In this document: positions 1-64,000 of the stretch, one piece after another
Numbering within the stretch: position 1 is the first letter of the stretch
Layout: every line of letters begins with the position of its first letter
Origin: Caldisericales bacterium
Lineage (GTDB): Bacteria; Caldisericota; Caldisericia; Caldisericales; Caldisericaceae
Reading direction: 5' to 3'
Assembly (NCBI GenBank): GCA_015489815.1
Contig: WFZA01000019.1
Coordinates: 1 to 64,000 of the forward strand
Length of the DNA: 64,000 nucleotides
Notes under the pieces: generated by a model
What the model saw: only the letters and a program-made list of their open reading frames with translations
What the model was told of the DNA's origin: nothing
Databases searched by the model: none
Made by a program: the position numbers and the translations under genes

Positions 1-42
1 ATCTTCAAATATTCCAAATAATATATCTATGAAACAGACTGA

Positions 43-106
43 TTTCGTATATAATCTTAATGAGGCAACCAAGTGATATTTCGTATAGAAAATTAAATGA
101 GGCAAC
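43..106. repeat. Two imperfect tandem copies of a ~37-base unit
   Basis: The block TTTCGTATA, then 9-10 AT-rich bases, then TGAGGCAAC occurs twice, at 43-69 and 79-106, with a period of 36-37 bases. It lies just upstream of the promoter at 121-148. The copies share both conserved blocks and differ in the middle. They could be a paired binding site for a regulator or the remains of a longer repeat. No ORF covers them. The stretch 1-120 holds nothing else I can recognise. Confidence 0.5.
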
Positions 107-120
107 ACGGTTAATTTTTA

Positions 121-148
121 TTGAAAAAAAAACTAAGTGTAATATAAT
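121..148 (+). promoter_or_regulatory. Sigma70-type promoter of the MoxR operon
   Basis: TTGAAA at 121-126 and TATAAT at 143-148 are separated by 16 bases. Transcription would begin near 155, leaving a short leader with AAGGAG at 172-177 in front of the first gene. Confidence 0.75.
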
Positions 149-186
149 ACACAAGTGTCAAATCCTTATGGAAGGAGATAATGCTT

Positions 187-1131
187 ATGCTTAAAGAACT
201 TAAAGAAAATCTTGAAAAAGTTATAATAGGACGTCCTGAAGTAATTGATAAGATTATTGTTGCAACTCTAACAGGTGGACATGTACTTTTGGAAGATGTC
301 CCAGGGACTGGTAAAACTACACTTGCTCGTGCCCTTGCACTTTCGTTTTCTGCAAAATTTAAGAGAATTCAATTTACACCAGACCTTTTGCCAACAGATA
401 TCACTGGCATTACGATATATGATTTAAAAACAAAGGAATTTAAAATTCGTTTTGGGCCAGTCTTCTCACATTTCGTTCTTGCTGATGAAATTAACAGAGG
501 AACTCCAAAAACTCAATCTGCTTTACTTGAGGCAATGTCAGAAGGTAGGGTAACAATTGAAGGCCAGAGTTATGAACTTGATAAACCATTTATGGTTATT
601 GCGACTGAAAACCCTATTGAATTTGAAGGAACTTTTCCATTGCCGGAAGCGCAGCTTGATAGATTTATAATGAAATTTTCTATGGGGTATCCGAGCAGAG
701 AAAAAGAAAAGGAAATTTTAGCTAAAAAGAAGGAAAAGTTGCCAATTGACGAACTTAAACCTGTTAGTGATGTAGATGAATTATTGAAAGTTCAGGATGA
801 AGTGAAAAAAGTTTTTGTCCATCCGGAGGTTGCAGGATACATCGTCGATGTGATTCGGGCAACGAGAAGCCATAGGGACCTCTATCTTGGTGCAAGCCCC
901 AGAGCGTCTTTATTCTTAATGAGAACTGCTCAAGCCTGGGCGTATTACCAGGGAAGAAAGTTTGTTTTACCTGACGATGTTAAACGAAGTGTGGGTGATG
1001 TATTAAATCATAGAGTCGTCCTTCGTGCTGATGCAAAGCTTAGAGGGATTAAGATTTCCGATGTGATGGATGATGTAGTAAAGAGCGTAGAAGTTCCCGT
1101 ATTGGAAAATTATTCTAAAGAAGGTGTATAA
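187..1131 (+). CDS. MoxR-type AAA+ ATPase
   Basis: This is a MoxR-family AAA+ ATPase, thought to act as a chaperone or remodelling enzyme for partner proteins, often ones with von Willebrand A domains. A Walker A motif (PGTGKTT) lies near residue 40 and a Walker B motif (LADEIN) near residue 100, followed by the usual lid domain with the RASLFLMR segment. The size of about 314 residues is typical. ATG codons occur at 181 and 187. AAGGAG ends at 177, so the 187 start has normal spacing and 181 would be too close. It is first in an operon with a DUF58 protein and a membrane protein. This gene trio is widespread, and its exact substrate is unknown here. Confidence 0.93.
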   Translation: MLKELKENLEKVIIGRPEVIDKIIVATLTGGHVLLEDVPGTGKTTLARALALSFSAKFKRIQFTPDLLPTDITGITIYDLKTKEFKIRFGPVFSHFVLADEINRGTPKTQSALLEAMSEGRVTIEGQSYELDKPFMVIATENPIEFEGTFPLPEAQLDRFIMKFSMGYPSREKEKEILAKKKEKLPIDELKPVSDVDELLKVQDEVKKVFVHPEVAGYIVDVIRATRSHRDLYLGASPRASLFLMRTAQAWAYYQGRKFVLPDDVKRSVGDVLNHRVVLRADAKLRGIKISDVMDDVVKSVEVPVLENYSKEGV

Positions 1132-1133
1132 GC

Positions 1134-2342
1134 TTGACGAAAAGTTTCAAGGTACTTCTTGTCGTATTTGCGATTCTCGCGCTTTTTTTTGGAGGTATTT
1201 CATATGTGATACTTAGCCTTGCCGTAATTTACGGTTTATTCTATGGCATTACGATAAAGCGTGGTAAGGCTTCTTTGAAGGCAGATGTAAACACATATAC
1301 GATTAAACAGCGCGATAAACTCGATTTTACATACGATTTATGTGTGAACTTTTTTCTTCCGTTTGTGTTTCAGATATCTCTTGAAAGTCCGTATTACTTC
1401 GTTCCCGTGAGTGGTGAGAAAACGAATAAGTTGATTGCTCGCAAACAATGCTTACGGGGCACTATACGATATTCTGGTAATAGAAGGGGAGTGTATAAAA
1501 TAGGCCAATTTAGTATAAACATTTCGGATCCTCTTGGGTTTTTTAAAAGAAAGATTCAGATAAATGATACAAAAGAAATTTATGTTTTTCCATATCTTGT
1601 ACCATTTGAAAGGTTGAATATTTACCTTTCTGACCCAATTAACGGGCTAAAGGCCAGGTATCAATTAAATATGGATTATACCTCGATTGCAGGGGTAAGA
1701 GATTATACCACAAACGATCCTTTGTCTATGATACACTGGAAACAAACGGCTCATAGAGATAGGCTTATGGTAAAAGAGTTAGATTTTACTGCATCAAAAA
1801 GAATAGAGATAGTAGTAAACCTTTACAAGAAGAAATTGCAATTTCAGGATTCTGCTTGTGCAATTGCTGCTTCAATTGCAAATTATGCAAATAGTTATCA
1901 CTTACCCTTTGGTCTGGTAGTTAATGGTAAAAGCGGACTCAATGTTTCTGTAGGTAAAGGTGACTTTCACCTTATACAGCTTTTTAAGGCTCTTGCTATG
2001 GCAGACGGGTCGGATGCAGAGGAAACAATTACTTTTATTAATAAACTGCATACTAAAATTGAGTTTGGGAGTGAAGTGTTTTTTATAGACCAGGACATTA
2101 GCGAAGATTCGATGCTTGCTCTTATGAAAGTAAAATATTTTCTTTCGAGACTTAATATAGTTTTGCTTCCTGATGGTACATTTGTTCTTCCCAACGAAAA
2201 ACCACCACACTATTATTTTAAAGAAGCATACTATATGACGGTGCTTGGTAGGTCTAAGGAAGCTTTAGCAAAGGAGGGGATTTTCGTTTATCCTATTTTA
2301 GGAAAAGATTATGCAAGTAAATTGGAGATGATAAAACGATGA
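1134..2342 (+). CDS. DUF58 domain protein, membrane anchored
   Basis: The protein has 402 residues, with two membrane segments at about 7-40 and a soluble region after them. The DUF58 signature, including DYTTNDPLSMIHWKQTA and the following basic residues, lies near 190-215. The C-terminal part should form the von Willebrand A-like fold of this family. It starts with TTG two bases after the MoxR stop codon, with an AAAGAAGGTG ribosome site inside the end of that gene. Its last base overlaps the ATG of the next gene (ATGA). Family members are the usual partners of MoxR ATPases; the biochemical role is not established. Confidence 0.88.
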   Translation: MTKSFKVLLVVFAILALFFGGISYVILSLAVIYGLFYGITIKRGKASLKADVNTYTIKQRDKLDFTYDLCVNFFLPFVFQISLESPYYFVPVSGEKTNKLIARKQCLRGTIRYSGNRRGVYKIGQFSINISDPLGFFKRKIQINDTKEIYVFPYLVPFERLNIYLSDPINGLKARYQLNMDYTSIAGVRDYTTNDPLSMIHWKQTAHRDRLMVKELDFTASKRIEIVVNLYKKKLQFQDSACAIAASIANYANSYHLPFGLVVNGKSGLNVSVGKGDFHLIQLFKALAMADGSDAEETITFINKLHTKIEFGSEVFFIDQDISEDSMLALMKVKYFLSRLNIVLLPDGTFVLPNEKPPHYYFKEAYYMTVLGRSKEALAKEGIFVYPILGKDYASKLEMIKR

Positions 2343-3694
2343 TAGAGAGTATTATGTACTTTTTACTTTTGTTTCAAATTTTCTTTCTTCTGGATGAATT
2401 ATTAATTAACTATGTGCATATTTTATCGCCTATCTGGCTAACTTTAATCGCTCTGGGAATTGTTGCTGTTCTTGGTCTTATTATATTTGTTGTGCGTTTT
2501 AGTAAACTTTTTACATTTGTATTAATAGTATTAATGGATTTTACGATAATTCACTATACCGTATTTGTTAACCTTATCCCTTTTGTAGCGTTGTATTTAT
2601 ACATTATAGGACTACTTAAAGATAGGGAAGTTCTTAACAAAAAAATCGCTTTATTTATTTCACCGATTATTGCATTTGGGTTCCTTCCCATTTTTAGCAA
2701 AGGTATTCTGGAGAGTAGTCTGTGGAATAAGATTCACAGCTTTTTGTACTCTACTGGTAATTTTTCTCTTTCGAACCCCGTTGTAAATCAAATAAATTCT
2801 CAGGTTTTAAATAATAAGACTAGGACGCAGATTGTGAGAAGGGTTATGCCTGAGGTTGCTAAGAAAATGCCGGGGTTCCAGTCTTTTATTATCTTCCTTG
2901 TGCTATTGTTAGCGGTAAGTATTGGGATTCTATTCCTTTCTAAGTTCTATCAGACAGAGGGTAAAAAAACATTTTATAAAACTCTTATTACAGGATTGTT
3001 AGGAATAGCTGTTGTAATATCTGCTGCAAGTTTTGTGTTCTTTAAGTTTATTCGTGCCGTTCGGCTTGCCGTCGAAAGGGCAGTAAGAAATTCTAGTGTT
3101 CCTCCAATTGTGGGTAATAATAAAGCGCCAAACGCTGGTTTAAAAATCTCTGTTAAAGAGGTTCTTTCTAATATAAATGTTAAGTCCTTAAGTAGACTGT
3201 TGAATAATCTCGGACTTATCTTGGGAATACTTACGATTATTGGGGGTGCAATACTTTTTTACATCGTCTATAAGACTTTCTTTATAGACGATGTAAAAAC
3301 TACATTTGTTTCTAAAAAGGAAGCAAAAAAGTTTGTAGATAACATCCGAAAAAAAGGCATAAAACAGACTCTAAGTGAAATTAATAACAGGGAAGAGTAT
3401 GTGAGATTTTTTTACTTTTCAATAATCTATCTTCTACAAAAGAGGAAAGTCCGAATTCTCAAGTACGAAACTCCAAATGAGTTCTATGGGCGTTTGCAAA
3501 AAATTATCGAGGGTAGTCTTCCTTACTTTGACTTTCTTACTTTGCTCTTTAACAAGGTGAAGTACGGTAACTCTTCAGTATCTGATAGCGAGTTTAGCTT
3601 TTTAAAAAAACATGAAGACGAACTGATAGAGGCTGCTAAGAAAGTTAGTTTGAAAGACAGAAGAGAAAAAAGGGCTGGCAAGAATATTGCTTAA
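2339..3694 (+). CDS. Polytopic membrane protein with DUF4129-like C-terminus
   Basis: The 451-residue protein has about six or seven membrane segments: several before residue 120, two around 180-240 and one near 290-310. A soluble tail follows. The tail at about 350-425 (short helix, KRKVRILKYETPNEFYGRL) resembles DUF4129, a domain usually found at the end of transglutaminase-like proteins beside MoxR/DUF58. I see no transglutaminase Cys-His-Asp domain here. The ATG overlaps the DUF58 stop (ATGA), so translation is probably coupled. The gene ends six bases from the convergent sensor kinase, with no clear terminator between them. Confidence 0.65.
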   Translation: MIESIMYFLLLFQIFFLLDELLINYVHILSPIWLTLIALGIVAVLGLIIFVVRFSKLFTFVLIVLMDFTIIHYTVFVNLIPFVALYLYIIGLLKDREVLNKKIALFISPIIAFGFLPIFSKGILESSLWNKIHSFLYSTGNFSLSNPVVNQINSQVLNNKTRTQIVRRVMPEVAKKMPGFQSFIIFLVLLLAVSIGILFLSKFYQTEGKKTFYKTLITGLLGIAVVISAASFVFFKFIRAVRLAVERAVRNSSVPPIVGNNKAPNAGLKISVKEVLSNINVKSLSRLLNNLGLILGILTIIGGAILFYIVYKTFFIDDVKTTFVSKKEAKKFVDNIRKKGIKQTLSEINNREEYVRFFYFSIIYLLQKRKVRILKYETPNEFYGRLQKIIEGSLPYFDFLTLLFNKVKYGNSSVSDSEFSFLKKHEDELIEAAKKVSLKDRREKRAGKNIA

Positions 3695-3700
3695 ACTTTT

Positions 3701-4798
3701 TTACTTTGCAAGTGGAAATTTCACTATAAATTCACTACCTTTTCCTACTTTGCTTTTTACGCTAATAGTCCCGTTCATTGCTTCAACTAATTCTTTAACG
3801 ATAGTAAGTCCTACACCGAGCCCACCCTTTTCAGCCGAGTTTACTTTTGAACGAGAACGCTCCTCTCTAAAGAATCTATCGAAGATTTTTGGTATGTCTT
3901 CCTCTTTTATTCCACTTCCTGTGTCTTTTACGGAAAATATTGCGTAACCTTTTTCTTTTTTAACCGATATAGTAATTTCTCCTTTTTCTGTAAATTTGAT
4001 TGCGTTACTCATCAAGTTGATGGCAATTTCTTTTATTCTTTCTTTGTCGCCTACGATAAATATGTCACCATTGTAAACGAAGTTTACTTTCAAATTCCTT
4101 GATTTTGCGTTAATCTCCATTAGCTCCACAGCGTCTTTAACTGCTTCAGTTAAGTTTATCTTTTCGTGTTTTAATTCGTAATGTTTACTGTCTATCGCAG
4201 AGAGTCTACTAAGTTCTTCTAACATACTTTCCATTCTCTCTATTTCAAGTTTTATGACTTTAATTGCCTTTTGCTTTTCCTCTTTTGTAAATTCTGGATC
4301 AGTAACCATTTCTATATATCCCTTCAGGCTTGTTAAAGGAGTTCTTAAGTCGTGAGATACATTTTGCACAAGAGATTTTCGCATATTTTCAATTTCGCGT
4401 AAACTTTCAGCCATTTTGTTAAGTGTTTTTTCCAGGTGTCCAAGCTCATCTTCCTGGTTAACATTTATCCTGGCAGTGTAGTCTCCTTCCGAGATACGCT
4501 TCGCAAAGTTTTCCATTTCTTTTAGTGGTGAAGATACAATTTTGGATAAGAATAAGGCAAGCAAAGTCCCCATTAGAATTGTTATAATTCCAGACCATAT
4601 AAGGGCGTTTTTCATTGCGTGCAAAAATAAACGGCCCTTTGGAGTAACAAAGATAAGATAACCTTCGCCCATTCCTCCCTTTATAATGATTTCTGAGAAC
4701 TGTTTACCCAGATATATGTTTACGAAGAAAAGAGCAAAGAAAATTACTACTATTACGATGAGGATGTAACTCAGAATGAGTTTTGTTCTAAATTTCAT
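3701..4798 (-). CDS. Sensor histidine kinase
   Basis: This is a membrane-bound kinase of 365 residues. Membrane segments lie at about 8-29 and 65-85, with a short outside loop of about 35 residues between them. A HAMP domain follows at about 85-137. The phosphorylated histidine is H149 in VSHDLRTPL. The ATP-binding domain shows an N box (NLMSNAIKFT), a G1 box (DTGSGI), an F box and a G2 box (GLGVGLTIVK). The loop is too short for a large ligand-binding domain, so it may sense a membrane or small-ion signal. The ATG overlaps the response-regulator stop (ATGA). The pair resembles PhoR/PhoB-type systems; the signal is unknown. Confidence 0.93.
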   Translation of the reverse strand: MKFRTKLILSYILIVIVVIFFALFFVNIYLGKQFSEIIIKGGMGEGYLIFVTPKGRLFLHAMKNALIWSGIITILMGTLLALFLSKIVSSPLKEMENFAKRISEGDYTARINVNQEDELGHLEKTLNKMAESLREIENMRKSLVQNVSHDLRTPLTSLKGYIEMVTDPEFTKEEKQKAIKVIKLEIERMESMLEELSRLSAIDSKHYELKHEKINLTEAVKDAVELMEINAKSRNLKVNFVYNGDIFIVGDKERIKEIAINLMSNAIKFTEKGEITISVKKEKGYAIFSVKDTGSGIKEEDIPKIFDRFFREERSRSKVNSAEKGGLGVGLTIVKELVEAMNGTISVKSKVGKGSEFIVKFPLAK

Positions 4799-5466
4799 TT
4801 TTTAAGTCTATAGCCTGCTCCGTAAACCGACTCTATGTACTTAGGAGATTTAGGATTATCGCCCAATTTTTTTCTAATGTTTTTTATGTATACATCAATC
4901 GTTCTATCAAATACGACATCATCGTATTCCGTATATATTGCGTCCATTATGTTTTCCCTGCTAAAAACTGTACCAGGTTTTTGTACCAGTGCGAAAAGAA
5001 TTTTAAACTCTTTTACTGTAAGGGGAATTTCTTTGCCACTCTGGTATACTTGCATTTCTCCTGGATGGATTTCAAGATCTTTGAACTTTATGATTTTTTC
5101 GTCAGGATATGTGCGTTTTATTAAGTTCTGAATTCTTAAAACGAGTTCTTTAGGACTAAATGGTTTAGTTACATAGTCGTCTGCTCCTGTTTCAAGACCT
5201 TTAATTCTGTCGTATTCTTCAACTTTTGCAGTAAGCATAATAATTGGAACATTTGACTTTTTTCTGATTTCTTTTGCGACTTCAATTCCGTCTACTAAAG
5301 GAAGCATCAAATCCAGAACTATGAGATGTGGTTTTTCACTTTCGAATTTGTTCAAGGCTTCGGCTCCATTGCATGCCTTAATAACTTCGAAACCTGCCTT
5401 CTTGAGGTACATCTCAAGTAAATTTTGGATGTTTTCGTCGTCTTCTACTATGAGTATTTTTTTCAT
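4795..5466 (-). CDS. OmpR/PhoB-family response regulator
   Basis: This 223-residue DNA-binding response regulator has a receiver domain at about 1-120. The phosphorylation site is D52, in LIVLDLMLP, with acidic residues D9/D10, T79 and K101. A winged-helix output domain follows at about 128-223, with RTIDVYIKNIRKKLG and a terminal YGAGYR. It should be phosphorylated by the kinase encoded just downstream. No Shine-Dalgarno sequence precedes the ATG, and a TGCTATAAT element ends eight bases upstream, so the message may start at or next to the start codon. Confidence 0.94.
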   Translation of the reverse strand: MKKILIVEDDENIQNLLEMYLKKAGFEVIKACNGAEALNKFESEKPHLIVLDLMLPLVDGIEVAKEIRKKSNVPIIMLTAKVEEYDRIKGLETGADDYVTKPFSPKELVLRIQNLIKRTYPDEKIIKFKDLEIHPGEMQVYQSGKEIPLTVKEFKILFALVQKPGTVFSRENIMDAIYTEYDDVVFDRTIDVYIKNIRKKLGDNPKSPKYIESVYGAGYRLKK

Positions 5467-5473
5467 ACAATAT

Positions 5474-5482
5474 ATTATAGCA
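5474..5482 (-). promoter_or_regulatory. Extended -10 promoter of the two-component operon
   Basis: On the minus strand the sequence reads TGCTATAAT, a full extended -10 element. The -35 region is weak. Transcription would begin about seven bases further on, near 5467, immediately before the ATG at 5466. This predicts a leaderless or nearly leaderless message. Confidence 0.65.
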
Positions 5483-5543
5483 AAATTATGAACAAATTTT
5501 GAATATAGAGCAAGAGAATTATCGGTGTTTCCAACGCTTGATG

Positions 5544-5571
5544 TTGACGAAAGATTCGTTTATGATATTAT
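5544..5571 (+). promoter_or_regulatory. Sigma70-type promoter of the efp run
   Basis: TTGACG at 5544-5549 and TATTAT at 5566-5571 are separated by 16 bases. The site lies 40 bases before the efp start, and a strong AAGGAGG precedes that start. Confidence 0.6.
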
Positions 5572-5611
5572 TATTAACGAAATAATTTACGATATAGTAA
5601 GGAGGAAACTT

Positions 5612-6175
5612 ATGATTTCTGCAAATGATTTAAGAGCAGGTGTAACTTTTGAACTTAACGGTGAATTGTATGTAGTTATATCATTTCAACACATAAAGCC
5701 CGGGAAAGGCTCTCCTTTTGTAAGGCTGAAAATTAAAAGCCTTGAAAGTGGAAATGTAATTGAAAAAACATTTAGACCAGAAGAAAAATTTAAAAAAGCT
5801 TTTCTTGAAAGAAAAACTATGCAGTACCTCTATAGGGAGGGCGAGAACTTCGTTTTTATGGACATGGATACCTATGACCAGGTATATCTTTCGCCACAGG
5901 AAGTAGGTGACGCGGTTAACTTCCTTAAGGACAATCTTGAACTCACAATAGTCTTTTATAAGGAAAGGCCAGTTTCTGTAGAACTTCCAACATTTGTGGA
6001 ATTAGAGGTAACGCATACGGAGCCTGGCGTAAAAGGTGATACTGCAACTACTGCAATGAAACCTGCAATACTGGAAACAGGATATAAAGTTAATGTTCCC
6101 TTGTTTATAAATGAGGGTGATGTGATAAAGGTGGATACGAGGACGGGAGAGTATCTTGAAAGGGTGAGCAAGTGA
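5612..6175 (+). CDS. efp: Elongation factor P
   Basis: EF-P binds ribosomes stalled on consecutive prolines and helps form the peptide bond. The 187-residue length is normal. The tip loop reads KPGKGSPFVR, with K32 at the position that is modified in other bacteria. The OB-fold domains that follow end in the usual GEYLERV. An upstream in-frame ATG at 5525 would add a non-homologous extension that runs over the promoter. I chose ATG 5612, which has AAGGAGG six bases before it. Downstream are an Asp23 protein and nusB, the same order as in many Firmicutes. Confidence 0.96.
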   Translation: MISANDLRAGVTFELNGELYVVISFQHIKPGKGSPFVRLKIKSLESGNVIEKTFRPEEKFKKAFLERKTMQYLYREGENFVFMDMDTYDQVYLSPQEVGDAVNFLKDNLELTIVFYKERPVSVELPTFVELEVTHTEPGVKGDTATTAMKPAILETGYKVNVPLFINEGDVIKVDTRTGEYLERVSK

Positions 6176-6504
6176 TGGGTAAAGTTGTAATAACTGACGA
6201 TGCTATAGAATCTATAATTTTAAATGCTACGCTTTCAGTAGAGGGTGTAGCAGATACCTGGAGAGGAATAGAAGAATACATACCTTACTTAAACAAAGAT
6301 AAGAAACATACGCATGGTATCGATTTTGTTCTTCAGGATGACATTGTAAGTGCAAATGTGTTTATCGTAGCAAAATACGATTTTAACTTAAAGAAAGTTG
6401 GAGAAGACATTCAAGCAAATATAAAGTCGCAGGTAGAGAGTATGACTCCTTTTAAAGTAGGTACGATAAATGTAATAATAGAAGACATTGCTTATGAAAG
6501 TTAG
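6175..6504 (+). CDS. Asp23/Gls24 family envelope stress protein
   Basis: This small 109-residue protein has the Asp23/Gls24 (DUF322) pattern: ITDDAIESIILNATLSVEGV at the start, an alternating strand region, then a Q-x5-VESMTPF-x3-TINVIIEDI ending. Family members are soluble and associate with the membrane or with envelope stress. Start choices are GTG 6172 and ATG 6175; ATG 6175 overlaps the efp stop by one base and is preferred. The order efp-asp23-nusB is conserved in Firmicutes (the yqhY position in Bacillus). Its exact role is unclear. Confidence 0.87.
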   Translation: MGKVVITDDAIESIILNATLSVEGVADTWRGIEEYIPYLNKDKKHTHGIDFVLQDDIVSANVFIVAKYDFNLKKVGEDIQANIKSQVESMTPFKVGTINVIIEDIAYES

Positions 6505-6907
6505 AAAAAAAGCGCGAGAGGTTGCTTTTAAGATACTTTTTGCCGTTGATGTGGGTAAGAACGCATTGCCAGATGTAGTGGCTTCTATGCAAAACGAATC
6601 TCCTGTAGTTATGGAACTTGCTTTGAAACTCGTAAAGGGCGTTCTTGGGAACATCGTAAAACTGGATAATAAAATAATACCACTCTTGGAAAATTGGGAA
6701 TTTAACAGGATCAGTGCAACTGACAGGAACTTGTTGAGACTCGCTTTGTACGAGATTGATTATGTTGAAAATGAAGATCCCGGACTCATCGTATACGAAG
6801 TAGTTGAGCTCTCTAAAAAATACGGTACCGAAAAGTCCAGAGAGTTCGTCAATGGGATTCTAAGGAGTTATTTGAGGCAAAAAGAAAGTGAAAAAGAAAA
6901 GGCTTGA
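6494..6907 (+). CDS. nusB: Transcription antitermination factor NusB
   Basis: NusB binds boxA RNA with ribosomal protein S10 in rRNA antitermination complexes. The 137-residue all-helical protein shows the family features: a REVAFKILF-like N-terminus, the [16 protein letters not shown] segment in the middle, and [16 protein letters not shown] near the end. A TTG at 6488 is also possible; ATG 6494 gives the normal N-terminus. The start lies inside the Asp23 gene (11-base overlap), which suggests translational coupling. The ribosome site is weak. Confidence 0.95.
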
Positions 6908-7163
6908 AGCTCGTGTATTTGGGTTTGTTCAAGGCGTAGGGTTTCGTTACTTCGTTAAGCGTAATGCGTTAAAGCTTGGCCTTAATGGATATGCTAAGAA
7001 TCTTCCTGATGGAAGTGTGGAAGTAATTGCTGAAGGAAGCGAAGAGTCTCTTCTGAAACTTTTGGAATACTTGAGGCAAGGGAACCCTTACTCTAGAGTA
7101 GAAAGAGTGGATTACTCGTTTAAAGATGCTCGCAATGAAGTAATAGGTTTTGAAACTTATTAG
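6888..7163 (+). CDS. acyP: Acylphosphatase
   Basis: This 91-residue enzyme hydrolyses the carboxyl-phosphate bond of acyl phosphates. The substrate loop [11 protein letters not shown] contains catalytic R20, and N38 (in [11 protein letters not shown]) is the second catalytic residue. The C-terminus ends in the usual FETY. It starts with GTG inside the end of nusB (20-base overlap). A butyrate kinase and two phosphate butyryltransferases lie further along the same run, so butyryl phosphate is a conceivable substrate, but acylphosphatases are common and this link is only inference. Confidence 0.95.
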
Positions 7164-7178
7164 GGGGGTGAGTAAGAT

Positions 7179-8069
7179 ATGGACATTAGAGCGTATCTTG
7201 AGGATAAGAAAAAGTTCTTCGATAATGTAATTGAAACAATGATAGAGCCTTTAAAGGAGCATTCTGTTCTTTATGCCGCGATGTCCTATAGTTTACTCTC
7301 AGGTGGAAAAAGAATTAGGCCTATTCTTATGTATTCAACCTTCAAATCGCTTAGTGAGAACGAAGAGGCTATACTGCCGTTTGCGGTTGCTATAGAAATG
7401 ATTCACACTTACTCTCTTATACACGATGACTTACCTATTATGGATAACAGTAACTTAAGGAGAGGTAAACCTACCTGCCACAAGGTTTACGGAGAGGATA
7501 TGGCATTGCTTGCTGGCGATGCTTTAATTTCGCTTGCTTTTGAGATAATTTCAAATCCGTCTAATCAAAAGAACTTCCCTTCTGATAAAATCCTTTCAGT
7601 TGTTTATGATTTTGGTGTACTAACTGGAATAAAAGGATTGGTAGGTGGACAGGTTATGGACATTGTAACTAGTGGTGCAGAAAGCGTAGACGAAGAGACT
7701 ATATTGTATATAGAACGAAAAAAAACTGCGTCTCTTATAACACTTGCTGTTAGAAGCGGAGGTATTCTTGGCGGAGCAGACGATAAAGAAGTTGATGCCT
7801 TAACGAATTTCGGTACTAATCTGGGCATAAGTTATCAAATTGTAGACGATATTTTAGATGCTACCTCTACTGAAGAGGTTTTAGGAAAGGATACTGGACA
7901 GGATAAGAAAAACTTAAAAGCCACTTTCGTTGCTCTTTATGGGGTTGAGCGGGCTAAGGAAATAGCACGCGAATTTGTAGAGAAAGCAGTTAGTTTTTTA
8001 GAACCGTATGGTAAAAAGTACGATCTCCTTACTGAAATTGCAAGATTCTCTCTGGAGAGAATTAAATGA
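7179..8069 (+). CDS. ispA: Polyprenyl (farnesyl-type) diphosphate synthase
   Basis: This enzyme condenses isopentenyl and allylic diphosphates to make short-chain prenyl diphosphates. The first aspartate-rich motif DDLPIMD with RRGKPTCH begins at residue 83. The second, IVDDILD, has D223 and D224. The 296-residue length fits IspA. A GGGGGGTGAG ribosome site precedes ATG 7179. The stop codon overlaps the dxs ATG (ATGA). In many bacteria xseA and xseB come just before ispA; here acyP takes that place. Product chain length cannot be read with certainty. Confidence 0.93.
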   Translation: MDIRAYLEDKKKFFDNVIETMIEPLKEHSVLYAAMSYSLLSGGKRIRPILMYSTFKSLSENEEAILPFAVAIEMIHTYSLIHDDLPIMDNSNLRRGKPTCHKVYGEDMALLAGDALISLAFEIISNPSNQKNFPSDKILSVVYDFGVLTGIKGLVGGQVMDIVTSGAESVDEETILYIERKKTASLITLAVRSGGILGGADDKEVDALTNFGTNLGISYQIVDDILDATSTEEVLGKDTGQDKKNLKATFVALYGVERAKEIAREFVEKAVSFLEPYGKKYDLLTEIARFSLERIK

Positions 8070-9901
8070 GCGATAAAGGAGTTTTGTCTGGTATAAATTC
8101 GTCCAGCGATGTAAAGAAGTTGTCTATTGAGGAACTAAAAACTCTGTCTGACGAAGTTAGAAAGACGATTATTGATACGGTTTCTGTAACGGGCGGACAT
8201 CTTGCATCTAATTTGGGTGCTGTAGAACTCACGCTTGCGCTTCACAAAGTTTTTAACTTTCCTAAGGACAAATTGATTTTTGATGTAAGTCATCAAATTT
8301 ATACTCACAAACTTATAACAGGAAGAAAGAATGAGTTTCACACCTTAAGGCAATATGAAGGCATAAGTGGATATGCAAATCCTGTTGAAAGTGAGTATGA
8401 CACATTTATTGCAGGCCACGCTTCTACCTCACTCGCCCTTGCACTTGGTTTTGCTGAGGCGAGAAAGGTTAAAAAAGAAAAGTTCGAAGTTATTTCCGTT
8501 ATAGGTGACGGGGCGTTTACTGCAGGCGAAGCATTTGAAGGATTAAATAATTTAGGGCGTCTTAATGAAAAAGTGGTCGTCGTCTTAAATGACAACGAGA
8601 TGTCTATTGCGAAAAATGTGGGTGCCCTTTCTCAGTATTTCTCACGCATCAGGACTTCTTCCTGGTATCAACGGGTCAGGTCACGATTGCCACGGACTAC
8701 TCTGGGCAACAAAATTAAAATGGCGGTAAAAGATTTGATTCTCCCTGTAGTATTTTTTGAAGAATTTGGTTTTACTTATTTGGGTCCCGTTAATGGGCAC
8801 GATTTAAAATCGCTTATAGACATTTTTCAGCGTGCAAAGAATCTGAATTTTCCTGTAGTGGTACATGTAATTACTAAAAAAGGAAAAGGATATTCATTTG
8901 CCGAAAATAATCCTACAAAATATCACAGCGCACATCCATTTGTGATTAAAACTGGAGAAAATAGGAAACAAGCACAAAATGCATCGTTTTCTGAGGTGTT
9001 TGGTAGCGAACTCGTAAATCTGGGTAAGAAGAACCCCGATTTATTTGTAATAACGGCTGCTATGCCTGACGGCACAAAGACAAAACTATTTAAAGATGCG
9101 TTTCCTGACAGATTTCTTGATGTAGGTATTGCTGAACAGTGTGCAGTAACTGCTGGTGCTGCAATGGCGAAAGCAGGCTTAAAGCCTGTCGTTGCAATAT
9201 ATTCTACTTTTATGCAAAGGGCTTACGATCAACTTGTTCACGATGTAGGCATACTAAACCTTCCTGTGGTTTTTGCTCTGGATCGTGCCGGAGTAGTCTC
9301 ACAGGATGGACCTACTCATCAAGGAATTTTTGATCTTTCTTTTATGAGGACGATTCCTAATTTTGTCGTCATGGCTCCTAAAGACGCAAATGAACTTAAG
9401 GCAATGCTTGAGTTCTCTATGAGATGTAGGCGCCCTGTAAGTATTAGATACCCAAAAGATGTCGCACCGCTTGTGGACAAACCGAATTCAGAAATCTCTC
9501 TTGGAAAGGCAGAACTCATAAATCGTGGAAAGGATGTTTTAATTATTTCCATTGGAGTGATGTTTTCTGAAGCGATCAAAGCAAGAGATGCCTTAAAAGA
9601 GCACGGAATATCGGCAGGTGTTATAAATGCGCGTTTTGCAAAGCCCATCGATAAGGATCTTCTACTTCAAGAGTCTAAAAGTGTGAAAGGTGTCATTACT
9701 ATAGAAGATAATACAGTTGTTGGTGGTTTTGGTGCAGCCGTTAAAGAATTACTTTCCTCAACAGGTATCAAGGTATATTCTATTGGCATAGACGACTTTT
9801 TCCCTGAGCAGGGTAAAAGGGGATTTTTGCTCAAGAAGTATGGACTTTCAAGTGAGCACTTAGTGGAGGTTGCAGAGAAAATTGTCGAAAAAGAGAATTG
9901 A
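8066..9901 (+). CDS. dxs: 1-deoxy-D-xylulose-5-phosphate synthase
   Basis: Dxs joins pyruvate and glyceraldehyde 3-phosphate, using thiamine diphosphate, in the first step of the MEP isoprenoid pathway. The 611-residue length is normal. The thiamine site GDG...N spans 147-177. The catalytic Glu is E357, in DVGIAEQ. The DRAGVVSQDGPTHQG segment is typical of Dxs. The ATG overlaps the ispA stop. With ispH on the other strand at 23 kb, the window carries the first and last MEP enzymes plus a prenyl synthase. Confidence 0.96.
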   Translation: MSDKGVLSGINSSSDVKKLSIEELKTLSDEVRKTIIDTVSVTGGHLASNLGAVELTLALHKVFNFPKDKLIFDVSHQIYTHKLITGRKNEFHTLRQYEGISGYANPVESEYDTFIAGHASTSLALALGFAEARKVKKEKFEVISVIGDGAFTAGEAFEGLNNLGRLNEKVVVVLNDNEMSIAKNVGALSQYFSRIRTSSWYQRVRSRLPRTTLGNKIKMAVKDLILPVVFFEEFGFTYLGPVNGHDLKSLIDIFQRAKNLNFPVVVHVITKKGKGYSFAENNPTKYHSAHPFVIKTGENRKQAQNASFSEVFGSELVNLGKKNPDLFVITAAMPDGTKTKLFKDAFPDRFLDVGIAEQCAVTAGAAMAKAGLKPVVAIYSTFMQRAYDQLVHDVGILNLPVVFALDRAGVVSQDGPTHQGIFDLSFMRTIPNFVVMAPKDANELKAMLEFSMRCRRPVSIRYPKDVAPLVDKPNSEISLGKAELINRGKDVLIISIGVMFSEAIKARDALKEHGISAGVINARFAKPIDKDLLLQESKSVKGVITIEDNTVVGGFGAAVKELLSSTGIKVYSIGIDDFFPEQGKRGFLLKKYGLSSEHLVEVAEKIVEKEN

Positions 9902-10676
9902 CGAAGTACTAGTAGAAAGAGGCATTTTATCTACACGCTCTGAAGCAAAACGCTTTATTATTGAGGGAAGGGTTCTATTGAACGGAAGCGTGGTAAGAAA
10001 AGCAGGCGAAAAAGTTTCTGACTCTGACTCAGTCGAGCTTAAAGAAGGCAAGCGATTCGTTGGGCGTGGAGGTGAAAAATTATCTTATGCCCTTGATGTG
10101 TTTAATGTGAATGTTAAAGATAAAGTAGCGGCTGATATCGGTGCGTCAACTGGAGGATTTTCGGATTGCCTTTTACAAAGAGGAGTTAAAAGGATCTACT
10201 CGGTAGATGTTGGGTATGGGCAATTTGACTATACATTAAGAAACAACCAAAAAATTATACTTCTGGAGCGTACGAATGCTCGATATCTAACAAAAAAAGA
10301 AATTCCAGAACTTTTAGATGTTGTCGTTATGGATGTATCGTTTATATCAATTATAAAAATTTTACCGGCTTTAAAGCCCTTAACTGACAGTAAGGTTGAC
10401 ATTATTTCATTAGTAAAGCCTCAGTTTGAGGGCAAGCGTGAATATCTTAAAAAAGGTATCGTAAAGGAAAAGCGTTTTCACTACGAAATTTTAAAGGACC
10501 TTTTGCGTTCCGTTATCGATATAAATTTGCGTGTCGTTGATGCTACTTACTCTCCTATAAAAGGCGGCAAGGGTAATATAGAATTCTTCTTTCACATCAA
10601 AAAAAGTGGTAATGTAATAAAGCCAGAAGTGATCGATAAAGTGGTGGATGAGGCATGGGAAAAATTGCAAAGATAG
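9882..10676 (+). CDS. tlyA: TlyA-family rRNA methyltransferase
   Basis: The protein begins with an S4 RNA-binding domain (residues 1-60, RIDEVLVERG...VLLNGSVV). A FtsJ-like Rossmann methyltransferase follows, with the SAM-binding segment DIGASTGGFSDCLLQRG. TlyA proteins 2'-O-methylate 16S and/or 23S rRNA; older names call them haemolysins. Both TTG 9870 and TTG 9882 are possible. The second sits 12 bases after GGAGG, while the first directly abuts it, so 9882 is preferred. The start lies within the end of dxs (20-base overlap). The order dxs-tlyA-nadK-recN is common in Firmicutes. Confidence 0.92.
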   Translation: MSKKRIDEVLVERGILSTRSEAKRFIIEGRVLLNGSVVRKAGEKVSDSDSVELKEGKRFVGRGGEKLSYALDVFNVNVKDKVAADIGASTGGFSDCLLQRGVKRIYSVDVGYGQFDYTLRNNQKIILLERTNARYLTKKEIPELLDVVVMDVSFISIIKILPALKPLTDSKVDIISLVKPQFEGKREYLKKGIVKEKRFHYEILKDLLRSVIDINLRVVDATYSPIKGGKGNIEFFFHIKKSGNVIKPEVIDKVVDEAWEKLQR

Positions 10677-11476
10677 GAATCTTTTATCTGGAAAATAATG
10701 GAATAGAAGAAATTGCGCATGAACTCGAAGCGTTCCTAAAAAATAAGGGCGTAAAAGTTTTAACTGCTTCTGAATTAAAAAGCATAAAAAATGCGCGTGG
10801 CCTTGTTATAATGAGTCTTGGAGGGGATGGTACATTTCTTCGTGCTTCTCACATAGGAATGCTTTTAAATGCTCCTGTGATAGGGGTTAACCTTGGCAAT
10901 CTCGGGTTTTTAACTGATGTTGAGGCACGGGATTTATTTGATGCAGCGAACGAGATGTTGAAAGGGAATTTTATAGTCGAAAAGCGTATGACAATCAAAC
11001 TCGTATTAACGAAACCGTCGGGAAAAAGTGAGGAGTTTGTAGCCATTAACGATTTTGTGTTACATAGAGAACTTTCAAGTAAAATACTTGACCTTGGAAT
11101 ATTTGTCAATGGAATGAATGCTGGTTTTTTTCGTTCAGACGGATTAGTAGTTTCTACTGCAACGGGTTCTACAGCATACGCTCTTTCACTTGGAGGCCCC
11201 ATTATAACTCCCACTTCAAATGTGTATTCCCTTATTTTTATTGCGCCGCATCGTCTTACGGCTCGCCCGGTAGTATTCTCTGAACTTGACAGGTTATCTA
11301 TTCAAATTAAGTCAAGTGGAAAGGCGCGTTTAAAAAGAGATGGAGAAGAAATTGCTTTAGTTTCTAAATTTGATAGGTTAGAGGTTTTTAAAAATAAAAA
11401 TCTATTAAACATCTTACACCTTAAAAAAAAGAATTTCTTTGAGGTGCTGAACAAAAAATTTGGGTGGGGAGGGTAA
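10655..11476 (+). CDS. nadK: NAD kinase
   Basis: NadK phosphorylates NAD to NADP. The GGDGT nucleotide motif is at residues 56-60 and the second conserved block, TATGSTAYALSLGGPI, is in the middle. The 273-residue size is normal. The gene overlaps tlyA by 22 bases and ends directly against the recN start (stop 11474-11476, ATG 11477), so it is translated within the same run. Confidence 0.96.
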   Translation: MGKIAKIGIFYLENNGIEEIAHELEAFLKNKGVKVLTASELKSIKNARGLVIMSLGGDGTFLRASHIGMLLNAPVIGVNLGNLGFLTDVEARDLFDAANEMLKGNFIVEKRMTIKLVLTKPSGKSEEFVAINDFVLHRELSSKILDLGIFVNGMNAGFFRSDGLVVSTATGSTAYALSLGGPIITPTSNVYSLIFIAPHRLTARPVVFSELDRLSIQIKSSGKARLKRDGEEIALVSKFDRLEVFKNKNLLNILHLKKKNFFEVLNKKFGWGG

Positions 11477-13183
11477 ATGCTGATAGGGCTATTACTTACT
11501 AACTTCGCGATTGCAAAAAAGGTAGAAGTCGCTTTTAATTCGAATTTAGTAGTAATTACTGGCGAAACGGGTGCAGGTAAAACAATTCTTATGAAGGCGA
11601 TATCTGCAGGTTGCGGGGGTCCTGCAGGCAGTGATGTAATCCGAAGTGGTTCGGAAAATGCAAGAGTAGAAGTAAGCTTTGCAATTAATAACGATGATCA
11701 AGCACGTGGCATTTTGAAAAGTTACGAATTGCTAGACGAAGAGGACTTAGTCATACTTACGCGCGTAGTCACTAAAAGTAGAACTAAGGCTCTTATAAAT
11801 GGTCACTTTGTACCACTAAAGATACTGTCTCGAGTTGGAAGAAGTTTAATAGACATGCATGGGCAGCATGATGTTCAGTCTTTGCTTAATCCAAATACAC
11901 ACATAGATGTACTTGACCGTTTTGGTGGAAAGGAACTTTTTGAATTACGGAGTGAGGTGGAGTTTAAAATCAAACGCCTTAACGAAGTTGTTAAAAAACT
12001 TGTTGAGCTAAAGGAGAACGATAAAAAATATAGCGAAGAAAGAGAATTTATTGCTTTTGAGATTAAGGAACTTGAAAATGCAAATCTGTCAGCAGACGAG
12101 GAAGAATCTCTACTAAAGGAAGAAAATCTACTTTCAAATGCACAGGAACTATCCACTCTTCTGGAAGAATCTCGCTTACTACTTTCACAATCTGAAAGTA
12201 GCTCTTTGATAGATCTTATGGAAAAACTTTCTGAGAATCTATTGAGCGCTACTCGTATAAGTGAAGAATTTTCGGATGTCGCAAGCCAAAGCGAGAATAT
12301 CGTTTCTCAGCTTAAAGACATAGACAGAAGCCTGTCTGAATTTACTTCAGATAGATTATTTGATCCAGAAAGGTTTGCGGAAGTACAGGAGAGACTTTCA
12401 TTTCTTTCTACTTTGAAAATTAAGTATAAACGCACTATACCAGAGCTTATTATCTATTTGCAAGAATTAAAGGATAAACTCTCTTCGTTTAATTCTCTTG
12501 ATGAGAAAATTGAAGCATTGGAGGAGGAGCGAAGAAGTCTCACTGAAGAGCTTTCAGTAAAGTGCAAGAAGCTCTCAACTTTGCGAAGAATAGCTGCAAA
12601 GAGATTTGAAAAACTCATAAAGGATGAGTTATCTGACCTTGCAATGGAAAATGCGCAGTTTAAAGTTTCGATAAAACAGGTGCCAGATCAAAACGGGTTA
12701 AAAATTGGTGATAAAGTTTTAAAACTCTTCTCTAACGGTATTGATAAAGTTGAATTTCTTATAGCGCCCAATCCTGGGGAAGGTTTTAAACCACTTTCTT
12801 CTATTGCTTCTGGAGGAGAGCTATCTCGTGTAATGCTTGCTATAAAGCATGTTATTGCTGAGGTGGATAATATCCCGACTCTTGCATTCGACGAAGTTGA
12901 CGCAGGAATTGGTGGAAAAACAGGTGAAAAAGTCGCAAAGAAACTTCTTGAAATTTCGAGATATAGGCAGGTAATTTGCATTACGCATCTACCGCAAATT
13001 GCCTCATTGCCTGCTGAACACTTTGTAGTAAATAAAGAAGTAAAGGATGGAGAAACTTATCTAACTGTTAAGAAGTTAAGCGAGGAAGAAAGAATTGAAG
13101 AAATTGCAAGAATGATTTCAGGTAGCAATATTACTCAAACAACTATAAAACAGGCAAAAGAACTAATGAGGAGGTGGGTATGA
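11477..13183 (+). CDS. recN: DNA repair protein RecN
   Basis: RecN is an SMC-like ATPase acting on DNA double-strand breaks. Walker A (GETGAGKT) is at residues 29-36. Long coiled-coil arms span about 150-370. The ABC-type signature (SSIASGGELSR) and Walker B (TLAFDEVDAGIGG) are in the C-terminal third. The 568 residues match the family. The start sits next to a GGGTGGGGAGGG ribosome site inside nadK. Its stop codon overlaps the butyrate kinase ATG (ATGA). Confidence 0.96.
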   Translation: MLIGLLLTNFAIAKKVEVAFNSNLVVITGETGAGKTILMKAISAGCGGPAGSDVIRSGSENARVEVSFAINNDDQARGILKSYELLDEEDLVILTRVVTKSRTKALINGHFVPLKILSRVGRSLIDMHGQHDVQSLLNPNTHIDVLDRFGGKELFELRSEVEFKIKRLNEVVKKLVELKENDKKYSEEREFIAFEIKELENANLSADEEESLLKEENLLSNAQELSTLLEESRLLLSQSESSSLIDLMEKLSENLLSATRISEEFSDVASQSENIVSQLKDIDRSLSEFTSDRLFDPERFAEVQERLSFLSTLKIKYKRTIPELIIYLQELKDKLSSFNSLDEKIEALEEERRSLTEELSVKCKKLSTLRRIAAKRFEKLIKDELSDLAMENAQFKVSIKQVPDQNGLKIGDKVLKLFSNGIDKVEFLIAPNPGEGFKPLSSIASGGELSRVMLAIKHVIAEVDNIPTLAFDEVDAGIGGKTGEKVAKKLLEISRYRQVICITHLPQIASLPAEHFVVNKEVKDGETYLTVKKLSEEERIEEIARMISGSNITQTTIKQAKELMRRWV

Positions 13184-14238
13184 GGATACTCGTAATAAAT
13201 CCGGGTTCTACATCTACTAAAGTAGCTGTATACGACGACGAAAAGGCTTTATTTGCAGATTCTGTTCATCATTCTGCAGAGGAGCTTTCCCAATTTAATT
13301 CGTTATTGGACCAGAAAGATTTTCGAAAAGAAAAGGTATTGGAGATGCTTAAACTACACGGTGTAGATGTACACTCTCTGGATGCCGTAATTGGTAGAGG
13401 AGGTATTTTAAAGCCAATTGAGGCTGGTACTTATCTGATAAATGAATCTTTGCTTAACGATTTGATTCATTCAAAAGTAGAACATGCTTCTAATCTTGGT
13501 GGTATTATTGCATACGAAATTGCAAATCCGCTCGGAATACCAGCATTTATAGCAGATCCTGTTTCTGTTGACGAGTTTGACGATCTTGCACGCATTTCTG
13601 GTTTAAAAGAAATCGAGCGTCTCTCTTTGCTTCACACATTAAATGTAAGGGCTAATGCGTACAGATATGCTAAAGAACACGGTAAGAAATTTTCAGATTT
13701 GAATGTTATTGTCGCACACCTTGGCGGAGGTATCTCAATAGTGCCTGTACGGAATGGCAGACTGATAGATGTAAATAATGCAAACGAAGGTGGGCCATTT
13801 TCTCCAGAGCGTGCAGGTGGTTTACCTGCTATAGACATTGTAAAAATGGCTTACTCAGGTAAGTATACAGAAAAAGAGCTAAAAAAACTTTTAACAAAAC
13901 GGGGCGGTATGATTTCGTATATGGGAACAAATAATATGAGAGAAGTTATTGAAAAAGTCCGCAGTGGCGATGAATACGCAAAGCTAATTTTTGAGGCTAT
14001 GTGTTATCAGATAGCAAAAGAGATAGGTGCAATGGCTACCGTTTTGAAAGGAAATGTTGAAGCAATTATTTTAACTGGCGGTATATCGTTCAATAAGGAG
14101 GTAGTAGAAGAGGTAAAGAAAAGAGTTGATTGGATTGCCCCAGTAGTAGTTTATCCGGGAGAAAAAGAACTTGAAGCTCTTGCATTTGCAGCATTAAGAG
14201 TTTTAAGAAAACAGGAAGAGGCTAAGATATATACATAA
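13180..14238 (+). CDS. buk: Butyrate kinase
   Basis: This acetate/butyrate kinase-family (ASKHA) enzyme interconverts butyryl phosphate and butyrate with ADP/ATP. The N-terminal phosphate loop ILVINPGSTSTKVAVY, the AHLGGGISIVPV block and the C-terminal LTGGISFNKEVV are all characteristic. The 352-residue length and sequence favour Buk over AckA. ATG 13180 has GAGGAGG at the right distance; an in-frame GTG 13174 lies within that site. It is followed by two phosphate butyryltransferases, so the set can make ATP from acyl-CoA, including branched acyl-CoAs. No butyryl-CoA-forming enzyme lies in the window. Confidence 0.94.
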   Translation: MRILVINPGSTSTKVAVYDDEKALFADSVHHSAEELSQFNSLLDQKDFRKEKVLEMLKLHGVDVHSLDAVIGRGGILKPIEAGTYLINESLLNDLIHSKVEHASNLGGIIAYEIANPLGIPAFIADPVSVDEFDDLARISGLKEIERLSLLHTLNVRANAYRYAKEHGKKFSDLNVIVAHLGGGISIVPVRNGRLIDVNNANEGGPFSPERAGGLPAIDIVKMAYSGKYTEKELKKLLTKRGGMISYMGTNNMREVIEKVRSGDEYAKLIFEAMCYQIAKEIGAMATVLKGNVEAIILTGGISFNKEVVEEVKKRVDWIAPVVVYPGEKELEALAFAALRVLRKQEEAKIYT

Positions 14239-14252
14239 GGGAGGATATACAG

Positions 14253-15149
14253 ATGTTCAGAACATTTGACGACTTATTTAATCATTTGAAGTCTAAAGGT
14301 ACTGAGAGAATCGTCGTAGCAGGAGGAGAAGACCCTGAAGCGTTAAAAGCCGTAAAGAAGAGTTTTGAATATGGTTTTGGCAAAGGTGTTCTCGTAGGAA
14401 ATAAAGAAAAAGTAGAAGATGCGCTTAAAAGCATCGGAGACGAGAATTTTGTCGAAGACATTATAGATGTGCAGTCCGAAGTGGAAAAAGGGCGTATAGC
14501 TGTAGAAGAAGTTAAAAAGGGAGGTATTCTATTAAAAGGGCAGATTAAAACTGCATATCTTTTGAAAGCAGTCCTTGATAAGAACTTTGGGCTGCGAACT
14601 GACCGTCTGATAAGCGATGTATTCTTGTTTGAGGATACTTCAGTTTCAAACAAGTTAGTGCTTATGAGTGACGGAGGGGTCAATATAAAGCCTGACTTTA
14701 ACGCCTTAATTGATATAATTAATAATGCCGTTGAGGTTGCGCATAAATTAGGTAATCAAAACCCAAAGGTTGCACTGCTTTCTGCGGTGGAAGTAGTAAA
14801 TCCTGATATGGACGATACAATTAATTGGTCTTTAATTTCAAAAATGAACGAAAGAGGTCAAATTAAGGGATGCACTATTGACGGTCCACTGGCTTTGGAT
14901 AATGCAATCTCAGAGTATGCCGCAAAGAAAAAAGGCATTAAATCAGAAGTTGCAGGAAAAGCAGACATTCTTATCGTGCCAAATATTATCGTCGGAAATG
15001 TCTTTGGAAAGGCACTTGCCTACTATGCAAAATTTAAAAATGCTCATATAATAGTAGGAACAAGTGCTCCAGTCTTGATTCCGTCGCGAGCAGATAAAAG
15101 CGAGGTAAAATTTAACTCAATTGCACTTGCTATTGCTTCAAAAAAATAA
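14253..15149 (+). CDS. ptb: Phosphate butyryltransferase, first copy
   Basis: This PTA/PTB-family enzyme (298 residues) interconverts acyl-CoA and acyl phosphate. The C-terminal half carries the conserved SKMNERGQIKGC, DGPLALDNAIS and SEVAGKADILIVPNI blocks. A GGGAGG ribosome site lies in the 14-base gap after buk, so the two are in one operon. It is clearly paralogous to the next gene; the two share these C-terminal blocks but differ strongly in the N-terminal half. The acyl preference of each copy cannot be read from sequence. Confidence 0.9.
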   Translation: MFRTFDDLFNHLKSKGTERIVVAGGEDPEALKAVKKSFEYGFGKGVLVGNKEKVEDALKSIGDENFVEDIIDVQSEVEKGRIAVEEVKKGGILLKGQIKTAYLLKAVLDKNFGLRTDRLISDVFLFEDTSVSNKLVLMSDGGVNIKPDFNALIDIINNAVEVAHKLGNQNPKVALLSAVEVVNPDMDDTINWSLISKMNERGQIKGCTIDGPLALDNAISEYAAKKKGIKSEVAGKADILIVPNIIVGNVFGKALAYYAKFKNAHIIVGTSAPVLIPSRADKSEVKFNSIALAIASKK

Positions 15150-15174
15150 TTGAACTTAAAGGAGGTAAATAAAA

Positions 15175-16080
15175 ATGCTAAAAAGCTTAAAAGATGTAGT
15201 AGAAGAGGTTAAACGCAGAGAAAAAAGGACTGTAGCTGTTGCATATGGGCAGGATTTGCATACTTTGCAGGCCATTGAAAAAGGCGTCAAAGAGGGCATG
15301 TTTAATGCAATTGTATATGCAAGCAAAGCAGAGGTTGAAAGAATTGCAAATGCTAACGGTATAGATTTATCTTTATTTGAAGTGGTAGACACGCCTGATG
15401 AGAACGAGGCAATAAAGCAAGCTGTTAGGGCTGTAAGGGAGAAGCGTGCTAATGTTCTTATGAAAGGTTTGTGTCACACTGCAAATTATATGAGAGGAAT
15501 ACTTAACAAAGAGGAAGGCTTGCTTCCCCCAGGTGCAATTCTTTCTCATGCTTTTGTCTTGGAAATTCCTACTTACCCTAAACTTATGATAGTTTCTGAT
15601 GCGGCTGTTATACCACAACCGGATTTGAAAATGAAGCAGGCCATGATAAATTACGATGTAGAGATTGCTCACAAATTAGGAATTGATACGCCAAAAGTAG
15701 CTGTGATTGCTGCAGTTGAAACGGTAAATCCCAAAATGCAGGCTACAGTGGATGGAGCTATACTTTCCAAAATGAACGAAAGAGGACAAATTAAAGGATG
15801 CGTAGTTGACGGACCGCTTGCACTGGACCTGGCCGTATCTAAAGAGGCGGCAGAGATTAAGAAAATAAAATCAGAAGTTGCAGGTGATGCAGACATTCTA
15901 ATTTTCCCTAATATAGAAACTGGAAATGCGTTTTACAAGTGCAATACAAAGCTTGCTAATGCAACGATTGCAGGGATTGTTACTGGTACCACTGCGCCTG
16001 CTGTACTTACTTCTCGGGGCGATAGTGAGGAGTCAAAATTCTATTCCATTGCTTTTGCTGCACTAATTGCTGAGAAGTAG
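15175..16080 (+). CDS. ptb: Phosphate butyryltransferase, second copy
   Basis: This second PTA/PTB-family member (301 residues) shares SKMNERGQIKGC, DGPLALDLAVS and KSEVAGDADILIFPNI with its upstream neighbour and also keeps the conserved VLMKGL segment. AAAGGAGG lies in the 25-base gap before ATG 15175. Divergence from the first copy points to an old tandem duplication, probably with a split in substrate (straight- versus branched-chain or short acyl groups). It ends the long run that began at efp; a new promoter follows within 30 bases. Confidence 0.9.
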   Translation: MLKSLKDVVEEVKRREKRTVAVAYGQDLHTLQAIEKGVKEGMFNAIVYASKAEVERIANANGIDLSLFEVVDTPDENEAIKQAVRAVREKRANVLMKGLCHTANYMRGILNKEEGLLPPGAILSHAFVLEIPTYPKLMIVSDAAVIPQPDLKMKQAMINYDVEIAHKLGIDTPKVAVIAAVETVNPKMQATVDGAILSKMNERGQIKGCVVDGPLALDLAVSKEAAEIKKIKSEVAGDADILIFPNIETGNAFYKCNTKLANATIAGIVTGTTAPAVLTSRGDSEESKFYSIAFAALIAEK

Positions 16081-16082
16081 TT

Positions 16083-16109
16083 TTGTTATTTTTTAAGTTT
16101 ATATATAAT
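16083..16109 (+). promoter_or_regulatory. Promoter of the S1/fatty acid operon
   Basis: TTGTTA at 16083-16088 and TATAAT at 16104-16109 are separated by 15 bases, slightly short. The site lies in the only sizeable gap (16081-16148) between ptb and the S1 protein. Confidence 0.5.
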
Positions 16110-16148
16110 AATTAGAAGCGAAAAAGACGAAAAATAAGGAGAGTGAAA

Positions 16149-17393
16149 ATGGGCGAAATGGGAAAAAAGGATGTATATAGCGAAGTAAATCCTGATGATG
16201 TGGAATCAATTCTTAAGGCAGTAAGTGTTGAGAAATTGCCGAGAAGCAAAGCCAGTGAGTCTAATATGGGCAATGAAACGAATATATCTGAAAGCAAGGA
16301 AGATTCACAGGACAAAGAAGGTAATTTCGACTCGATGAATCTGGCAAAACACTATGTTCCCAAGACTTTGAGGCGCGGTGATGTGATTCAAGTTACTGTA
16401 GTTAAATTGGAACAGGATGGAGTAATGGTAAACGCTGGAGGAAAAGGAGATTATTTTATTCCTCTTCGTGACCTATCATTAAGACCTGTCTCTTCACCAG
16501 AGGAAGTTGCAAAAGTTGGAGACAAGATAGATGTATTCGTAGTAAAAGACCGTGACTCAAAAGGCAATGTAATACTCTCCAAAAAGAGAGCAGACTACAT
16601 CAAAAAGTGGCAGGAACTGAAAGCAAAATTTAACAAAGGCGAAACCGTAACTGCAAAAGTCATTAAAGCAATAAAAGGCGGATTGCTTACTGATGTAGAA
16701 GGTGTTGTAGCATTTTTGCCTCAGTCCCAAGTAGGACTTGCCAAAGGAGAAAAACTCGAGGATTATGTTGGTAAAGAATTACAGGTAAAGATTCTTGAAA
16801 TAGATCCTACAATCAGAAGAATGGTAGTTTCTCACAAAAAGTTTTTACAGGAACAAAGGGAAGAAGAAAGAAAGCGTGCTCTCGTAAACTTAAAGAAGGG
16901 AGACATAGTTGAAGGTACCGTAAAAACGATAAAAGAATTTGGCATATTTATAGATATTGGTCACGGAATTGACGGATTTGTTCGACTTGGTGATTTAACC
17001 TGGGGCAGGAGAAGACCACCGAATGAAGTCGTTAAAAAAGGCGAAGTTGTAAAAGCAAAGATTCTCAATGTGAACTTAAATACAGGGAAAGTATTGCTTA
17101 GCATGAGAGCTACGAAGCCTTATCCTTGGGATGTCGTTGAAGAGAAGTTTCCCGTGGGAAGTGTTGTTGAAGGAACGGTAATTCGTATTCACCCATTTGG
17201 CGCAGTTGTAGAATTGGACGACGGCATTACGGGTCTCATTCATATTTCTCAGCTTGATACAAAGCGTGTGAATAAAGTTGACGATGTAGTAAAATTAGGC
17301 GATAAAGTAACGGTAAAAGTACTTAATATAGACAAAGAAAATAAAAAAATGAGATTAAGTAGAAAGGCTGTTTTGGAGGAGGATAATGCCTGA
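16149..17393 (+). CDS. S1-domain RNA-binding protein (ribosomal S1-like)
   Basis: This is a 414-residue protein. An acidic, low-complexity N-terminal tail of about 65 residues is followed by four S1 OB-fold domains. They begin near LRRGDVIQVTV, NKGETVTAKVI, LKKGDIVEGTV and FPVGSVVEGTV; the third and fourth are closest to the consensus (GIDGFVRLGDL, GITGLIHISQL). Short four-domain S1 homologues occur in Firmicutes. An in-frame GTG at 16143 overlaps the AAGGAG site, so ATG 16149 is taken. In Firmicutes, rpsA-like genes follow cmk-plsC-ispH; here that cluster lies on the opposite strand 5 kb away. It shares an operon with the fab genes. Confidence 0.85.
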   Translation: MGEMGKKDVYSEVNPDDVESILKAVSVEKLPRSKASESNMGNETNISESKEDSQDKEGNFDSMNLAKHYVPKTLRRGDVIQVTVVKLEQDGVMVNAGGKGDYFIPLRDLSLRPVSSPEEVAKVGDKIDVFVVKDRDSKGNVILSKKRADYIKKWQELKAKFNKGETVTAKVIKAIKGGLLTDVEGVVAFLPQSQVGLAKGEKLEDYVGKELQVKILEIDPTIRRMVVSHKKFLQEQREEERKRALVNLKKGDIVEGTVKTIKEFGIFIDIGHGIDGFVRLGDLTWGRRRPPNEVVKKGEVVKAKILNVNLNTGKVLLSMRATKPYPWDVVEEKFPVGSVVEGTVIRIHPFGAVVELDDGITGLIHISQLDTKRVNKVDDVVKLGDKVTVKVLNIDKENKKMRLSRKAVLEEDNA

Positions 17394-17850
17394 GATTCTT
17401 CATCTTGACAAAGAACAAATTAAAAAAATATTACCTCATAGGGAGCCCTTTCTTTTTGTCGACGAGATTTTAGAGGTCCTTCCTGGTGAATATGTAATAG
17501 GAAAGAAGATCGTCAGAGAAGATGAAGTTTTTTTTAAAGGGCACTTTCCAGGGTTTCCTATTTTCCCAGGTGTTCTTATTGTGGAAACTGCTGCACAGAT
17601 TTCAGCATTTATTATTCTTACTATGCCCGGGAAGGAGAATTTGTTTGGATACTTTACCGGAATTGAACACTTTCGATTTAAAAAAATAGTAAGGCCAGGA
17701 GACACGCTTATAGTAAAGTCTGAAGTCGTTTCTTACGGACATGGAATAGCGAAAAGTAAAGCCAAAGTATTTGTAAAAGAGCAATTAGTTGCAGAAGGTA
17801 TTGTATCTGCAATGTTCGTTGATAAAAAGAATGTTCTTGGGAAGGAGTAA
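17386..17850 (+). CDS. fabZ: 3-hydroxyacyl-ACP dehydratase FabZ
   Basis: FabZ removes water from 3-hydroxyacyl-ACP in fatty acid elongation. The catalytic His is H53, in GHFPGFPIFPG, and the catalytic Glu is E67, in IVETAAQ. The 154-residue hot-dog-fold protein is of normal length. The ATG overlaps the S1 gene by eight bases and has GGAGGA just before it. It opens the type II fatty acid synthesis genes of this operon. Confidence 0.95.
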   Translation: MPEILHLDKEQIKKILPHREPFLFVDEILEVLPGEYVIGKKIVREDEVFFKGHFPGFPIFPGVLIVETAAQISAFIILTMPGKENLFGYFTGIEHFRFKKIVRPGDTLIVKSEVVSYGHGIAKSKAKVFVKEQLVAEGIVSAMFVDKKNVLGKE

Positions 17851-17853
17851 TTT

Positions 17854-18837
17854 ATGATTAATGTAGGAATAATTGGGTTGGGAAGCTATGTTCCCGAAAA
17901 AGTAGTTACAAACTTTGACATGGAAAAAATCCTCGACACTTCTGATGAATGGATAAGGACGCGAACTGGCATTGTTGAAAGACGATTTGCCGATGATAGC
18001 CAGACTACGAGCGACCTTGCTGCAATAGCAGCAAAGCGTGCTATTGAAGATGCAGGTATTTCTCCAGAAGACATTGGACTCATAATTGTTGGAACCAATT
18101 CTCCTGATATGAGATATCCTGCAACTGCCTGTCTTGTACAGGATAAGATAGGTGCAAAAAATGCTGCGGCATTTGACTTACAAGCCGGTTGTCCAGGTTG
18201 GATATTTGCTACTACCGTTGGGGCACAATTCGTAAAAACTGGGATGTATAAGTATGTGCTTACAATTGGTGCTGAAGTTATAACAAGAATGATGGATAAA
18301 ACAGATCGTGGTACTTATGTATTGTTTGGTGATGGTGCAGGTGCCACTGTTTTAGGCAATGTTAACGAAGGAGGCTTTAAGTCATTTGAACTTTATGCTG
18401 ATGGTAGCCTTGCTGAGTATCTTACATTACCAGCAGGTGGGTCTAAAATGCCATTTAGTGAAGAAGTTCTAAAAAAGAGACTCCACTATACTAAGATGAA
18501 TGGACGTGAAGTGTTTAAGTTTTCTGTGCGTGAAATTGGCAGAATATCAAAGATAGTTATGGAAAAGGCCAACTTGAAGCCAAACGACATTAAGTGGTTT
18601 ATTCCTCATCAGGCAAATTTACGGATCATAGAAGCCGGAATGAAGCGTCTTGGTATTCCTGAAGATAGAGTTGTTGTAACGATTGATAAGTATGGTAATT
18701 CCTCCGCTGCTTCGATTCCTGTTGCGTTGGACGAAATTTACAGGAACGGAAAGTTAAAAAAGGGAGACAATGTTCTCATGGTCTCTTTTGGTGCAGGTAT
18801 GACTTCTGGGGCATTTATTGTGGAGTGGTCAAAATGA
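17854..18837 (+). CDS. fabH: Beta-ketoacyl-ACP synthase III FabH
   Basis: FabH starts fatty acid synthesis by condensing an acyl-CoA primer with malonyl-ACP. The catalytic triad is visible: C113 (LQAGCPGW), H252 (IPHQANLRI) and N282 (YGNSSAAS). The 327-residue size is normal. GGAAGGAG precedes ATG 17854, three bases after the fabZ stop. Primer choice (acetyl or branched acyl) cannot be told from sequence, but the upstream buk/ptb pair could supply or draw on short acyl-CoAs. Confidence 0.95.
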   Translation: MINVGIIGLGSYVPEKVVTNFDMEKILDTSDEWIRTRTGIVERRFADDSQTTSDLAAIAAKRAIEDAGISPEDIGLIIVGTNSPDMRYPATACLVQDKIGAKNAAAFDLQAGCPGWIFATTVGAQFVKTGMYKYVLTIGAEVITRMMDKTDRGTYVLFGDGAGATVLGNVNEGGFKSFELYADGSLAEYLTLPAGGSKMPFSEEVLKKRLHYTKMNGREVFKFSVREIGRISKIVMEKANLKPNDIKWFIPHQANLRIIEAGMKRLGIPEDRVVVTIDKYGNSSAASIPVALDEIYRNGKLKKGDNVLMVSFGAGMTSGAFIVEWSK

Positions 18838-19733
18838 AAGCATTTGTTTTTCCGGGCCAGGGTTCACAATATGTGGGTATGGCCAAGAAAATACCTGATT
18901 CTTCCTTGAAAAAAGAGTTGTTTACAAAAGCATCGGAGATTCTAAATTTCGACTTACTCGAACTTTGTGATAACGGTCCAAATGAAAAACTTACTTCTAC
19001 GGAAAACACGCAACCTGCATTATTTGCGGTTTCGAGTATTTATGATTTAATGTTTAAAGACAAAAATATTAAACCAGAAATTGTAGCAGGCCACAGCCTG
19101 GGTGAATACTCTGCACTTTTTTCTGCTGGTGTATTTACTTTTGAAGATGGTGTTAAACTGGTGCGTAGGAGAGGTCTGCTTATGAAAGAAGCTTCTGAAA
19201 AAGCACCTGGAAAAATGCTTGCCGTAATCGGACTATCAGATGATAAAGTTGAGAGTGTTGTTAACGAAGCTTCTAAATTTGGTGTTATCGTGGCTGCCAA
19301 TTTTAATTCGCCCGGCCAGGTTGTGCTTTCCGGTTCTGATTCTGCAATTACTAAAGCTGCAGCTATCGCAAAAGAACATGGCGCACGGCTTGCAAGAATT
19401 TTAAATGTTTCAGCTCCTTTTCATTCGCCTTTGATGGCTCCCATAGTAGGAGAAATGAGTCAATATATAGATTCAGTACACTTTAGTGATCCTGAAGTTC
19501 CTATAGTACAAAATGTAACTGGTGAAGTCACTACAGATGCTTCTGAGATAAAGGAAAATCTTAAAAAGCAACTTACTGGAGCTGTGCTCTGGACGAAGTC
19601 AGTGCTGACTATGCAAAAAAACGGGGTAAACAAGTTCTACGAGGTTGGTCCTAAAAATGTGTTAAAGGGTTTAATAGGTCGAATTATTAAAGGTGCTGAT
19701 GTAACTATTGCGGAGGCGTTCTTTAATGCTTAA
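18834..19733 (+). CDS. fabD: Malonyl-CoA:ACP transacylase FabD
   Basis: FabD moves malonyl groups from CoA to ACP. The active serine is S88, in GHSLGEYSAL, the N-terminal FPGQGSQYVGM is typical, and the catalytic histidine is H197 (APFHSPL). The 299-residue length is normal. GTG 18825 is also in frame, but ATG 18834 overlaps the fabH stop (ATGA), has GGAG before it, and gives the family N-terminus. Confidence 0.95.
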   Translation: MKAFVFPGQGSQYVGMAKKIPDSSLKKELFTKASEILNFDLLELCDNGPNEKLTSTENTQPALFAVSSIYDLMFKDKNIKPEIVAGHSLGEYSALFSAGVFTFEDGVKLVRRRGLLMKEASEKAPGKMLAVIGLSDDKVESVVNEASKFGVIVAANFNSPGQVVLSGSDSAITKAAAIAKEHGARLARILNVSAPFHSPLMAPIVGEMSQYIDSVHFSDPEVPIVQNVTGEVTTDASEIKENLKKQLTGAVLWTKSVLTMQKNGVNKFYEVGPKNVLKGLIGRIIKGADVTIAEAFFNA

Positions 19734-20481
19734 AATAGATTTAAGTGGATTAAAAGCTGTGGTAAGTGGTGGCTCTCGCGGGATAGGGCGAGCTATAGCT
19801 GTTACTTTCGCTGATTGTGGTGCAGATGTTGCAATTCTATATGCGCATAACAAAGATGCTGCGGAAGAAACTGTAAAATTGATACAGGAGAAAAAGAGGA
19901 AAGCCAGTGCTTTTAAGTGTAATGTTGCAAGCGAAGACGATGTTGTGCATACCGTAGAGGATATTGCAAAAGAATACGGTAGGATTGACATTCTCGTTAA
20001 TAATGCAGGCATTACGAGAGATGGTTTAATTATGCGTATGTCGCATGATGATTGGGAAAGTGTACTAAATACTAATTTAACAGGGGCATTTTTTCTCACC
20101 AAACATGCCGTAAAATATATGATTAAAAATCGTTTTGGAAGAATTATAAATATTTCGTCAATCGTGGGACTTACCGGAAATTTAGGACAGGCAAATTATG
20201 TTTCCTCTAAAGCAGGATTGATAGGGTTGACGAAAGTTACGGCTATTGAATATGCTTCAAGGAATATTACTGCAAATGTCGTAGCTCCAGGCTTCATTGA
20301 AACGGATATGACTAAAAAGCTTTCACAAAAAGTTAAAGAGGGATTCTTGAAAAAAGTACTTAAAAAAGCACCGGGTGAGCCACAGGACATTGCTAATGTA
20401 GCTGCATTTTTGGCTTCCCCACTTGCATCGTACATTACGGGTGCTACTATAATAGTTGATGGTGGTTTAAGTTTAGGATAA
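19726..20481 (+). CDS. fabG: 3-oxoacyl-ACP reductase FabG
   Basis: FabG reduces 3-oxoacyl-ACP with NADPH. This short-chain dehydrogenase has the cofactor loop SGGSRGIGRAIA near residue 14, an NNAG motif, and the catalytic S145, Y158 and K162 (YVSSK). The C-terminus YITGATIIVDGG is typical. The length is 251 residues. TTG 19708 is in frame but lies upstream of the CGGAGG site, so ATG 19726 is used; it overlaps the end of fabD by eight bases. Confidence 0.95.
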   Translation: MLKIDLSGLKAVVSGGSRGIGRAIAVTFADCGADVAILYAHNKDAAEETVKLIQEKKRKASAFKCNVASEDDVVHTVEDIAKEYGRIDILVNNAGITRDGLIMRMSHDDWESVLNTNLTGAFFLTKHAVKYMIKNRFGRIINISSIVGLTGNLGQANYVSSKAGLIGLTKVTAIEYASRNITANVVAPGFIETDMTKKLSQKVKEGFLKKVLKKAPGEPQDIANVAAFLASPLASYITGATIIVDGGLSLG

Positions 20482-20503
20482 AATTTTTTAAGGAGGTTTA
20501 TTT

Positions 20504-20746
20504 ATGGACGAAAAGGAAATTAGAGCAAAGGTTGTAGAAATTGTTAAAGACAAACTTGGTATCGATGACGACAAAATTACGGACGATGCCAAGTATGTTG
20601 AGGATCTTGGTGCCGATTCTTTAAGTCTCGTTGATGTAGCAATGGCACTCGAAGACGAATTCGGTATGAAGATTCCGGACGAAGATATCGAGAAAATTAC
20701 CACAGTCGGTGCCACAGTGGAGTACATTAAGGAACACCTGAAGTAA
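20504..20746 (+). CDS. acpP: Acyl carrier protein
   Basis: This acidic 80-residue carrier has phosphopantetheine attached at S39, within GADSLSLVDVAMALEDEF. The four-helix ACP pattern is complete. TAAGGAGG sits in the 22-base gap after fabG. It is flanked by fabG and fabF, as in many bacteria, and serves all fab enzymes of the operon. Confidence 0.96.
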   Translation: MDEKEIRAKVVEIVKDKLGIDDDKITDDAKYVEDLGADSLSLVDVAMALEDEFGMKIPDEDIEKITTVGATVEYIKEHLK

Positions 20747-20747
20747 T

Positions 20748-21989
20748 ATGAAAAGAAGAGTTGTCGTAACCGGTTTAGGGGCAGTAACTTCTATTGGCAT
20801 CGGCAAAGACAATTTTCTTGAAGGGTTGTACGAGGGACGCTCCGGGATTTCCCGGATCTCTCTCTTTGATCCTGCCGAATTCTCCGTACAAATTGCGGGT
20901 GAAGTTAAAGATTTTAATCCCGAAGACTACTTCGATAAGAAGGAAATAAGACGACTTGATCGAGTTGAGGAATTTGCATTTGTTGCTGCTAAAGAGGCTA
21001 TTGAAGACTCTGGTTTAGATGTAGAAAGTGAAGATAAAGAGCGAATAGGAGTATATGTAACTTCTGGAATTGGCGGTCTTACTTCATTATCCGAGCAATT
21101 TAATGTCTTAAAAGAAAGAGGGCCGAGAAGAGTTAGCCCCTTTTTAATCACTCAACTTATTATTGATGCAATCCCAGCCTACATTGCTTTGCAGTATGGT
21201 TTCAAGGGGGCTACGCTTTCTGCTGTTGCAGCGTGTGCATCTGCTACCCAGACCATAGGAGAAGCGATGCTCGCCATTCAAAGGGGTGACCTCGATGTAA
21301 TAGTCGCTGGTGGTGCGGACGCACCTATAGTAGAACTTGCTGTTGCTGCGTTTGCGTCAATGCGTGCTTTGTCGAAGAGAAATGATTCGCCTGAAACAGC
21401 TTCCAGGCCATTTGATAAAACTCGTGATGGGTTTGTTATGGGAGAAGGTTCTGGTATTTTAGTTTTGGAAGAACTTGAACATGCAAAGAAGCGTGGAGCA
21501 CATATATATGCAGAACTTGCGGGATATGGAACCACCACTGATGCATATCACACTACTGCACCAGATCCGACTGTGACCCAGATTAAGCGTTCTATGCTAA
21601 TGGCAATTGAAAGTGCGGGCGTTGACAAGAACGACATCGACTATATAAATGCTCACGGAACATCTACACCGTTAAATGACAAATACGAGACAAAAGCAAT
21701 TAAAGAAATTTTTGGAGATCGTGCATATCAAATTCCAGTGAGTTCTACAAAGTCAATGATAGGACATTTACTGGGTGCATCCGGTGCTGCCGAATCTGTT
21801 GCTACAGTTCTTACAATAGATAAGGGAATTATATTTCCCACTATAAATTATTCTGAACCTGATCCAGAATGTGATCTTGATTATGTTCCAAATAAGCCAC
21901 GGGAAAAGGAAGTCCATGTGGCCCTAAAAAATTCTTTTGGCTTTGGTGGCCACAATGTTTCACTTATCTTTAAGAAGTTCAAGGATTAG
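20748..21989 (+). CDS. fabF: Beta-ketoacyl-ACP synthase II FabF
   Basis: FabF is the elongating condensing enzyme. The active cysteine is C163 (AVAACASATQ), with the two histidines in NAHGTST and MIGHLLGASG. At 413 residues it is full length. ATG 20748 lies one base after the acpP stop. It is the last gene of the operon: a strong hairpin terminator follows. No enoyl-ACP reductase (FabI, FabK or FabL) and no acetyl-CoA carboxylase subunit is encoded in the operon. Confidence 0.96.
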   Translation: MKRRVVVTGLGAVTSIGIGKDNFLEGLYEGRSGISRISLFDPAEFSVQIAGEVKDFNPEDYFDKKEIRRLDRVEEFAFVAAKEAIEDSGLDVESEDKERIGVYVTSGIGGLTSLSEQFNVLKERGPRRVSPFLITQLIIDAIPAYIALQYGFKGATLSAVAACASATQTIGEAMLAIQRGDLDVIVAGGADAPIVELAVAAFASMRALSKRNDSPETASRPFDKTRDGFVMGEGSGILVLEELEHAKKRGAHIYAELAGYGTTTDAYHTTAPDPTVTQIKRSMLMAIESAGVDKNDIDYINAHGTSTPLNDKYETKAIKEIFGDRAYQIPVSSTKSMIGHLLGASGAAESVATVLTIDKGIIFPTINYSEPDPECDLDYVPNKPREKEVHVALKNSFGFGGHNVSLIFKKFKD

Positions 21990-22021
21990 TTTATATTTAT
22001 AATTGATATGAGGTAGTTTTA

Positions 22022-22052
22022 TAAAGCCTGGCGTTTAAATACCCAGGCTTTA
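22022..22052. terminator. Two-way terminator between fabF and gpsA
   Basis: TAAAGCCTGG at 22022-22031 pairs perfectly with CCAGGCTTTA at 22043-22052, around an 11-base loop. Runs of A and T flank the stem. It lies between convergent fabF and gpsA, so it can serve both. Confidence 0.8.
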
Positions 22053-22055
22053 ATT

Positions 22056-23051
22056 TCAGGAGTTTTCCTTCTTTAGTGGGCGCTTCATTAGTTCGTTTAA
22101 AGCTTTTATGGGAATTTCGTTCTCGTAAATTATTCTATAAGTTGCATCTGTAATTGGCATGTAAATATTGTTTTTTTCTTTTATTTCGTAGACTGATTTT
22201 ACCGTATACATACCTTCAACTACCTTTGTCGTAAGTTCCTCTATTTCTTCTTTGGTTCGTCCTTTACCGATTTCCTCTCCTGCCCATCTGTTTCTACTGT
22301 TTTTGCTGAAAGATGTTGCTATGAGATCGCCTATGCCTGATAAACCATAAAATGTTTCTTTTTTACCACCTAACATTGTGCCAAAGCGAATTAATTCCGC
22401 GATGCCTCGCACTATTAGTGAGGATTTGCTGCTGTCTCCAAATCCTAAGCCATCACTTATGCCAGCGCTTATTGCAAGAACATTCTTTAAAGAGCCTCCT
22501 AATTCTACTCCGATTAAATCTAATGTGTAATATACTCTGAAGTATTGAGTGGTAAATATTTTTTGCACTTCCTTCAAGAAGTTTTCATTTATACCGCCTA
22601 TAACTGTTGCAGCAGGCATCTCCTGGGCAATCTCGATAGCAAAGTTTGGCCCAGACAAACTCATTATATTTTCTGACTTTAACATATTCCAAACTTCGGC
22701 AATAACCTCTGACATTCTTTTATTCGTATTGTTTTCTATCCCTTTTGCAAGATTTACGACTAAAGGGTTGTTATTGGGCTTTGTTTCATTAAGAATGTAT
22801 CGCAATTTTTGTGCTGGAACAGCAAGGACGATAACATCTTTCTCTTTAAGCGCTGCTTCTAAATCCATAGTTAATGTCTTTATGTGATTTAATTTAATTC
22901 CTTTTAAGTAGAAAATATTTTCCTGCCAGTTTCTTATTGAATCGTAAGTTTTCTTACTGTGTACCCAGAGAGTGGTGTCAAATCCCTTTTTACCTAATAT
23001 TTCAGCTACAGTAGTGCCCCAGCCACCTGCTCCTATAATACTAATTTTCAT
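22056..23051 (-). CDS. gpsA: Glycerol-3-phosphate dehydrogenase [NAD(P)+]
   Basis: GpsA reduces dihydroxyacetone phosphate to glycerol 3-phosphate, the phospholipid backbone. It has the N-terminal dinucleotide loop IIGAGGWGTTVAE, the conserved NLAKGIE and SGPNFAIE segments, and a helical C-terminal domain with GLGDLI-like LSGIGDLIATS. The 331 residues are normal. AAGGAGG lies nine bases before the ATG, which overlaps the ispH stop. With plsC in the same operon it forms a lipid precursor set. Confidence 0.95.
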   Translation of the reverse strand: MKISIIGAGGWGTTVAEILGKKGFDTTLWVHSKKTYDSIRNWQENIFYLKGIKLNHIKTLTMDLEAALKEKDVIVLAVPAQKLRYILNETKPNNNPLVVNLAKGIENNTNKRMSEVIAEVWNMLKSENIMSLSGPNFAIEIAQEMPAATVIGGINENFLKEVQKIFTTQYFRVYYTLDLIGVELGGSLKNVLAISAGISDGLGFGDSSKSSLIVRGIAELIRFGTMLGGKKETFYGLSGIGDLIATSFSKNSRNRWAGEEIGKGRTKEEIEELTTKVVEGMYTVKSVYEIKEKNNIYMPITDATYRIIYENEIPIKALNELMKRPLKKENS

Positions 23052-23893
23052 TGCAAAAGCCTCCTTATTACATCTTCAATCAACCATTTTGGTGTTGAAG
23101 TGCCGGAAACTATGCCAATCTTTTTACACTTATCTAAATTTATTTTTTCGAGGTCATTTACATCGTGGACGAAAAAGCTGTTTTGGTTTATTTTTTTCAC
23201 TAATTCAAATAATCTATTTGAATTTGCACTGGATTTTCCACCTATTGCTATTACACAATCTGCTAATTTCGCTATCTCGGTAGCTTCTTTTTGCCTTCTT
23301 ATTGTTTCTCCGCAAACTGTATTGTAAAAACGGACTTCTTTTGACAACTCTATAAGTCTTTTTGCTACTTCAAATAAGGTAGTTTCAAATGTAGTAGATT
23401 GCGATACAATTCCTACCTTTCCGTAACTCTTTTCTTTTATTTGTTTTCCTGATTGGTAAACTCCTAATAAGTTTTTACCGGCTACTTCGGACAGTACCCT
23501 TGTTTCTCTATGTCCTTTATCACCTACTATTACAATTTTAAAGTGCTCTTTCTTCAGATTTTTGATGATTTTTATTGTATTCAGTACAAAAGGACATGTC
23601 GTATCTATCACATTTTTAAACTTTTTCTTTGCAAGCGTTCTTTCTTGAGTCGTTGCTCCATGTGCAGGAAGCAGAAGCACATCACCGTTTTTGCTTTCGA
23701 TATCTTTAATAGGTATGATTTTTTTTTCTTTTAATCTTTTTATTTCAGCTTCATTGTGTAATAACTGATCTAAGGTGTATACATAATTATACTCTCTGGA
23801 GAGGTCTTCAGCGATACTTACTGCTCGTTCTACACCTGAACAAAAACCAGAGTTCTTGGCTACTATAAGCGTTCTTTTGATATTTCTATGCAT
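23048..23893 (-). CDS. ispH: 4-hydroxy-3-methylbut-2-enyl diphosphate reductase
   Basis: IspH makes isopentenyl and dimethylallyl diphosphate, the last MEP step, using a [4Fe-4S] cluster. The three cluster cysteines are C18 (GFCSGV), C100 (DTTCPFV) and C194 (NTVCGET). The conserved HGATTQER is present near 78. The 281-residue length is normal. It is not fused to an S1 domain, unlike some clostridial homologues. The start lies within plsC (31-base overlap). Confidence 0.95.
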   Translation of the reverse strand: MHRNIKRTLIVAKNSGFCSGVERAVSIAEDLSREYNYVYTLDQLLHNEAEIKRLKEKKIIPIKDIESKNGDVLLLPAHGATTQERTLAKKKFKNVIDTTCPFVLNTIKIIKNLKKEHFKIVIVGDKGHRETRVLSEVAGKNLLGVYQSGKQIKEKSYGKVGIVSQSTTFETTLFEVAKRLIELSKEVRFYNTVCGETIRRQKEATEIAKLADCVIAIGGKSSANSNRLFELVKKINQNSFFVHDVNDLEKINLDKCKKIGIVSGTSTPKWLIEDVIRRLLQ

Positions 23894-24483
23894 TTTCCTA
23901 TTTCTTCCATTACATATCGTGCAGCGTCTTCATAAAAATTTTTATCTCTTGGATCAAACTTTTCCCAGACTTTTATGGGCTTTCCAAATGTAATAACGAT
24001 ATGCTTTGGTTTAGGAAATCCACCTTTTTTTGGAAGCGCTGTATCAGTTCCTGCTATTCCTGTTGGTAAGATTTGTGCTTTTGCTTTGTAAGATATGAAG
24101 ATAAATCCTTTTTTAGGCATCCCTAGCCTATCAGATTCTGTTCTCGTTCCTTCTGGGAACATAAGTAGTGGTTTTCCTTCCTTTAAAGTATTTATTGCAA
24201 GCCTCAGACTTTCGATATCGGCAAAGTTGCGTTTTAGTGGAATACCACCCATTCTTTTGAAGTACCAGGCGATTAATTTGTTTTTAAAAAGTTCTTCTTT
24301 TGCAAGCGTATACATCTTTCTTGGAAGAGCCCTGCCTACAATTGGTATGTCAAGTCCGCTTTTATGGTTTGGAGCTACGATAAATCCTCCTTCCTTTGGG
24401 ACATTCTCTACGCCTAATATCGTTAGATTAAAATAAAGTTTAAATAATACTTTCGCCAGTGCGTGGGATGTTTCGTATAACAT
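23863..24483 (-). CDS. plsC: 1-acyl-sn-glycerol-3-phosphate acyltransferase
   Basis: PlsC acylates lysophosphatidic acid at the membrane. The HX4D motif is H40-D45, in NHKSGLD; FPEGTR follows near 113. A hydrophobic N-terminus precedes it. The 206 residues fit the family. GGGGAGAG precedes the ATG, inside cmk; the 44-base overlap with cmk is long for this window. The order cmk-plsC-ispH is a known Firmicutes cluster. Confidence 0.93.
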   Translation of the reverse strand: MLYETSHALAKVLFKLYFNLTILGVENVPKEGGFIVAPNHKSGLDIPIVGRALPRKMYTLAKEELFKNKLIAWYFKRMGGIPLKRNFADIESLRLAINTLKEGKPLLMFPEGTRTESDRLGMPKKGFIFISYKAKAQILPTGIAGTDTALPKKGGFPKPKHIVITFGKPIKVWEKFDPRDKNFYEDAARYVMEEIGKCIEISKERL

Positions 24484-25147
24484 ATTCTCTCCCCTTATAG
24501 AATTCGATTATTTTATTTACGACATCGTCGGCACTTATGTTTGTAGTATCTATTACTACTGCATCACTTGCTACCATTAAGGGTGCCACATCTCTGGAAG
24601 AGTCAATAATGTCCCTTTCTTTAAGATTTTCTAAAACATCCTGAAAGGTAATTTTCTCCCCTTTTCCTATAAGTTCCATAAATCTTCTTTTTGCTCTTTC
24701 TGTAAGACTTGCCGTAAGGTAAATTTTTAAAAAAGCATCTTTTAATACAACTGTTCCTATGTCCCTGCCTACCATAACGACACTTTTATCGCTGGCAATC
24801 TTTCTAAGTGTATTCGTAATTACACTACGGATTTCTTTAACTGTTGATACCGGTGAAACCCACTTGTCCACGATTTCACTTCGTAGATCTTTTAAATCTA
24901 CAAAATCATTGTTTATTTTTACTTTTCCTTTGCTATCCAAGTCAATGCTTGAGTTTTTAATAATGTTAGTCCATAATCTTGGTTCATTTTCTTTATGCTT
25001 GCTGGTTATAATAAATGTTGCTGCTCTGTATAACAATCCACTATCAACGAATAAGAAGCCTAAACGCGAGGCTAACATTTTTCCTACCGTGCTTTTTCCG
25101 CTCCCAGAATCGCCATCTATTGCAATTGACCTATTTTTTTTGTTCAT
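24440..25147 (-). CDS. cmk: Cytidylate kinase
   Basis: Cmk phosphorylates CMP/dCMP. The P-loop GDSGSGKST is at residues 12-20 and VMVGRDIGTVV is the conserved mid-region block. RDIIDSSRDVAPL, needed for CMP binding, is present. The 235 residues are slightly long at the C-terminus because the reading frame runs 44 bases into plsC. No good ribosome site is visible; the ATG lies inside rpiB (17-base overlap), so coupling is likely. Confidence 0.93.
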   Translation of the reverse strand: MNKKNRSIAIDGDSGSGKSTVGKMLASRLGFLFVDSGLLYRAATFIITSKHKENEPRLWTNIIKNSSIDLDSKGKVKINNDFVDLKDLRSEIVDKWVSPVSTVKEIRSVITNTLRKIASDKSVVMVGRDIGTVVLKDAFLKIYLTASLTERAKRRFMELIGKGEKITFQDVLENLKERDIIDSSRDVAPLMVASDAVVIDTTNISADDVVNKIIEFYKGREYVIRNIPRTGESII

Positions 25148-25574
25148 AATCCATTATTTTTTTTATTCGTCTTTCGTGCCGTCCTGCTTGAAATTTTGCA
25201 TTTAACCATGTGTTTGTAATTTCTTTTGCAAGCTCTACTCCAAGGACACGCCCACCCATGCATAGTACATTAGCGTTGTTATGTTCCCTTGCAGAGTGTG
25301 CAGAATATACATCGCTTACGAGGCTTGCTCTGATACCTTTCACTTTGTTTGCTGCAATTGACATACCAATTCCTGTGCCGCAGATTAGTATTCCAAAGTC
25401 TTCCTCTCCTTTTGCTACACTTTCGGCAACGGGTATTGCGTAATCTGGATAATCTACGCGTTCTTCAGAATGGGTACCAAAATCTATTACTTCTATGCCT
25501 TTTTCCTCAAGAAACTTTTTGATAGCCTCTTTTAATTTAAATCCTGCATGATCTGATCCAATCGCTATTTTCAT
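25131..25574 (-). CDS. rpiB: Ribose-5-phosphate isomerase B
   Basis: RpiB interconverts ribose 5-phosphate and ribulose 5-phosphate. It has an N-terminal IAIGSDHAGFKLKE and the active-site segment CGTGIGMSIAANK, with catalytic C65. The length is 147 residues. An upstream in-frame ATG at 25643 would add 23 odd residues over the promoter. I chose the ATG at 25574, which has AGGAGG six bases before it. It is first in the rpiB-cmk-plsC-ispH-gpsA operon. Confidence 0.94.
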   Translation of the reverse strand: MKIAIGSDHAGFKLKEAIKKFLEEKGIEVIDFGTHSEERVDYPDYAIPVAESVAKGEEDFGILICGTGIGMSIAANKVKGIRASLVSDVYSAHSAREHNNANVLCMGGRVLGVELAKEITNTWLNAKFQAGRHERRIKKIMDYEQKK

Positions 25575-25593
25575 TTTATACCTCCTGTTAAAA

Positions 25594-25602
25594 ATTATAT
25601 CA
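25594..25602 (-). promoter_or_regulatory. Extended -10 promoter of the rpiB operon
   Basis: On the minus strand TGATATAAT forms an extended -10 element. TTGTTA lies 15 bases upstream as a weak -35. Transcription would start about 13 bases before the AGGAGG-bearing rpiB start. Confidence 0.6.
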
Positions 25603-25656
25603 CATTTGTTTTTATAACAAATTTTCTTAAAATATAAAAACATTTGGGAGGTGAAA

Positions 25657-26853
25657 ATGGACGCTTTTGAGAAAATTAAAAGAAAAACAGTCGAGATAAT
25701 AAACGAAGACGAATTAAAAGACCGTCTAAAACTTAATAGACCTTTACGCGTAAAACTTGGTGCAGATCCGACTGCACCCGACTTACATCTTGGCCATTAT
25801 GTCGTTTTAAGGAAGTTAAGAGATTTTCAGGAATTAGGACACACCGTTGTGTTTATAATTGGGGACTTTACGGCTTTAATAGGTGATCCTTCTGGTAAAT
25901 CCAAAACCCGTCCTCCTCTTTCCAGAGAGCAGATTCAGGAGAACGCAAAGACCTATTTCGACCAGGTTTTTACCATTTTGGATAAAAATAAAACAGAAAT
26001 CCACTATAATTCTGAGTGGCTCTCAAAGATTGACTTAGAGCAGTGGATAAGAATCGCATCTAACTTTACTGTTGCGAGGATTTTAGAGCGAGATGACTTT
26101 TTTAATAGATATAAAAAAGGTGTGCCAATTTTCTTTCACGAATTTTTTTACCCCATAATGCAAGCATACGATTCTGTCGCAATAAAAGCAGATGTTGAGT
26201 TAGGCGGAACGGATCAGAAATTTAACTTGATGATAGGCCGTAGATTACAGGAATCTTACGACATGATGCCTCAAATTGCCATAATAATGCCCATTTTGAG
26301 AGGACTCGACGGAGTAAAGAAAATGAGTAAAAGCCTTGGCAACTATGTTGGAATAACCGAAGAACCAGATTCGATGTTTGGAAAGATTATGTCCATACCA
26401 GATGAACTAATTTCTGAATATTACTTTTTAGTGTTGGATAAAAATGAAGAAGAGGCAAAAGAAATTGATGAAATCATTAGAACTGGCAAAGAAAATCCAA
26501 TGACCTTAAAACTAAAACTTGCCCACGACATAGTTGCTTTGTTTCACTCAAAAAAAGATGCAGATGCTGCAGAAGAAAGATTTAAAAATATTTTCAGTGC
26601 GCGAAAAATTCCAGAAGATGTAGAAGAACTTGATACGAGAAAGTATTTAGACGAATCTGGAAAGTTAGATGTAGTCATGCTTTTATTTGGCAATAAAATA
26701 ACTGGTTCAAAGTCAGAAGCAAGGAGGCTTATGAAACAGGGGGCAGTCCGAGTGAACGATAAAAAACTGCTCGATCCCAAGCAAACTTACGCTTTTTCTA
26801 ATGGGGATATCTTAAAAGTTGGCAAAAGAAAGTTTTACAAACTAAAGTGCTGA
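25657..26853 (+). CDS. tyrS: Tyrosyl-tRNA synthetase
   Basis: This class I synthetase charges tRNA-Tyr. The HIGH-type motif is HLGH at 44-47 and KMSKS is at 222-226. A C-terminal S4 RNA-binding domain (about 335-398) contains [17 protein letters not shown]. The 398-residue length is normal. GTG 25651 overlaps the GGGAGG site, so ATG 25657 is used. No T-box leader fits in the gap before it. It is monocistronic and ends at a strong terminator. Confidence 0.96.
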
Positions 26854-26871
26854 TTTTATCATTGTATGTTG

Positions 26872-26897
26872 AAGAGGGTTTGCAAACCCTCTTTTTT
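26872..26897 (+). terminator. Terminator after tyrS
   Basis: AAGAGGGTT and AACCCTCTT form a perfect nine-pair stem around a TGCA loop (26872-26893), followed by four more T. This is a textbook intrinsic terminator. Confidence 0.9.
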
Positions 26898-26977
26898 ATT
26901 TTATTAGTATACGAATTCTAATTTAATCTAAGATTTACTTGCAATTGGCATCATTGTAACTGCATTTTGTGAAATCA

Positions 26978-27006
26978 TTTACAAATAGTAATTTATAATT
27001 TATAAT
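26978..27006 (+). promoter_or_regulatory. Promoter of the ABC exporter genes
   Basis: TTTACA at 26978-26983 and TATAAT at 27001-27006 are separated by 17 bases. A second overlapping TATAAT is at 26994-26999. GAGGAGGGG precedes the first gene. Confidence 0.7.
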
Positions 27007-27042
27007 ACACTCGTGGGTGAAATGTGTAAAGAGGAGGGGTAT

Positions 27043-27801
27043 ATGATTGAAACAATTAACCTGACTAAAAAGTATGGAGAGTTTGTAGCAGTTAATCATC
27101 TCAATTTACATGTAAAAACAGGAGAAATCTATGGTTTTTTAGGGCCGAATGGTGCTGGGAAAACTACGACGATAAGGATGCTTACTGGTTTATTGCGGCC
27201 TACATCTGGAAAAGTGTTAATTGACGGAATAGATATGGCAGAGAATCCGATAAAAGCCAAGGCTCGTATAGGCCTTATCCCTGATACGCCTTCTGTATAT
27301 CCCAAGCTTACGGGAAACGAATTTCTGGATTTTGTTGCAGCAATATACGAAATTCCTTCGCGGGAGAGTAGGCGTAAAATAAAAGAAATACTCGAGATGC
27401 TGGATCTTTTACACAAGGCAAATGAATTAATCGAAACTTATTCTCACGGAATGAAACAAAAAATTGTTATTGCTGCTGCTCTTTTACACGACCCATCTGT
27501 TTTAATCCTTGACGAACCTACTGTTGGGCTGGATCCTAAAAGTGCTAAACTTATAAAAGACTTACTAAAGGCGTTTGCCTATAAAGGGAAGACTGTCTTT
27601 ATGTCAACTCACATATTGGAAATTGCCGAGAGGATGTGTGATAGGGTTGGAATTATAGATTACGGAGGGCTTATTGCAGAGGGAACCATAGAGGAATTGA
27701 GAAAAAAAGTAGGAGAAGGGGAAGGTTCACTAGAAGATCTGTTCCTAAAACTTACAGGTGGTGAAGACACTAAAGATCTCCTGAAGTTTCTGGAGGAGTA
27801 A
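27043..27801 (+). CDS. ABC transporter ATP-binding protein
   Basis: The 252-residue ATPase has Walker A GPNGAGKT at 34-41, signature YSHGMKQK near 133 and Walker B VLILDEPT near 154, then a conserved His in STHILE. Sequence style (GLIPDTPSVYPKLTG, C-terminal LEDLFLKLTGG) is that of ABC-2 type exporters of drugs, lipids or peptides. An upstream GTG at 27013 is in frame, but GAGGAGGGG lies just before ATG 27043. It is one base from the permease gene, its partner. The substrate is not predictable. Confidence 0.93.
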   Translation: MIETINLTKKYGEFVAVNHLNLHVKTGEIYGFLGPNGAGKTTTIRMLTGLLRPTSGKVLIDGIDMAENPIKAKARIGLIPDTPSVYPKLTGNEFLDFVAAIYEIPSRESRRKIKEILEMLDLLHKANELIETYSHGMKQKIVIAAALLHDPSVLILDEPTVGLDPKSAKLIKDLLKAFAYKGKTVFMSTHILEIAERMCDRVGIIDYGGLIAEGTIEELRKKVGEGEGSLEDLFLKLTGGEDTKDLLKFLEE

Positions 27802-27802
27802 G

Positions 27803-29434
27803 ATGAAAAAAGTATTTTACATTGCAAAGGCACTGCTTTTATCAAGGTTAAACTCTATAGCGAAAAGAAAGACATATAGGACAATTTTAATTCTTTTAAT
27901 TTTTGCTGCTTCAGCAGTAGCATTTTATCTTATACAAAAACTCGCCATTTATTTATTTGGGTTACGCCTGGAGTTTTTGCCGGATTTACCACTGTATGTG
28001 CTTAATCTTGCCGTGTTGTCGATGTTCGTTTTCTTGTTCTTAGGAAGTATTACTACCATACTTTCCGTATTTTACATTTCTAACGACATTACTCTACTTT
28101 TATCTATGCCGATTGGTGGAAAAAAGATCTTTGCAGGTAAATTTTTATATGTAATTGCTGAAGATTCGATTTATAGTTTAGTGTTTGTCTTTCCGTTTTT
28201 TACTGCATTTGGAATAGTAAATAAACTTGGGATTCTGTATTCTTTGCTTTCTTTTTTGTTTTGCATTGCACTACCGGTTTTACCGGCTACTTTTGCATTT
28301 TTAACTGTTATGCCTCTCGCAAGTAAAGTATCTTCGGAAAAACTCCAAAATATTTCTATGGTAATTAGCGTATTACTCGGGATGTTGGTATACTTCCTTA
28401 CTCAAATTGCAAACCCTGCGTACGGATTGTTTAAGAATAACCACATCACCGGGATAGGCATAAAATTTCTCTTGATCTCCAGGATTTCTCCTTCCTGGAT
28501 TGCATCTGAATTTTCGGCTAAATTTATTCAAGGAAGTGCTTTTGCCGGGAGTATAATTGCGTTTACATTTATAGTGCTAAATATTTTGTTGTTTTATTTG
28601 TCTTACGCACTCGCATCACGACATTACATTAACAGTTTATTCAATGTCAGGCAAACCAAACGAGTCGTCGTAAAAAGCAAAAGTGTAATTAGAATTGGAC
28701 GATCCGTGATGGGTGCTTTAGTTGGAAAGGATTTAAAAGTATTAATGCGAGACACAAAAGTAAAAGTTCTCTTGCTTTCTAATTTAGCGTACCTTGCGTT
28801 TTTTGCAGTGGCATTTGTTTTTATGCCTTCGAAAAGTAATCAATCAAGCTCTTTTTCTTCAATTATTTTCCTTTTAATGATGTATGTGATAGTTGATTAC
28901 TTCTTGTGTGGCCAAAATACGCTTATTAATCTATTTATTGACCGAGAAAGCATCTGGGTGATTTTAACTTCTCCACTAAAGTCTGCCGTATTTTATTGGT
29001 CTAAGTTTATTCCACCTTTTGCTCTTGGGATTATCGTGAATTTCCTATTGCTAATGTTGTCCGTAACCCTAATGGGAGTAAAGGCCTCATACATAGTTAT
29101 AATCTCATTACCTGTAGTTATTGCCATGCCATTTATTTTCACAGTGACTGCTCTTTTTATAGGATTTCAATTTCCAAATTTTCACACTCCTAAAGATCCC
29201 CGAAAATTGATTAGTGGTAGAGTAGCTTTAGTGCTGGCTGTTGTCTATTTTGTATACATATTAATTTTTGGTGTTGGTATGCCCGTTCTATTAAACTTTA
29301 TCGCGAAGGTTAAAGGCATTTCTTTTGCTTTTCTCGTTTCGTTAATTATATTTTCTATAGTTTCTATTGGAGGTGGGTTTCCTTTAGTTATGCTGTCAAT
29401 AAGAAAGTACGAAAGTCTCCAAGTTGCAGAATAA
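27803..29434 (+). CDS. ABC exporter permease
   Basis: This 543-residue polytopic protein has about 12 or more membrane segments spread in two halves, with a cytoplasmic basic linker near 275-305 (VKSKSVIRIGRSVMGALVGKDLKVLMRDTK broken by short hydrophobic parts). This layout matches large putative ABC exporter permeases of the ABC-2 class. GGAGG sits just before ATG 27803. It pairs with the upstream ATPase. I cannot assign a substrate. Confidence 0.83.
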   Translation: MKKVFYIAKALLLSRLNSIAKRKTYRTILILLIFAASAVAFYLIQKLAIYLFGLRLEFLPDLPLYVLNLAVLSMFVFLFLGSITTILSVFYISNDITLLLSMPIGGKKIFAGKFLYVIAEDSIYSLVFVFPFFTAFGIVNKLGILYSLLSFLFCIALPVLPATFAFLTVMPLASKVSSEKLQNISMVISVLLGMLVYFLTQIANPAYGLFKNNHITGIGIKFLLISRISPSWIASEFSAKFIQGSAFAGSIIAFTFIVLNILLFYLSYALASRHYINSLFNVRQTKRVVVKSKSVIRIGRSVMGALVGKDLKVLMRDTKVKVLLLSNLAYLAFFAVAFVFMPSKSNQSSSFSSIIFLLMMYVIVDYFLCGQNTLINLFIDRESIWVILTSPLKSAVFYWSKFIPPFALGIIVNFLLLMLSVTLMGVKASYIVIISLPVVIAMPFIFTVTALFIGFQFPNFHTPKDPRKLISGRVALVLAVVYFVYILIFGVGMPVLLNFIAKVKGISFAFLVSLIIFSIVSIGGGFPLVMLSIRKYESLQVAE

Positions 29435-29436
29435 CT

Positions 29437-29464
29437 TTGCACGAAGCAAATTTAATGCTACAAT
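29437..29464 (+). promoter_or_regulatory. Promoter of the PAP2-like gene
   Basis: TTGCAC at 29437-29442, 16 bases, then TGCTACAAT (extended -10) ending at 29464. A small hairpin (TTTGC/GCAAA) overlaps the -35 and could be a weak end signal for the ABC genes. Confidence 0.65.
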
Positions 29465-29484
29465 AAAAACCAAAGGAGGTAATG

Positions 29485-30114
29485 ATGAAGGAATTTATTA
29501 AGAAGAATTGGCCTTACTATGTGGTAAATATCTTTCTTGCAATTGGTGTTTATTATGGCTCAAAGATTTACGATCTTACAAATCATGCAACTCTGCACAT
29601 TCATTGCCTGCAAACAGCAATTGACCGTGCAATACCTTTTGTTCCTCAATTTATCGTTATTTATAATTCATTAGAACCTGTAATTTACATTTCACTTATA
29701 TTCTTCTTTATTTTTCATCCCAGGATATTTTCTGCGTTGGCATCTGCAATGATTGCACTATTTTTGATTAGTAATGGTGTGTATCTCGTTTTTCAGACCT
29801 ATGTGCCAAGACCCACTCTTACACCTCATACAAACTGGTATGTTGACCAGGTTATAAAGTTGTACAATAGCGATAACCCGTATAATTGCTTTCCCAGTTT
29901 ACACTGTGGAACTTCTGCTCTTGTTGCCTCTTTCTGGTTCGTTAAAAAACGCTACAGGTTTATAGCGTGGATAATGACAATTTGGGCCGTCCTTATCGTT
30001 TTATCTACTCAATTTTTAAAACAGCATGTACTTGCAGACATACTTGGTTCTTTTATTGCTATAGGGCTCTACTTTTTGTTTTACAAGTGGTTTCACCTTG
30101 AGAATGAAGCATAG
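29485..30114 (+). CDS. PAP2-superfamily membrane protein
   Basis: This 209-residue protein has about six membrane segments. The PAP2 phosphatase signature appears as FPSLHCGTSAL and, later, STQFLKQHVLADILGS, giving the two catalytic histidines and the aspartate. The first conserved block (KX6RP) shows only as VPRPTL, as in PAP2_3/inositol-phosphorylceramide-synthase-like members. A lipid phosphatase or phosphotransferase role in the membrane is likely. Start choices are ATG 29482 and 29485; GGAGG spacing favours 29485. Confidence 0.78.
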   Translation: MKEFIKKNWPYYVVNIFLAIGVYYGSKIYDLTNHATLHIHCLQTAIDRAIPFVPQFIVIYNSLEPVIYISLIFFFIFHPRIFSALASAMIALFLISNGVYLVFQTYVPRPTLTPHTNWYVDQVIKLYNSDNPYNCFPSLHCGTSALVASFWFVKKRYRFIAWIMTIWAVLIVLSTQFLKQHVLADILGSFIAIGLYFLFYKWFHLENEA

Positions 30115-30161
30115 TTTTGTAATTTACTGAAAATGTATAGAATTAAACGGAGGTGAAGTGT

Positions 30162-30836
30162 ATGTTTTATATACCAGAGAATAAAGAATTAACGAAGAAA
30201 GACATTGCGAGGATTATTGACCATACGCAATTAAAACCTGAAGCAACATTTGACGACATTAAAAAATTATGTAACGAAGCTAAGCAGTACAATTTCTATT
30301 CTGTCTGTGTAAATTCTTTCTTTGTTCCTTTTGCAAAAGAGCAATTAAAAGAAAGCGATGTTAAAATCGCGTCCGTTGTGGGTTTTCCTCTTGGTGCGAT
30401 GGATACTGCTTCGAAAACATTTGAAGCAGAGAGGGCAGTCCGCTCTGGAGCAGATGAGATTGATATGGTTATAAATATTGGTGCGTTGAAATCTAAAGAG
30501 TATAAAATTGTTGAAGAAGATATACGCAGTGTAGTAAAAGCCGTTTCTCCACACATAGTGAAAGTGATTATAGAAACCTGTCTTCTTACCGATACGGAAA
30601 AAATTATTGCCTGTACTATTGCCGCATCTGCTGGTGCGCAGTATGTAAAAACATCTACTGGGTTTAATAAAAAGGGTGCTACAGTAGAGGATGTGAAATT
30701 AATGCGTTCTGTGGTCGGTAAAAAGGTAGGAGTTAAAGCAGCTGGAGGTATTCATACATTTGAAGAAGCTGTTGCTATGGTAAAAGCGGGGGCCTCCAGA
30801 ATTGGTGCAAGCAGGAGTGTCCAGATAGTAACTTAA
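30162..30836 (+). CDS. deoC: Deoxyribose-phosphate aldolase
   Basis: DeoC splits 2-deoxyribose 5-phosphate into glyceraldehyde 3-phosphate and acetaldehyde. The Schiff-base lysine is K163 in YVKTSTGF; D101 (EIDMVINIG) and K192 (VKAAGG) complete the site. The 224 residues are normal. GGAGGTG lies six bases before ATG 30162; an in-frame GTG at 30153 overlaps that site. Its stop TAA shares a base with the recO ATG. It may recycle deoxynucleosides along with the dGTPase further on. Confidence 0.95.
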   Translation: MFYIPENKELTKKDIARIIDHTQLKPEATFDDIKKLCNEAKQYNFYSVCVNSFFVPFAKEQLKESDVKIASVVGFPLGAMDTASKTFEAERAVRSGADEIDMVINIGALKSKEYKIVEEDIRSVVKAVSPHIVKVIIETCLLTDTEKIIACTIAASAGAQYVKTSTGFNKKGATVEDVKLMRSVVGKKVGVKAAGGIHTFEEAVAMVKAGASRIGASRSVQIVT

Positions 30837-31537
30837 TGGGATATGTTTCAGTAAGAGGCATAACGATACATTCTATTCCCTATAAAGAGAAAGATAAAAT
30901 TCTCGTAATTTTTACCGATAAGCTGGGTAAAATTAAGGCCAAGATTCGCTCTGTCCGTTCTGTATCGTCCAGGCACTCTGGACTGGGAGACGAATTTTTA
31001 TACGAAACAATGCTTCTTTACAGAAAAGCAGGCTATTACACTATTACAGAGGTAAAGCTAAACTCCGCATTTCTTAACGCAAAGTCAAATTTTGGGTCTT
31101 ATATTTTATTTGCTTACATAAGAGAACTCGTCATTCTTTTAACTGGATACGAGCAAAGCGACATAAGGTTATTTAATCTAATTTTAGATACATTACGGTA
31201 TGCAGATAAAGGATACCATCCAAAGACGCTTACTGTATACTTCGTTTTACACTTTCTGCGTATATCTGGAAACCCTGTTAACATTTTAAGCAAGCAAGTT
31301 AATACTGTATACTTTAGCCCGGAAGAGGATGGCTTTAATCTACTTGATGGTGCACCGGTAGATGGAAGCTATATGGAAACTGCTCGTTATCTTTATTCTA
31401 CGAATTTAAAAGATCTCAAAGAAGTAGAAAACGCAGGTGGATTGTTGGAATTATTAAATAACTTTATATATTACCATACGGGCTCCAGACATTTTGTAAA
31501 TTTTGTTGAAATGATACACAAACTTGATAATATATAG
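30836..31537 (+). CDS. recO: DNA repair protein RecO
   Basis: RecO loads RecA with RecF/RecR and anneals single strands. It has the N-terminal OB fold (VRGITIHSIPYKEKDKILVIFT), a GLGDEFLYETMLLYR segment and a helical C-terminal domain. The usual zinc cysteines are not visible, as in several anaerobes. The 233-residue length is normal. The ATG overlaps the deoC stop by one base, and glyQS follow, an order (recO-glyQ-glyS) found in Firmicutes. Confidence 0.88.
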   Translation: MGYVSVRGITIHSIPYKEKDKILVIFTDKLGKIKAKIRSVRSVSSRHSGLGDEFLYETMLLYRKAGYYTITEVKLNSAFLNAKSNFGSYILFAYIRELVILLTGYEQSDIRLFNLILDTLRYADKGYHPKTLTVYFVLHFLRISGNPVNILSKQVNTVYFSPEEDGFNLLDGAPVDGSYMETARYLYSTNLKDLKEVENAGGLLELLNNFIYYHTGSRHFVNFVEMIHKLDNI

Positions 31538-31559
31538 AAAATTTTTCGTGAGGTGAGAT

Positions 31560-32420
31560 ATGAACTTTCAGGAAATGATTTTTAGATTAGAGACTTTTTG
31601 GAAGAGGCAGGGTTGTGTAATTTTGCCTCCATTTGACGAACAAATTGGGGCTGGTACTTTAAGTCCTTACACATTTTTAAAAGTGTTGGGCAAAAAAAAG
31701 TGGTCTGTCGCTTATGTACAGCCGTCGAGGCGTCCGGCGGATGGCAGGTACGGTGAAAATCCTAATAGGCTTTATATGCACCATCAATTCCAGGTTATTA
31801 TTAAACCACCTCCTTTTGAAATTCAAGAAATGTACTTGAATAGTCTGCGGGCGCTTGGACTGAAGCTTGCCCAGCACGAAGTAAAGTTTATAGAAGACAA
31901 TTGGGAAACGGCAGTTTTAGGAGCTCAGGGAATAGGCTGGGAAGTGAGGCTTGACGGGCTTGAAATTACTCAGTTTACCTACTTTCAAAAGGCAGCAGGT
32001 ATGGAATTGAATCCTGTTTCAGTAGAAATCACTTATGGCCTTGAACGCCTGGCTATGTTTATACAGAACAAGGACAGTGTCTTTGATATCCAGTGGAATG
32101 ATAGTTATACTTACGGAGATTTACGAAAACAAATGGAATACGAGGAGTGTGTTTACGCATTTGACGAAAGTGATGTGAAAAAATTATTTGAGCTTTTTGA
32201 CATTTACGAAGCGGAGAGTAAAAGATTATTGAACAAGGATTTGCTATTCCCGGGGTACCAGTACTTATTAAAGTGCTCTCATACTTTTAATCTTCTCGAT
32301 GCAAGAGGTGTAATTAGTATAAATGAACGCGTTAATCTTATTGCCAGAATGAGGCACCTTGCAGAACTTGCTGCAAAAGTCGTCTTGAAATCGGAGGAAA
32401 AAAATGGATTATCTGTTTGA
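31560..32420 (+). CDS. glyQ: Glycyl-tRNA synthetase alpha subunit
   Basis: This is the catalytic class II subunit of the alpha2beta2 bacterial enzyme, 286 residues. Conserved blocks include QEMIFRLETFWKRQGC at the start, YVQPSRRPADGRYGENPNR (motif 2 region) and EITYGLERLAMFIQ (motif 3 region). GAGGTGAG precedes ATG 31560. The gap after recO is only 22 bases, so no T-box leader is present. It overlaps glyS by 17 bases. Confidence 0.96.
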   Translation: MNFQEMIFRLETFWKRQGCVILPPFDEQIGAGTLSPYTFLKVLGKKKWSVAYVQPSRRPADGRYGENPNRLYMHHQFQVIIKPPPFEIQEMYLNSLRALGLKLAQHEVKFIEDNWETAVLGAQGIGWEVRLDGLEITQFTYFQKAAGMELNPVSVEITYGLERLAMFIQNKDSVFDIQWNDSYTYGDLRKQMEYEECVYAFDESDVKKLFELFDIYEAESKRLLNKDLLFPGYQYLLKCSHTFNLLDARGVISINERVNLIARMRHLAELAAKVVLKSEEKNGLSV

Positions 32421-34491
32421 AATTTTTACCGAAGAAATTCCTGCAACACTTCTGAATAAAGCGGTACGGAATGTAAAGACAATTACTGAAAGAAAGATTC
32501 AGGATTTCAACATAAATTTTAAAAAAATTGAGGCGTTCGGTACGCCGAGAAGACTTGTGTTATTTATTCGAGGATTAGAGAATAAGGAACAAGATGTAGA
32601 AAGGGAAGTTAAAGGCCCTCCGGTATCTATAGCCTTTGACAAGGGTGGTAACCCTACGAAGATACTTGGTAAGTTTTTGTCTTCTAATAACCTTACAGAG
32701 AAAGATATATTTAAAAAGGATACGGCTAAAGGAACTTATGTATTCGCTTCAAAGCGTATTAAAGGAAGGACAGCAGAGGAAGTAGTTAGAGATGTATCAC
32801 TGTTTTTGCTCCAACACTTAAGTTTTCCAAATCCTATGTATTGGGATGATCCGGGCGTGAAATTTATTAGGCCAATTAGGGGTATGATTGCTCTACTTGG
32901 AAATACTGTAGTAAAGTTTTCCTATGCAGGTATTGAGACCGGAAGAACGACTTACGGTTTAAGGATAGATAAACCTCGTAAGATTGAGGTTGATTCTCCT
33001 GATGATTACCTTAAAAAAATTCGTGAGCATTATGTGATCCTTTCTTTTAACGAACGAAAAAAAATGGTAGAAAGAAATATGAAAATTGAGGCTTCAAAAG
33101 TGAATGGACGCCCCTCCTCTACGCTCTCACACCTTGAAGAAGTGGTTAATCTTACTGAATACCCTACTCCTTTCCTTGCTCGAATAGACAAAGAGGCTTT
33201 AAATATTCCTGATTGTATTACTGAGAGCATTATTGAAGGGCACTTGAAGTCTATCGTCGTAAGAGATGATGGAGGGAAACTGCTTCCTTACTTTATTGGC
33301 GTTAGAAACGGTCTTTCAGACTTTGTAGAGGTCGTAAGGGGAGGATACGAAAAAGTAGTCAAAGCTCGTGTCTTAGATGGCAAGTTTTTTTTCGAAGAGG
33401 ATAAGAAAAGCAAACTTGACGATTTTGTAGAAAAACTTAAAGGGGTTGTTTTTATAAAAGATTTAGGGACTTTATACGACAAAACTTTAAGGCTCGTTGA
33501 AGTCTCTGAAGTTGTTTCAAGTAATTTGTTTCTTTCGAGCGAAGAATATGAGGATTTAAAGCGTGCGGCATTCTTGAGTAAAGCTGACCTCGTAAGCAAT
33601 GTGGTAAAAGAATTTCCTAATTTGCAGGGTAAGATGGGGAGTATTTATACAGAGATTCAAGGAGAGAATAGAGTCGTAAGCACTGCAATTTACGAGCAGT
33701 ATCTTCCATCGCCTGCAGCAAATCTGTTACCAAAAACTAAAATAGGTGCTTTGCTTTCGTTAGTTGACAAGATAGATACTTTAGTTGGAGCGCTTGGCAT
33801 TGGTGTAAAAGTAAGCGGTTCTAAAGACCCATTTGGGCTAAGAAGAGTAGGTAATGGAATTGTCCAGATTCTATTTTCCATGGGAGTTGAAAGTTTTCCT
33901 TTGAGTAAATTAATTAGCTCGAGTATTGAAATTTATAAAAAGCAAGGTTTTAAAATAAATCTTGTTCCAGAAGATGTGGAACTATTCTTGAAAGATCGTG
34001 CAAAAAGTTTACTTAGAGAGCTATCATTCCGATACGACATTATAAATGCAGTTGTTTCATTGCCTGTAGATTTTATGCCTACTTACCCACAAAGAGCAAA
34101 GGTAATTGAAAAGCACTTAAGTGAGGATACTCTTTTGTACATCGTTCTCTCGAATAAACGCGTTAAGAACATCCTGGCCAAACGCCGGGGTAAGAAAAGC
34201 AGTGTTAATCCTTCTTTGTTCTTCGAGCGTGACGAAGAGGTGCTGTATAATGCAGTAGAAACTACACGAAACAAAGTATTTGAAAAATTAAAGGAAATGA
34301 ATTACGAAGAAGTAATGAATTTATTTTATGCACTTTATCCTGTTATTTCACAGTTCTTTGATAATGTACTCGTAATGGATAAGAATGACGAGATTAGAAG
34401 TAATCGTTTTGCTCTTCTTTCAGAGCTTAAATCACTATTTGATGCATTTGCAGATTTTTCTGAAATTGCGTTAGAAAAGAAAGAAGCATAA
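32404..34491 (+). CDS. glyS: Glycyl-tRNA synthetase beta subunit
   Basis: This tRNA-binding subunit has 695 residues. It begins LFEIFTEEIPATLL, with the FGTPRRLVLFIRG block, the YEQYLPSPAANLLP block (HD-like domain) and KDPFGLRR in the middle, and a helical anticodon-binding C-terminus. The length is normal. GGAGG lies six bases before ATG 32404 inside glyQ, so both subunits are made together. Confidence 0.95.
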   Translation: MDYLFEIFTEEIPATLLNKAVRNVKTITERKIQDFNINFKKIEAFGTPRRLVLFIRGLENKEQDVEREVKGPPVSIAFDKGGNPTKILGKFLSSNNLTEKDIFKKDTAKGTYVFASKRIKGRTAEEVVRDVSLFLLQHLSFPNPMYWDDPGVKFIRPIRGMIALLGNTVVKFSYAGIETGRTTYGLRIDKPRKIEVDSPDDYLKKIREHYVILSFNERKKMVERNMKIEASKVNGRPSSTLSHLEEVVNLTEYPTPFLARIDKEALNIPDCITESIIEGHLKSIVVRDDGGKLLPYFIGVRNGLSDFVEVVRGGYEKVVKARVLDGKFFFEEDKKSKLDDFVEKLKGVVFIKDLGTLYDKTLRLVEVSEVVSSNLFLSSEEYEDLKRAAFLSKADLVSNVVKEFPNLQGKMGSIYTEIQGENRVVSTAIYEQYLPSPAANLLPKTKIGALLSLVDKIDTLVGALGIGVKVSGSKDPFGLRRVGNGIVQILFSMGVESFPLSKLISSSIEIYKKQGFKINLVPEDVELFLKDRAKSLLRELSFRYDIINAVVSLPVDFMPTYPQRAKVIEKHLSEDTLLYIVLSNKRVKNILAKRRGKKSSVNPSLFFERDEEVLYNAVETTRNKVFEKLKEMNYEEVMNLFYALYPVISQFFDNVLVMDKNDEIRSNRFALLSELKSLFDAFADFSEIALEKKEA

Positions 34492-34496
34492 ATATT

Positions 34497-34524
34497 TTGA
34501 GTTTTTGATTTTGCGGTGTATAAT
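34497..34524 (+). promoter_or_regulatory. Promoter of ppdK
   Basis: TTGAGT at 34497-34502, 16 bases, TATAAT at 34519-34524. The leader of about 45 bases ends with CTTAGGAGG before ATG 34576. Confidence 0.6.
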
Positions 34525-34575
34525 AAAATCTTGGATTTACCATTAAGAAAATAAATTTTACTTAGGAGGTAAGAT

Positions 34576-37227
34576 ATGGCGAAAAAATGGGTGTATGACT
34601 TTGAAGAAGGCAGCAAAGATATGAAAAACCTTCTTGGCGGTAAAGGTGCAGGCCTTGCAGAAATGACGAGGATAGGTCTTCCCGTTCCTCCCGGATTTAC
34701 CATTACAACTGAGGCTTGTAAAGAATACTTAAGACTTGGAAAATTAAGCGAAGAGATTAAAGAGCAGACACTTGAGCACTTAAAAAAGTTAGAGGAGAAG
34801 ACGGGCAAAAAATTTGGTGATGTCAATAATCCTTTGCTTGTTTCTGTTCGTTCTGGTGCACCGATATCGATGCCCGGCATGATGGATACTATTTTAAATC
34901 TTGGTTTAAATGACGAAACAGTGGAAGGACTTAAAAATCTTACAAATAACGAGCGTTTTGCCTATGACAGTTACAGGCGTTTTATTCAAATGTTTGGGAA
35001 TGTGGTCATGGGTATTCCACACGAAGAATTTGAGAAAATACTTGATAAATACAAAGAGGAAAATGGCTTAAAGAGTGATACTGAGCTTACGCCTGAGATG
35101 CTAAAAAACATTATCGCAGATTATAAAGAACTTTACAAAAAACACACAGGAAAAGACTTTCCTCAGGATCCTATGGAACAGCTCTTTACCGCTATCGAAG
35201 CAGTATTTAAGTCCTGGAATAACGAAAGGGCTATTGCATATAGAAAGATAAACAAAATTAGTGACGACCTTGGGACAGCAGTTAACATCGTTATGATGGT
35301 GTTTGGTAATATGGGTGACGATTCTGCAACCGGCGTTGCCTTTACGAGAAATCCATCCACGGGTGAAAAAGGAATATACGGTGAGTACCTCGTAAATGCT
35401 CAAGGGGAAGATGTTGTTGCGGGGATCAGGACGCCAAAACCCATAAAAGAGATGAAAAACGACATTCCTTCTGCTTACGAAGAGCTTCTTAAGGTTGCAG
35501 ATATACTTGAAAAGCACTATAGAGATATGCAGGATATGGAATTCACTGTGGAAAAAGGTAAACTCTACATGTTACAGACGAGAACTGGTAAGCGTACTGC
35601 ACAGGCAGCCGTTAAAATAGCTGTAGACATGGTAAAGGAAGGATTGATTACTAAAGAAGAGGCAGTTCTTAGAGTTACTCCTACGCACATTGACCAGCTA
35701 CTGCATAAAATGATAGATCCTTCAGTGAAAGTTAAGCCTATTGCAAAAGGATTGCCGGCATCACCTGGCGCTGCATCTGGAAAAGTAGTTTTTGATGTGA
35801 AAGAAGCAGCTGAAAGAGGGAAAAAAGGCGAAGCAATAATTCTCGTAAGGCCAGAAACTACTCCTGAAGATATTGAGGGAATGGCACATTCAAAGGGTAT
35901 ACTTACCTCAAGAGGTGGAATGACGGCACACGCTGCAGTAGTTGCAAGAGGTATGGGTATTCCGTGTATTGTGGGTGCTGAAGAAATAAAACTTGACCTT
36001 GATAAAAAGCAGTTTACCGTTGGAGATGTTACGGTAAAAGAAAACGATGTGATTACTATTGACGGTTCTAAAGGCATAGTAATTCTTGGGGAAGTCCCAA
36101 TGGTTGAGCCAGGCCTTACTGACGAACTTAAGGAACTTCTTAAGTATGCTGACGAACTTAGGGAATTAGGCGTTCGTGCAAACGCGAATACGCCAACTGA
36201 GGCGGAAAGAGCAAGGAACTATGGTGCAGAGGGTGTAGGTCTTTGCAGAACCGAGAGAATGTTCCTACAGAAAGATAGACTTCCTGTTATGCAGGATATG
36301 ATTATTGCTGAAACACGAGAGGAAAGAATTAAGTATCTCGAAAAACTCAGAGAGCCTCAGCAAAAAGATTTCTACGAAATTCTTAAAGCAATGGATAATC
36401 TCCCTGTTATTATAAGGTTGCTTGACCCGCCTCTTCACGAATTCCTTCCTCAGAGAGAAAGACTTGAAAAAGAAATTGCAGAGCTTAAAGAAAGCGGAAA
36501 AGATCCAGAACTTCTCGCAAAGAAAGAGAAACAGCTTAAACGGTCTAAAGAACTTGCTGAGTTTAACCCAATGATTGGATTCAGAGGTTGCAGAGTTGGT
36601 ATACTTTATCCCGAAATTTACGAAATGCAGGTTCGCGCAATTATTGAAGCAGCAATAAAACTGAAGAAAGAGGGCTATCATCCTAAACCAAAAATAATGC
36701 TTCCTCTTATTGGGCATGTAAATGAAATGAAGATTTTGCGCGAGAGGATAGAAAAAGTCGTAAAAGAAGTATTCGACCGTGAAGGTGATACGGTGGAGTA
36801 TCAAATTGGTACTATGATTGAAGTTCCGCGTGCGGCGCTTACTGCAGACCAGATTGCAGAATATGCTGACTTCTTCTCGTTTGGTACGAATGACCTTACT
36901 CAGACGACATTTGCTTACAGTAGAGACGATGCCGAGGCAACATTCCTTCCGTATTACTTGAAAGAAAAAATTCTTCCTAAGGAACCATTTATCACTATAG
37001 ATAGAGATGGTGTTGGCAAACTCGTAAGGATTGGAGTTGTACTTGGTAGAAAAACTAAACGGAATCTTGAAATTGGTATTTGCGGTGAACACGGAGGAGA
37101 TCCAGAATCTATTAAATTCTTCCACTATGCAGGTCTTGATTATGTAAGTTGCTCTCCTTTCAGAGTGCCAATTGCACGACTTGCAGCAGCGCAGGTTGCC
37201 GTTAAGGAAAAACTTAACAAGAAGTAA
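34576..37227 (+). CDS. ppdK: Pyruvate, phosphate dikinase
   Basis: This enzyme interconverts pyruvate, ATP and Pi with phosphoenolpyruvate, AMP and PPi. The 883 residues carry an N-terminal ATP-grasp domain (GGKGAGLAEM...), the central phosphohistidine H452 in RGGMTAHAAV, and a C-terminal PEP/pyruvate TIM barrel with GLCRTERMF and C859 in YVSCSPFRVP. It is full length. In anaerobes it works in glycolysis or gluconeogenesis and here would link to the pyruvate:ferredoxin oxidoreductase at 62 kb. Confidence 0.97.
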   Translation: MAKKWVYDFEEGSKDMKNLLGGKGAGLAEMTRIGLPVPPGFTITTEACKEYLRLGKLSEEIKEQTLEHLKKLEEKTGKKFGDVNNPLLVSVRSGAPISMPGMMDTILNLGLNDETVEGLKNLTNNERFAYDSYRRFIQMFGNVVMGIPHEEFEKILDKYKEENGLKSDTELTPEMLKNIIADYKELYKKHTGKDFPQDPMEQLFTAIEAVFKSWNNERAIAYRKINKISDDLGTAVNIVMMVFGNMGDDSATGVAFTRNPSTGEKGIYGEYLVNAQGEDVVAGIRTPKPIKEMKNDIPSAYEELLKVADILEKHYRDMQDMEFTVEKGKLYMLQTRTGKRTAQAAVKIAVDMVKEGLITKEEAVLRVTPTHIDQLLHKMIDPSVKVKPIAKGLPASPGAASGKVVFDVKEAAERGKKGEAIILVRPETTPEDIEGMAHSKGILTSRGGMTAHAAVVARGMGIPCIVGAEEIKLDLDKKQFTVGDVTVKENDVITIDGSKGIVILGEVPMVEPGLTDELKELLKYADELRELGVRANANTPTEAERARNYGAEGVGLCRTERMFLQKDRLPVMQDMIIAETREERIKYLEKLREPQQKDFYEILKAMDNLPVIIRLLDPPLHEFLPQRERLEKEIAELKESGKDPELLAKKEKQLKRSKELAEFNPMIGFRGCRVGILYPEIYEMQVRAIIEAAIKLKKEGYHPKPKIMLPLIGHVNEMKILRERIEKVVKEVFDREGDTVEYQIGTMIEVPRAALTADQIAEYADFFSFGTNDLTQTTFAYSRDDAEATFLPYYLKEKILPKEPFITIDRDGVGKLVRIGVVLGRKTKRNLEIGICGEHGGDPESIKFFHYAGLDYVSCSPFRVPIARLAAAQVAVKEKLNKK

Positions 37228-37228
37228 A

Positions 37229-38341
37229 TTGTTTAGAGAAGAGTACGAAAAATTAGAAAAAAGTTTGCTCTCCCCTCGTGCGACTTTAAGCTCTCGTTCA
37301 AAGGGGAGAGCTTATCCAGAAAGTAAGGATCCTTATAGAACGCCTTTTCAAAGGGATGTAGACAGGGTTCTTTACTCTAAATCTTTTAGAAGATTACAGT
37401 ATAAAACTCAGGTATTTATTGCACCTCTCGGTGACCACTATAGAAATAGGCTTACGCACACACTTGAAGTGATGACTATTAGCAGAGCAATTGCTCGTGC
37501 ACTTAGGTTAAATCCCGACCTTACGGAAGCAATTGCATTAGGCCACGACCTGGGTCATTCCCCATTTGGGCATGCAGGCGAAGCTGTTCTAAACGCAAAG
37601 TGCAAAGAATACAATCCTTCACTACACTTTTTTCATCCAGAGCAAAGCCTAAGAGTGGTTGATGTGTTGGAACGCAGGATTCGTTCAAACGGTGAAGTCG
37701 TTTTTGGTCTAAATCTAACATTTGAAGTTCGGGACGGAATACTGCACCATAGTAAGGGACTTGCTGATCTTTCTTCTTTAAGGAAAGCAATTCTCCCTGA
37801 AACACTTGAAGGAGAGGTTGTAAGAATTTCAGATAGAATTGCATATTTGCATCACGATACTGACGATGCAATACGCGCTGGTTTAATAAAAGAAACAGAT
37901 ATTCCTGAGCAGGTGATGAAAGTACTTGGAAAGTCGAATTCTAAGAGATTGTCGACACTTATTTTGAGTGTTATTGATTACAGTAAGGACGAAGAACACA
38001 TCGGAATGTCCGATCCCGTTATTTCTTCCATGGATTTGTGGAAAAATTTTTTAAAAGAGCGTGTTTATATAGGTTCTAAGCCAAAAGAGGAGGAGAAAAA
38101 GGTCAGAGAACTGCTCTCTTTTTTGTTTGACTACTTCTACGATAAGCCAGAAAAAATGGAGAAGTTTTTACAAAATCATCCAATATCGCTTAAGACTGAT
38201 AGTCCCGTGAAATATTTGAGAGAGAACAAAAAGGAGAGGCTTATCGTGATTTGTGATTACCTCTCCTCAATGACAGACCGCTTTGCTGTAGAAATTGCTA
38301 AATCTATTTTATTTCCAAATCCATTACCACTAAATTACTAA
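37229..38341 (+). CDS. dgt: dGTP triphosphohydrolase-like HD protein
   Basis: This HD-domain protein (370 residues) matches deoxyguanosinetriphosphate triphosphohydrolase-like family members that cut dNTPs to nucleoside and triphosphate. Metal ligands are in RLTHTLEV and LGHDLGHSPFGH, with RISDRIAYLHHDTDD later. The frame is open back to an ATG at 37172, but those residues overlap ppdK and are not family-like. I take TTG 37229, which starts FREEYEKLE one base after the ppdK stop and implies coupling. It ends four bases into the convergent SIMPL gene. Confidence 0.83.
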   Translation: MFREEYEKLEKSLLSPRATLSSRSKGRAYPESKDPYRTPFQRDVDRVLYSKSFRRLQYKTQVFIAPLGDHYRNRLTHTLEVMTISRAIARALRLNPDLTEAIALGHDLGHSPFGHAGEAVLNAKCKEYNPSLHFFHPEQSLRVVDVLERRIRSNGEVVFGLNLTFEVRDGILHHSKGLADLSSLRKAILPETLEGEVVRISDRIAYLHHDTDDAIRAGLIKETDIPEQVMKVLGKSNSKRLSTLILSVIDYSKDEEHIGMSDPVISSMDLWKNFLKERVYIGSKPKEEEKKVRELLSFLFDYFYDKPEKMEKFLQNHPISLKTDSPVKYLRENKKERLIVICDYLSSMTDRFAVEIAKSILFPNPLPLNY

Positions 38342-39078
38342 TCAAAGGTAAATATCACCTGTACATCGGCTTTTATCGTAAGAGATCCTCCTTCTACTGG
38401 AACATTTACATTGCCTTCCACGGACTTTCCTGCAAGATCTCTGTAAATTACAGGATAGTAATTGTGAGACTGAATAGATATGGTTTTTATCCCTGTTATT
38501 TTATAGTTTGTATTTTTTAGCGAAGCTTCTGCCTTTTTCTTTGCGTTTTCCATTGCTTTCGTTATTGCTTCGTTCTGTAAAGTGTCCTTCTTTGATACAT
38601 CGAAAGAAATACCGTAAACTTTATTAGCACCACTGTTTACTGCAAGACTCAGTAAGTTTCCTGCCTTTTTGATTGAAGAATTTACAGTAAAGGATTCAGA
38701 TGCTTCGTATCCTACGAGGACATTTTTTCTTGAATCTTTATCCCATTGGTAAACAGGTCTTAAGTTTATTGATGTTGTTTTGATGTCCTCTTTTTTTACT
38801 CCCGTGTTAGTTAGCGTCGCTATTACATTCGAAGCTTTTTCTGAGAGAGCGTTCATTGCTTCACTTGCGGTCTTTTTTCGCACACTTATGCCAAAATTTA
38901 GTTTGGCAACATCTGGCACGACACTTACGGTGCCACTACCACTTACCGTAATCGTGTGGTCTAAACTAATGCTTTCTGCTGTTACTTCGCTGTTTTTTGG
39001 GAGACTTTTTACACTAAACACTGTAACTCCCAAAACGAGAAGAATCGAGATAATTCCTACTAATAATTTCTTTTTCAT
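38338..39078 (-). CDS. SIMPL-domain (DUF541) secreted or anchored protein
   Basis: The protein has 246 residues. A signal peptide or membrane anchor covers about 4-24 (KLLVGIISILLVLGVTVF), followed by a SIMPL/DUF541 domain: ITVSGSGTVSVVPDVAKLNFGI, the KKEDIKTTSINLRPVYQW block and a conserved EAITKAMENAKKKAE helix. Family members are periplasmic or surface proteins of unknown role that form ring oligomers in some cases. GGAGGTG precedes ATG 39078; the frame continues 17 codons upstream without support. Confidence 0.85.
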   Translation of the reverse strand: MKKKLLVGIISILLVLGVTVFSVKSLPKNSEVTAESISLDHTITVSGSGTVSVVPDVAKLNFGISVRKKTASEAMNALSEKASNVIATLTNTGVKKEDIKTTSINLRPVYQWDKDSRKNVLVGYEASESFTVNSSIKKAGNLLSLAVNSGANKVYGISFDVSKKDTLQNEAITKAMENAKKKAEASLKNTNYKITGIKTISIQSHNYYPVIYRDLAGKSVEGNVNVPVEGGSLTIKADVQVIFTFD

Positions 39079-39135
39079 TTTATCACCTCCATTAATTAGA
39101 CGCTCAATCTTAAAAAAGTTCCATTGCAATTAATA

Positions 39136-39141
39136 ATTATA
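39136..39141 (-). promoter_or_regulatory. Possible -10 of the SIMPL gene
   Basis: TATAAT occurs on the minus strand, 58 bases before the ATG, with only a weak -35 region. It would leave a leader with GGAGGTG. A TTGACA on this strand at 39197-39202 is too far away to pair with it. Confidence 0.35.
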
Positions 39142-39210
39142 AGATTAAAGTTTTAAAACGCATACTTTATTTAAAAAATACATTCTACATACATGTCAAG
39201 TATTTATTGT

Positions 39211-39238
39211 TTGCAAAATTTATTTTTTTTCTTACAAT
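39211..39238 (+). promoter_or_regulatory. Promoter of the rimP-nusA-infB operon
   Basis: TTGCAA at 39211-39216, 16 bases, TACAAT at 39233-39238. Transcription would begin near 39245 and give a leader of about 90 bases holding a hairpin. Confidence 0.7.
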
Positions 39239-39284
39239 ATGATTATAAAAAGTTATTTAATTAATTTGTTATTATTTTGTTTAC

Positions 39285-39320
39285 AAGTGGGATATGTATC
39301 TGTGCCCACTTTTTGTTTTG
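39285..39320 (+). terminator. Terminator-like hairpin in the rimP leader (attenuator candidate)
   Basis: AAGTGGG at 39285-39291 pairs with CCCACTT at 39305-39311 around 13 bases; TTTG and TTTTG follow. The promoter at 39211-39238 is upstream, no plus-strand gene lies before it for more than 900 bases, and the rimP ribosome site (GGGAG) is directly after. It therefore lies inside the operon leader. NusA controls its own operon through a weak leader terminator in Bacillus, so the same scheme is plausible here. Confidence 0.6.
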
Positions 39321-39336
39321 ATGGGAGATGATTTTT

Positions 39337-39783
39337 ATGGACCGAGTGGAAGAAATTGTAGCTCGAAGTGCAAAGAAATTGGGGCTCATTCTGGTGGAGT
39401 TTGAGATTAAAAATGGTAATATCGAAGCAGTAGTGTATAGCACAGAACATAATGTTACGATTGACGAACTTGAACTACTTACCGAGGAGATTCAACATGA
39501 ATTGGCAGAAGTAGGATTGGACACTGTTTACGGAGTTAATCTTTCTTCTCCTGGTTTGGACAGGATTCTGAAGACTGATAAAGAATTGGACATTTTTCAA
39601 GGGAGGCTTGTAAAGGTTTCGTATTTTGACGAAGATAAAATTGTAGTAAGAAAAGGCATTTTAGAAGGAAAGAGCGGAAGTGATATTTTATTGAATTGTG
39701 AAGAAGGTAAGCAAAGCATCCCTTTTAATAAAGTTACTTCTGTTCAATTGTGGGATAAAATATTTGAGAAGAGGAGGCGGTAA
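39337..39783 (+). CDS. rimP: Ribosome maturation factor RimP
   Basis: RimP helps mature the 30S subunit. The 148-residue protein has the alpha-beta N-terminal domain and the SSPGLDRILKTDKEL block linking to an Sm-like C-terminal domain. An ATG at 39328 is also in frame but abuts GGGAG; ATG 39337 is nine bases from it. It is followed by nusA two bases after its stop, the usual bacterial order. Confidence 0.93.
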   Translation: MDRVEEIVARSAKKLGLILVEFEIKNGNIEAVVYSTEHNVTIDELELLTEEIQHELAEVGLDTVYGVNLSSPGLDRILKTDKELDIFQGRLVKVSYFDEDKIVVRKGILEGKSGSDILLNCEEGKQSIPFNKVTSVQLWDKIFEKRRR

Positions 39784-39785
39784 TA

Positions 39786-40835
39786 GTGCTTGATATAGAT
39801 GTTTTAAGGAATATGGAAAAAGAAGAGCACATTTCTAAAGAGTACATTATAGATGTAATTAAGACTACTTTGATTGCTGCATATAAGAAAACCTTTGGGG
39901 AGTCGAATGCTGTTGTAAAGATTAATATGGCTAAGGGTCTGGTGAAGTTGTATGCAGAGAAATTGGTAGTTGAGAAGGTGAAGAATAATGTCCTCGAGAT
40001 CGGCCTGGAAGAAGCAAAAAAGTTTTCTGAAGATGCTAAAGTTGGCGACAAGGTGCTTATTGAAATTCCGGTTAGTTCACTTTCTTCTTCTGCAATAAGG
40101 CTAGCCAAGCAGGTGTTTAAACAACGAATAACTGAGAAAAAAAGAGAAATTGCTTTTCAAGAATTTTCCGGCAAAGTTGGCGACATTATAAGTGGTAAGG
40201 TTACGCGAAGAAAATCTCACGGAGAGATAGGTGTAAACATCGAGCCTTACGACATAGAAGGAATAATCCCTCCAGAAGAAGCCATACCTAACGAACCTAT
40301 GAGGCGTGGTAAATTGGTAAAAGCCTACATTAAAGAGGCTAAAAAGACTGATAGAGGACCTCTGGTTATTCTTTCAAGGGCCTGTCCTGAATTTATGATA
40401 AAGTTAATGCGCCTTGAAATTCCTGAAATTGAGCAAGGAATCGTGGAGATTAAAGGTGCTGTTAGAGAGCCTGGCGTTAGAGCAAAGGTCGCCGTTGCAA
40501 CTAAAGATTTACGCGTGGATCCGGTGGGTGCGTGTATAGGTGCAAAAGGTGTTAGAATTAATTCTGTTTCTAAAGAAATCAATCGTGAGAGGATAGATGT
40601 TATTCGCTACAGTTCAGATCCAGAACTATACATTGAAAATGCTTTAAGTCCTGCCAGGGTTGATCGAGTAGAAATTATTGAAGGGGCACGCGAAGCAAAT
40701 GTTTATGTGAATAGTAAAAATTATCCGACTGCTCTTGGTAGTAACGGTATAAATGTAATGCTTGCATCAAAGCTTACCGGATATAAAATTCACCTAATTG
40801 AAACATCAGAGGAAGGTGATGTAAATGAGTCATAA
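39786..40835 (+). CDS. nusA: Transcription factor NusA
   Basis: NusA binds RNA polymerase and modulates pausing, termination and antitermination. The 349 residues contain the N-terminal polymerase-binding domain, an S1 domain from about 130, and two KH domains with the DPVGACIGAKGVRI loop near 245. There are no C-terminal acidic repeats, as in most non-proteobacteria. Start is GTG 39786, with GAGGAGGCGG upstream inside rimP. It overlaps infB by 11 bases. The small YlxR and L7Ae-like genes often found between nusA and infB are absent. Confidence 0.96.
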   Translation: MLDIDVLRNMEKEEHISKEYIIDVIKTTLIAAYKKTFGESNAVVKINMAKGLVKLYAEKLVVEKVKNNVLEIGLEEAKKFSEDAKVGDKVLIEIPVSSLSSSAIRLAKQVFKQRITEKKREIAFQEFSGKVGDIISGKVTRRKSHGEIGVNIEPYDIEGIIPPEEAIPNEPMRRGKLVKAYIKEAKKTDRGPLVILSRACPEFMIKLMRLEIPEIEQGIVEIKGAVREPGVRAKVAVATKDLRVDPVGACIGAKGVRINSVSKEINRERIDVIRYSSDPELYIENALSPARVDRVEIIEGAREANVYVNSKNYPTALGSNGINVMLASKLTGYKIHLIETSEEGDVNES

Positions 40836-42726
40836 AATAAGAGTTTACCAGCTTGCAAAGAAGTTGGGTATAAAGTCTACTAAACTCGTTTCTATCCTTG
40901 AAGAATTGGGGATTAAAAACAAGGGAAATTTATCAATGATCGACGAGGAGACATCCACGCTCGTAGAAGAATACATAAGTGAGATGCAAAAGGAGCGCGT
41001 AAAGGAAGAAGAGAAAAATCAGAGAATTCAGGGTGACATCACGCTTGAAGAATTTGCAAAAAGATTTAACATTCCAGAAAAGACGGTTCGTGAAAGAATA
41101 ATGAAGTTAGGATTACCATATAAGCCTGGCAGAAAGTATTCAAAAGACGAGATCCATTATCTTGCATACGAAATGGACCTGGATGTCCCAGAGTTTACGA
41201 ACTCAGAATTTTTAAGTAGATTTGAAAGTAGAGCACCGGTAGTTACCGTTATGGGGCATGTAGATCACGGTAAAACTACTTTGCTTGATTACATTAGAAG
41301 AACATCTGTTGCAGAACGAGAAAAAGGTAGAATTACGCAAGCAATTGGTGCATCGGTCGTTGAAGTTGACGGGAAAAAGATAATATTTATAGACACTCCA
41401 GGGCACGAAGCGTTTACCGAGATGAGACTTCGTGGTTCTATCGTTACTGACATCGTAATTCTCGTAGTTGCTGCAGACGAGGGGATAAAGGAACAGACTA
41501 TCGAATCAATCGACCATGCTCGTGCTGCAAATGTTCCCATTATTGTGGCTATCAACAAAATAGATCGTCCCAATGCAGACCCGGAGAGAGTTAAACAGCA
41601 ACTTGCCGATAGAGGTCTGCTTCCAGAAGAATGGGGAGGTTCTACTATTTATGTACTCGTTTCTGCAAAAACAGGAGAAGGAGTAAAGGAACTGCTGGAA
41701 ATGATCAACCTACAGGCGGAATTATTGGAGTTAAGGACAGATCCAAATACACTTTGTTCTGGCACTGTTATTGAATCTAAGATGGATAAGAATAAAGGCC
41801 CTTTGGCTACTGTAATTGTTCAAACCGGGACACTGAAAGTAGGAAACTTTATAAGAGCAGGTGATGTGGTAGGTAAAATTAGATTTCTAACTGACACCAA
41901 CGGGCAGCGCGTAAAAGAGTCGAAAGCCGTTTCCGCAGTAGAAGTTGCAGGCCTTCCAGATGTACCCAAGGCAGGTGAAATTTTCTATGTAATTGAAAGT
42001 AGCAGCGAAGCGAAAGAAATTATCAAACAAATCGAAGAAGAGAAGCGGTTGCAGAAAATGAAAGCACAGTCAGGACCTAAGACTATAGAGGATCTTTTCA
42101 GAGAAATGCATGAAAAAGAAATTAAAAAATTGTTTGTTATATTAAAGGCTGGTACTCAAGGTGCACTGGAGGCAGTAAAGCATGCAATAAGTGAAATTAA
42201 ATCTCCTGTACCTATTGAAATAATTCACGAAGGTATTGGAGGTATCGTAAAAAGCGATGTACTCCTTGCAGATGCAGCAAATGCATTAATTATAGGCTTT
42301 AATGTAAGGCCTACTACTGAAGCAAAGAAAGAATCCAAAGCCCGTGGAGTAACCATAAAAACTTACGACATTATATTTGAACTTACTGATGCACTTGAAG
42401 CAATATTAAAAGGTATGGTTAAAGTTGAAAAGCAAGAAGTAGTTATAGGTAGAGCACTGGTAAAGAAGACTTTTAAGGTGTCTGGTGTGGGCACGATTGC
42501 AGGTTGTCTGGTCACCGAGGGTAAAGTAGTAAGAGGTTATAAAGCAAATGTATTGAGAAATAATGTCGTCGTATATTCCACAGAAATATCGTCTTTGAAG
42601 AGATTTAAGCAGGATGTTAAAGAGGTATTAAAAGGCTACGAGTGCGGCATAGGGCTAAAAAACTTTAACGACATTAAAGTAGGTGACGAAATTGAGGTTG
42701 TAAGTACAGAAGTTAAAAAGGAATGA
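40825..42726 (+). CDS. infB: Translation initiation factor IF-2
   Basis: IF-2 is a GTPase that places initiator tRNA on the ribosome. The short N-terminal part (1-130) has two IF2_N-like helical units. The G domain follows, with GHVDHGKTT at 144-152, DTPGHEAF and NKIDRP, then domains II-IV. At 633 residues it is a short form lacking the long charged linker of proteobacterial IF-2. GGAAGG precedes the ATG within nusA. The rsmI start follows one base after the stop; rbfA and truB, common downstream, are not here. Confidence 0.96.
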
Positions 42727-42727
42727 T

Positions 42728-43405
42728 ATGCCATTATATGTTTGTCCTACGCCAATTGGCAATTTAAGTGACATTACGATACGGGTCATTCGTGTATTAC
42801 GCAATGTAGATCTTATTGCAGCCGAAGATACGCGGAAGACCCGTATTCTTTTAAATAAGTATGCAATAAACACTAAGACGGTTAGTTTTCACAGTTATTC
42901 CTCAACTAAAAGACTAAATTATCTAATTGAATTATTGGAACAAGGAAAGCACATTGCTCTTGTCACAGATGCAGGAACTCCAGGTATATCTGACCCTGGC
43001 TATAATTTAATAAAAATATGTATTGATAAAGGCATTCATGTAGAGGCTTTACCAGGTCCAACTTCTTTTGTTCCAGCATTGCTTCTGTCGGGATTTCCTC
43101 CAGCACACTTTTTATTCTATGGATTTTTGCCACGAAAGCACGGCAAGCGTATTAAAATTCTAAAAAGCTTTGAAGAATTTCAAGGGCCAGTAATTTACTT
43201 TGAATCGCCTTATCGAGTAAAAAACCTCGTTTCTGAAATTTTAGAAGCTTTGGGTGATAGAGATATTGCAATTATTAGAGAGCTAACCAAAATACACGAA
43301 GAGGTTTTAAGGGGAAAGGTTACCAATCTTTTAGACGAATTGGACCATAAGGATCTCAAAGGAGAAATTATTGTTATTATTGGACCTGTCGAAGGTAAAA
43401 GATAA
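42728..43405 (+). CDS. rsmI: 16S rRNA (cytidine-2'-O)-methyltransferase RsmI
   Basis: RsmI methylates the ribose of C1402 in 16S rRNA. The tetrapyrrole-methylase-type fold is shown by YVCPTPIGNLSDIT at the N-terminus, AEDTRKTRILLNKY, VTDAGTPGISDPG and ALPGPTSFVPALLLSG. The 225 residues are a little shorter than the E. coli enzyme at the C-terminus. ATG 42728 is one base after the infB stop; no operon promoter lies between them. Confidence 0.94.
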   Translation: MPLYVCPTPIGNLSDITIRVIRVLRNVDLIAAEDTRKTRILLNKYAINTKTVSFHSYSSTKRLNYLIELLEQGKHIALVTDAGTPGISDPGYNLIKICIDKGIHVEALPGPTSFVPALLLSGFPPAHFLFYGFLPRKHGKRIKILKSFEEFQGPVIYFESPYRVKNLVSEILEALGDRDIAIIRELTKIHEEVLRGKVTNLLDELDHKDLKGEIIVIIGPVEGKR

Positions 43406-43422
43406 ATCGCTGTTATCCTTTT
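43397..43422 (+). terminator. Weak terminator at the end of rsmI
   Basis: AAAAGATAA at 43397-43405 can pair with TTATC and TTTT at 43413-43422, with one bulged C and a seven-base loop. The stem includes the rsmI stop codon and is AT-rich, so termination would be weak. Confidence 0.35.
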
Positions 43423-43439
43423 GAAAATCAGGCCTTTAC

Positions 43440-43468
43440 TTGACACTTTTTTTTATAAATCGTATAAT
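43440..43468 (+). promoter_or_regulatory. Consensus promoter of the purine-type operon
   Basis: TTGACA at 43440-43445, 17 bases, TATAAT at 43463-43468: both boxes and spacing match the sigma70 consensus exactly. It is the only exact match I found in the window. The leader is about 25 bases with AAAGGGGTG before ATG 43501. Confidence 0.88.
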
Positions 43469-43500
43469 AGAAACCAATAAAAATGAGAAAGGGGTGACTT

Positions 43501-44766
43501 ATGGAAGAGATCGAAAAAACTCTTACTAAGGAACAGGCACTAATTGAGGCTGAGCGTTGCTTGTATTGTTACGATGCACCATGTGAGAAAGCATGTCCTG
43601 CACATGTTCCTATTCCTGAATTTATCCAATCGATAAGAAGTGGCGACTTAAGGGGTGGTAGGGAAATAATTGAGGAAGCACACCCTTTGATTGAATCGTG
43701 TGGTAGAATCTGCCCAGAGGAAAGTTTCTGTCAGAGTGCTTGCACCAGAGCACAGATTGATTCTCCAATTAAAATCCGTGAATTGCATCGCTACATAACC
43801 GATCACACAGATCCAGCAGAAAATCTTGAATTACCACCTGCAAATAAGGGCAAAATTGCTATTATTGGTGGAGGGCCTGCGGGACTTGCCTGTGCAAGGG
43901 AACTGCGCAGAATGGGATACGAACCGGTGGTTTTTGAAAAAAAACAGCTTGGTGGAGTTCCAGCACAGGAAATTTCTCCTACTCGGTTCCCTCGAGAGAT
44001 TGAGCAAAAAGAGGTAAAATTCCTTCATCAATACTTTATAACTGATGTAAAAGACGGAAAGGTAAAAAGCCTTTCTGACATTAAAGGTGATTATAAAGCA
44101 ATTTTTATTGCAACTGGTCTAATAAATGAGCTTGATTTAGACATTCCTGGCGTTAGCCTTAGTGGCGTTCATCATGCAAGGGAAATTTTGCGAAGAGTCA
44201 AAGCTGGCAATAACTCAGGATTGGGAAAACGCATTGGAGTTATTGGAGGAGGTAATGTTGCAGTAGAGGTTGCTTCTGTTTTAATGCTTGAAGATCCAAA
44301 AAGAGATGTAGAAGTTATTTACAGGCGTGGATTAAAAGAATTAAAAGCATTTAAAAAGGAAATAGAAGAGGCAATTGATGTCGGCGTGACATTCCAGTTC
44401 CTTGCAATCCCAAAAGAAATTAAAGGCGAGAATGGTAAGGTAAGTGGGATTGTCGTAACGAGAGCACATTTAGGTGAACCCGATGAATCTGGTAGAAGGC
44501 ATCCGGAGCCAATTCCAAATTCTAACTTCTTTATTCCTCTTTCCGATGTCGTAATTGCTATTGGGCAAAAGGCTTCTGACTTCTTCCCTGAAGTAGAAAA
44601 AGACAGGAAAGGACTTATAAAGGTTAACGACGATATGATGACTTCTGTAAAAGGTGTGTTTGCGGGTGGCGACATAGTGAGAGGGGCCAGCACAGTAGTT
44701 GAAAGTGTTGCAGATGGCAAAAAAGCCGCAAAGGCAATTGTTAAATTCTTGGAAGGAGGAGAATAA
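43501..44766 (+). CDS. preT: PreT-like FAD/NAD(P) and Fe-S oxidoreductase subunit
   Basis: This 421-residue protein resembles PreT, the NAD(P)H-oxidising subunit of dihydropyrimidine dehydrogenase, and the small subunit of glutamate synthase. The N-terminal Fe-S domain has cysteines 20, 23, 28, 32 and 67, 71, 77, 81. An FAD loop IIGGGPAGLACA begins at 121 and a second dinucleotide loop IGVIGGGNVAVE at 245. It should take electrons from NAD(P)H and pass them through Fe-S clusters to the next gene product. The ATG follows AAAGGGGTG. It is first in a nine-gene operon with a molybdenum hydroxylase, an unusual place for a pyrimidine enzyme. Confidence 0.88.
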   Translation: MEEIEKTLTKEQALIEAERCLYCYDAPCEKACPAHVPIPEFIQSIRSGDLRGGREIIEEAHPLIESCGRICPEESFCQSACTRAQIDSPIKIRELHRYITDHTDPAENLELPPANKGKIAIIGGGPAGLACARELRRMGYEPVVFEKKQLGGVPAQEISPTRFPREIEQKEVKFLHQYFITDVKDGKVKSLSDIKGDYKAIFIATGLINELDLDIPGVSLSGVHHAREILRRVKAGNNSGLGKRIGVIGGGNVAVEVASVLMLEDPKRDVEVIYRRGLKELKAFKKEIEEAIDVGVTFQFLAIPKEIKGENGKVSGIVVTRAHLGEPDESGRRHPEPIPNSNFFIPLSDVVIAIGQKASDFFPEVEKDRKGLIKVNDDMMTSVKGVFAGGDIVRGASTVVESVADGKKAAKAIVKFLEGGE

Positions 44767-46001
44767 TGTATAAAAAGAAAGACCTTTCAATTGATTTTCT
44801 TGGTATCCATCTGGATAGTCCATTTGTACTTTCTGCTGCACCGCCGACTGACGAGCTCGAAATTGCTTATAATGGCTTAAAAGCTGGTTGGGCTGGCGTA
44901 ATATTAAAAACGACTTCTGTAGAGGGGAATCCTGTTGAATTGAAGTATCCTATGATGTCGTCTTTCGGGCCTATGCATAAAAAAGTAGTCGGACTTGGGA
45001 ATATAGACTTGATTTCTGCTTATCACATTGACGAAGTAGAAAGAAGAGTAAAAGCTCTTAAAAAGGCGTTTCCAAATAAAATGATTGCAGCATCAATTAT
45101 GGGTGCAACGAAAGAACAATGGCAGACACTTGTTTGGAGACTTAAAAAAGCTGGTGCTGACCTTATTGAATGCAGTTTTAGCTGTCCGCAGGGAAGTATG
45201 GGGGAAGAGCCTGGTAAAATGCTTGCTCAAAGCGTTGAAGCAACCGAAAAGGTAACTCGCTGGGTAAAAGAAGCAGCCGGTGATACGCCTGTTCTTATTA
45301 AGATTACTCCACAGGTTACCGACATCGTTGAGGTTGCAAAGGCAGTGAAACGCGGCGGTGCAGACGGCATTACGGCAAGCAATACGGTGCCATCACTTTT
45401 AGGAATAGACATTAAAACTTTTGAACCGTATCCAAATGTATTCGGTAAGGGTGCTTATTCTGGGCTATCGGGGCCTGCAATTAAGCCACTTACTTTGAGG
45501 ACTATTGCAGAAATTGCAAAAAATGTTGATATAGTTATTTCTGGTAATGGCGGTGCTTTTAATTGGCGTGACGCCGTGGAGTTTATGGCAGTAGGCGCAT
45601 CAAATGTCCAATTCTGTACTTTACCAATGCACTACGGGTTTAGAACTATTAGAGACCTTAAAGACGGACTTGCACATTACCTAATGGATATGGGATTTAA
45701 TTCGCCGATGGACATCGTAGGAAAGGCATTGCCCAATATAGAGCCTCAGGAAGAATTACCCGCTCCAATTACGAAAGCTGAGATTAACGAAGACAAGTGT
45801 ATAGGTTGTGGACTTTGCTATGCAGCTTGCTCTGACGGAGGACACCTTGCAATTGAGTGGGACTCGAATAAACGGAGGCCACATGTTAACGAAGACAAGT
45901 GTGTTGGATGTGCAATGTGTATGCAGGTCTGTCCCGTTGATGCAATACGAATGAAAGAAAAAATCGATGGACAATTACACTACTTCGTTGAGGAGCGGTA
46001 G
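44766..46001 (+). CDS. preA: PreA-like FMN/Fe-S dihydropyrimidine dehydrogenase subunit
   Basis: This 411-residue partner of PreT has an FMN-binding TIM barrel (residues about 5-320) related to dihydroorotate and dihydropyrimidine dehydrogenases. C140 in FSCPQGSMGEE lies at the position of the catalytic loop cysteine. Two [4Fe-4S] motifs follow at C345/348/351/355 and C379/382/385/389. The ATG shares a base with the preT stop. PreTA reduces uracil or thymine in E. coli; here, beside purine genes, the true substrate may be a purine such as urate. That is inference. Confidence 0.88.
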   Translation: MYKKKDLSIDFLGIHLDSPFVLSAAPPTDELEIAYNGLKAGWAGVILKTTSVEGNPVELKYPMMSSFGPMHKKVVGLGNIDLISAYHIDEVERRVKALKKAFPNKMIAASIMGATKEQWQTLVWRLKKAGADLIECSFSCPQGSMGEEPGKMLAQSVEATEKVTRWVKEAAGDTPVLIKITPQVTDIVEVAKAVKRGGADGITASNTVPSLLGIDIKTFEPYPNVFGKGAYSGLSGPAIKPLTLRTIAEIAKNVDIVISGNGGAFNWRDAVEFMAVGASNVQFCTLPMHYGFRTIRDLKDGLAHYLMDMGFNSPMDIVGKALPNIEPQEELPAPITKAEINEDKCIGCGLCYAACSDGGHLAIEWDSNKRRPHVNEDKCVGCAMCMQVCPVDAIRMKEKIDGQLHYFVEER

Positions 46002-46003
46002 AT

Positions 46004-46483
46004 ATGAAAGAGATAGAAATCAATCTTACCGTAAATAATAAGTCTTACAAACTCTCTGTTCCAGCAAATATAACTTTACTTGATGTTTTACGAGAAAAGC
46101 TTAAACTCACCGGGACAAAAGAAGGATGTGGTAAAGGAGAGTGCGGAGCTTGTACTGTGATGTTTAACGGACGAAGTGCGAATTCCTGTTTGATACTTGC
46201 ACCTCAAGCAGATGGTGCTGAGATTATTACAATCGAGGGGCTTGGGAACTTAGAAAATATGCACCCTATTCAGGAAGCCTTTGTTGAAGAAGGTGCTATA
46301 CAATGTGGCTTCTGTACGCCTGGTATGGAAATGTCTTCTTTCTATTTGTTAACTAAAAATCCAAATCCTACTGAAGAAGAAATAAGGGAGGGTATTTCTG
46401 GTAACTTGTGTAGGTGCACTGGTTACATGAAAATAATAAAGGCGATCGAAAAAGCAAGCCAGAAACTAAATGAAAAACATTAA
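46004..46483 (+). CDS. Molybdenum hydroxylase [2Fe-2S] subunit
   Basis: This is the small iron-sulfur subunit (159 residues) of the xanthine dehydrogenase family. The plant-type cluster uses C42, C47, C50 and C62, and the helical-domain cluster uses C101, C104, C136 and C138 (CGFCTPGM; LCRCTGY). It carries electrons from the molybdenum subunit to the FAD subunit, both encoded downstream. GAGGAG precedes ATG 46004. Four accessory or partner genes separate it from the large subunit, and the next gene overlaps it by 14 bases. Confidence 0.93.
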   Translation: MKEIEINLTVNNKSYKLSVPANITLLDVLREKLKLTGTKEGCGKGECGACTVMFNGRSANSCLILAPQADGAEIITIEGLGNLENMHPIQEAFVEEGAIQCGFCTPGMEMSSFYLLTKNPNPTEEEIREGISGNLCRCTGYMKIIKAIEKASQKLNEKH

Positions 46484-47084
46484 AGGGGTCTTGTTATCTG
46501 CGGGGGAGTCCAGGAGAATGGGCTTCCCTAAAGCGCTTTTGAAGCTGAATAGTGAAACAGTCATTGAGATGCTGCTCAATGAATATAAGAACTCTAACTT
46601 GAGCGGAACCATCGTCGTATTGGGTGCTTATAGGAATAAAATTGAACCTTTGATTAAAAAAAAGTTTCCTGGTATAAAAATTGCTGTTAATCGAGACTAT
46701 AAGAAAGAAATGTTTTCCTCGATCCAAACTGCTATTTCTGTAATTAATGAAGACGATGCAGTCCTAATTGGGCTCGTGGATCATCCATTTATTACGAAAA
46801 AAATTATCAATCAATTAATATACGAATACAAAGACGGTTCTATTGTAATTCCCGCTTATAAAGGAAGAAAAGGCCATCCTATTATTATTCCTCTATCACT
46901 TAAGGATGAAATACTTTCTATGAAAGCAGAGGATCATTCACTTCGCGATGTTATAAGTAAACACAGAGATATAGTTAAGATTGTTGAAGTGGATACAGAT
47001 TCTATTTTGTTTGATATGGATACACCTGAAAAGTTTGAAGAGGCAAAAGAGATATGGAAAAAATTAAGACAGAAAATGCAGTAG
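46470..47084 (+). CDS. mocA: MocA-like molybdenum cofactor cytidylyltransferase
   Basis: This nucleotidyltransferase (204 residues) starts with LLSAGESRRMGFPKALLKL, the MobA/MocA GTP/CTP-binding loop, and has LIGLVDHPFITKKII and KGRKGHPIIIP blocks typical of MocA. It would attach CMP to molybdopterin to make the dinucleotide cofactor used by xanthine-dehydrogenase-type enzymes. It overlaps both neighbours (14 and 31 bases), which supports a dedicated role in this operon. Confidence 0.85.
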   Translation: MKNIKGVLLSAGESRRMGFPKALLKLNSETVIEMLLNEYKNSNLSGTIVVLGAYRNKIEPLIKKKFPGIKIAVNRDYKKEMFSSIQTAISVINEDDAVLIGLVDHPFITKKIINQLIYEYKDGSIVIPAYKGRKGHPIIIPLSLKDEILSMKAEDHSLRDVISKHRDIVKIVEVDTDSILFDMDTPEKFEEAKEIWKKLRQKMQ

Positions 47085-48046
47085 GTAAAATACTTGGTTC
47101 TGATGTAACTGAAATTGTACCAGGTGTAAAAAAAGGTCCTCTATTTAAGAGAGGACACATAATAAAAAATGATGATATAGAAAAGCTTTTATCTATTGGA
47201 AAACACTATGTTTGGGTATTCAGTAAAGACGAAGGCTTCATACACGAAGACGATGCTGCGTTAACCATTATGAAGGCTGTGTCCGGTAAAAACCTTAGGG
47301 TTACAGAGCCCAGCGAATCTAAAGTCAAATTAATTGCGGAAAAAGATGGAGTTCTATTTATTAACGAAGCAGGTTTGTTGGAAGTAAATAGTCTTAAAGA
47401 TACCACGATAGCGACAAAAAGATCTTATTCGTTTGTGCGTGGAGAAGAACCTATAGCGATTGGAAAAGTAATGCCCGTAGAAGTTCCTGTTTCTGAAGTG
47501 GACGAAGTAAAAATGATCGCCCAAAAATTTTATCCAATTATAAATTTAGTGCCTTTGAAGACCAATAAAATAGCAATCTATCCCGTAGGAAACGAATTTG
47601 TAGAAGGTAGGAGAAAGGAAGTATTGAGCTTTAGAGTAGCGGATTACTTATCTTCACTTGCTCAGAGTGTAGAAAGGAAAAATTCTCTCCCTGACGACGA
47701 GAGTAAAATCAAAGAAGCAGGCATAAGTGCTCTAAAAAGTGGATTCAACATCGTCATTTATATGGGTGGGCTTGCTGTTGACCCGGACGATAAAACCGTT
47801 AGTGGAATCCGCAAAATTGGGGTAACTGAGGTTACTTACGGCGTACCAATGTGGCCTGGAACGACCTTTTTTATCTCTTATAAAGACGATAATTTACTTC
47901 TTGGAATTCCTTCTGCCGCTGGATTAGTTAAATCTGATACGAGTTTTCATAGATTGATGCCGATTTTATTAACTGGTTATAAACTGAGCAGATTGGAGCT
48001 TATGAAAATGGCGTGTGGAGGATTTATAAATGCAAAAGGTTTATGA
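47054..48046 (+). CDS. Molybdopterin-binding domain protein
   Basis: This 330-residue protein belongs to the molybdopterin-binding group related to MoeA/MogA. The C-terminal half has VIYMGGLAVDPDDKTVSGI and GVPMWPGTTFFISYKDDN, comparable to the GGxSxDPDD and PGxP loops of that fold. The N-terminal half (about 1-160) is less conserved. Such genes sit beside MocA and XdhC in anaerobes, so a step in insertion or maturation of the cofactor is likely, but the exact reaction is not known. It overlaps XdhC by 17 bases. Confidence 0.72.
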   Translation: MEKIKTENAVGKILGSDVTEIVPGVKKGPLFKRGHIIKNDDIEKLLSIGKHYVWVFSKDEGFIHEDDAALTIMKAVSGKNLRVTEPSESKVKLIAEKDGVLFINEAGLLEVNSLKDTTIATKRSYSFVRGEEPIAIGKVMPVEVPVSEVDEVKMIAQKFYPIINLVPLKTNKIAIYPVGNEFVEGRRKEVLSFRVADYLSSLAQSVERKNSLPDDESKIKEAGISALKSGFNIVIYMGGLAVDPDDKTVSGIRKIGVTEVTYGVPMWPGTTFFISYKDDNLLLGIPSAAGLVKSDTSFHRLMPILLTGYKLSRLELMKMACGGFINAKGL

Positions 48047-48854
48047 GAAAATTGCTGAATTAATAAATAAAAAGCAGGAATTTGTTGTGGCTACCGTGGT
48101 GAATGCCGAGTCTTCTACATCGGGAAAGATAGGATTTAAAATGATCGTGTTACCGGACGGGAGTATAATAGGAACGGTGGGTGGTGGCACTCTAGAGCAG
48201 GATGTAATTAACGAAGCTAAAAAGATGTTCACCACGCACAAAAATACTTTTAAAACATACATCCTCAAAGAAGGAGATAAAAGTTCTTTAGGAATGGTAT
48301 GTGGAGGGATGGTGCAGGTTTATATGGAATATGTGGGACAGAAGCCTCAATTAGTAATCTTTGGTGCAGGACACATCGGGAAAAAACTCCACGATATTTT
48401 ATCTCTTGACGATACTTTTGAGTTGCTCGTTTGCGATGACAGAAAAGAGTTTGCAAATCAGGAGAATTTTCCAAATGCATCTGTATTTTCTGAAGAATTT
48501 TCCGAGTGTGTTTCCAAAATGCCTCTTAGGAAAGGTGCATACATAGTGATGGTTACTGCAGGGGGTAAAAAAGATCCATTTATCCTAAAAGCACTTTACG
48601 ATAAAAAATTAGAATACTCCTACATAGGAATGATTGGGAGTACAAATAGAAGAAATAAAAGTTTTGCGAAAGCAAAAGAATTGGGCGTAAGCGAGTCATT
48701 TCTAAAAAACATATTTGCTCCTATTGGCTTAGCAATAAACGGAGAAACACCATTTGAAGTGGCAATAGCTATAATAGGGGAAATTATTGCTTATAGGAAG
48801 GACGCTCTTAAAAATGTAAAAACCGAGAAGGAGGTTCACGATGAAAGAGTTTAA
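48030..48854 (+). CDS. xdhC: XdhC/CoxI-family cofactor maturation protein
   Basis: XdhC proteins bind the molybdenum cofactor, assist its sulfuration and insert it into xanthine dehydrogenase. The 274-residue protein shows an N-terminal XdhC_CoxI block (ATVVNAESSTSGKIGFKM, GTVGGGTLEQDV) and a C-terminal Rossmann domain (LVIFGAGHIGKKLHD, YIGMIGSTNRR, APIGLAINGETPFEVAIAI). The length is normal. It overlaps both flanking genes, so it belongs to the hydroxylase operon. Confidence 0.9.
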   Translation: MQKVYEKIAELINKKQEFVVATVVNAESSTSGKIGFKMIVLPDGSIIGTVGGGTLEQDVINEAKKMFTTHKNTFKTYILKEGDKSSLGMVCGGMVQVYMEYVGQKPQLVIFGAGHIGKKLHDILSLDDTFELLVCDDRKEFANQENFPNASVFSEEFSECVSKMPLRKGAYIVMVTAGGKKDPFILKALYDKKLEYSYIGMIGSTNRRNKSFAKAKELGVSESFLKNIFAPIGLAINGETPFEVAIAIIGEIIAYRKDALKNVKTEKEVHDERV

Positions 48855-49722
48855 TTACCTGAGGGCTGACACTTTATCTGAGGCTCTGGAAATGCTTGAG
48901 GAGTTTCAGGGTAATGTAAAGGTTCTGGCTGCAGGGACTGACCTCGTAGTTCGTCTAAAAGGAGACATGGTTAAGGAAGAGAATATTCTTGACATCTCAC
49001 GAATAAAAGAATTAAAAGGAATTTATGCAGAGAATGGAATTATTCACATTCTTCCGTTAACTACGCATACCGAGATTCTAGAGTATCCAGACATGAAAAC
49101 TGCTGCGCAGATCTTATACGATGCTTGTAAGTCTGTTGGTTCGCCACAAATAAGGAATAGAGGTACATTAGGCGGCAATGTTGCAAATGCTTCGCCCGCA
49201 GGGGATACTATTCCTGCGTTATTTGTTCAGGGAGCAAAGTTGAGATTAAAAAGCAAAAGTGGAGAGCGCGTAATCTCTGTAGAAGACTTTTTTACCGGTC
49301 CTGGAAGAACAGTGTTAAAGCCTGACGAACTATTAGTGGATATTTACTTTCCTACAATGAGTGATGACGAAGTAGGTTTCTTTAAAAAATTAGGGCAGAG
49401 AAATGCACTTGCAATATCTGTGGTAAGTGTTGCTGCGAAACTCAAAAAATCAACTGAGCCGAATAAATTTGATAAAGCATTTGTAGCCTTTGGATCTGTC
49501 GCGCCTACTGTAATTAGAGGTAACCGTGTGGAAAACGCTTTAATGGACTCGGTGGTGGATTCCCCAGAAAAAATTCGTTACATTGCACAACTTGCCTGGA
49601 GGGAGGTCTCTCCTATATCTGATGTAAGAGCTTCGTTAAAGTATAGGCAGGATATGAGTATAAATCTTCTGTACGAAGGCTTACTAGAACTTTATAAAAA
49701 CGGCTGGAATAGGAGGTCATAA
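48841..49722 (+). CDS. Molybdenum hydroxylase FAD subunit
   Basis: This is the middle subunit (293 residues) of a xanthine dehydrogenase-type enzyme. The FAD-binding loop reads LAAGTDLVVRLK near 35, and a second conserved stretch is GSPQIRNRGTLGGNVANASP near 100. The C-terminal CO_deh_flav_C domain follows. AGAAGGAGG precedes ATG 48841. It transfers electrons to NAD or another acceptor. Its stop shares one base with the large-subunit ATG. Confidence 0.93.
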   Translation: MKEFNYLRADTLSEALEMLEEFQGNVKVLAAGTDLVVRLKGDMVKEENILDISRIKELKGIYAENGIIHILPLTTHTEILEYPDMKTAAQILYDACKSVGSPQIRNRGTLGGNVANASPAGDTIPALFVQGAKLRLKSKSGERVISVEDFFTGPGRTVLKPDELLVDIYFPTMSDDEVGFFKKLGQRNALAISVVSVAAKLKKSTEPNKFDKAFVAFGSVAPTVIRGNRVENALMDSVVDSPEKIRYIAQLAWREVSPISDVRASLKYRQDMSINLLYEGLLELYKNGWNRRS

Positions 49723-52022
49723 TGGGAGAGTATAAATACATTGGTAAGTCTGTTCCAAGAGTGGATGCTGCGGAGAAGGCGACGGGCCACATCAAGTATA
49801 TGTCTGATCTTTCTTTCCCTAATATGCTATGGGGTAAGATCGTTCGCTCCAAGTATCCACATGCGAAAATATTAAAGATCGATACCTCAAAAGCAGAGGC
49901 ATTACCTGGAGTAGTTGCAGTAGTCACCTGGAAAGATGTGCCTGGTCTAAATGGGTTTGGAATTGTTATTCCAGATCAACCTGTGCTTTGTGAAGACAAA
50001 GTGCGTTACATAGGTGATGCCGTTGCAGCAGTTGCTGCGGAAACGAAAGAAATAGCAGAAGAAGCTGCAAAACTTGTTGAAGTAGAATACGAACCTTTGC
50101 CGTTAGTTGACGATCCGATAAAAGCAATTTCTGAAGATGCGCCGAAAGTTCACGACGGAGGCAATGTGCACCTGCACACAAAGATTGTTCGTGGAGATGT
50201 TGAAAAGGCTTTTAAAGAGGCGGACTTAATTGTGGAGCATACTTATTATACTGGCAGACAGGAGCATGCATTTCTTGAAACTGAATCAGGAGTTGCTAAA
50301 CTTGAAGAAGACGGCACGCTATCCGTATATGCCGGCTCTCAATATCCGCAAAGGGACCAGATGCAATTATCACGGTGTCTTGCTTTAAATCCAAGAAAGA
50401 TTCATGTGGTATCCTATCCAGTAGGTGGAGCATTTGGTGGAAAAGACGAACTTACTATTCAACCTATTCTCGGCCTTCTTGCTCTTAAAACTAAGCGGCC
50501 TGTAAAAATTGTATTGTCACGAGAAGAATCGATAATTTCCTACTGGAAAAGGCATCCTATGATAATGAAGTATAAAACAGGCGTAAAAAAAGACGGAACG
50601 CTTGTTGCGAATAAAGTAGAAATTTACGCTGATACGGGTGCTTACGCATCACTCGGTGGTCCTGTCCTGAACCTTGCGGTGGAACATGCCTGTGGCCCAT
50701 ACAAACTTGATAATGTATACATTGACGGATATTGTGTATACACCAACAATGGCGTAGCGGGAGCGTTTAGGGGATTTGGCGTTCCACAGGTAACTTTTGC
50801 CATGGAAACACAAATGGACATAATTGCCGAAAAACTCGGAATAGATCCAATAAAACTTCGCAAGAAGAATGCACTACGCCGCGGCGATGTTTCGCCTATT
50901 GGAAATAAACTTACGACGAGTGTAGGCACGGTAGCAGTTTTAGACGGTGTCAAGGAAACAGATCTCTGGAAAAACAAAGATAGGATAGAAAAAGTCGACA
51001 AAGAACGCCCATGGATTAAACGGGGTTTTGGTTTTGCGCTTACTTACCAGGGTACGGGTCTTGGAATTGGCTTGCCTGACTATGGTGGTGCAGTATTGCG
51101 TTTTAGAGAAGACGGGGGATTCATCGTTGGAGTAGGTATTGTTGACTATGGGCAGGGCACGGGGACTTCCTATGCTCAGATCGTTGCTGAAGCAATGAAG
51201 TGTCCAGTGGAAAAAGTTAGTGTAATACTTGGAGATACAGACCTTACGGCGGATTCTGGACCGACGAGTGCATCAAGAGGTGTATATACAGGTGGGCGTG
51301 CGGCTGTTATTGCCTCGAACAGAATGATGAAAATCTTAAAAGAAAAAGCTGCTGAATTGCTAAGTGTTTCGCCTGAGGATCTGGAAGCAGAAAGTGGATA
51401 CTTCTATGTAAAGAATCAGCCAGATGTAAGTATCTCTTATGAAAAAATTGCTATGGAATTCTTAAAAACAAGCGGCCACTTACCTCAAACTGAGGGTTAC
51501 TTCCTTATGCCAATTGCAGACATCAAAATAAAAGATGCTTTTGGTTTACCACATCACATATTTGCATACTCTGGCCACCTGGCTCTCGTGGAGGTTAACA
51601 CACTTACAGGACAGACGAAAGTGCTTGAAGGTGCTGAAGTTGTGGATGGCGGAATTGTCGTAAACAGGCAGGGGTTTGAAGCACAGGTTGAAGGTGGTTA
51701 TGTAATGGGTATGGGATACGGGCTCATGGAAGATGTAAAGATAGAAAAGGGAATTTTCAAGACGGTGAATTTCTCTACCTACATAATTCCTACTGTAAAA
51801 GATGCACCAAAAAGAATTCAAACTGTGCCTGTGCACGATCCTGAGGAAACAGGTCCATATCAGGCAAAAGGCATTGCAGAAACGGTTATGGTAGCTACTG
51901 CTCCTGCAATTACAAATGCAATTCACAGTGCGACTGGTATAAGGATTTTTAAAATTCCTGCAACGAGTGAGCTTGTTTATAATCTTTTAAAGGAGCAAAG
52001 GAAGAATGAAAGTACTGATTAA
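49722..52022 (+). CDS. xdhA: Molybdenum hydroxylase large (molybdopterin) subunit
   Basis: This 766-residue catalytic subunit belongs to the xanthine dehydrogenase family. Cofactor-binding blocks include GRQEHAFLETE, GGAFGGKDE and GAFRGFGVPQ; the active-site glutamate is probably E720, in KGIAETVMVA. The size equals that of separate-chain XDH large subunits. The operon partners (2Fe-2S, FAD, MocA, XdhC) complete the enzyme. A neighbouring 8-oxoguanine-deaminase-like gene argues for a purine substrate (hypoxanthine or xanthine), but nicotinate- or aldehyde-type hydroxylases share this fold. Confidence 0.88.
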   Translation: MGEYKYIGKSVPRVDAAEKATGHIKYMSDLSFPNMLWGKIVRSKYPHAKILKIDTSKAEALPGVVAVVTWKDVPGLNGFGIVIPDQPVLCEDKVRYIGDAVAAVAAETKEIAEEAAKLVEVEYEPLPLVDDPIKAISEDAPKVHDGGNVHLHTKIVRGDVEKAFKEADLIVEHTYYTGRQEHAFLETESGVAKLEEDGTLSVYAGSQYPQRDQMQLSRCLALNPRKIHVVSYPVGGAFGGKDELTIQPILGLLALKTKRPVKIVLSREESIISYWKRHPMIMKYKTGVKKDGTLVANKVEIYADTGAYASLGGPVLNLAVEHACGPYKLDNVYIDGYCVYTNNGVAGAFRGFGVPQVTFAMETQMDIIAEKLGIDPIKLRKKNALRRGDVSPIGNKLTTSVGTVAVLDGVKETDLWKNKDRIEKVDKERPWIKRGFGFALTYQGTGLGIGLPDYGGAVLRFREDGGFIVGVGIVDYGQGTGTSYAQIVAEAMKCPVEKVSVILGDTDLTADSGPTSASRGVYTGGRAAVIASNRMMKILKEKAAELLSVSPEDLEAESGYFYVKNQPDVSISYEKIAMEFLKTSGHLPQTEGYFLMPIADIKIKDAFGLPHHIFAYSGHLALVEVNTLTGQTKVLEGAEVVDGGIVVNRQGFEAQVEGGYVMGMGYGLMEDVKIEKGIFKTVNFSTYIIPTVKDAPKRIQTVPVHDPEETGPYQAKGIAETVMVATAPAITNAIHSATGIRIFKIPATSELVYNLLKEQRKNESTD

Positions 52023-53364
52023 AAATGCAGACATAATAGTGACATTTGACTCTAAAAATAGAGAAATTAAAAATGGATGGATCTATATCGTTGACAACAT
52101 CATAAAAGACTTAGGAACGGGTGAACCGCCTGATCTTGAGAAGGACCGTGAAATTTCAGGTAAAGGCATGGTTTTTCTTCCAGGATTTGTTAATGTACAC
52201 CATCACTTTTATCAGTCGTTGTTCCGTTCTGTACCTGAAGTTGCAAGTGCTAAACTGTTTGATTGGCTAGTTTTTTTGTACGAAAAGTGGAAAAATGTTG
52301 ATGAAGAAGCAATTATGATCTCAACTGTTGTGGCTACCATGGAATTAATGAAGAGCGGTGTTACGACTACTACCGACCACTTGTACTTATTTCCTAAGGG
52401 CCATCCTAACCTAATTGATGCAGAGATGGAAGGTGCTGATATCACAGGTGTTCGTTTCTACGCAACAAGAGGGAGTATGTCTTTATCTAAAAAGGATGGC
52501 GGCCTTCCGCCTGATTCTGTAGTCCAAACCGAAGACGAAATTATAAAAGATTCGATCAGGGTCGTAGAGAAATACCACGATCCTTCTCCATTCTCGATGA
52601 GAAAGGTCGCTCTTGCTCCCTGTTCACCATTTTCAGTAACAGAAGACTTAATGAAAGAAACTGTAAAAATTGCCGAACAGTACGACTTGCTAATTCATAC
52701 TCACCTTGCTGAAACAAAAGACGAAGAACAATTTTGTCTGGAAAAATTTGGGTTAAGGCCTGTAGACTATATGGAAAAGTTAGGATGGCTAAATCCCAGG
52801 GCGTGGTTTGCTCATCTTGTACATCTTTCCGATAGCGATATCCAAAAACTTTCCGATAGTGATTCTGGAATGTCACATTGTCCTACTTCAAATATGAGGT
52901 TGGGCTCAGGTATTGCGAGAGTTACGGAGATGAAAGATACTAACATTAGGATAGGATTGGGAGTTGACGGAAGCTCCTCAAATGATACGGGTAACTTCCT
53001 GATGGAGATCAGAAATGCACTTTTGTTGCAGAGAGTTAAGTATGGAGCAGATGCATTAACTCCGCGAGAAGCATTAAAAATAGGTTCTTTCGGTGGGGCT
53101 AAAGTGCTAAGAATGGAGAAGGAAATTGGATCTATCGAAAAAGGAAAAGCAGCTGACATAATTGGTTTTAAAACTGACCGTCTCGAATTTGCAGGTGGCC
53201 TCGTTGATCCCGTAGGTTCGCTCGTGCTATGTGATGCAAAACAGGTTGACTTCTCTATGATAAACGGTAATGTCGTAATTGAAGATGGACGCTTCGTTAA
53301 CTTAGACGAGGAGGATTTTATTCGTAAACAAAACGAGATTTCAAAGAAACTTTTGAATTATTAA
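52006..53364 (+). CDS. 8-oxoguanine deaminase-like amidohydrolase
   Basis: This metal-dependent amidohydrolase of 452 residues belongs to the SsnA/AtzB/8-oxoguanine deaminase group. The metal-binding HHH is at 65-67 (NVHHHFYQSLFR), with HTHLAETKDE and GVDGSSSNDTGNFL later. DHLYLFPKG, RFYATRGSMSL and GGLPPDSVVQ closely recall known 8-oxoguanine deaminases, which turn 8-oxoguanine into urate. The ATG lies inside the large-subunit gene (17-base overlap) after AAAGGAAG. It is the last gene before a terminator. Guanine deaminase or other aminohydrolase activity cannot be excluded. Confidence 0.83.
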   Translation: MKVLIKNADIIVTFDSKNREIKNGWIYIVDNIIKDLGTGEPPDLEKDREISGKGMVFLPGFVNVHHHFYQSLFRSVPEVASAKLFDWLVFLYEKWKNVDEEAIMISTVVATMELMKSGVTTTTDHLYLFPKGHPNLIDAEMEGADITGVRFYATRGSMSLSKKDGGLPPDSVVQTEDEIIKDSIRVVEKYHDPSPFSMRKVALAPCSPFSVTEDLMKETVKIAEQYDLLIHTHLAETKDEEQFCLEKFGLRPVDYMEKLGWLNPRAWFAHLVHLSDSDIQKLSDSDSGMSHCPTSNMRLGSGIARVTEMKDTNIRIGLGVDGSSSNDTGNFLMEIRNALLLQRVKYGADALTPREALKIGSFGGAKVLRMEKEIGSIEKGKAADIIGFKTDRLEFAGGLVDPVGSLVLCDAKQVDFSMINGNVVIEDGRFVNLDEEDFIRKQNEISKKLLNY

Positions 53365-53393
53365 GGAAATAAAATAACTAGACTTTTTATTAT

Positions 53394-53440
53394 AACAATT
53401 GGGGGTAAAGGTTACTGTAGTATGCTCCCAATTGTTTTTC
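53394..53440 (+). terminator. Terminator of the purine-type operon
   Basis: AACAATTGGG at 53394-53403 pairs perfectly with CCCAATTGTT at 53427-53436, with a 23-base loop, then TTTC. It lies 30 bases after the last gene. Confidence 0.8.
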
Positions 53441-54211
53441 TTAAGTGATCAAAAAGAGAAGAAAAGTTTAACTCAGCTAAAATAATAAAGGAGGTATTTC
53501 TAAAAAGCTTATTGCAGTAAAATCAGCCTAAACAAACCTTGTGTTCATCAGTGCTCATTCAAAACATGCCATTTAAATTCCCGTAGACGCAAATCTTGAG
53601 AAAAATCGGGTAAATATACCTTCAAAACGCTTAAAACGCCTTATTTTAGAAGCCAACAAAGCCTGTATTTATATGCATTTCTTTAATTCTGGCCAAAATT
53701 AAATATAATTTATCAGGTTATAATTTTTAGAAACCCTTCATTTATCAGCATTTTTTAATATCCCGATTTCCCACTTTTCCGAACAAAAATTCGTTATTTC
53801 TTACTGTACAGTAATTGATAATAATTTTTGATTGTGGTAAGGTTTTCGGACTTGCAGAGGTCTTGCCGTTTTTAAGTACGCAATTTTTTACTTTACTGTG
53901 TTTTGTGCATTATGTTTCGTAAATCTAAGGTTTCTAACAGTTAAATAAGAATAGTATCTTTATGCAGTGTTAGCTGATTTTTATTGGATTTATCATGGGC
54001 CTAAATTGTCTGGAATTGCATACTTTTGCTTTAACATTATAATCTCGGATCTTTGATAGATAGTTAATATCCTATTTGTACTAAATGATTTTTTGATCTA
54101 TTAGCCTACTGTGTTTGTAAATGAAATTTGATTTTTGATTTTCCATTTAATATATTCCGAGCGTTTAAAAGGTTAAGTTTTAGCGAAGTAGATGTTAGTT
54201 TCTTTTTGGAG
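53441..54211. other. Long stretch without a recognisable gene
   Basis: About 770 AT-rich bases contain no ORF that I can support on either strand and match none of the common structured RNAs I looked for (tmRNA, RNase P RNA, SRP RNA). Points of note are a perfect AAAGGAGGT at 53487-53495 with no start codon after it, a perfect 14-base palindrome at 53801-53814, and a GGTAA/TTGCC hairpin at about 53837-53869 followed by GTTTTTA, which resembles a terminator. It could hold an unknown RNA or a decayed gene. Confidence 0.5.
53801..53814. promoter_or_regulatory. Perfect 14-base palindrome
   Basis: TTACTGTACAGTAA reads the same on both strands. It is the size of a dimeric repressor site, but there is no adjacent gene or clear promoter to regulate, so its role is open. 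Confidence 0.35.
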
Positions 54212-54287
54212 TGGTGGCGGCGGAAGGATTCGAACCTTCGACACTCCGGGTATGAGCCGGATGCTCTGACCTCTGGGCTACGCCGCC
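54212..54287 (-). tRNA. tRNA with anticodon CAT (elongator Met type)
   Basis: The 76-base cloverleaf includes an encoded CCA (54212-54214). The acceptor stem GGCGGCG/CGCCGCC is perfect, the anticodon stem TCCGG/CCGGA encloses loop CTCATAC, and the T arm is GAAGG-TTCGAAT-CCTTC. The first pair is G-C, so it is not an initiator; elongator Met or the Ile2 type remain. The D stem GCCC/GAGC has a C-A mismatch at positions 12-23. Its first base comes one base after the stop codon of the S1 protein gene, on the same strand. Confidence 0.94.
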
Positions 54288-54288
54288 G

Positions 54289-54639
54289 TTAAACTCGTTT
54301 AATTTTTCTTTTTAATCTTCTTTTATTTGCTGTAAGCGAATCCTGCGAGTCACGAAGAAATTTTTTAATTTTCAACTCGAACTCGTCTTTTCTTTCTTGC
54401 TCAATTTCTTCTTTACTTACCCTTCGGACAAAAGTAAGATTAAGCTTGCCTTTCTTACCTTTTCCTATTATTCTTACGAGAACCTTTTCGCCTACATCTA
54501 TAAAAGCATGGGCATCCTCAACGAATTTATCGTCAAACTGTGATATGTGAATCAATCCAACGCCGCCTTCTTCTAATTTCACGAATGCACCATAAGGCAT
54601 TATCCTCACCACAGTTCCTAATTTCTCGTCTTTACCCAT
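54289..54639 (-). CDS. Small S1-domain RNA-binding protein
   Basis: This 116-residue protein has one S1 domain at about 5-75 (LGTVVRIMPYGAFVKLEEGGVGLIHISQF) and a basic, charged helical tail ending RRLKRKIKRV. It resembles the YabR/YugI group, which lies near divIC in Firmicutes and binds the ribosome or RNA. An AGGCG before the ATG is a weak ribosome site. It sits 18 bases after divIC and directly before the tRNA. Confidence 0.88.
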   Translation of the reverse strand: MGKDEKLGTVVRIMPYGAFVKLEEGGVGLIHISQFDDKFVEDAHAFIDVGEKVLVRIIGKGKKGKLNLTFVRRVSKEEIEQERKDEFELKIKKFLRDSQDSLTANKRRLKRKIKRV

Positions 54640-54657
54640 ACGCCTATATAATATTAT

Positions 54658-55020
54658 TTATTTTTTAAAAAGATGCAATACTTTAATGAAAGTTTTTTCT
54701 AAAAAACCATTGGTGGTGGGGTTGTTATTGGTAGATTTATTCGTATTTGCAAAGTTGAAGTAAATTACTGTTTCTCCTTTTTTTGCAAGCATAAGATTTT
54801 CTCTTGCTACTTTCTCGATAAAGTCGTCAGTTTTCTCATTTTTAATTTCCACACTTAAGTATTCGTTTTGAACTTTTAACGAGTTAATTCTTGACTCTAA
54901 ATTCTGCAGTTTATTCTTGTCCTGAATAAAAGAGACAAAGTAAATTACATTAATGAGCGTTAAGTAAAATATGAGAGAGAACAAAAAAATCTTTATTATT
55001 ATGTTTCCTTTTTGCTTCAT
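54658..55020 (-). CDS. divIC: FtsB/DivIC-type cell division protein
   Basis: This 120-residue septum protein has a membrane segment at about 8-30 and a coiled coil at about 33-65 (QDKNKLQNLESRINSLK). A conserved ARENLMLAKKGETVIYF end matches the FtsB/DivIC family, which links FtsL and FtsQ/DivIB at the division site. An extra tail of about 30 residues (Asn/Thr-rich) follows. There is no Shine-Dalgarno sequence; a TTGACA promoter ends within a few bases of the ATG, so the message may be leaderless. The divIC-S1 order matches Firmicutes (divIC-yabR). Confidence 0.86.
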   Translation of the reverse strand: MKQKGNIIIKIFLFSLIFYLTLINVIYFVSFIQDKNKLQNLESRINSLKVQNEYLSVEIKNEKTDDFIEKVARENLMLAKKGETVIYFNFANTNKSTNNNPTTNGFLEKTFIKVLHLFKK

Positions 55021-55026
55021 ATCAGT

Positions 55027-55054
55027 ATATTAAGTGATAATTTTATTGTGTCAA
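55027..55054 (-). promoter_or_regulatory. Promoter of divIC-S1-tRNA
   Basis: On the minus strand TTGACA (55049-55054) is followed after 16 bases by TAATAT (55027-55032); TATACT at 19 bases is an alternative -10. Transcription would begin at about the ATG at 55020. Confidence 0.55.
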
Positions 55055-55058
55055 CTAC

Positions 55059-56348
55059 CTATTTGTGAGTTATGAATGGTAGCATAATCAAGTATAGTGA
55101 TATATATCCTGCTGTTACTGCAGCGAGAGTAAAAGGTATGCCAATTTTTGAAAAATCCCAGAACGATGTTTCGTATCCGTGTTTTCTTAATAACCCTGTT
55201 GCAGCAATATTTGTAGATGCTCCAATTGAAGTTAAGTTTCCACCGAGAGTGGCCCCTATCAAAAGACCGAATAGAAATAACTCTGCAGGAGCGTGTAATA
55301 TTATTGCCATACCTCCTGCTATAGGTAGCATAGTTGCGACATACGGCACATTATCTATAAATGCGGAGAAAATAACTGATCCCCAGACAATAATAGTGTA
55401 TCCTAAAAATATACTGCCTTTTGAAAGATGTGCAAGGAAGTGAGCAAGATCTTCCACTATGCCTGCATTAATTAAGGCTTTAACGATAAGGAATAATCCA
55501 ATTAACAAAATTATCGTGTTCCAATCTACTTCTGCAAAAACTTTTTTGGTAAGGGTAAACTCTTTTTTAAACAGTTCGTAAATAATGCCTATTACCATAA
55601 AGGAAATACAGACGATGCCATTTATATTTTTGTACGGAAGAAAGGATACCAACACCAATGTGGCTACCATAGAAAGCGCTAATATCCCGGGAAACCAATC
55701 CTTCACTAAGGTTTTTTCCTCTAAGTGGATAGGCGCTTTTTCTTTTCTAAATAAGTATAGAAGAACGAGTGTTGCTGCTATTGCGCCTATTTCCGTAGGA
55801 ATAGCTATACTTAAGTGATGATTGTACCAGAAGAAGTCGAGAAAATTCATGTGTGCATATCCTGCAAGTAACATTGATGTTGGGTCGCCTACGAGTGTCG
55901 CTGCGCCCTGAAGATTTGAGGAAACTGCAATTGCTATGATCACGGGCACAGGGGAAATTTTTATTCTCTTACAAATTGAAAATGCAACAGGAGCAACGAG
56001 TAAAAGCGTTGAAACATTTTCTGCAAATGCGGAAATAACTCCAGTAAACACGGCAAGTGCGAAAATTGCCATCTGAACATCTGGCATCTTATCGATGATT
56101 TTGTCTCCTAATAGTGCTGGAATTTTAGAATCGATTAATAGAGTTACTACACCCATAGTGCCAAACAATATCCCGAGGACATTCCAATTAATTGCTGGTA
56201 TTACATTCTTTATTGGAATTATTCCAATGACTACGAAGATAAGCGCAGAGATTAGTGCTATTAGGTGTCTTACTTTTGGTTTTAGAATGAGCAAAACATA
56301 GGTAATGACAAATATAATTGCCACAAGAATCTTTTTATCCACAAACAA
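55059..56348 (-). CDS. ArsB/NhaD-type ion permease
   Basis: This 429-residue protein has 11 or 12 membrane segments and belongs to the ion transporter superfamily that includes ArsB, NhaD and citrate/SLC13-type carriers. Repeated elements are visible: AFAENVSTLLLVAPVAFSIC in the first half and SAFIDNVPYVATMLPIAGG in the second, both with the buried polar helix break. GATLGGNLTSIGASTNIAA is typical. The substrate could be Na+/H+ exchange or an anion; I cannot decide. It lies seven bases after antiporter B on the same strand. Confidence 0.85.
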   Translation of the reverse strand: MFVDKKILVAIIFVITYVLLILKPKVRHLIALISALIFVVIGIIPIKNVIPAINWNVLGILFGTMGVVTLLIDSKIPALLGDKIIDKMPDVQMAIFALAVFTGVISAFAENVSTLLLVAPVAFSICKRIKISPVPVIIAIAVSSNLQGAATLVGDPTSMLLAGYAHMNFLDFFWYNHHLSIAIPTEIGAIAATLVLLYLFRKEKAPIHLEEKTLVKDWFPGILALSMVATLVLVSFLPYKNINGIVCISFMVIGIIYELFKKEFTLTKKVFAEVDWNTIILLIGLFLIVKALINAGIVEDLAHFLAHLSKGSIFLGYTIIVWGSVIFSAFIDNVPYVATMLPIAGGMAIILHAPAELFLFGLLIGATLGGNLTSIGASTNIAATGLLRKHGYETSFWDFSKIGIPFTLAAVTAGYISLYLIMLPFITHK

Positions 56349-56355
56349 TCTCCTA

Positions 56356-57555
56356 CTAAGTATTCATTGCTATCTTATTGCTTGAAAAAAGAGACTTCAG
56401 TAATATGGGAACGACGATTGCGGAAGTTACGACATAAAGTACAGTGACGGATACCACTTGCTTCCCTACTATGTCAGGGAATATGTACATTGAATACGCA
56501 TAAGTTGCTATTACCAGAGCTACTTCCATCTCGGGCATCATTCCCACTCCAACGCGGATTGCATCCTTTATCTTGATTCGACTTAAAAGAGAACCGCTGC
56601 TGCAACCAACGAATTTTCCAATTGCTGCAAGTATTATTAAAAAGAGCAACTTTGGGTCAACTGTGGTAAGCATTTTAAAGTCAAATAGGGAACCAACTTT
56701 AATAAAAAAGAACGGAACGAACACTGCTCGTGCTATGAAGTTTATTGGGCCGTCGATTACTTTCTTTTCGTGGGTTGTACTTAACAAAAGGCCTGCGAAG
56801 TATGCACCTGTAATAGGCGCGAGCCCTACTTCTCTTGCAATTACTGCAAAAAACAAACCAAAACCAATTGCAATAGAAACAATTGCATAAGGGGAGTGCA
56901 TTTTTTCGTGTGCAAACCGCATAATCTTCTCGGTAGGCCCCATAGCAAATACAGCGATAATTGCTATAAAAATAAAAAATCCTCCTATTAGTCCTCCAAT
57001 TGTTTGAGTGCCCAGCACAAAGGTAAGAACGAGGATGCCTATAATGTCGTCAATTACGGCAGCAGTGATTATCGTTGTGCCTGCAATTGAGCGAAGCTGC
57101 TTTAAGTCCATAAGAGACCGCACTGTTACACCTACGCTTGTTGCCGTAAATATTGCTCCAAGCACCAGAGATTGCCTGGACGCAAAGTGCATTACCTTTA
57201 ATCCAAAAACGGTGCCAAGGACAAACGGCAGCGTAACTCCCAAACTTGCCGTGGAGAGTCCCCTTTTTCCGCTTCGCTTTAAGTCGCCTATGTCTGTTTC
57301 AAGGCCTGCAACGAATAATAGCAATATAATACCAAGATCTGCAAAAAGGTCGAATGCCTCGCCAGTCAGGTGAACTTTATAGGAGAAAGCGTGACCAAAG
57401 TAGTACAAGTGTATTGCAGGCACATAGTTCATTGCAAGGGCAAACAAAACACCCGTAAAAAGTTCGCCCAAAACAGCCATTTGCTTAAGCCGAATCATTC
57501 CTTCGCCGAACAGTTTTGAAATAATAAGTGCGAGGGAAAGATCCAGTAAGTCCAT
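56356..57555 (-). CDS. Cation:proton antiporter (CPA2 type), B
   Basis: This monovalent cation/proton antiporter has 399 residues and about 12-13 membrane segments. The ATSVGVTVRSL crossing helix and AAVIDDIIGILVL, with paired aspartates, are the ion-binding site of CPA2 members such as NapA. The N-terminus is shorter than usual and there is no cytoplasmic TrkA domain; the separate CBS protein next to it may provide the regulatory part. The ATG is one base after the CBS gene. Confidence 0.9.
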   Translation of the reverse strand: MDLLDLSLALIISKLFGEGMIRLKQMAVLGELFTGVLFALAMNYVPAIHLYYFGHAFSYKVHLTGEAFDLFADLGIILLLFVAGLETDIGDLKRSGKRGLSTASLGVTLPFVLGTVFGLKVMHFASRQSLVLGAIFTATSVGVTVRSLMDLKQLRSIAGTTIITAAVIDDIIGILVLTFVLGTQTIGGLIGGFFIFIAIIAVFAMGPTEKIMRFAHEKMHSPYAIVSIAIGFGLFFAVIAREVGLAPITGAYFAGLLLSTTHEKKVIDGPINFIARAVFVPFFFIKVGSLFDFKMLTTVDPKLLFLIILAAIGKFVGCSSGSLLSRIKIKDAIRVGVGMMPEMEVALVIATYAYSMYIFPDIVGKQVVSVTVLYVVTSAIVVPILLKSLFSSNKIAMNT

Positions 57556-57556
57556 A

Positions 57557-57997
57557 CTACTCCGTGTTTCTCCTGATCCAGGCGGTAATAATTTCCAGTA
57601 TGTTTAAGTCCCCTATAACATGCATTTCGTCATCTACTACTGGAAGCTCCTTTAATCCTTCTCTGTACATCTTTTGAAAAGCAATGTCAAGTGTATCTGT
57701 TTCTTTTACATAGACGGGTGGTAGCATAATGTCTTTTGCAGTTACGAGCTCGAGCGGTTTCACAGCTTTATAGTACAGTAAGTCGTCAGGAATGTACTCG
57801 TAGAACAGACATTCAGCAAAGTTTGCAACAGGGATGATACCGAGAAGCTTGTTTTCTTTATTTACTACATATACGCTTCTTGTTTTTGGGTCTTTAACGA
57901 TCTCTTTTGCAATAGTCATTACATCGGCATCTTCTAATACACAGGAGGCTTCTTGCGTAATAAGTTTGTGAACAGATTTTACTTCGAGTTTCTTCAT
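57557..57997 (-). CDS. CBS-domain pair protein
   Basis: This soluble 146-residue protein consists of two CBS motifs (VYVVNKENKLLGIIPVANF and LKELPVVDDEMHVIGDLNI), which usually bind adenine nucleotides and control partner proteins. It lies between two cation/proton antiporter genes, overlapping the upstream one by four bases and lying one base from the next. A regulatory subunit for one or both antiporters is the natural reading; this is inference from context. Confidence 0.88.
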   Translation of the reverse strand: MKKLEVKSVHKLITQEASCVLEDADVMTIAKEIVKDPKTRSVYVVNKENKLLGIIPVANFAECLFYEYIPDDLLYYKAVKPLELVTAKDIMLPPVYVKETDTLDIAFQKMYREGLKELPVVDDEMHVIGDLNILEIITAWIRRNTE

Positions 57998-59190
57998 CTT
58001 TTCATCGCCTTCTTTGTTTCCGGAATCTCGCCTGCAAGTTTAAATGTTAGTTGTGTGATTGGCGGTCCTATTACTTCTAATACGAGGGTCGTTGCAACTA
58101 TCACGGTCATAATGTAATTTCCCGCCTGAGGAAAGTATTCCTTTCCTAATATTGCCATACCAAGTGCAACACCTGCCTGCGGCACAAGGCCTAAACCTAC
58201 GAATTTTTTAACTGTTTGCGGTGCTTTTGAGAGTGTTGCTCCCAGTGTTGCGCCAAGATACTTTCCAGTAAAACGCATCAATATGTATGTCGCGCCAATT
58301 GCACCAATTGTAAGTATTGCATTTAATTTGAAGCCTGCACCAACGAGAACAAATAAGACGAGAAGTAACGGCTCTGCGAAGAATTCAATTCCTTCAAATA
58401 GTTCACCTTCTCCTTCTGCAAAGTTCACTGCAACCGTTCCAAGTGCCATACAGGCAAGCAGTGGTGAATAGTGGAAGTACATCGCAATTCCAGCCGTTAA
58501 ACTAATAAAGCCAAGCGTATAAATCAATCTGTATCCTTTTGAACGCACGAATTTAGCAAAGTATGAAAATAAGATCCCTATAACAGCTCCTATACCAAGC
58601 GTATATACAATTTCCATAACTGCGCCAAAAAGCATTTTTGCAGGAGATATGTTTGCACTTGCCCCAGACTTCATCTGTATTGCAATAATCATTGAAATTA
58701 CAAAGATAATAAGTCCCCATGCGTCGTCTATTGCCACCGTCCCAAGCAAAACACTCGTTACGGGCCCTTTTGTCTTGTATTGCCTTGAAACCATTAGTGT
58801 TGACGCAGGATCTGTGGCTGCAGCCAACGCTCCAAATAGTAATGAAACATACAATGGCTTATGCATAAATAGAAATACTCCCAGTGTAACAAAAAGCCAG
58901 GCACCCGTTGCTTCAGAAATTGAAACAAATAAAATGTGTTTGCCCGTCTTCTTGAAAACTGAGTAAGAAAAGTTTCTTGATATCATAAATGCAACGATAC
59001 TGAGCACGAAGTTTGCAATAATGTCAGTATGATTTAAAAAATTTTTAGGTACAAGGTTAAATACAAATGGTCCTATAAGTATGCCCATTATGATGTAGCC
59101 AGTCACATAAGGCAGTTTTATCTTTTCGATAAGTATTGCTGCTATCAATCCGAGAATGAGCATTACACCAAGTGAAAATATTACATTCAT
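57994..59190 (-). CDS. Cation:proton antiporter (CPA2 type), A
   Basis: This second antiporter (398 residues, about 12-13 membrane segments) differs clearly from B. It has AATDPASTLMVSRQY and TVAIDDAWGLIIF, again with adjacent acidic residues in the ion site, and a C-terminal FVGLGLVPQAGVALG crossing. GGGAGG lies ten bases before the ATG. It opens the minus-strand operon A-CBS-B-permease. Na+ or K+ specificity is not predictable. Confidence 0.9.
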   Translation of the reverse strand: MNVIFSLGVMLILGLIAAILIEKIKLPYVTGYIIMGILIGPFVFNLVPKNFLNHTDIIANFVLSIVAFMISRNFSYSVFKKTGKHILFVSISEATGAWLFVTLGVFLFMHKPLYVSLLFGALAAATDPASTLMVSRQYKTKGPVTSVLLGTVAIDDAWGLIIFVISMIIAIQMKSGASANISPAKMLFGAVMEIVYTLGIGAVIGILFSYFAKFVRSKGYRLIYTLGFISLTAGIAMYFHYSPLLACMALGTVAVNFAEGEGELFEGIEFFAEPLLLVLFVLVGAGFKLNAILTIGAIGATYILMRFTGKYLGATLGATLSKAPQTVKKFVGLGLVPQAGVALGMAILGKEYFPQAGNYIMTVIVATTLVLEVIGPPITQLTFKLAGEIPETKKAMKR

Positions 59191-59241
59191 AGCAATTCGC
59201 CTCCCGTAAACTAAAAATCAACGATTATAATATAGGATGTT

Positions 59242-59269
59242 TTGCAAAAAAATAAATACTTTGTATAAT
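59242..59269 (+). promoter_or_regulatory. Promoter of the 870-residue membrane protein
   Basis: TTGCAA at 59242-59247, 16 bases, TATAAT at 59264-59269. Only eight bases separate the -10 from the GTG start, so transcription would begin at or right before it. Confidence 0.7.
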
Positions 59270-59277
59270 ATACTTTC

Positions 59278-61890
59278 GTGAAAAAGATAAAAAAAATCGT
59301 CTCGCTTTTGGCTTTTATAGCTTTTATAATAACTTCTGTATTTGTATTTAGCAATCCTGTTTTATCAAAATCGAAAGTGGATAATACATCAAGTAAGTAC
59401 ATTTTAAGGGGACTGATCGTTTCTGGGATCCCTTCATCTGACCTTATTTCTAAAACTAACGGACCTGTTTTTGTTGGCCTTGAAAAGGTTGATAACGCAT
59501 ACGACTTACGATATTCTGAAAGCTTTGATAGTTTTAACTTAATACCTCTATTTTCGCGCGTAAACTTATTTTCTACTGAGTTTACCAACAAAAATGCACT
59601 TACCGTGGAAGCGCTTCAGAAAATTTACAAGAACCTTCCCGAGGGTGACGACTTTGATAGGGAAAAAATAATCGCAACCGTAAACTCTCTTTATATAGAT
59701 AGATACGGGAATCCTTTGGTTACATTAAAAAGAGTAGACTCGGAAATTCAAATTACATACAAAAAGATTAGTACCGGAAGAGGTAGCAGCCTTATTCCTA
59801 TAAGAAATGTCAAAAAAAGCGATAAAGTAAAAACTTTCTTTCTTTTGGATCCTTATGCGATACCCAGAAACGAAAGACTGAATAAATTTGACTTCGAGTA
59901 TGCATACGACATTAACCCGGTTTTTTTCAACACGATAGCTTTGAGGGAAAAAAGTGAAAGTTCTCGTACAGACTTTTCCGGATTCTACATTGATATACCT
60001 GACACTACAAACGAAAGATTTACAAAGGTTATGGAGAACTCTCTTAAGCACTTCTATAAATTTATTCATTCAAAGAAGAAAATACTTATCGTCGAAAATT
60101 TAACCGAAAATAATTATCAACTTGGACGATATGCAGACATCGTTGGCATCCAGTACGATGGAAACTTGCAGTTTTTAGAAAGCGTTCGAAGAGAATTTCC
60201 TGATAAAGTAATTTTTGCGCTTATCAATAGTGACTTTTCACAATCCAATGTAAAAAACATCTTACAAAATCTATCTCTGTTCGGAATTTATCCGGAGTTT
60301 GGTAAAGATTCAAAAACTGGAGACTTTCTTTATTACGAACCACAGTTTCAGAAAGACTTAAGTATAATAAATTCTTACATTAAGGGAATAATAGCAGAGA
60401 ACGGATTAACTTTTAAACGATTTTACACAAAAGACGGCTTTAAAATCTCTGAGTTCTCTAATGGCAGAGCCCTTATGTACTTCATTGAAGGTAAAGGAAT
60501 CTGCACTTTGCACCCTGATGTATCTGGTATAACACAGTATTATGACTTAATAAGTGATAAGCGATTTGTTTTGCAGACTGGGAAAATAAGTGTTCCTGCA
60601 AGTTCAGGCACTTTTGTTACAGGATATAAACCTGATTCACCTATACAATTTCTGGGCATATTGCCTGAATCTCAAAGTGGTGTTGTTAATGTTTTATTCC
60701 AAAATTTCGCAAACAAGAAACAATTAGCTAATATTGCGATAACGACTAATGGCAAGACCGCTCTTAAGGAAAGTGAAAATTATTTTCTTCCAGAAGCACA
60801 AAGAGTATTAAGTGTTAGATTTAAAAGTGGTGTTCTGAAAATTTTCGTTAACGGTAACGATGCTTTTACGATTAAAGTTAGACAAGACTTTAATACTTCT
60901 CCTTACTTGTTTTTAATGCTTCTTCTGGCACTTGCCATCTTATATTTGTATTCCGGTAAAATTACAAGATACATTAAAAGAGGTATTTCTGTCAAAGGGT
61001 TTTTATTGTTAATTTTTGTTGGAGATTTTAGTTTAATTATCTTAAATGCGTACCTTATTCACTATTCCCAGAGAGTGTTCCTGTTTCTGTTGTTTGGGAT
61101 TTATTTTATTTTTTTAGGACTATACGATTATGCATTTATAAAGAATTCATTGCGCTGGTCTACTGTTTTCTTTGCATTTGGTTTTGCAGTTAATTTTTTG
61201 GAATACAAAACACTTATGCCAAAGTTCTTTTACGGAATTATGCCGTATCAGCGATTTGACTGGGTATTGTTCGTAGCACCGTGGGTTCTCCTATTGGCAG
61301 CGTTTGCCGTGTACGGAAACAAGCGATTTATAAAGTCGGAAGTTATCCTGCTTATTCTTTCTCTTGCAGGTCCTGTCTTTTTCTTTACTCCGAAGATAAA
61401 TCCTATGGTTCTAAAGTTAACGCTTGCTAATTCGTATCCGCTTGCCATTGTGACTATTGGAGGTGGAGTTTTAGCAGCACTTCACAAAAAGAACTTTGCT
61501 CCGTATCTTGCTCTGCTTTTTGTAATAACGGGGCTCTACTTCGGTTCGGTGTATGCAAGCAACGCTTTTTATTCTCAGTATGTATTCTCACACTCATCAC
61601 TCGTGAAGTCTGTTATTTTAAAAGATTTTTTTATGTTTATATCGCCGTTTTACTTTATAGCGTTGCTGCACCACAATATTGTAAAAACTAATCCAAAAGT
61701 TTCTATAAATAAATTTGTTATAACCTTTCTGTTTATCGTTATACTTGCAGCGCTTTACTCTATGTGGGGATTTAATGTACACTGTAGCGCTACGATAGAG
61801 CGTATATTCGCAATGCCTACATACATTTTGATTGAATTTCTTTTGTCAATGATACTAATTCAACCTTTAAATAAACATACAGAAGTTTAA
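59278..61890 (+). CDS. Large two-part membrane protein of unknown function
   Basis: I do not recognise this 870-residue protein firmly. A signal anchor lies at about 8-29. A soluble, presumably external part of about 510 residues follows. From about residue 542 to the end there are some ten membrane segments. The external part has a segment (DIVGIQYDGNLQFLESVRRE, GIYPEFGKD) that recalls TIM-barrel-like glycosidase folds but with no catalytic motif I can name. The layout resembles DUF5693-type proteins of Firmicutes. The start is GTG with no ribosome site, close to a strong promoter. It is transcribed alone. Confidence 0.6.
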   Translation: MKKIKKIVSLLAFIAFIITSVFVFSNPVLSKSKVDNTSSKYILRGLIVSGIPSSDLISKTNGPVFVGLEKVDNAYDLRYSESFDSFNLIPLFSRVNLFSTEFTNKNALTVEALQKIYKNLPEGDDFDREKIIATVNSLYIDRYGNPLVTLKRVDSEIQITYKKISTGRGSSLIPIRNVKKSDKVKTFFLLDPYAIPRNERLNKFDFEYAYDINPVFFNTIALREKSESSRTDFSGFYIDIPDTTNERFTKVMENSLKHFYKFIHSKKKILIVENLTENNYQLGRYADIVGIQYDGNLQFLESVRREFPDKVIFALINSDFSQSNVKNILQNLSLFGIYPEFGKDSKTGDFLYYEPQFQKDLSIINSYIKGIIAENGLTFKRFYTKDGFKISEFSNGRALMYFIEGKGICTLHPDVSGITQYYDLISDKRFVLQTGKISVPASSGTFVTGYKPDSPIQFLGILPESQSGVVNVLFQNFANKKQLANIAITTNGKTALKESENYFLPEAQRVLSVRFKSGVLKIFVNGNDAFTIKVRQDFNTSPYLFLMLLLALAILYLYSGKITRYIKRGISVKGFLLLIFVGDFSLIILNAYLIHYSQRVFLFLLFGIYFIFLGLYDYAFIKNSLRWSTVFFAFGFAVNFLEYKTLMPKFFYGIMPYQRFDWVLFVAPWVLLLAAFAVYGNKRFIKSEVILLILSLAGPVFFFTPKINPMVLKLTLANSYPLAIVTIGGGVLAALHKKNFAPYLALLFVITGLYFGSVYASNAFYSQYVFSHSSLVKSVILKDFFMFISPFYFIALLHHNIVKTNPKVSINKFVITFLFIVILAALYSMWGFNVHCSATIERIFAMPTYILIEFLLSMILIQPLNKHTEV

Positions 61891-61922
61891 TACTTTACAC
61901 TCAAATATATAGGAAAAATATA

Positions 61923-61950
61923 TTGAAAATAAGTGAAAATTTTCTATAAT
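61923..61950 (+). promoter_or_regulatory. Promoter of the ferredoxin gene
   Basis: TTGAAA at 61923-61928, 16 bases, TATAAT at 61945-61950. GGAGGTG follows before ATG 61970. Confidence 0.75.
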
Positions 61951-61969
61951 TTGGATACGGAGGTGAAAG

Positions 61970-62167
61970 ATGGCGAAATATAAAATTACTCAAGACAGAG
62001 ACGCATGTATTGGTTGTGGAGTTTGTGCATCCATTTGTCCAGAAAATTGGAAAATGGACGACGATGGAAAAGCAAGCCCTATCTCTTTTGAGTCGGATGC
62101 GGATTGCAACAAGGATGCCGCAGAGAACTGCCCTGTTCAGTGCATCCATGTAGAGGAAGTAGGATAG
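61970..62167 (+). CDS. Single [4Fe-4S] ferredoxin, Thermotoga type
   Basis: This 65-residue acidic ferredoxin has cluster ligands C13, C16, C19 and C54. C23 and C46 sit where Thermotoga ferredoxin has a disulfide in place of a second cluster. C58 is extra. It has strong ribosome and promoter signals and its own terminator, and lies just upstream of the pyruvate:ferredoxin oxidoreductase genes, for which it is the likely electron acceptor. Confidence 0.94.
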   Translation: MAKYKITQDRDACIGCGVCASICPENWKMDDDGKASPISFESDADCNKDAAENCPVQCIHVEEVG

Positions 62168-62175
62168 TTTAATAA

Positions 62176-62197
62176 GGGCGCGAAAGCGCCCATTTTT
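62176..62197 (+). terminator. Terminator after the ferredoxin gene
   Basis: GGGCGC-GAAA-GCGCCC forms a six-pair GC stem with a stable GNRA-type loop (62176-62191), followed by ATTTTT. Its short distance to the next operon means some read-through could supply that operon. Confidence 0.9.
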
Positions 62198-62224
62198 CAG
62201 AAAGAGAGTGGAAAGGAGGTCTTT

Positions 62225-62794
62225 ATGAAAGAAGTTTACGAAGTAAGAATGCATGCGCGTGCAGGTCAGGGTGCAAAATCAGGTTCCCAGTTGCTTGCAG
62301 AAGCTGCGTTTAAAGAAGGAAAGTGGATTCAATCATTTCCTGAATACGGTTCGGAAAGGCGTGGCGCTCCCACTGTATCATATACACGTATTTCTGATAA
62401 GAGGTTAAGAACACACGAACCCATTGTAAATCCAGATGCAGTACTTGTTTTTGACCCGGGTCTCGCAAGAACTATCGATGTAACGAGTGGACTATCAGAA
62501 GAAAGTGGGATACTAATTGTTAATACGACTGACTCAGCAGACGAGGTTAAAAAACAAACTGGATTTAACGGGAAAATTTATACCCTTGATGCCACAGGTA
62601 TATCACTTGATCTACTTCACATTGATGCGCCCAATGTACCTATGCTTGGCGCTTTAATTAAAGTTACGGGTATTGTTAAACTTGAATCTCTCGAGGAAGT
62701 TATAAAGGAACACTTCCTTGAAAAACTGGGAGAAGAAAAAGTTAACAAAAATATTGAAGGGCTCAAAAGAGCTTACGAGGAGGTATCGAAATGA
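62225..62794 (+). CDS. porG: Pyruvate:ferredoxin oxidoreductase gamma subunit
   Basis: This 189-residue subunit of the 2-oxoacid:ferredoxin oxidoreductase family has HARAGQGAKSGSQLLAEAA, FPEYGSERRGAP and MLGALIKVTG blocks typical of the gamma chain. GGAAAGGAGG precedes ATG 62225. It overlaps the delta gene by four bases. The gamma-delta-alpha order matches Thermotoga and archaeal PorGDAB. The enzyme converts pyruvate and CoA to acetyl-CoA, CO2 and reduced ferredoxin. Confidence 0.92.
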   Translation: MKEVYEVRMHARAGQGAKSGSQLLAEAAFKEGKWIQSFPEYGSERRGAPTVSYTRISDKRLRTHEPIVNPDAVLVFDPGLARTIDVTSGLSEESGILIVNTTDSADEVKKQTGFNGKIYTLDATGISLDLLHIDAPNVPMLGALIKVTGIVKLESLEEVIKEHFLEKLGEEKVNKNIEGLKRAYEEVSK

Positions 62795-63135
62795 GCGAGA
62801 AAAAGGGTTGGAAGGAATTGATGCGAGGCTCAGATCTTCCACCTGCATCATCCCTCGAATATAAAACTGGATCGTGGAGGACCCTCAGGCCTATATGGGA
62901 TCCTGACAAGTGTACACATTGTATGATTTGTGTTTCGTATTGCCCTGATATGGCTATCCCGGTAAAAGTGACTGAAGAAGGCGTAAAGGGCTTTGGTGGA
63001 AGAGTTTATAAAGGAACTGTTAGATTAGAGACGAATTTTGATTATTGTAAGGGGTGCGGAATTTGTGCACAGGAATGCCCTACTCATGCAATCAAAATGA
63101 TTAGAGAAGAAGAAGCCGTAAAGGGCTCGAAATAG
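62791..63135 (+). CDS. porD: Pyruvate:ferredoxin oxidoreductase delta subunit
   Basis: The 114-residue ferredoxin-like chain carries two [4Fe-4S] motifs, CTHCMICVSYCP near 47 and CKGCGICAQECP near 90. An N-terminal tail precedes them, as is usual for PorD. It moves electrons from the thiamine site to external ferredoxin. ACGAGGAGG lies before the ATG inside porG. Confidence 0.93.
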   Translation: MSEKKGWKELMRGSDLPPASSLEYKTGSWRTLRPIWDPDKCTHCMICVSYCPDMAIPVKVTEEGVKGFGGRVYKGTVRLETNFDYCKGCGICAQECPTHAIKMIREEEAVKGSK

Positions 63136-63145
63136 GAGGTGTAGG

Positions 63146-64000
63146 ATGAGTACTTGGAAAGCATTAACTGGAGCACAGGCCGTTGCTGAGGCAATGAGGC
63201 AGGCAAATCCTGATGTGGTAGCAGCATACCCCATTACACCTCAAACGCCAATCGTTGAGCAGTTTGCATCATTTGTAGCAAATGGTATTGTAGATACAGA
63301 GATGATTCCTGTAGAATCTGAGCATTCTGCAATGTCCTGCACTGTGGGTGCAGCTGCTGCAGGCGCAAGAGCGATGTGTGCGACCGCGTCTCAGGGGCTT
63401 GCTCTTATGTGGGAAGTCGTTGCTGCAGTGCCCGGGTTAAGACTACCCATCGTTATGCCTATCGTAAACAGAGCACTTTCTGCTCCTATTAACATTCATT
63501 GCGACCACTCAGATGCAATGGGTGCAACGACAATTGGCTGGATACAAATTTACTCTGAGAATGCTCAGGAAGCCTACGAAAACACGCTTCTTGCAATAAG
63601 GCTTGCAGAACATAAAGATGTGTTACTGCCTGTTATGGTTATGCAGGACGGCTTTATTATAAGCCACGGTGTTGAGAATGTTGAAGTTTTTGACGATAAT
63701 GTAGTAAAGAACTTCGTTGGGGAAAGAAAACCTGACAGATACCTTCTTGATGTAGACCATCCTTATACGATTGGTCCTCTTGCTTTACCTGATTACTACT
63801 TTGAAATTAAACGCCAGCAAGAAGCAGCGATGGAAAATGCTCTGAAAGTTTATCTTGAAGTAGGCAAAGAACTTTCAAAGATTTCAGGCCATGATTACCC
63901 ATACTTTGAAGAATATAAAACGGAAGATGCAGAAGCTGTAATTGTTATACTTTCCTCTGCCGCGGGAACTGCTAAGGATGCTGTTGACGAGCTACGCAAC
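63146..64000 (+). CDS. porA: Pyruvate:ferredoxin oxidoreductase alpha subunit (partial, cut by window end)
   Basis: The first 285 residues are visible. The chain begins MSTWKALTGAQAVAEAMRQA, with the conserved AAYPITPQTPIVE and ESEHSAMSCTVGAAAAGAR of domain I, and then the MQDGFIISHGVE region. AGGAGG lies five to ten bases before ATG 63146. The reading frame is open to the last base, so the 3' end and presumably porB lie outside the window. Confidence 0.95.
   Translation, partial: MSTWKALTGAQAVAEAMRQANPDVVAAYPITPQTPIVEQFASFVANGIVDTEMIPVESEHSAMSCTVGAAAAGARAMCATASQGLALMWEVVAAVPGLRLPIVMPIVNRALSAPINIHCDHSDAMGATTIGWIQIYSENAQEAYENTLLAIRLAEHKDVLLPVMVMQDGFIISHGVENVEVFDDNVVKNFVGERKPDRYLLDVDHPYTIGPLALPDYYFEIKRQQEAAMENALKVYLEVGKELSKISGHDYPYFEEYKTEDAEAVIVILSSAAGTAKDAVDELRN

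Follow-up and report, generated by a model that had tools for sequence, protein, structure and literature searches.

The locus and its leader

The window, a 64,000-nt stretch of contig WFZA01000019.1 from a Caldisericales bacterium (GCA_015489815.1), carries on its plus strand rimP (39337–39783, 148 aa; RimP_N above cut-off, the C-terminal domain match below it), nusA (39786–40835, 349 aa with a GTG start; the NusA_N and KH_5 matches pass their cut-offs, that to KH_NusA_C falls short) and infB (40825–42726, 633 aa). The upstream neighbor of rimP is a divergent SIMPL-domain gene on the minus strand (39078–38338), and the nearest plus-strand gene upstream, an HD-domain phosphohydrolase, ends at 38341; thus the original prediction was right that a hairpin ahead of rimP ends no other plus-strand unit.

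The 5′ leader at the head of this operon begins with a promoter at 39210–39238 (+), found by promoter scan and readable as TTTGCA-17-TACAAT or, one base on, as TTGCAA-16-TACAAT. The leader RNA is predicted to begin some 7 nt beyond the −10 box, near 39245, so that its A/T-rich first segment, from predicted start site to stem, would span 39245–39284 (+). The hairpin follows at 39285–39311 (+), with AAGTGGG at 39285–39291, a 13-nt loop and CCCACTT at 39305–39311; its seven pairs are all Watson–Crick, and folded alone it has a computed energy of −9.4 kcal/mol. Direct reading places an interrupted T tract, TTTTTGTTTT, at 39310–39319 (+), the predicted 3′ end of an attenuated RNA of some 70–75 nt if the predicted start site is right, and then GGGAG, the probable rimP ribosome site, at 39323–39327 (+). 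The end of the stem lies 25 nt from the rimP ATG at 39337. Promoter, seven-pair hairpin with T runs and ribosome site are all present as originally described.

The segment ahead of the stem (39245–39284) contains a single C, and so can hold no antiterminator pairing with GUGGG. An antiterminator, a riboswitch and a leader peptide were each considered for the window and dropped, there being no C-rich partner before the stem and no conservation of the spacer. Compared with most relatives, the leader has about 25 nt of additional A/T-rich sequence here, between −10 box and stem, an extension that the window's genome shares with its congener and with no other.

Energy and consensus scans

Judged by energy and consensus scans alone, the leader is not above chance; it is conservation, as read from sequence comparison, that lifts it above chance. 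The whole leader folded no better than its dinucleotide shuffles (z = 0.22), which we counted against an attenuator, and the promoter alone is not above chance either (4 promoter-like sites in the scan vs. 3.2 expected). The terminator scan of the leader found none, because the 13-nt loop exceeds its loop limit of 8. Six candidate gene-end terminators in the window fell into three at −12.6 to −17.3 kcal/mol and three at −3.8 to −4.8 kcal/mol, with the leader hairpin between them; its stem is thus not clearly weaker than those of nearby gene ends, as the original prediction's weak stem would have it, and this too we counted against the proposed attenuator. At gathering scores, Rfam release 15 matched only a tRNA elsewhere in the whole window, and no leader; at E values up to 10 there were five matches in 39100–39450, all far below gathering score (L20_leader among them, at 13 bits vs. 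58.7). The genome from which the window comes (77.9% complete) contains the pattern GTGGG..CCCACTTTT a single time, at the rimP leader.

Conservation within the family

A NusA search of the window's genome and 60 others matched 52 of the 61. The family set comprised 18 genomes, of which 16 were testable; in the other two (G003 and G009) neither a NusA match nor a rimP-associated hairpin was found, and they stand outside the counts that follow. Absence of the stem from near relatives, named beforehand as one outcome that would speak against the prediction, was not seen: the stem precedes rimP in 16 of the 16 testable genomes. We scored conservation with a strict motif, requiring both G[TC]GGG..CCC[AG]C and five T within eight bases, controlled by 20 shuffles per locus, which gave means of 0.00–0.10 loci per group. 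By this measure all 15 family loci scored have the motif ahead of rimP (shuffle mean 0.00); the sixteenth genome (G005) has the hairpin before a rimP within which its contig ends.

Fifteen family sequences (the window, L003–L015 and L321, with L054 left out) were aligned with MAFFT, which placed the L013 stem one base out of register, so that some columns called nearly invariant reflect alignment slip. Invariant columns comprise the −10 box, GG, CCCAC and TTTTT; the T tract contributes its five leading T and three more further on, and the promoter blocks TTTG.AAA and TTTACAATAT-like are invariant or nearly so. The loop, the spacer and the ribosome-site region vary. Hairpin energies across the family run from −8.2 to −11.8 kcal/mol. 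The predicted leader attenuator before rimP-nusA-infB draws support from the fact that promoter, stem and T tract are kept together. The same columns bear on a different role for the hairpin, stabilizing the 5′ end of the mRNA or controlling rimP translation, for which the stem is suitably placed near the predicted 5′ end and a short distance before the start codon; since a T tract is needed for neither, and it is the T run and not the ribosome site that the family keeps invariant, we regard this reading as very improbable.

Matches to GTGGG..CCCACTTTT in the family genomes numbered 23, 16 at rimP and 7 elsewhere. The latter had no adjacent RimP match at E values up to 1, except for a 13-residue stretch (E = 0.38) at L327, and neither of the two matches in G009 had a RimP match beside it. 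At least three of the seven (L320, L324 and L327) follow the end of a same-strand open frame at a distance of about 30 nt, like ordinary gene-end terminators. Such use away from rimP is what one might expect of an unregulated terminator that merely trims operon output or shields the operon from stray transcription, and a terminator requires no regulator. Against this, the operon has a conserved promoter of its own that precedes the hairpin, with 22–24 nt between −10 box and GTGGG in 11 of 15 family leaders, and the rimP leader has no plus-strand gene immediately before it; a terminator without regulation consequently appears improbable to us, if somewhat less so than a stability or translation hairpin. 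The same spacing is 48 nt in the window and its congener and 14 nt in L014 and L015.

Other families of the phylum

Elsewhere in the phylum the hairpin is kept unevenly. One family of another class (f7) has the strict motif at rimP in 5 of 5 loci, and three sister families of the same class lack it altogether (f3 0/4, f4 0/4, f5 0/5; 0/13 together), with a looser scan over the whole f3, f4 and f5 loci finding no GTGGG stem either. In f4 locus L018, rimP is the first gene of its unit, next to a divergently oriented frame, and the hairpin is absent. These absences, together with a near absence in Spirochaetota (1/30, below), indicate that the hairpin is dispensable in some lineages, and were counted against the attenuator. 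As to gene order, the gene preceding nusA in f3 locus L042 is not rimP and no hairpin is present, and L039 looks alike; f3 nusA seems to begin its own unit without rimP in front. In f5 locus L045 a RimP-like frame follows a thioredoxin-like frame, both named by eye.

Family f2 carries a variant stem in every one of its 11 loci, with 5′ arm AAAAGTGGGCGCG and a 3′ arm that is mostly CCACTTTTT; under the strict motif these loci score 0/11. The 5′ arm is invariant though its fifth G has no standard partner in 10 of the 11 loci (ungapped register). An arm held constant beyond the needs of pairing would suit the same attenuator under another controller, with RimP, NusG or some other protein binding the GUGGG hairpin and altering termination, a reading that we consider unlikely overall; with a mean column identity of 83% the f2 sequences are close relatives of one another, which makes their invariance weak evidence for it. 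The f2 leaders (L023:860-1050 and ten other loci) also carry a second strong hairpin, ACGTCCG..CGGACGT, some 20–25 nt upstream of the GTGGG hairpin, and the 11-locus alignment has a conserved ATGTCATGAACGTGACA..GCGACATGACGTC segment besides. This second hairpin and segment might, from their sequence, form a tandem leader like the gammaproteobacterial one.

Other phyla

For Bacillota and four more phyla or classes we took as loci the 30 best NusA matches, not a random draw, from 58–61 genomes each, with four further loci added for Bacillota, every set bearing the phylum label of the named locus used as its center; loci with enough upstream sequence came to 27–34 per group. The strict motif was found in 26 of 34 loci in Bacillota, 22 of 30 in Alphaproteobacteria, 20 of 29 in Desulfobacterota and 15 of 27 in Nitrospirota, and in a single one of 30 in Spirochaetota. 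Among named species outside Caldiserica the count was 34 of 72, after six of the 78 loci had been dropped as too short upstream; six named loci (L062, L079, L092, L094, L098 and L110) belong to genomes from which the phylum sets also draw, giving some overlap. The motif never occurred inside nusA in any group with long enough loci (f5 not among them). On the reverse strand there were matches too, at most 10 of 34 (in Bacillota), which is what a nearly palindromic motif preceded by A should produce. Scoring stems by similarity gave higher counts (Bacillota 31/34) and passed two f5 loci that fail the strict motif; that scoring leaned on the consensus and had no shuffle control, and the strict counts are preferred.

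Stems chosen by consensus likeness changed in ways that keep pairs: the U-A pair becomes C-G in 9 of 24 Desulfobacterota and U-G in 8 of 25 Alphaproteobacteria; at the foot of the stem, A-U is replaced by G-C in 5 of 5 f7 and 23 of 31 Bacillota stems. Such substitutions across lineages support a paired stem, as far as sequence comparison goes. We also weighed whether the kept 5′ arm GUGGG, set against a drifting 3′ arm (the U-G fourth pair in those 8 of 25 alphaproteobacterial stems), could be evidence of single-strand recognition, and rejected it: changes of C and A to U and G still pair with G and U, and the 5′ letters cannot change alone, so pairing alone would give this asymmetry of the arms.

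Two further sorts of leader were seen. Those of Spirochaetota (L262–L291) often have a T tract and a related stem before rimP, but the stem is spelled differently, AGAGTC(G)/(C)GACTCT in place of GAGTGGG. Loci L091, L117 and L125, of Ignavibacteria and Fibrobacteres, have terminator-like stems of inverse polarity, 5′ CCCC with 3′ GGGG or GGG, at about the rimP-leader position.

Comparison with described leaders

The rimP-leader was described by Naville and Gautheret (2010; PMC2965389), who place it first among their listed attenuated genes, as a GGGc..gCCC hairpin with a T stretch and no antiterminator, very widespread, with a range of 4–130 nt from stem to start codon; the authors report that they could find the motif in no other terminator. 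In the terms of that account the window's element is much alike: it precedes rimP-nusA-infB, has a short stem with GGG 5′ and CCC 3′ and a T stretch, shows no visible antiterminator or larger conserved element, and its distance to the ATG falls inside the published range. It differs in having GGGa..gCCC, so that the published motif is half matched, which we counted against the attenuator, and in its 13-nt loop; the Caldisericota lineage is not named in the paper's account of the element. The c after GGG is also absent in Bacillota leaders (e.g. Brevibacillus, GGGGAAACCC), so we do not treat it as defining. Taken with its conservation, this likeness makes the window's element very probably a rimP-leader attenuator, whatever its control. 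The original prediction had set its hairpin in a distant lineage, which is no surprise, as occurrence there is to be expected of a described and very widespread element. A literature search naming Caldisericum returned no paper containing the word among the matches listed, which does not show absence in print.

Probable control by NusA

As to what would control the attenuator, NusA is given as the best candidate regulator of the rimP-leader (PMC2965389), and NusA feedback on the Escherichia coli operon is cited in two papers (PMC2965389, PMC4448216). In Bacillus subtilis, according to a review citing Mondal et al. 2016 (PMC12288461), NusA controls its own synthesis by stimulating termination in the leader of its operon, which makes the predicted parallel with the Bacillus nusA operon an apt one: both have a 5′ leader terminator in NusA's own operon, a likeness of description and not letter by letter, with the NusA effect reported for B. 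subtilis and inferred for the window. The leader of the same operon in Streptococcus agalactiae (gbs0413–gbs0418) likewise has an intrinsic terminator, and NusA feedback has been proposed there; RNA-seq places its termination 31 nt after the start, whereas the longer RNA predicted for the window comes from sequence alone (PMC4448216). The window's stem and tract also resemble NusA/NusG-dependent terminators of B. subtilis, among whose features are weak stems, bottom A-U pairs and interrupted U tracts (PMC8060035), the latter two being present here. The B. subtilis and E. coli reports both weigh against a controller other than NusA. What counts in favor of such a controller, besides the f2 arm, is that several phyla keep the stem as sequence; a terminator merely assisted by NusA would have no need of this.

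In the NusA model, RNA polymerase would start about 40 nt before the stem, and the GUGGG/CCCAC hairpin would form as the stem is transcribed. At the interrupted U tract the polymerase would either release the short RNA or read through into rimP-nusA-infB. NusA, the product of the second gene, would aid hairpin formation and lengthen the pause, so that high NusA would bring more termination and low NusA would let the operon be read through, a negative feedback working without an antiterminator. The anatomy, the conservation of promoter, stem and T tract, the lack of a competing partner in the leader and the position at the operon head are directly established; termination at the leader T tract, and NusA rather than NusG, RimP or another factor setting its efficiency, are inferred. 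The statement as a whole, a Caldisericota rimP-leader attenuator with NusA negative feedback, we hold to be probably correct.

A broader proposal can be made only tentatively, namely that the GAGUGGG stem heading rimP-nusA-infB is no generic terminator and may be an ancient, vertically kept recognition site, read by one protein, most likely NusA, across Caldisericota, Bacillota, Nitrospirota, Desulfobacterota and Alphaproteobacteria; Spirochaetota would then have rewritten the stem (GAGUC) in their own lineage.

The element is of an already described attenuator type and ordinary in kind; its occurrence in Caldisericota is what is new. The present analysis extends this attenuator to that phylum, with conservation in close relatives and multi-phylum counts under shuffle controls, and sharpens the question of why a terminator stem stays conserved as sequence across bacteria.
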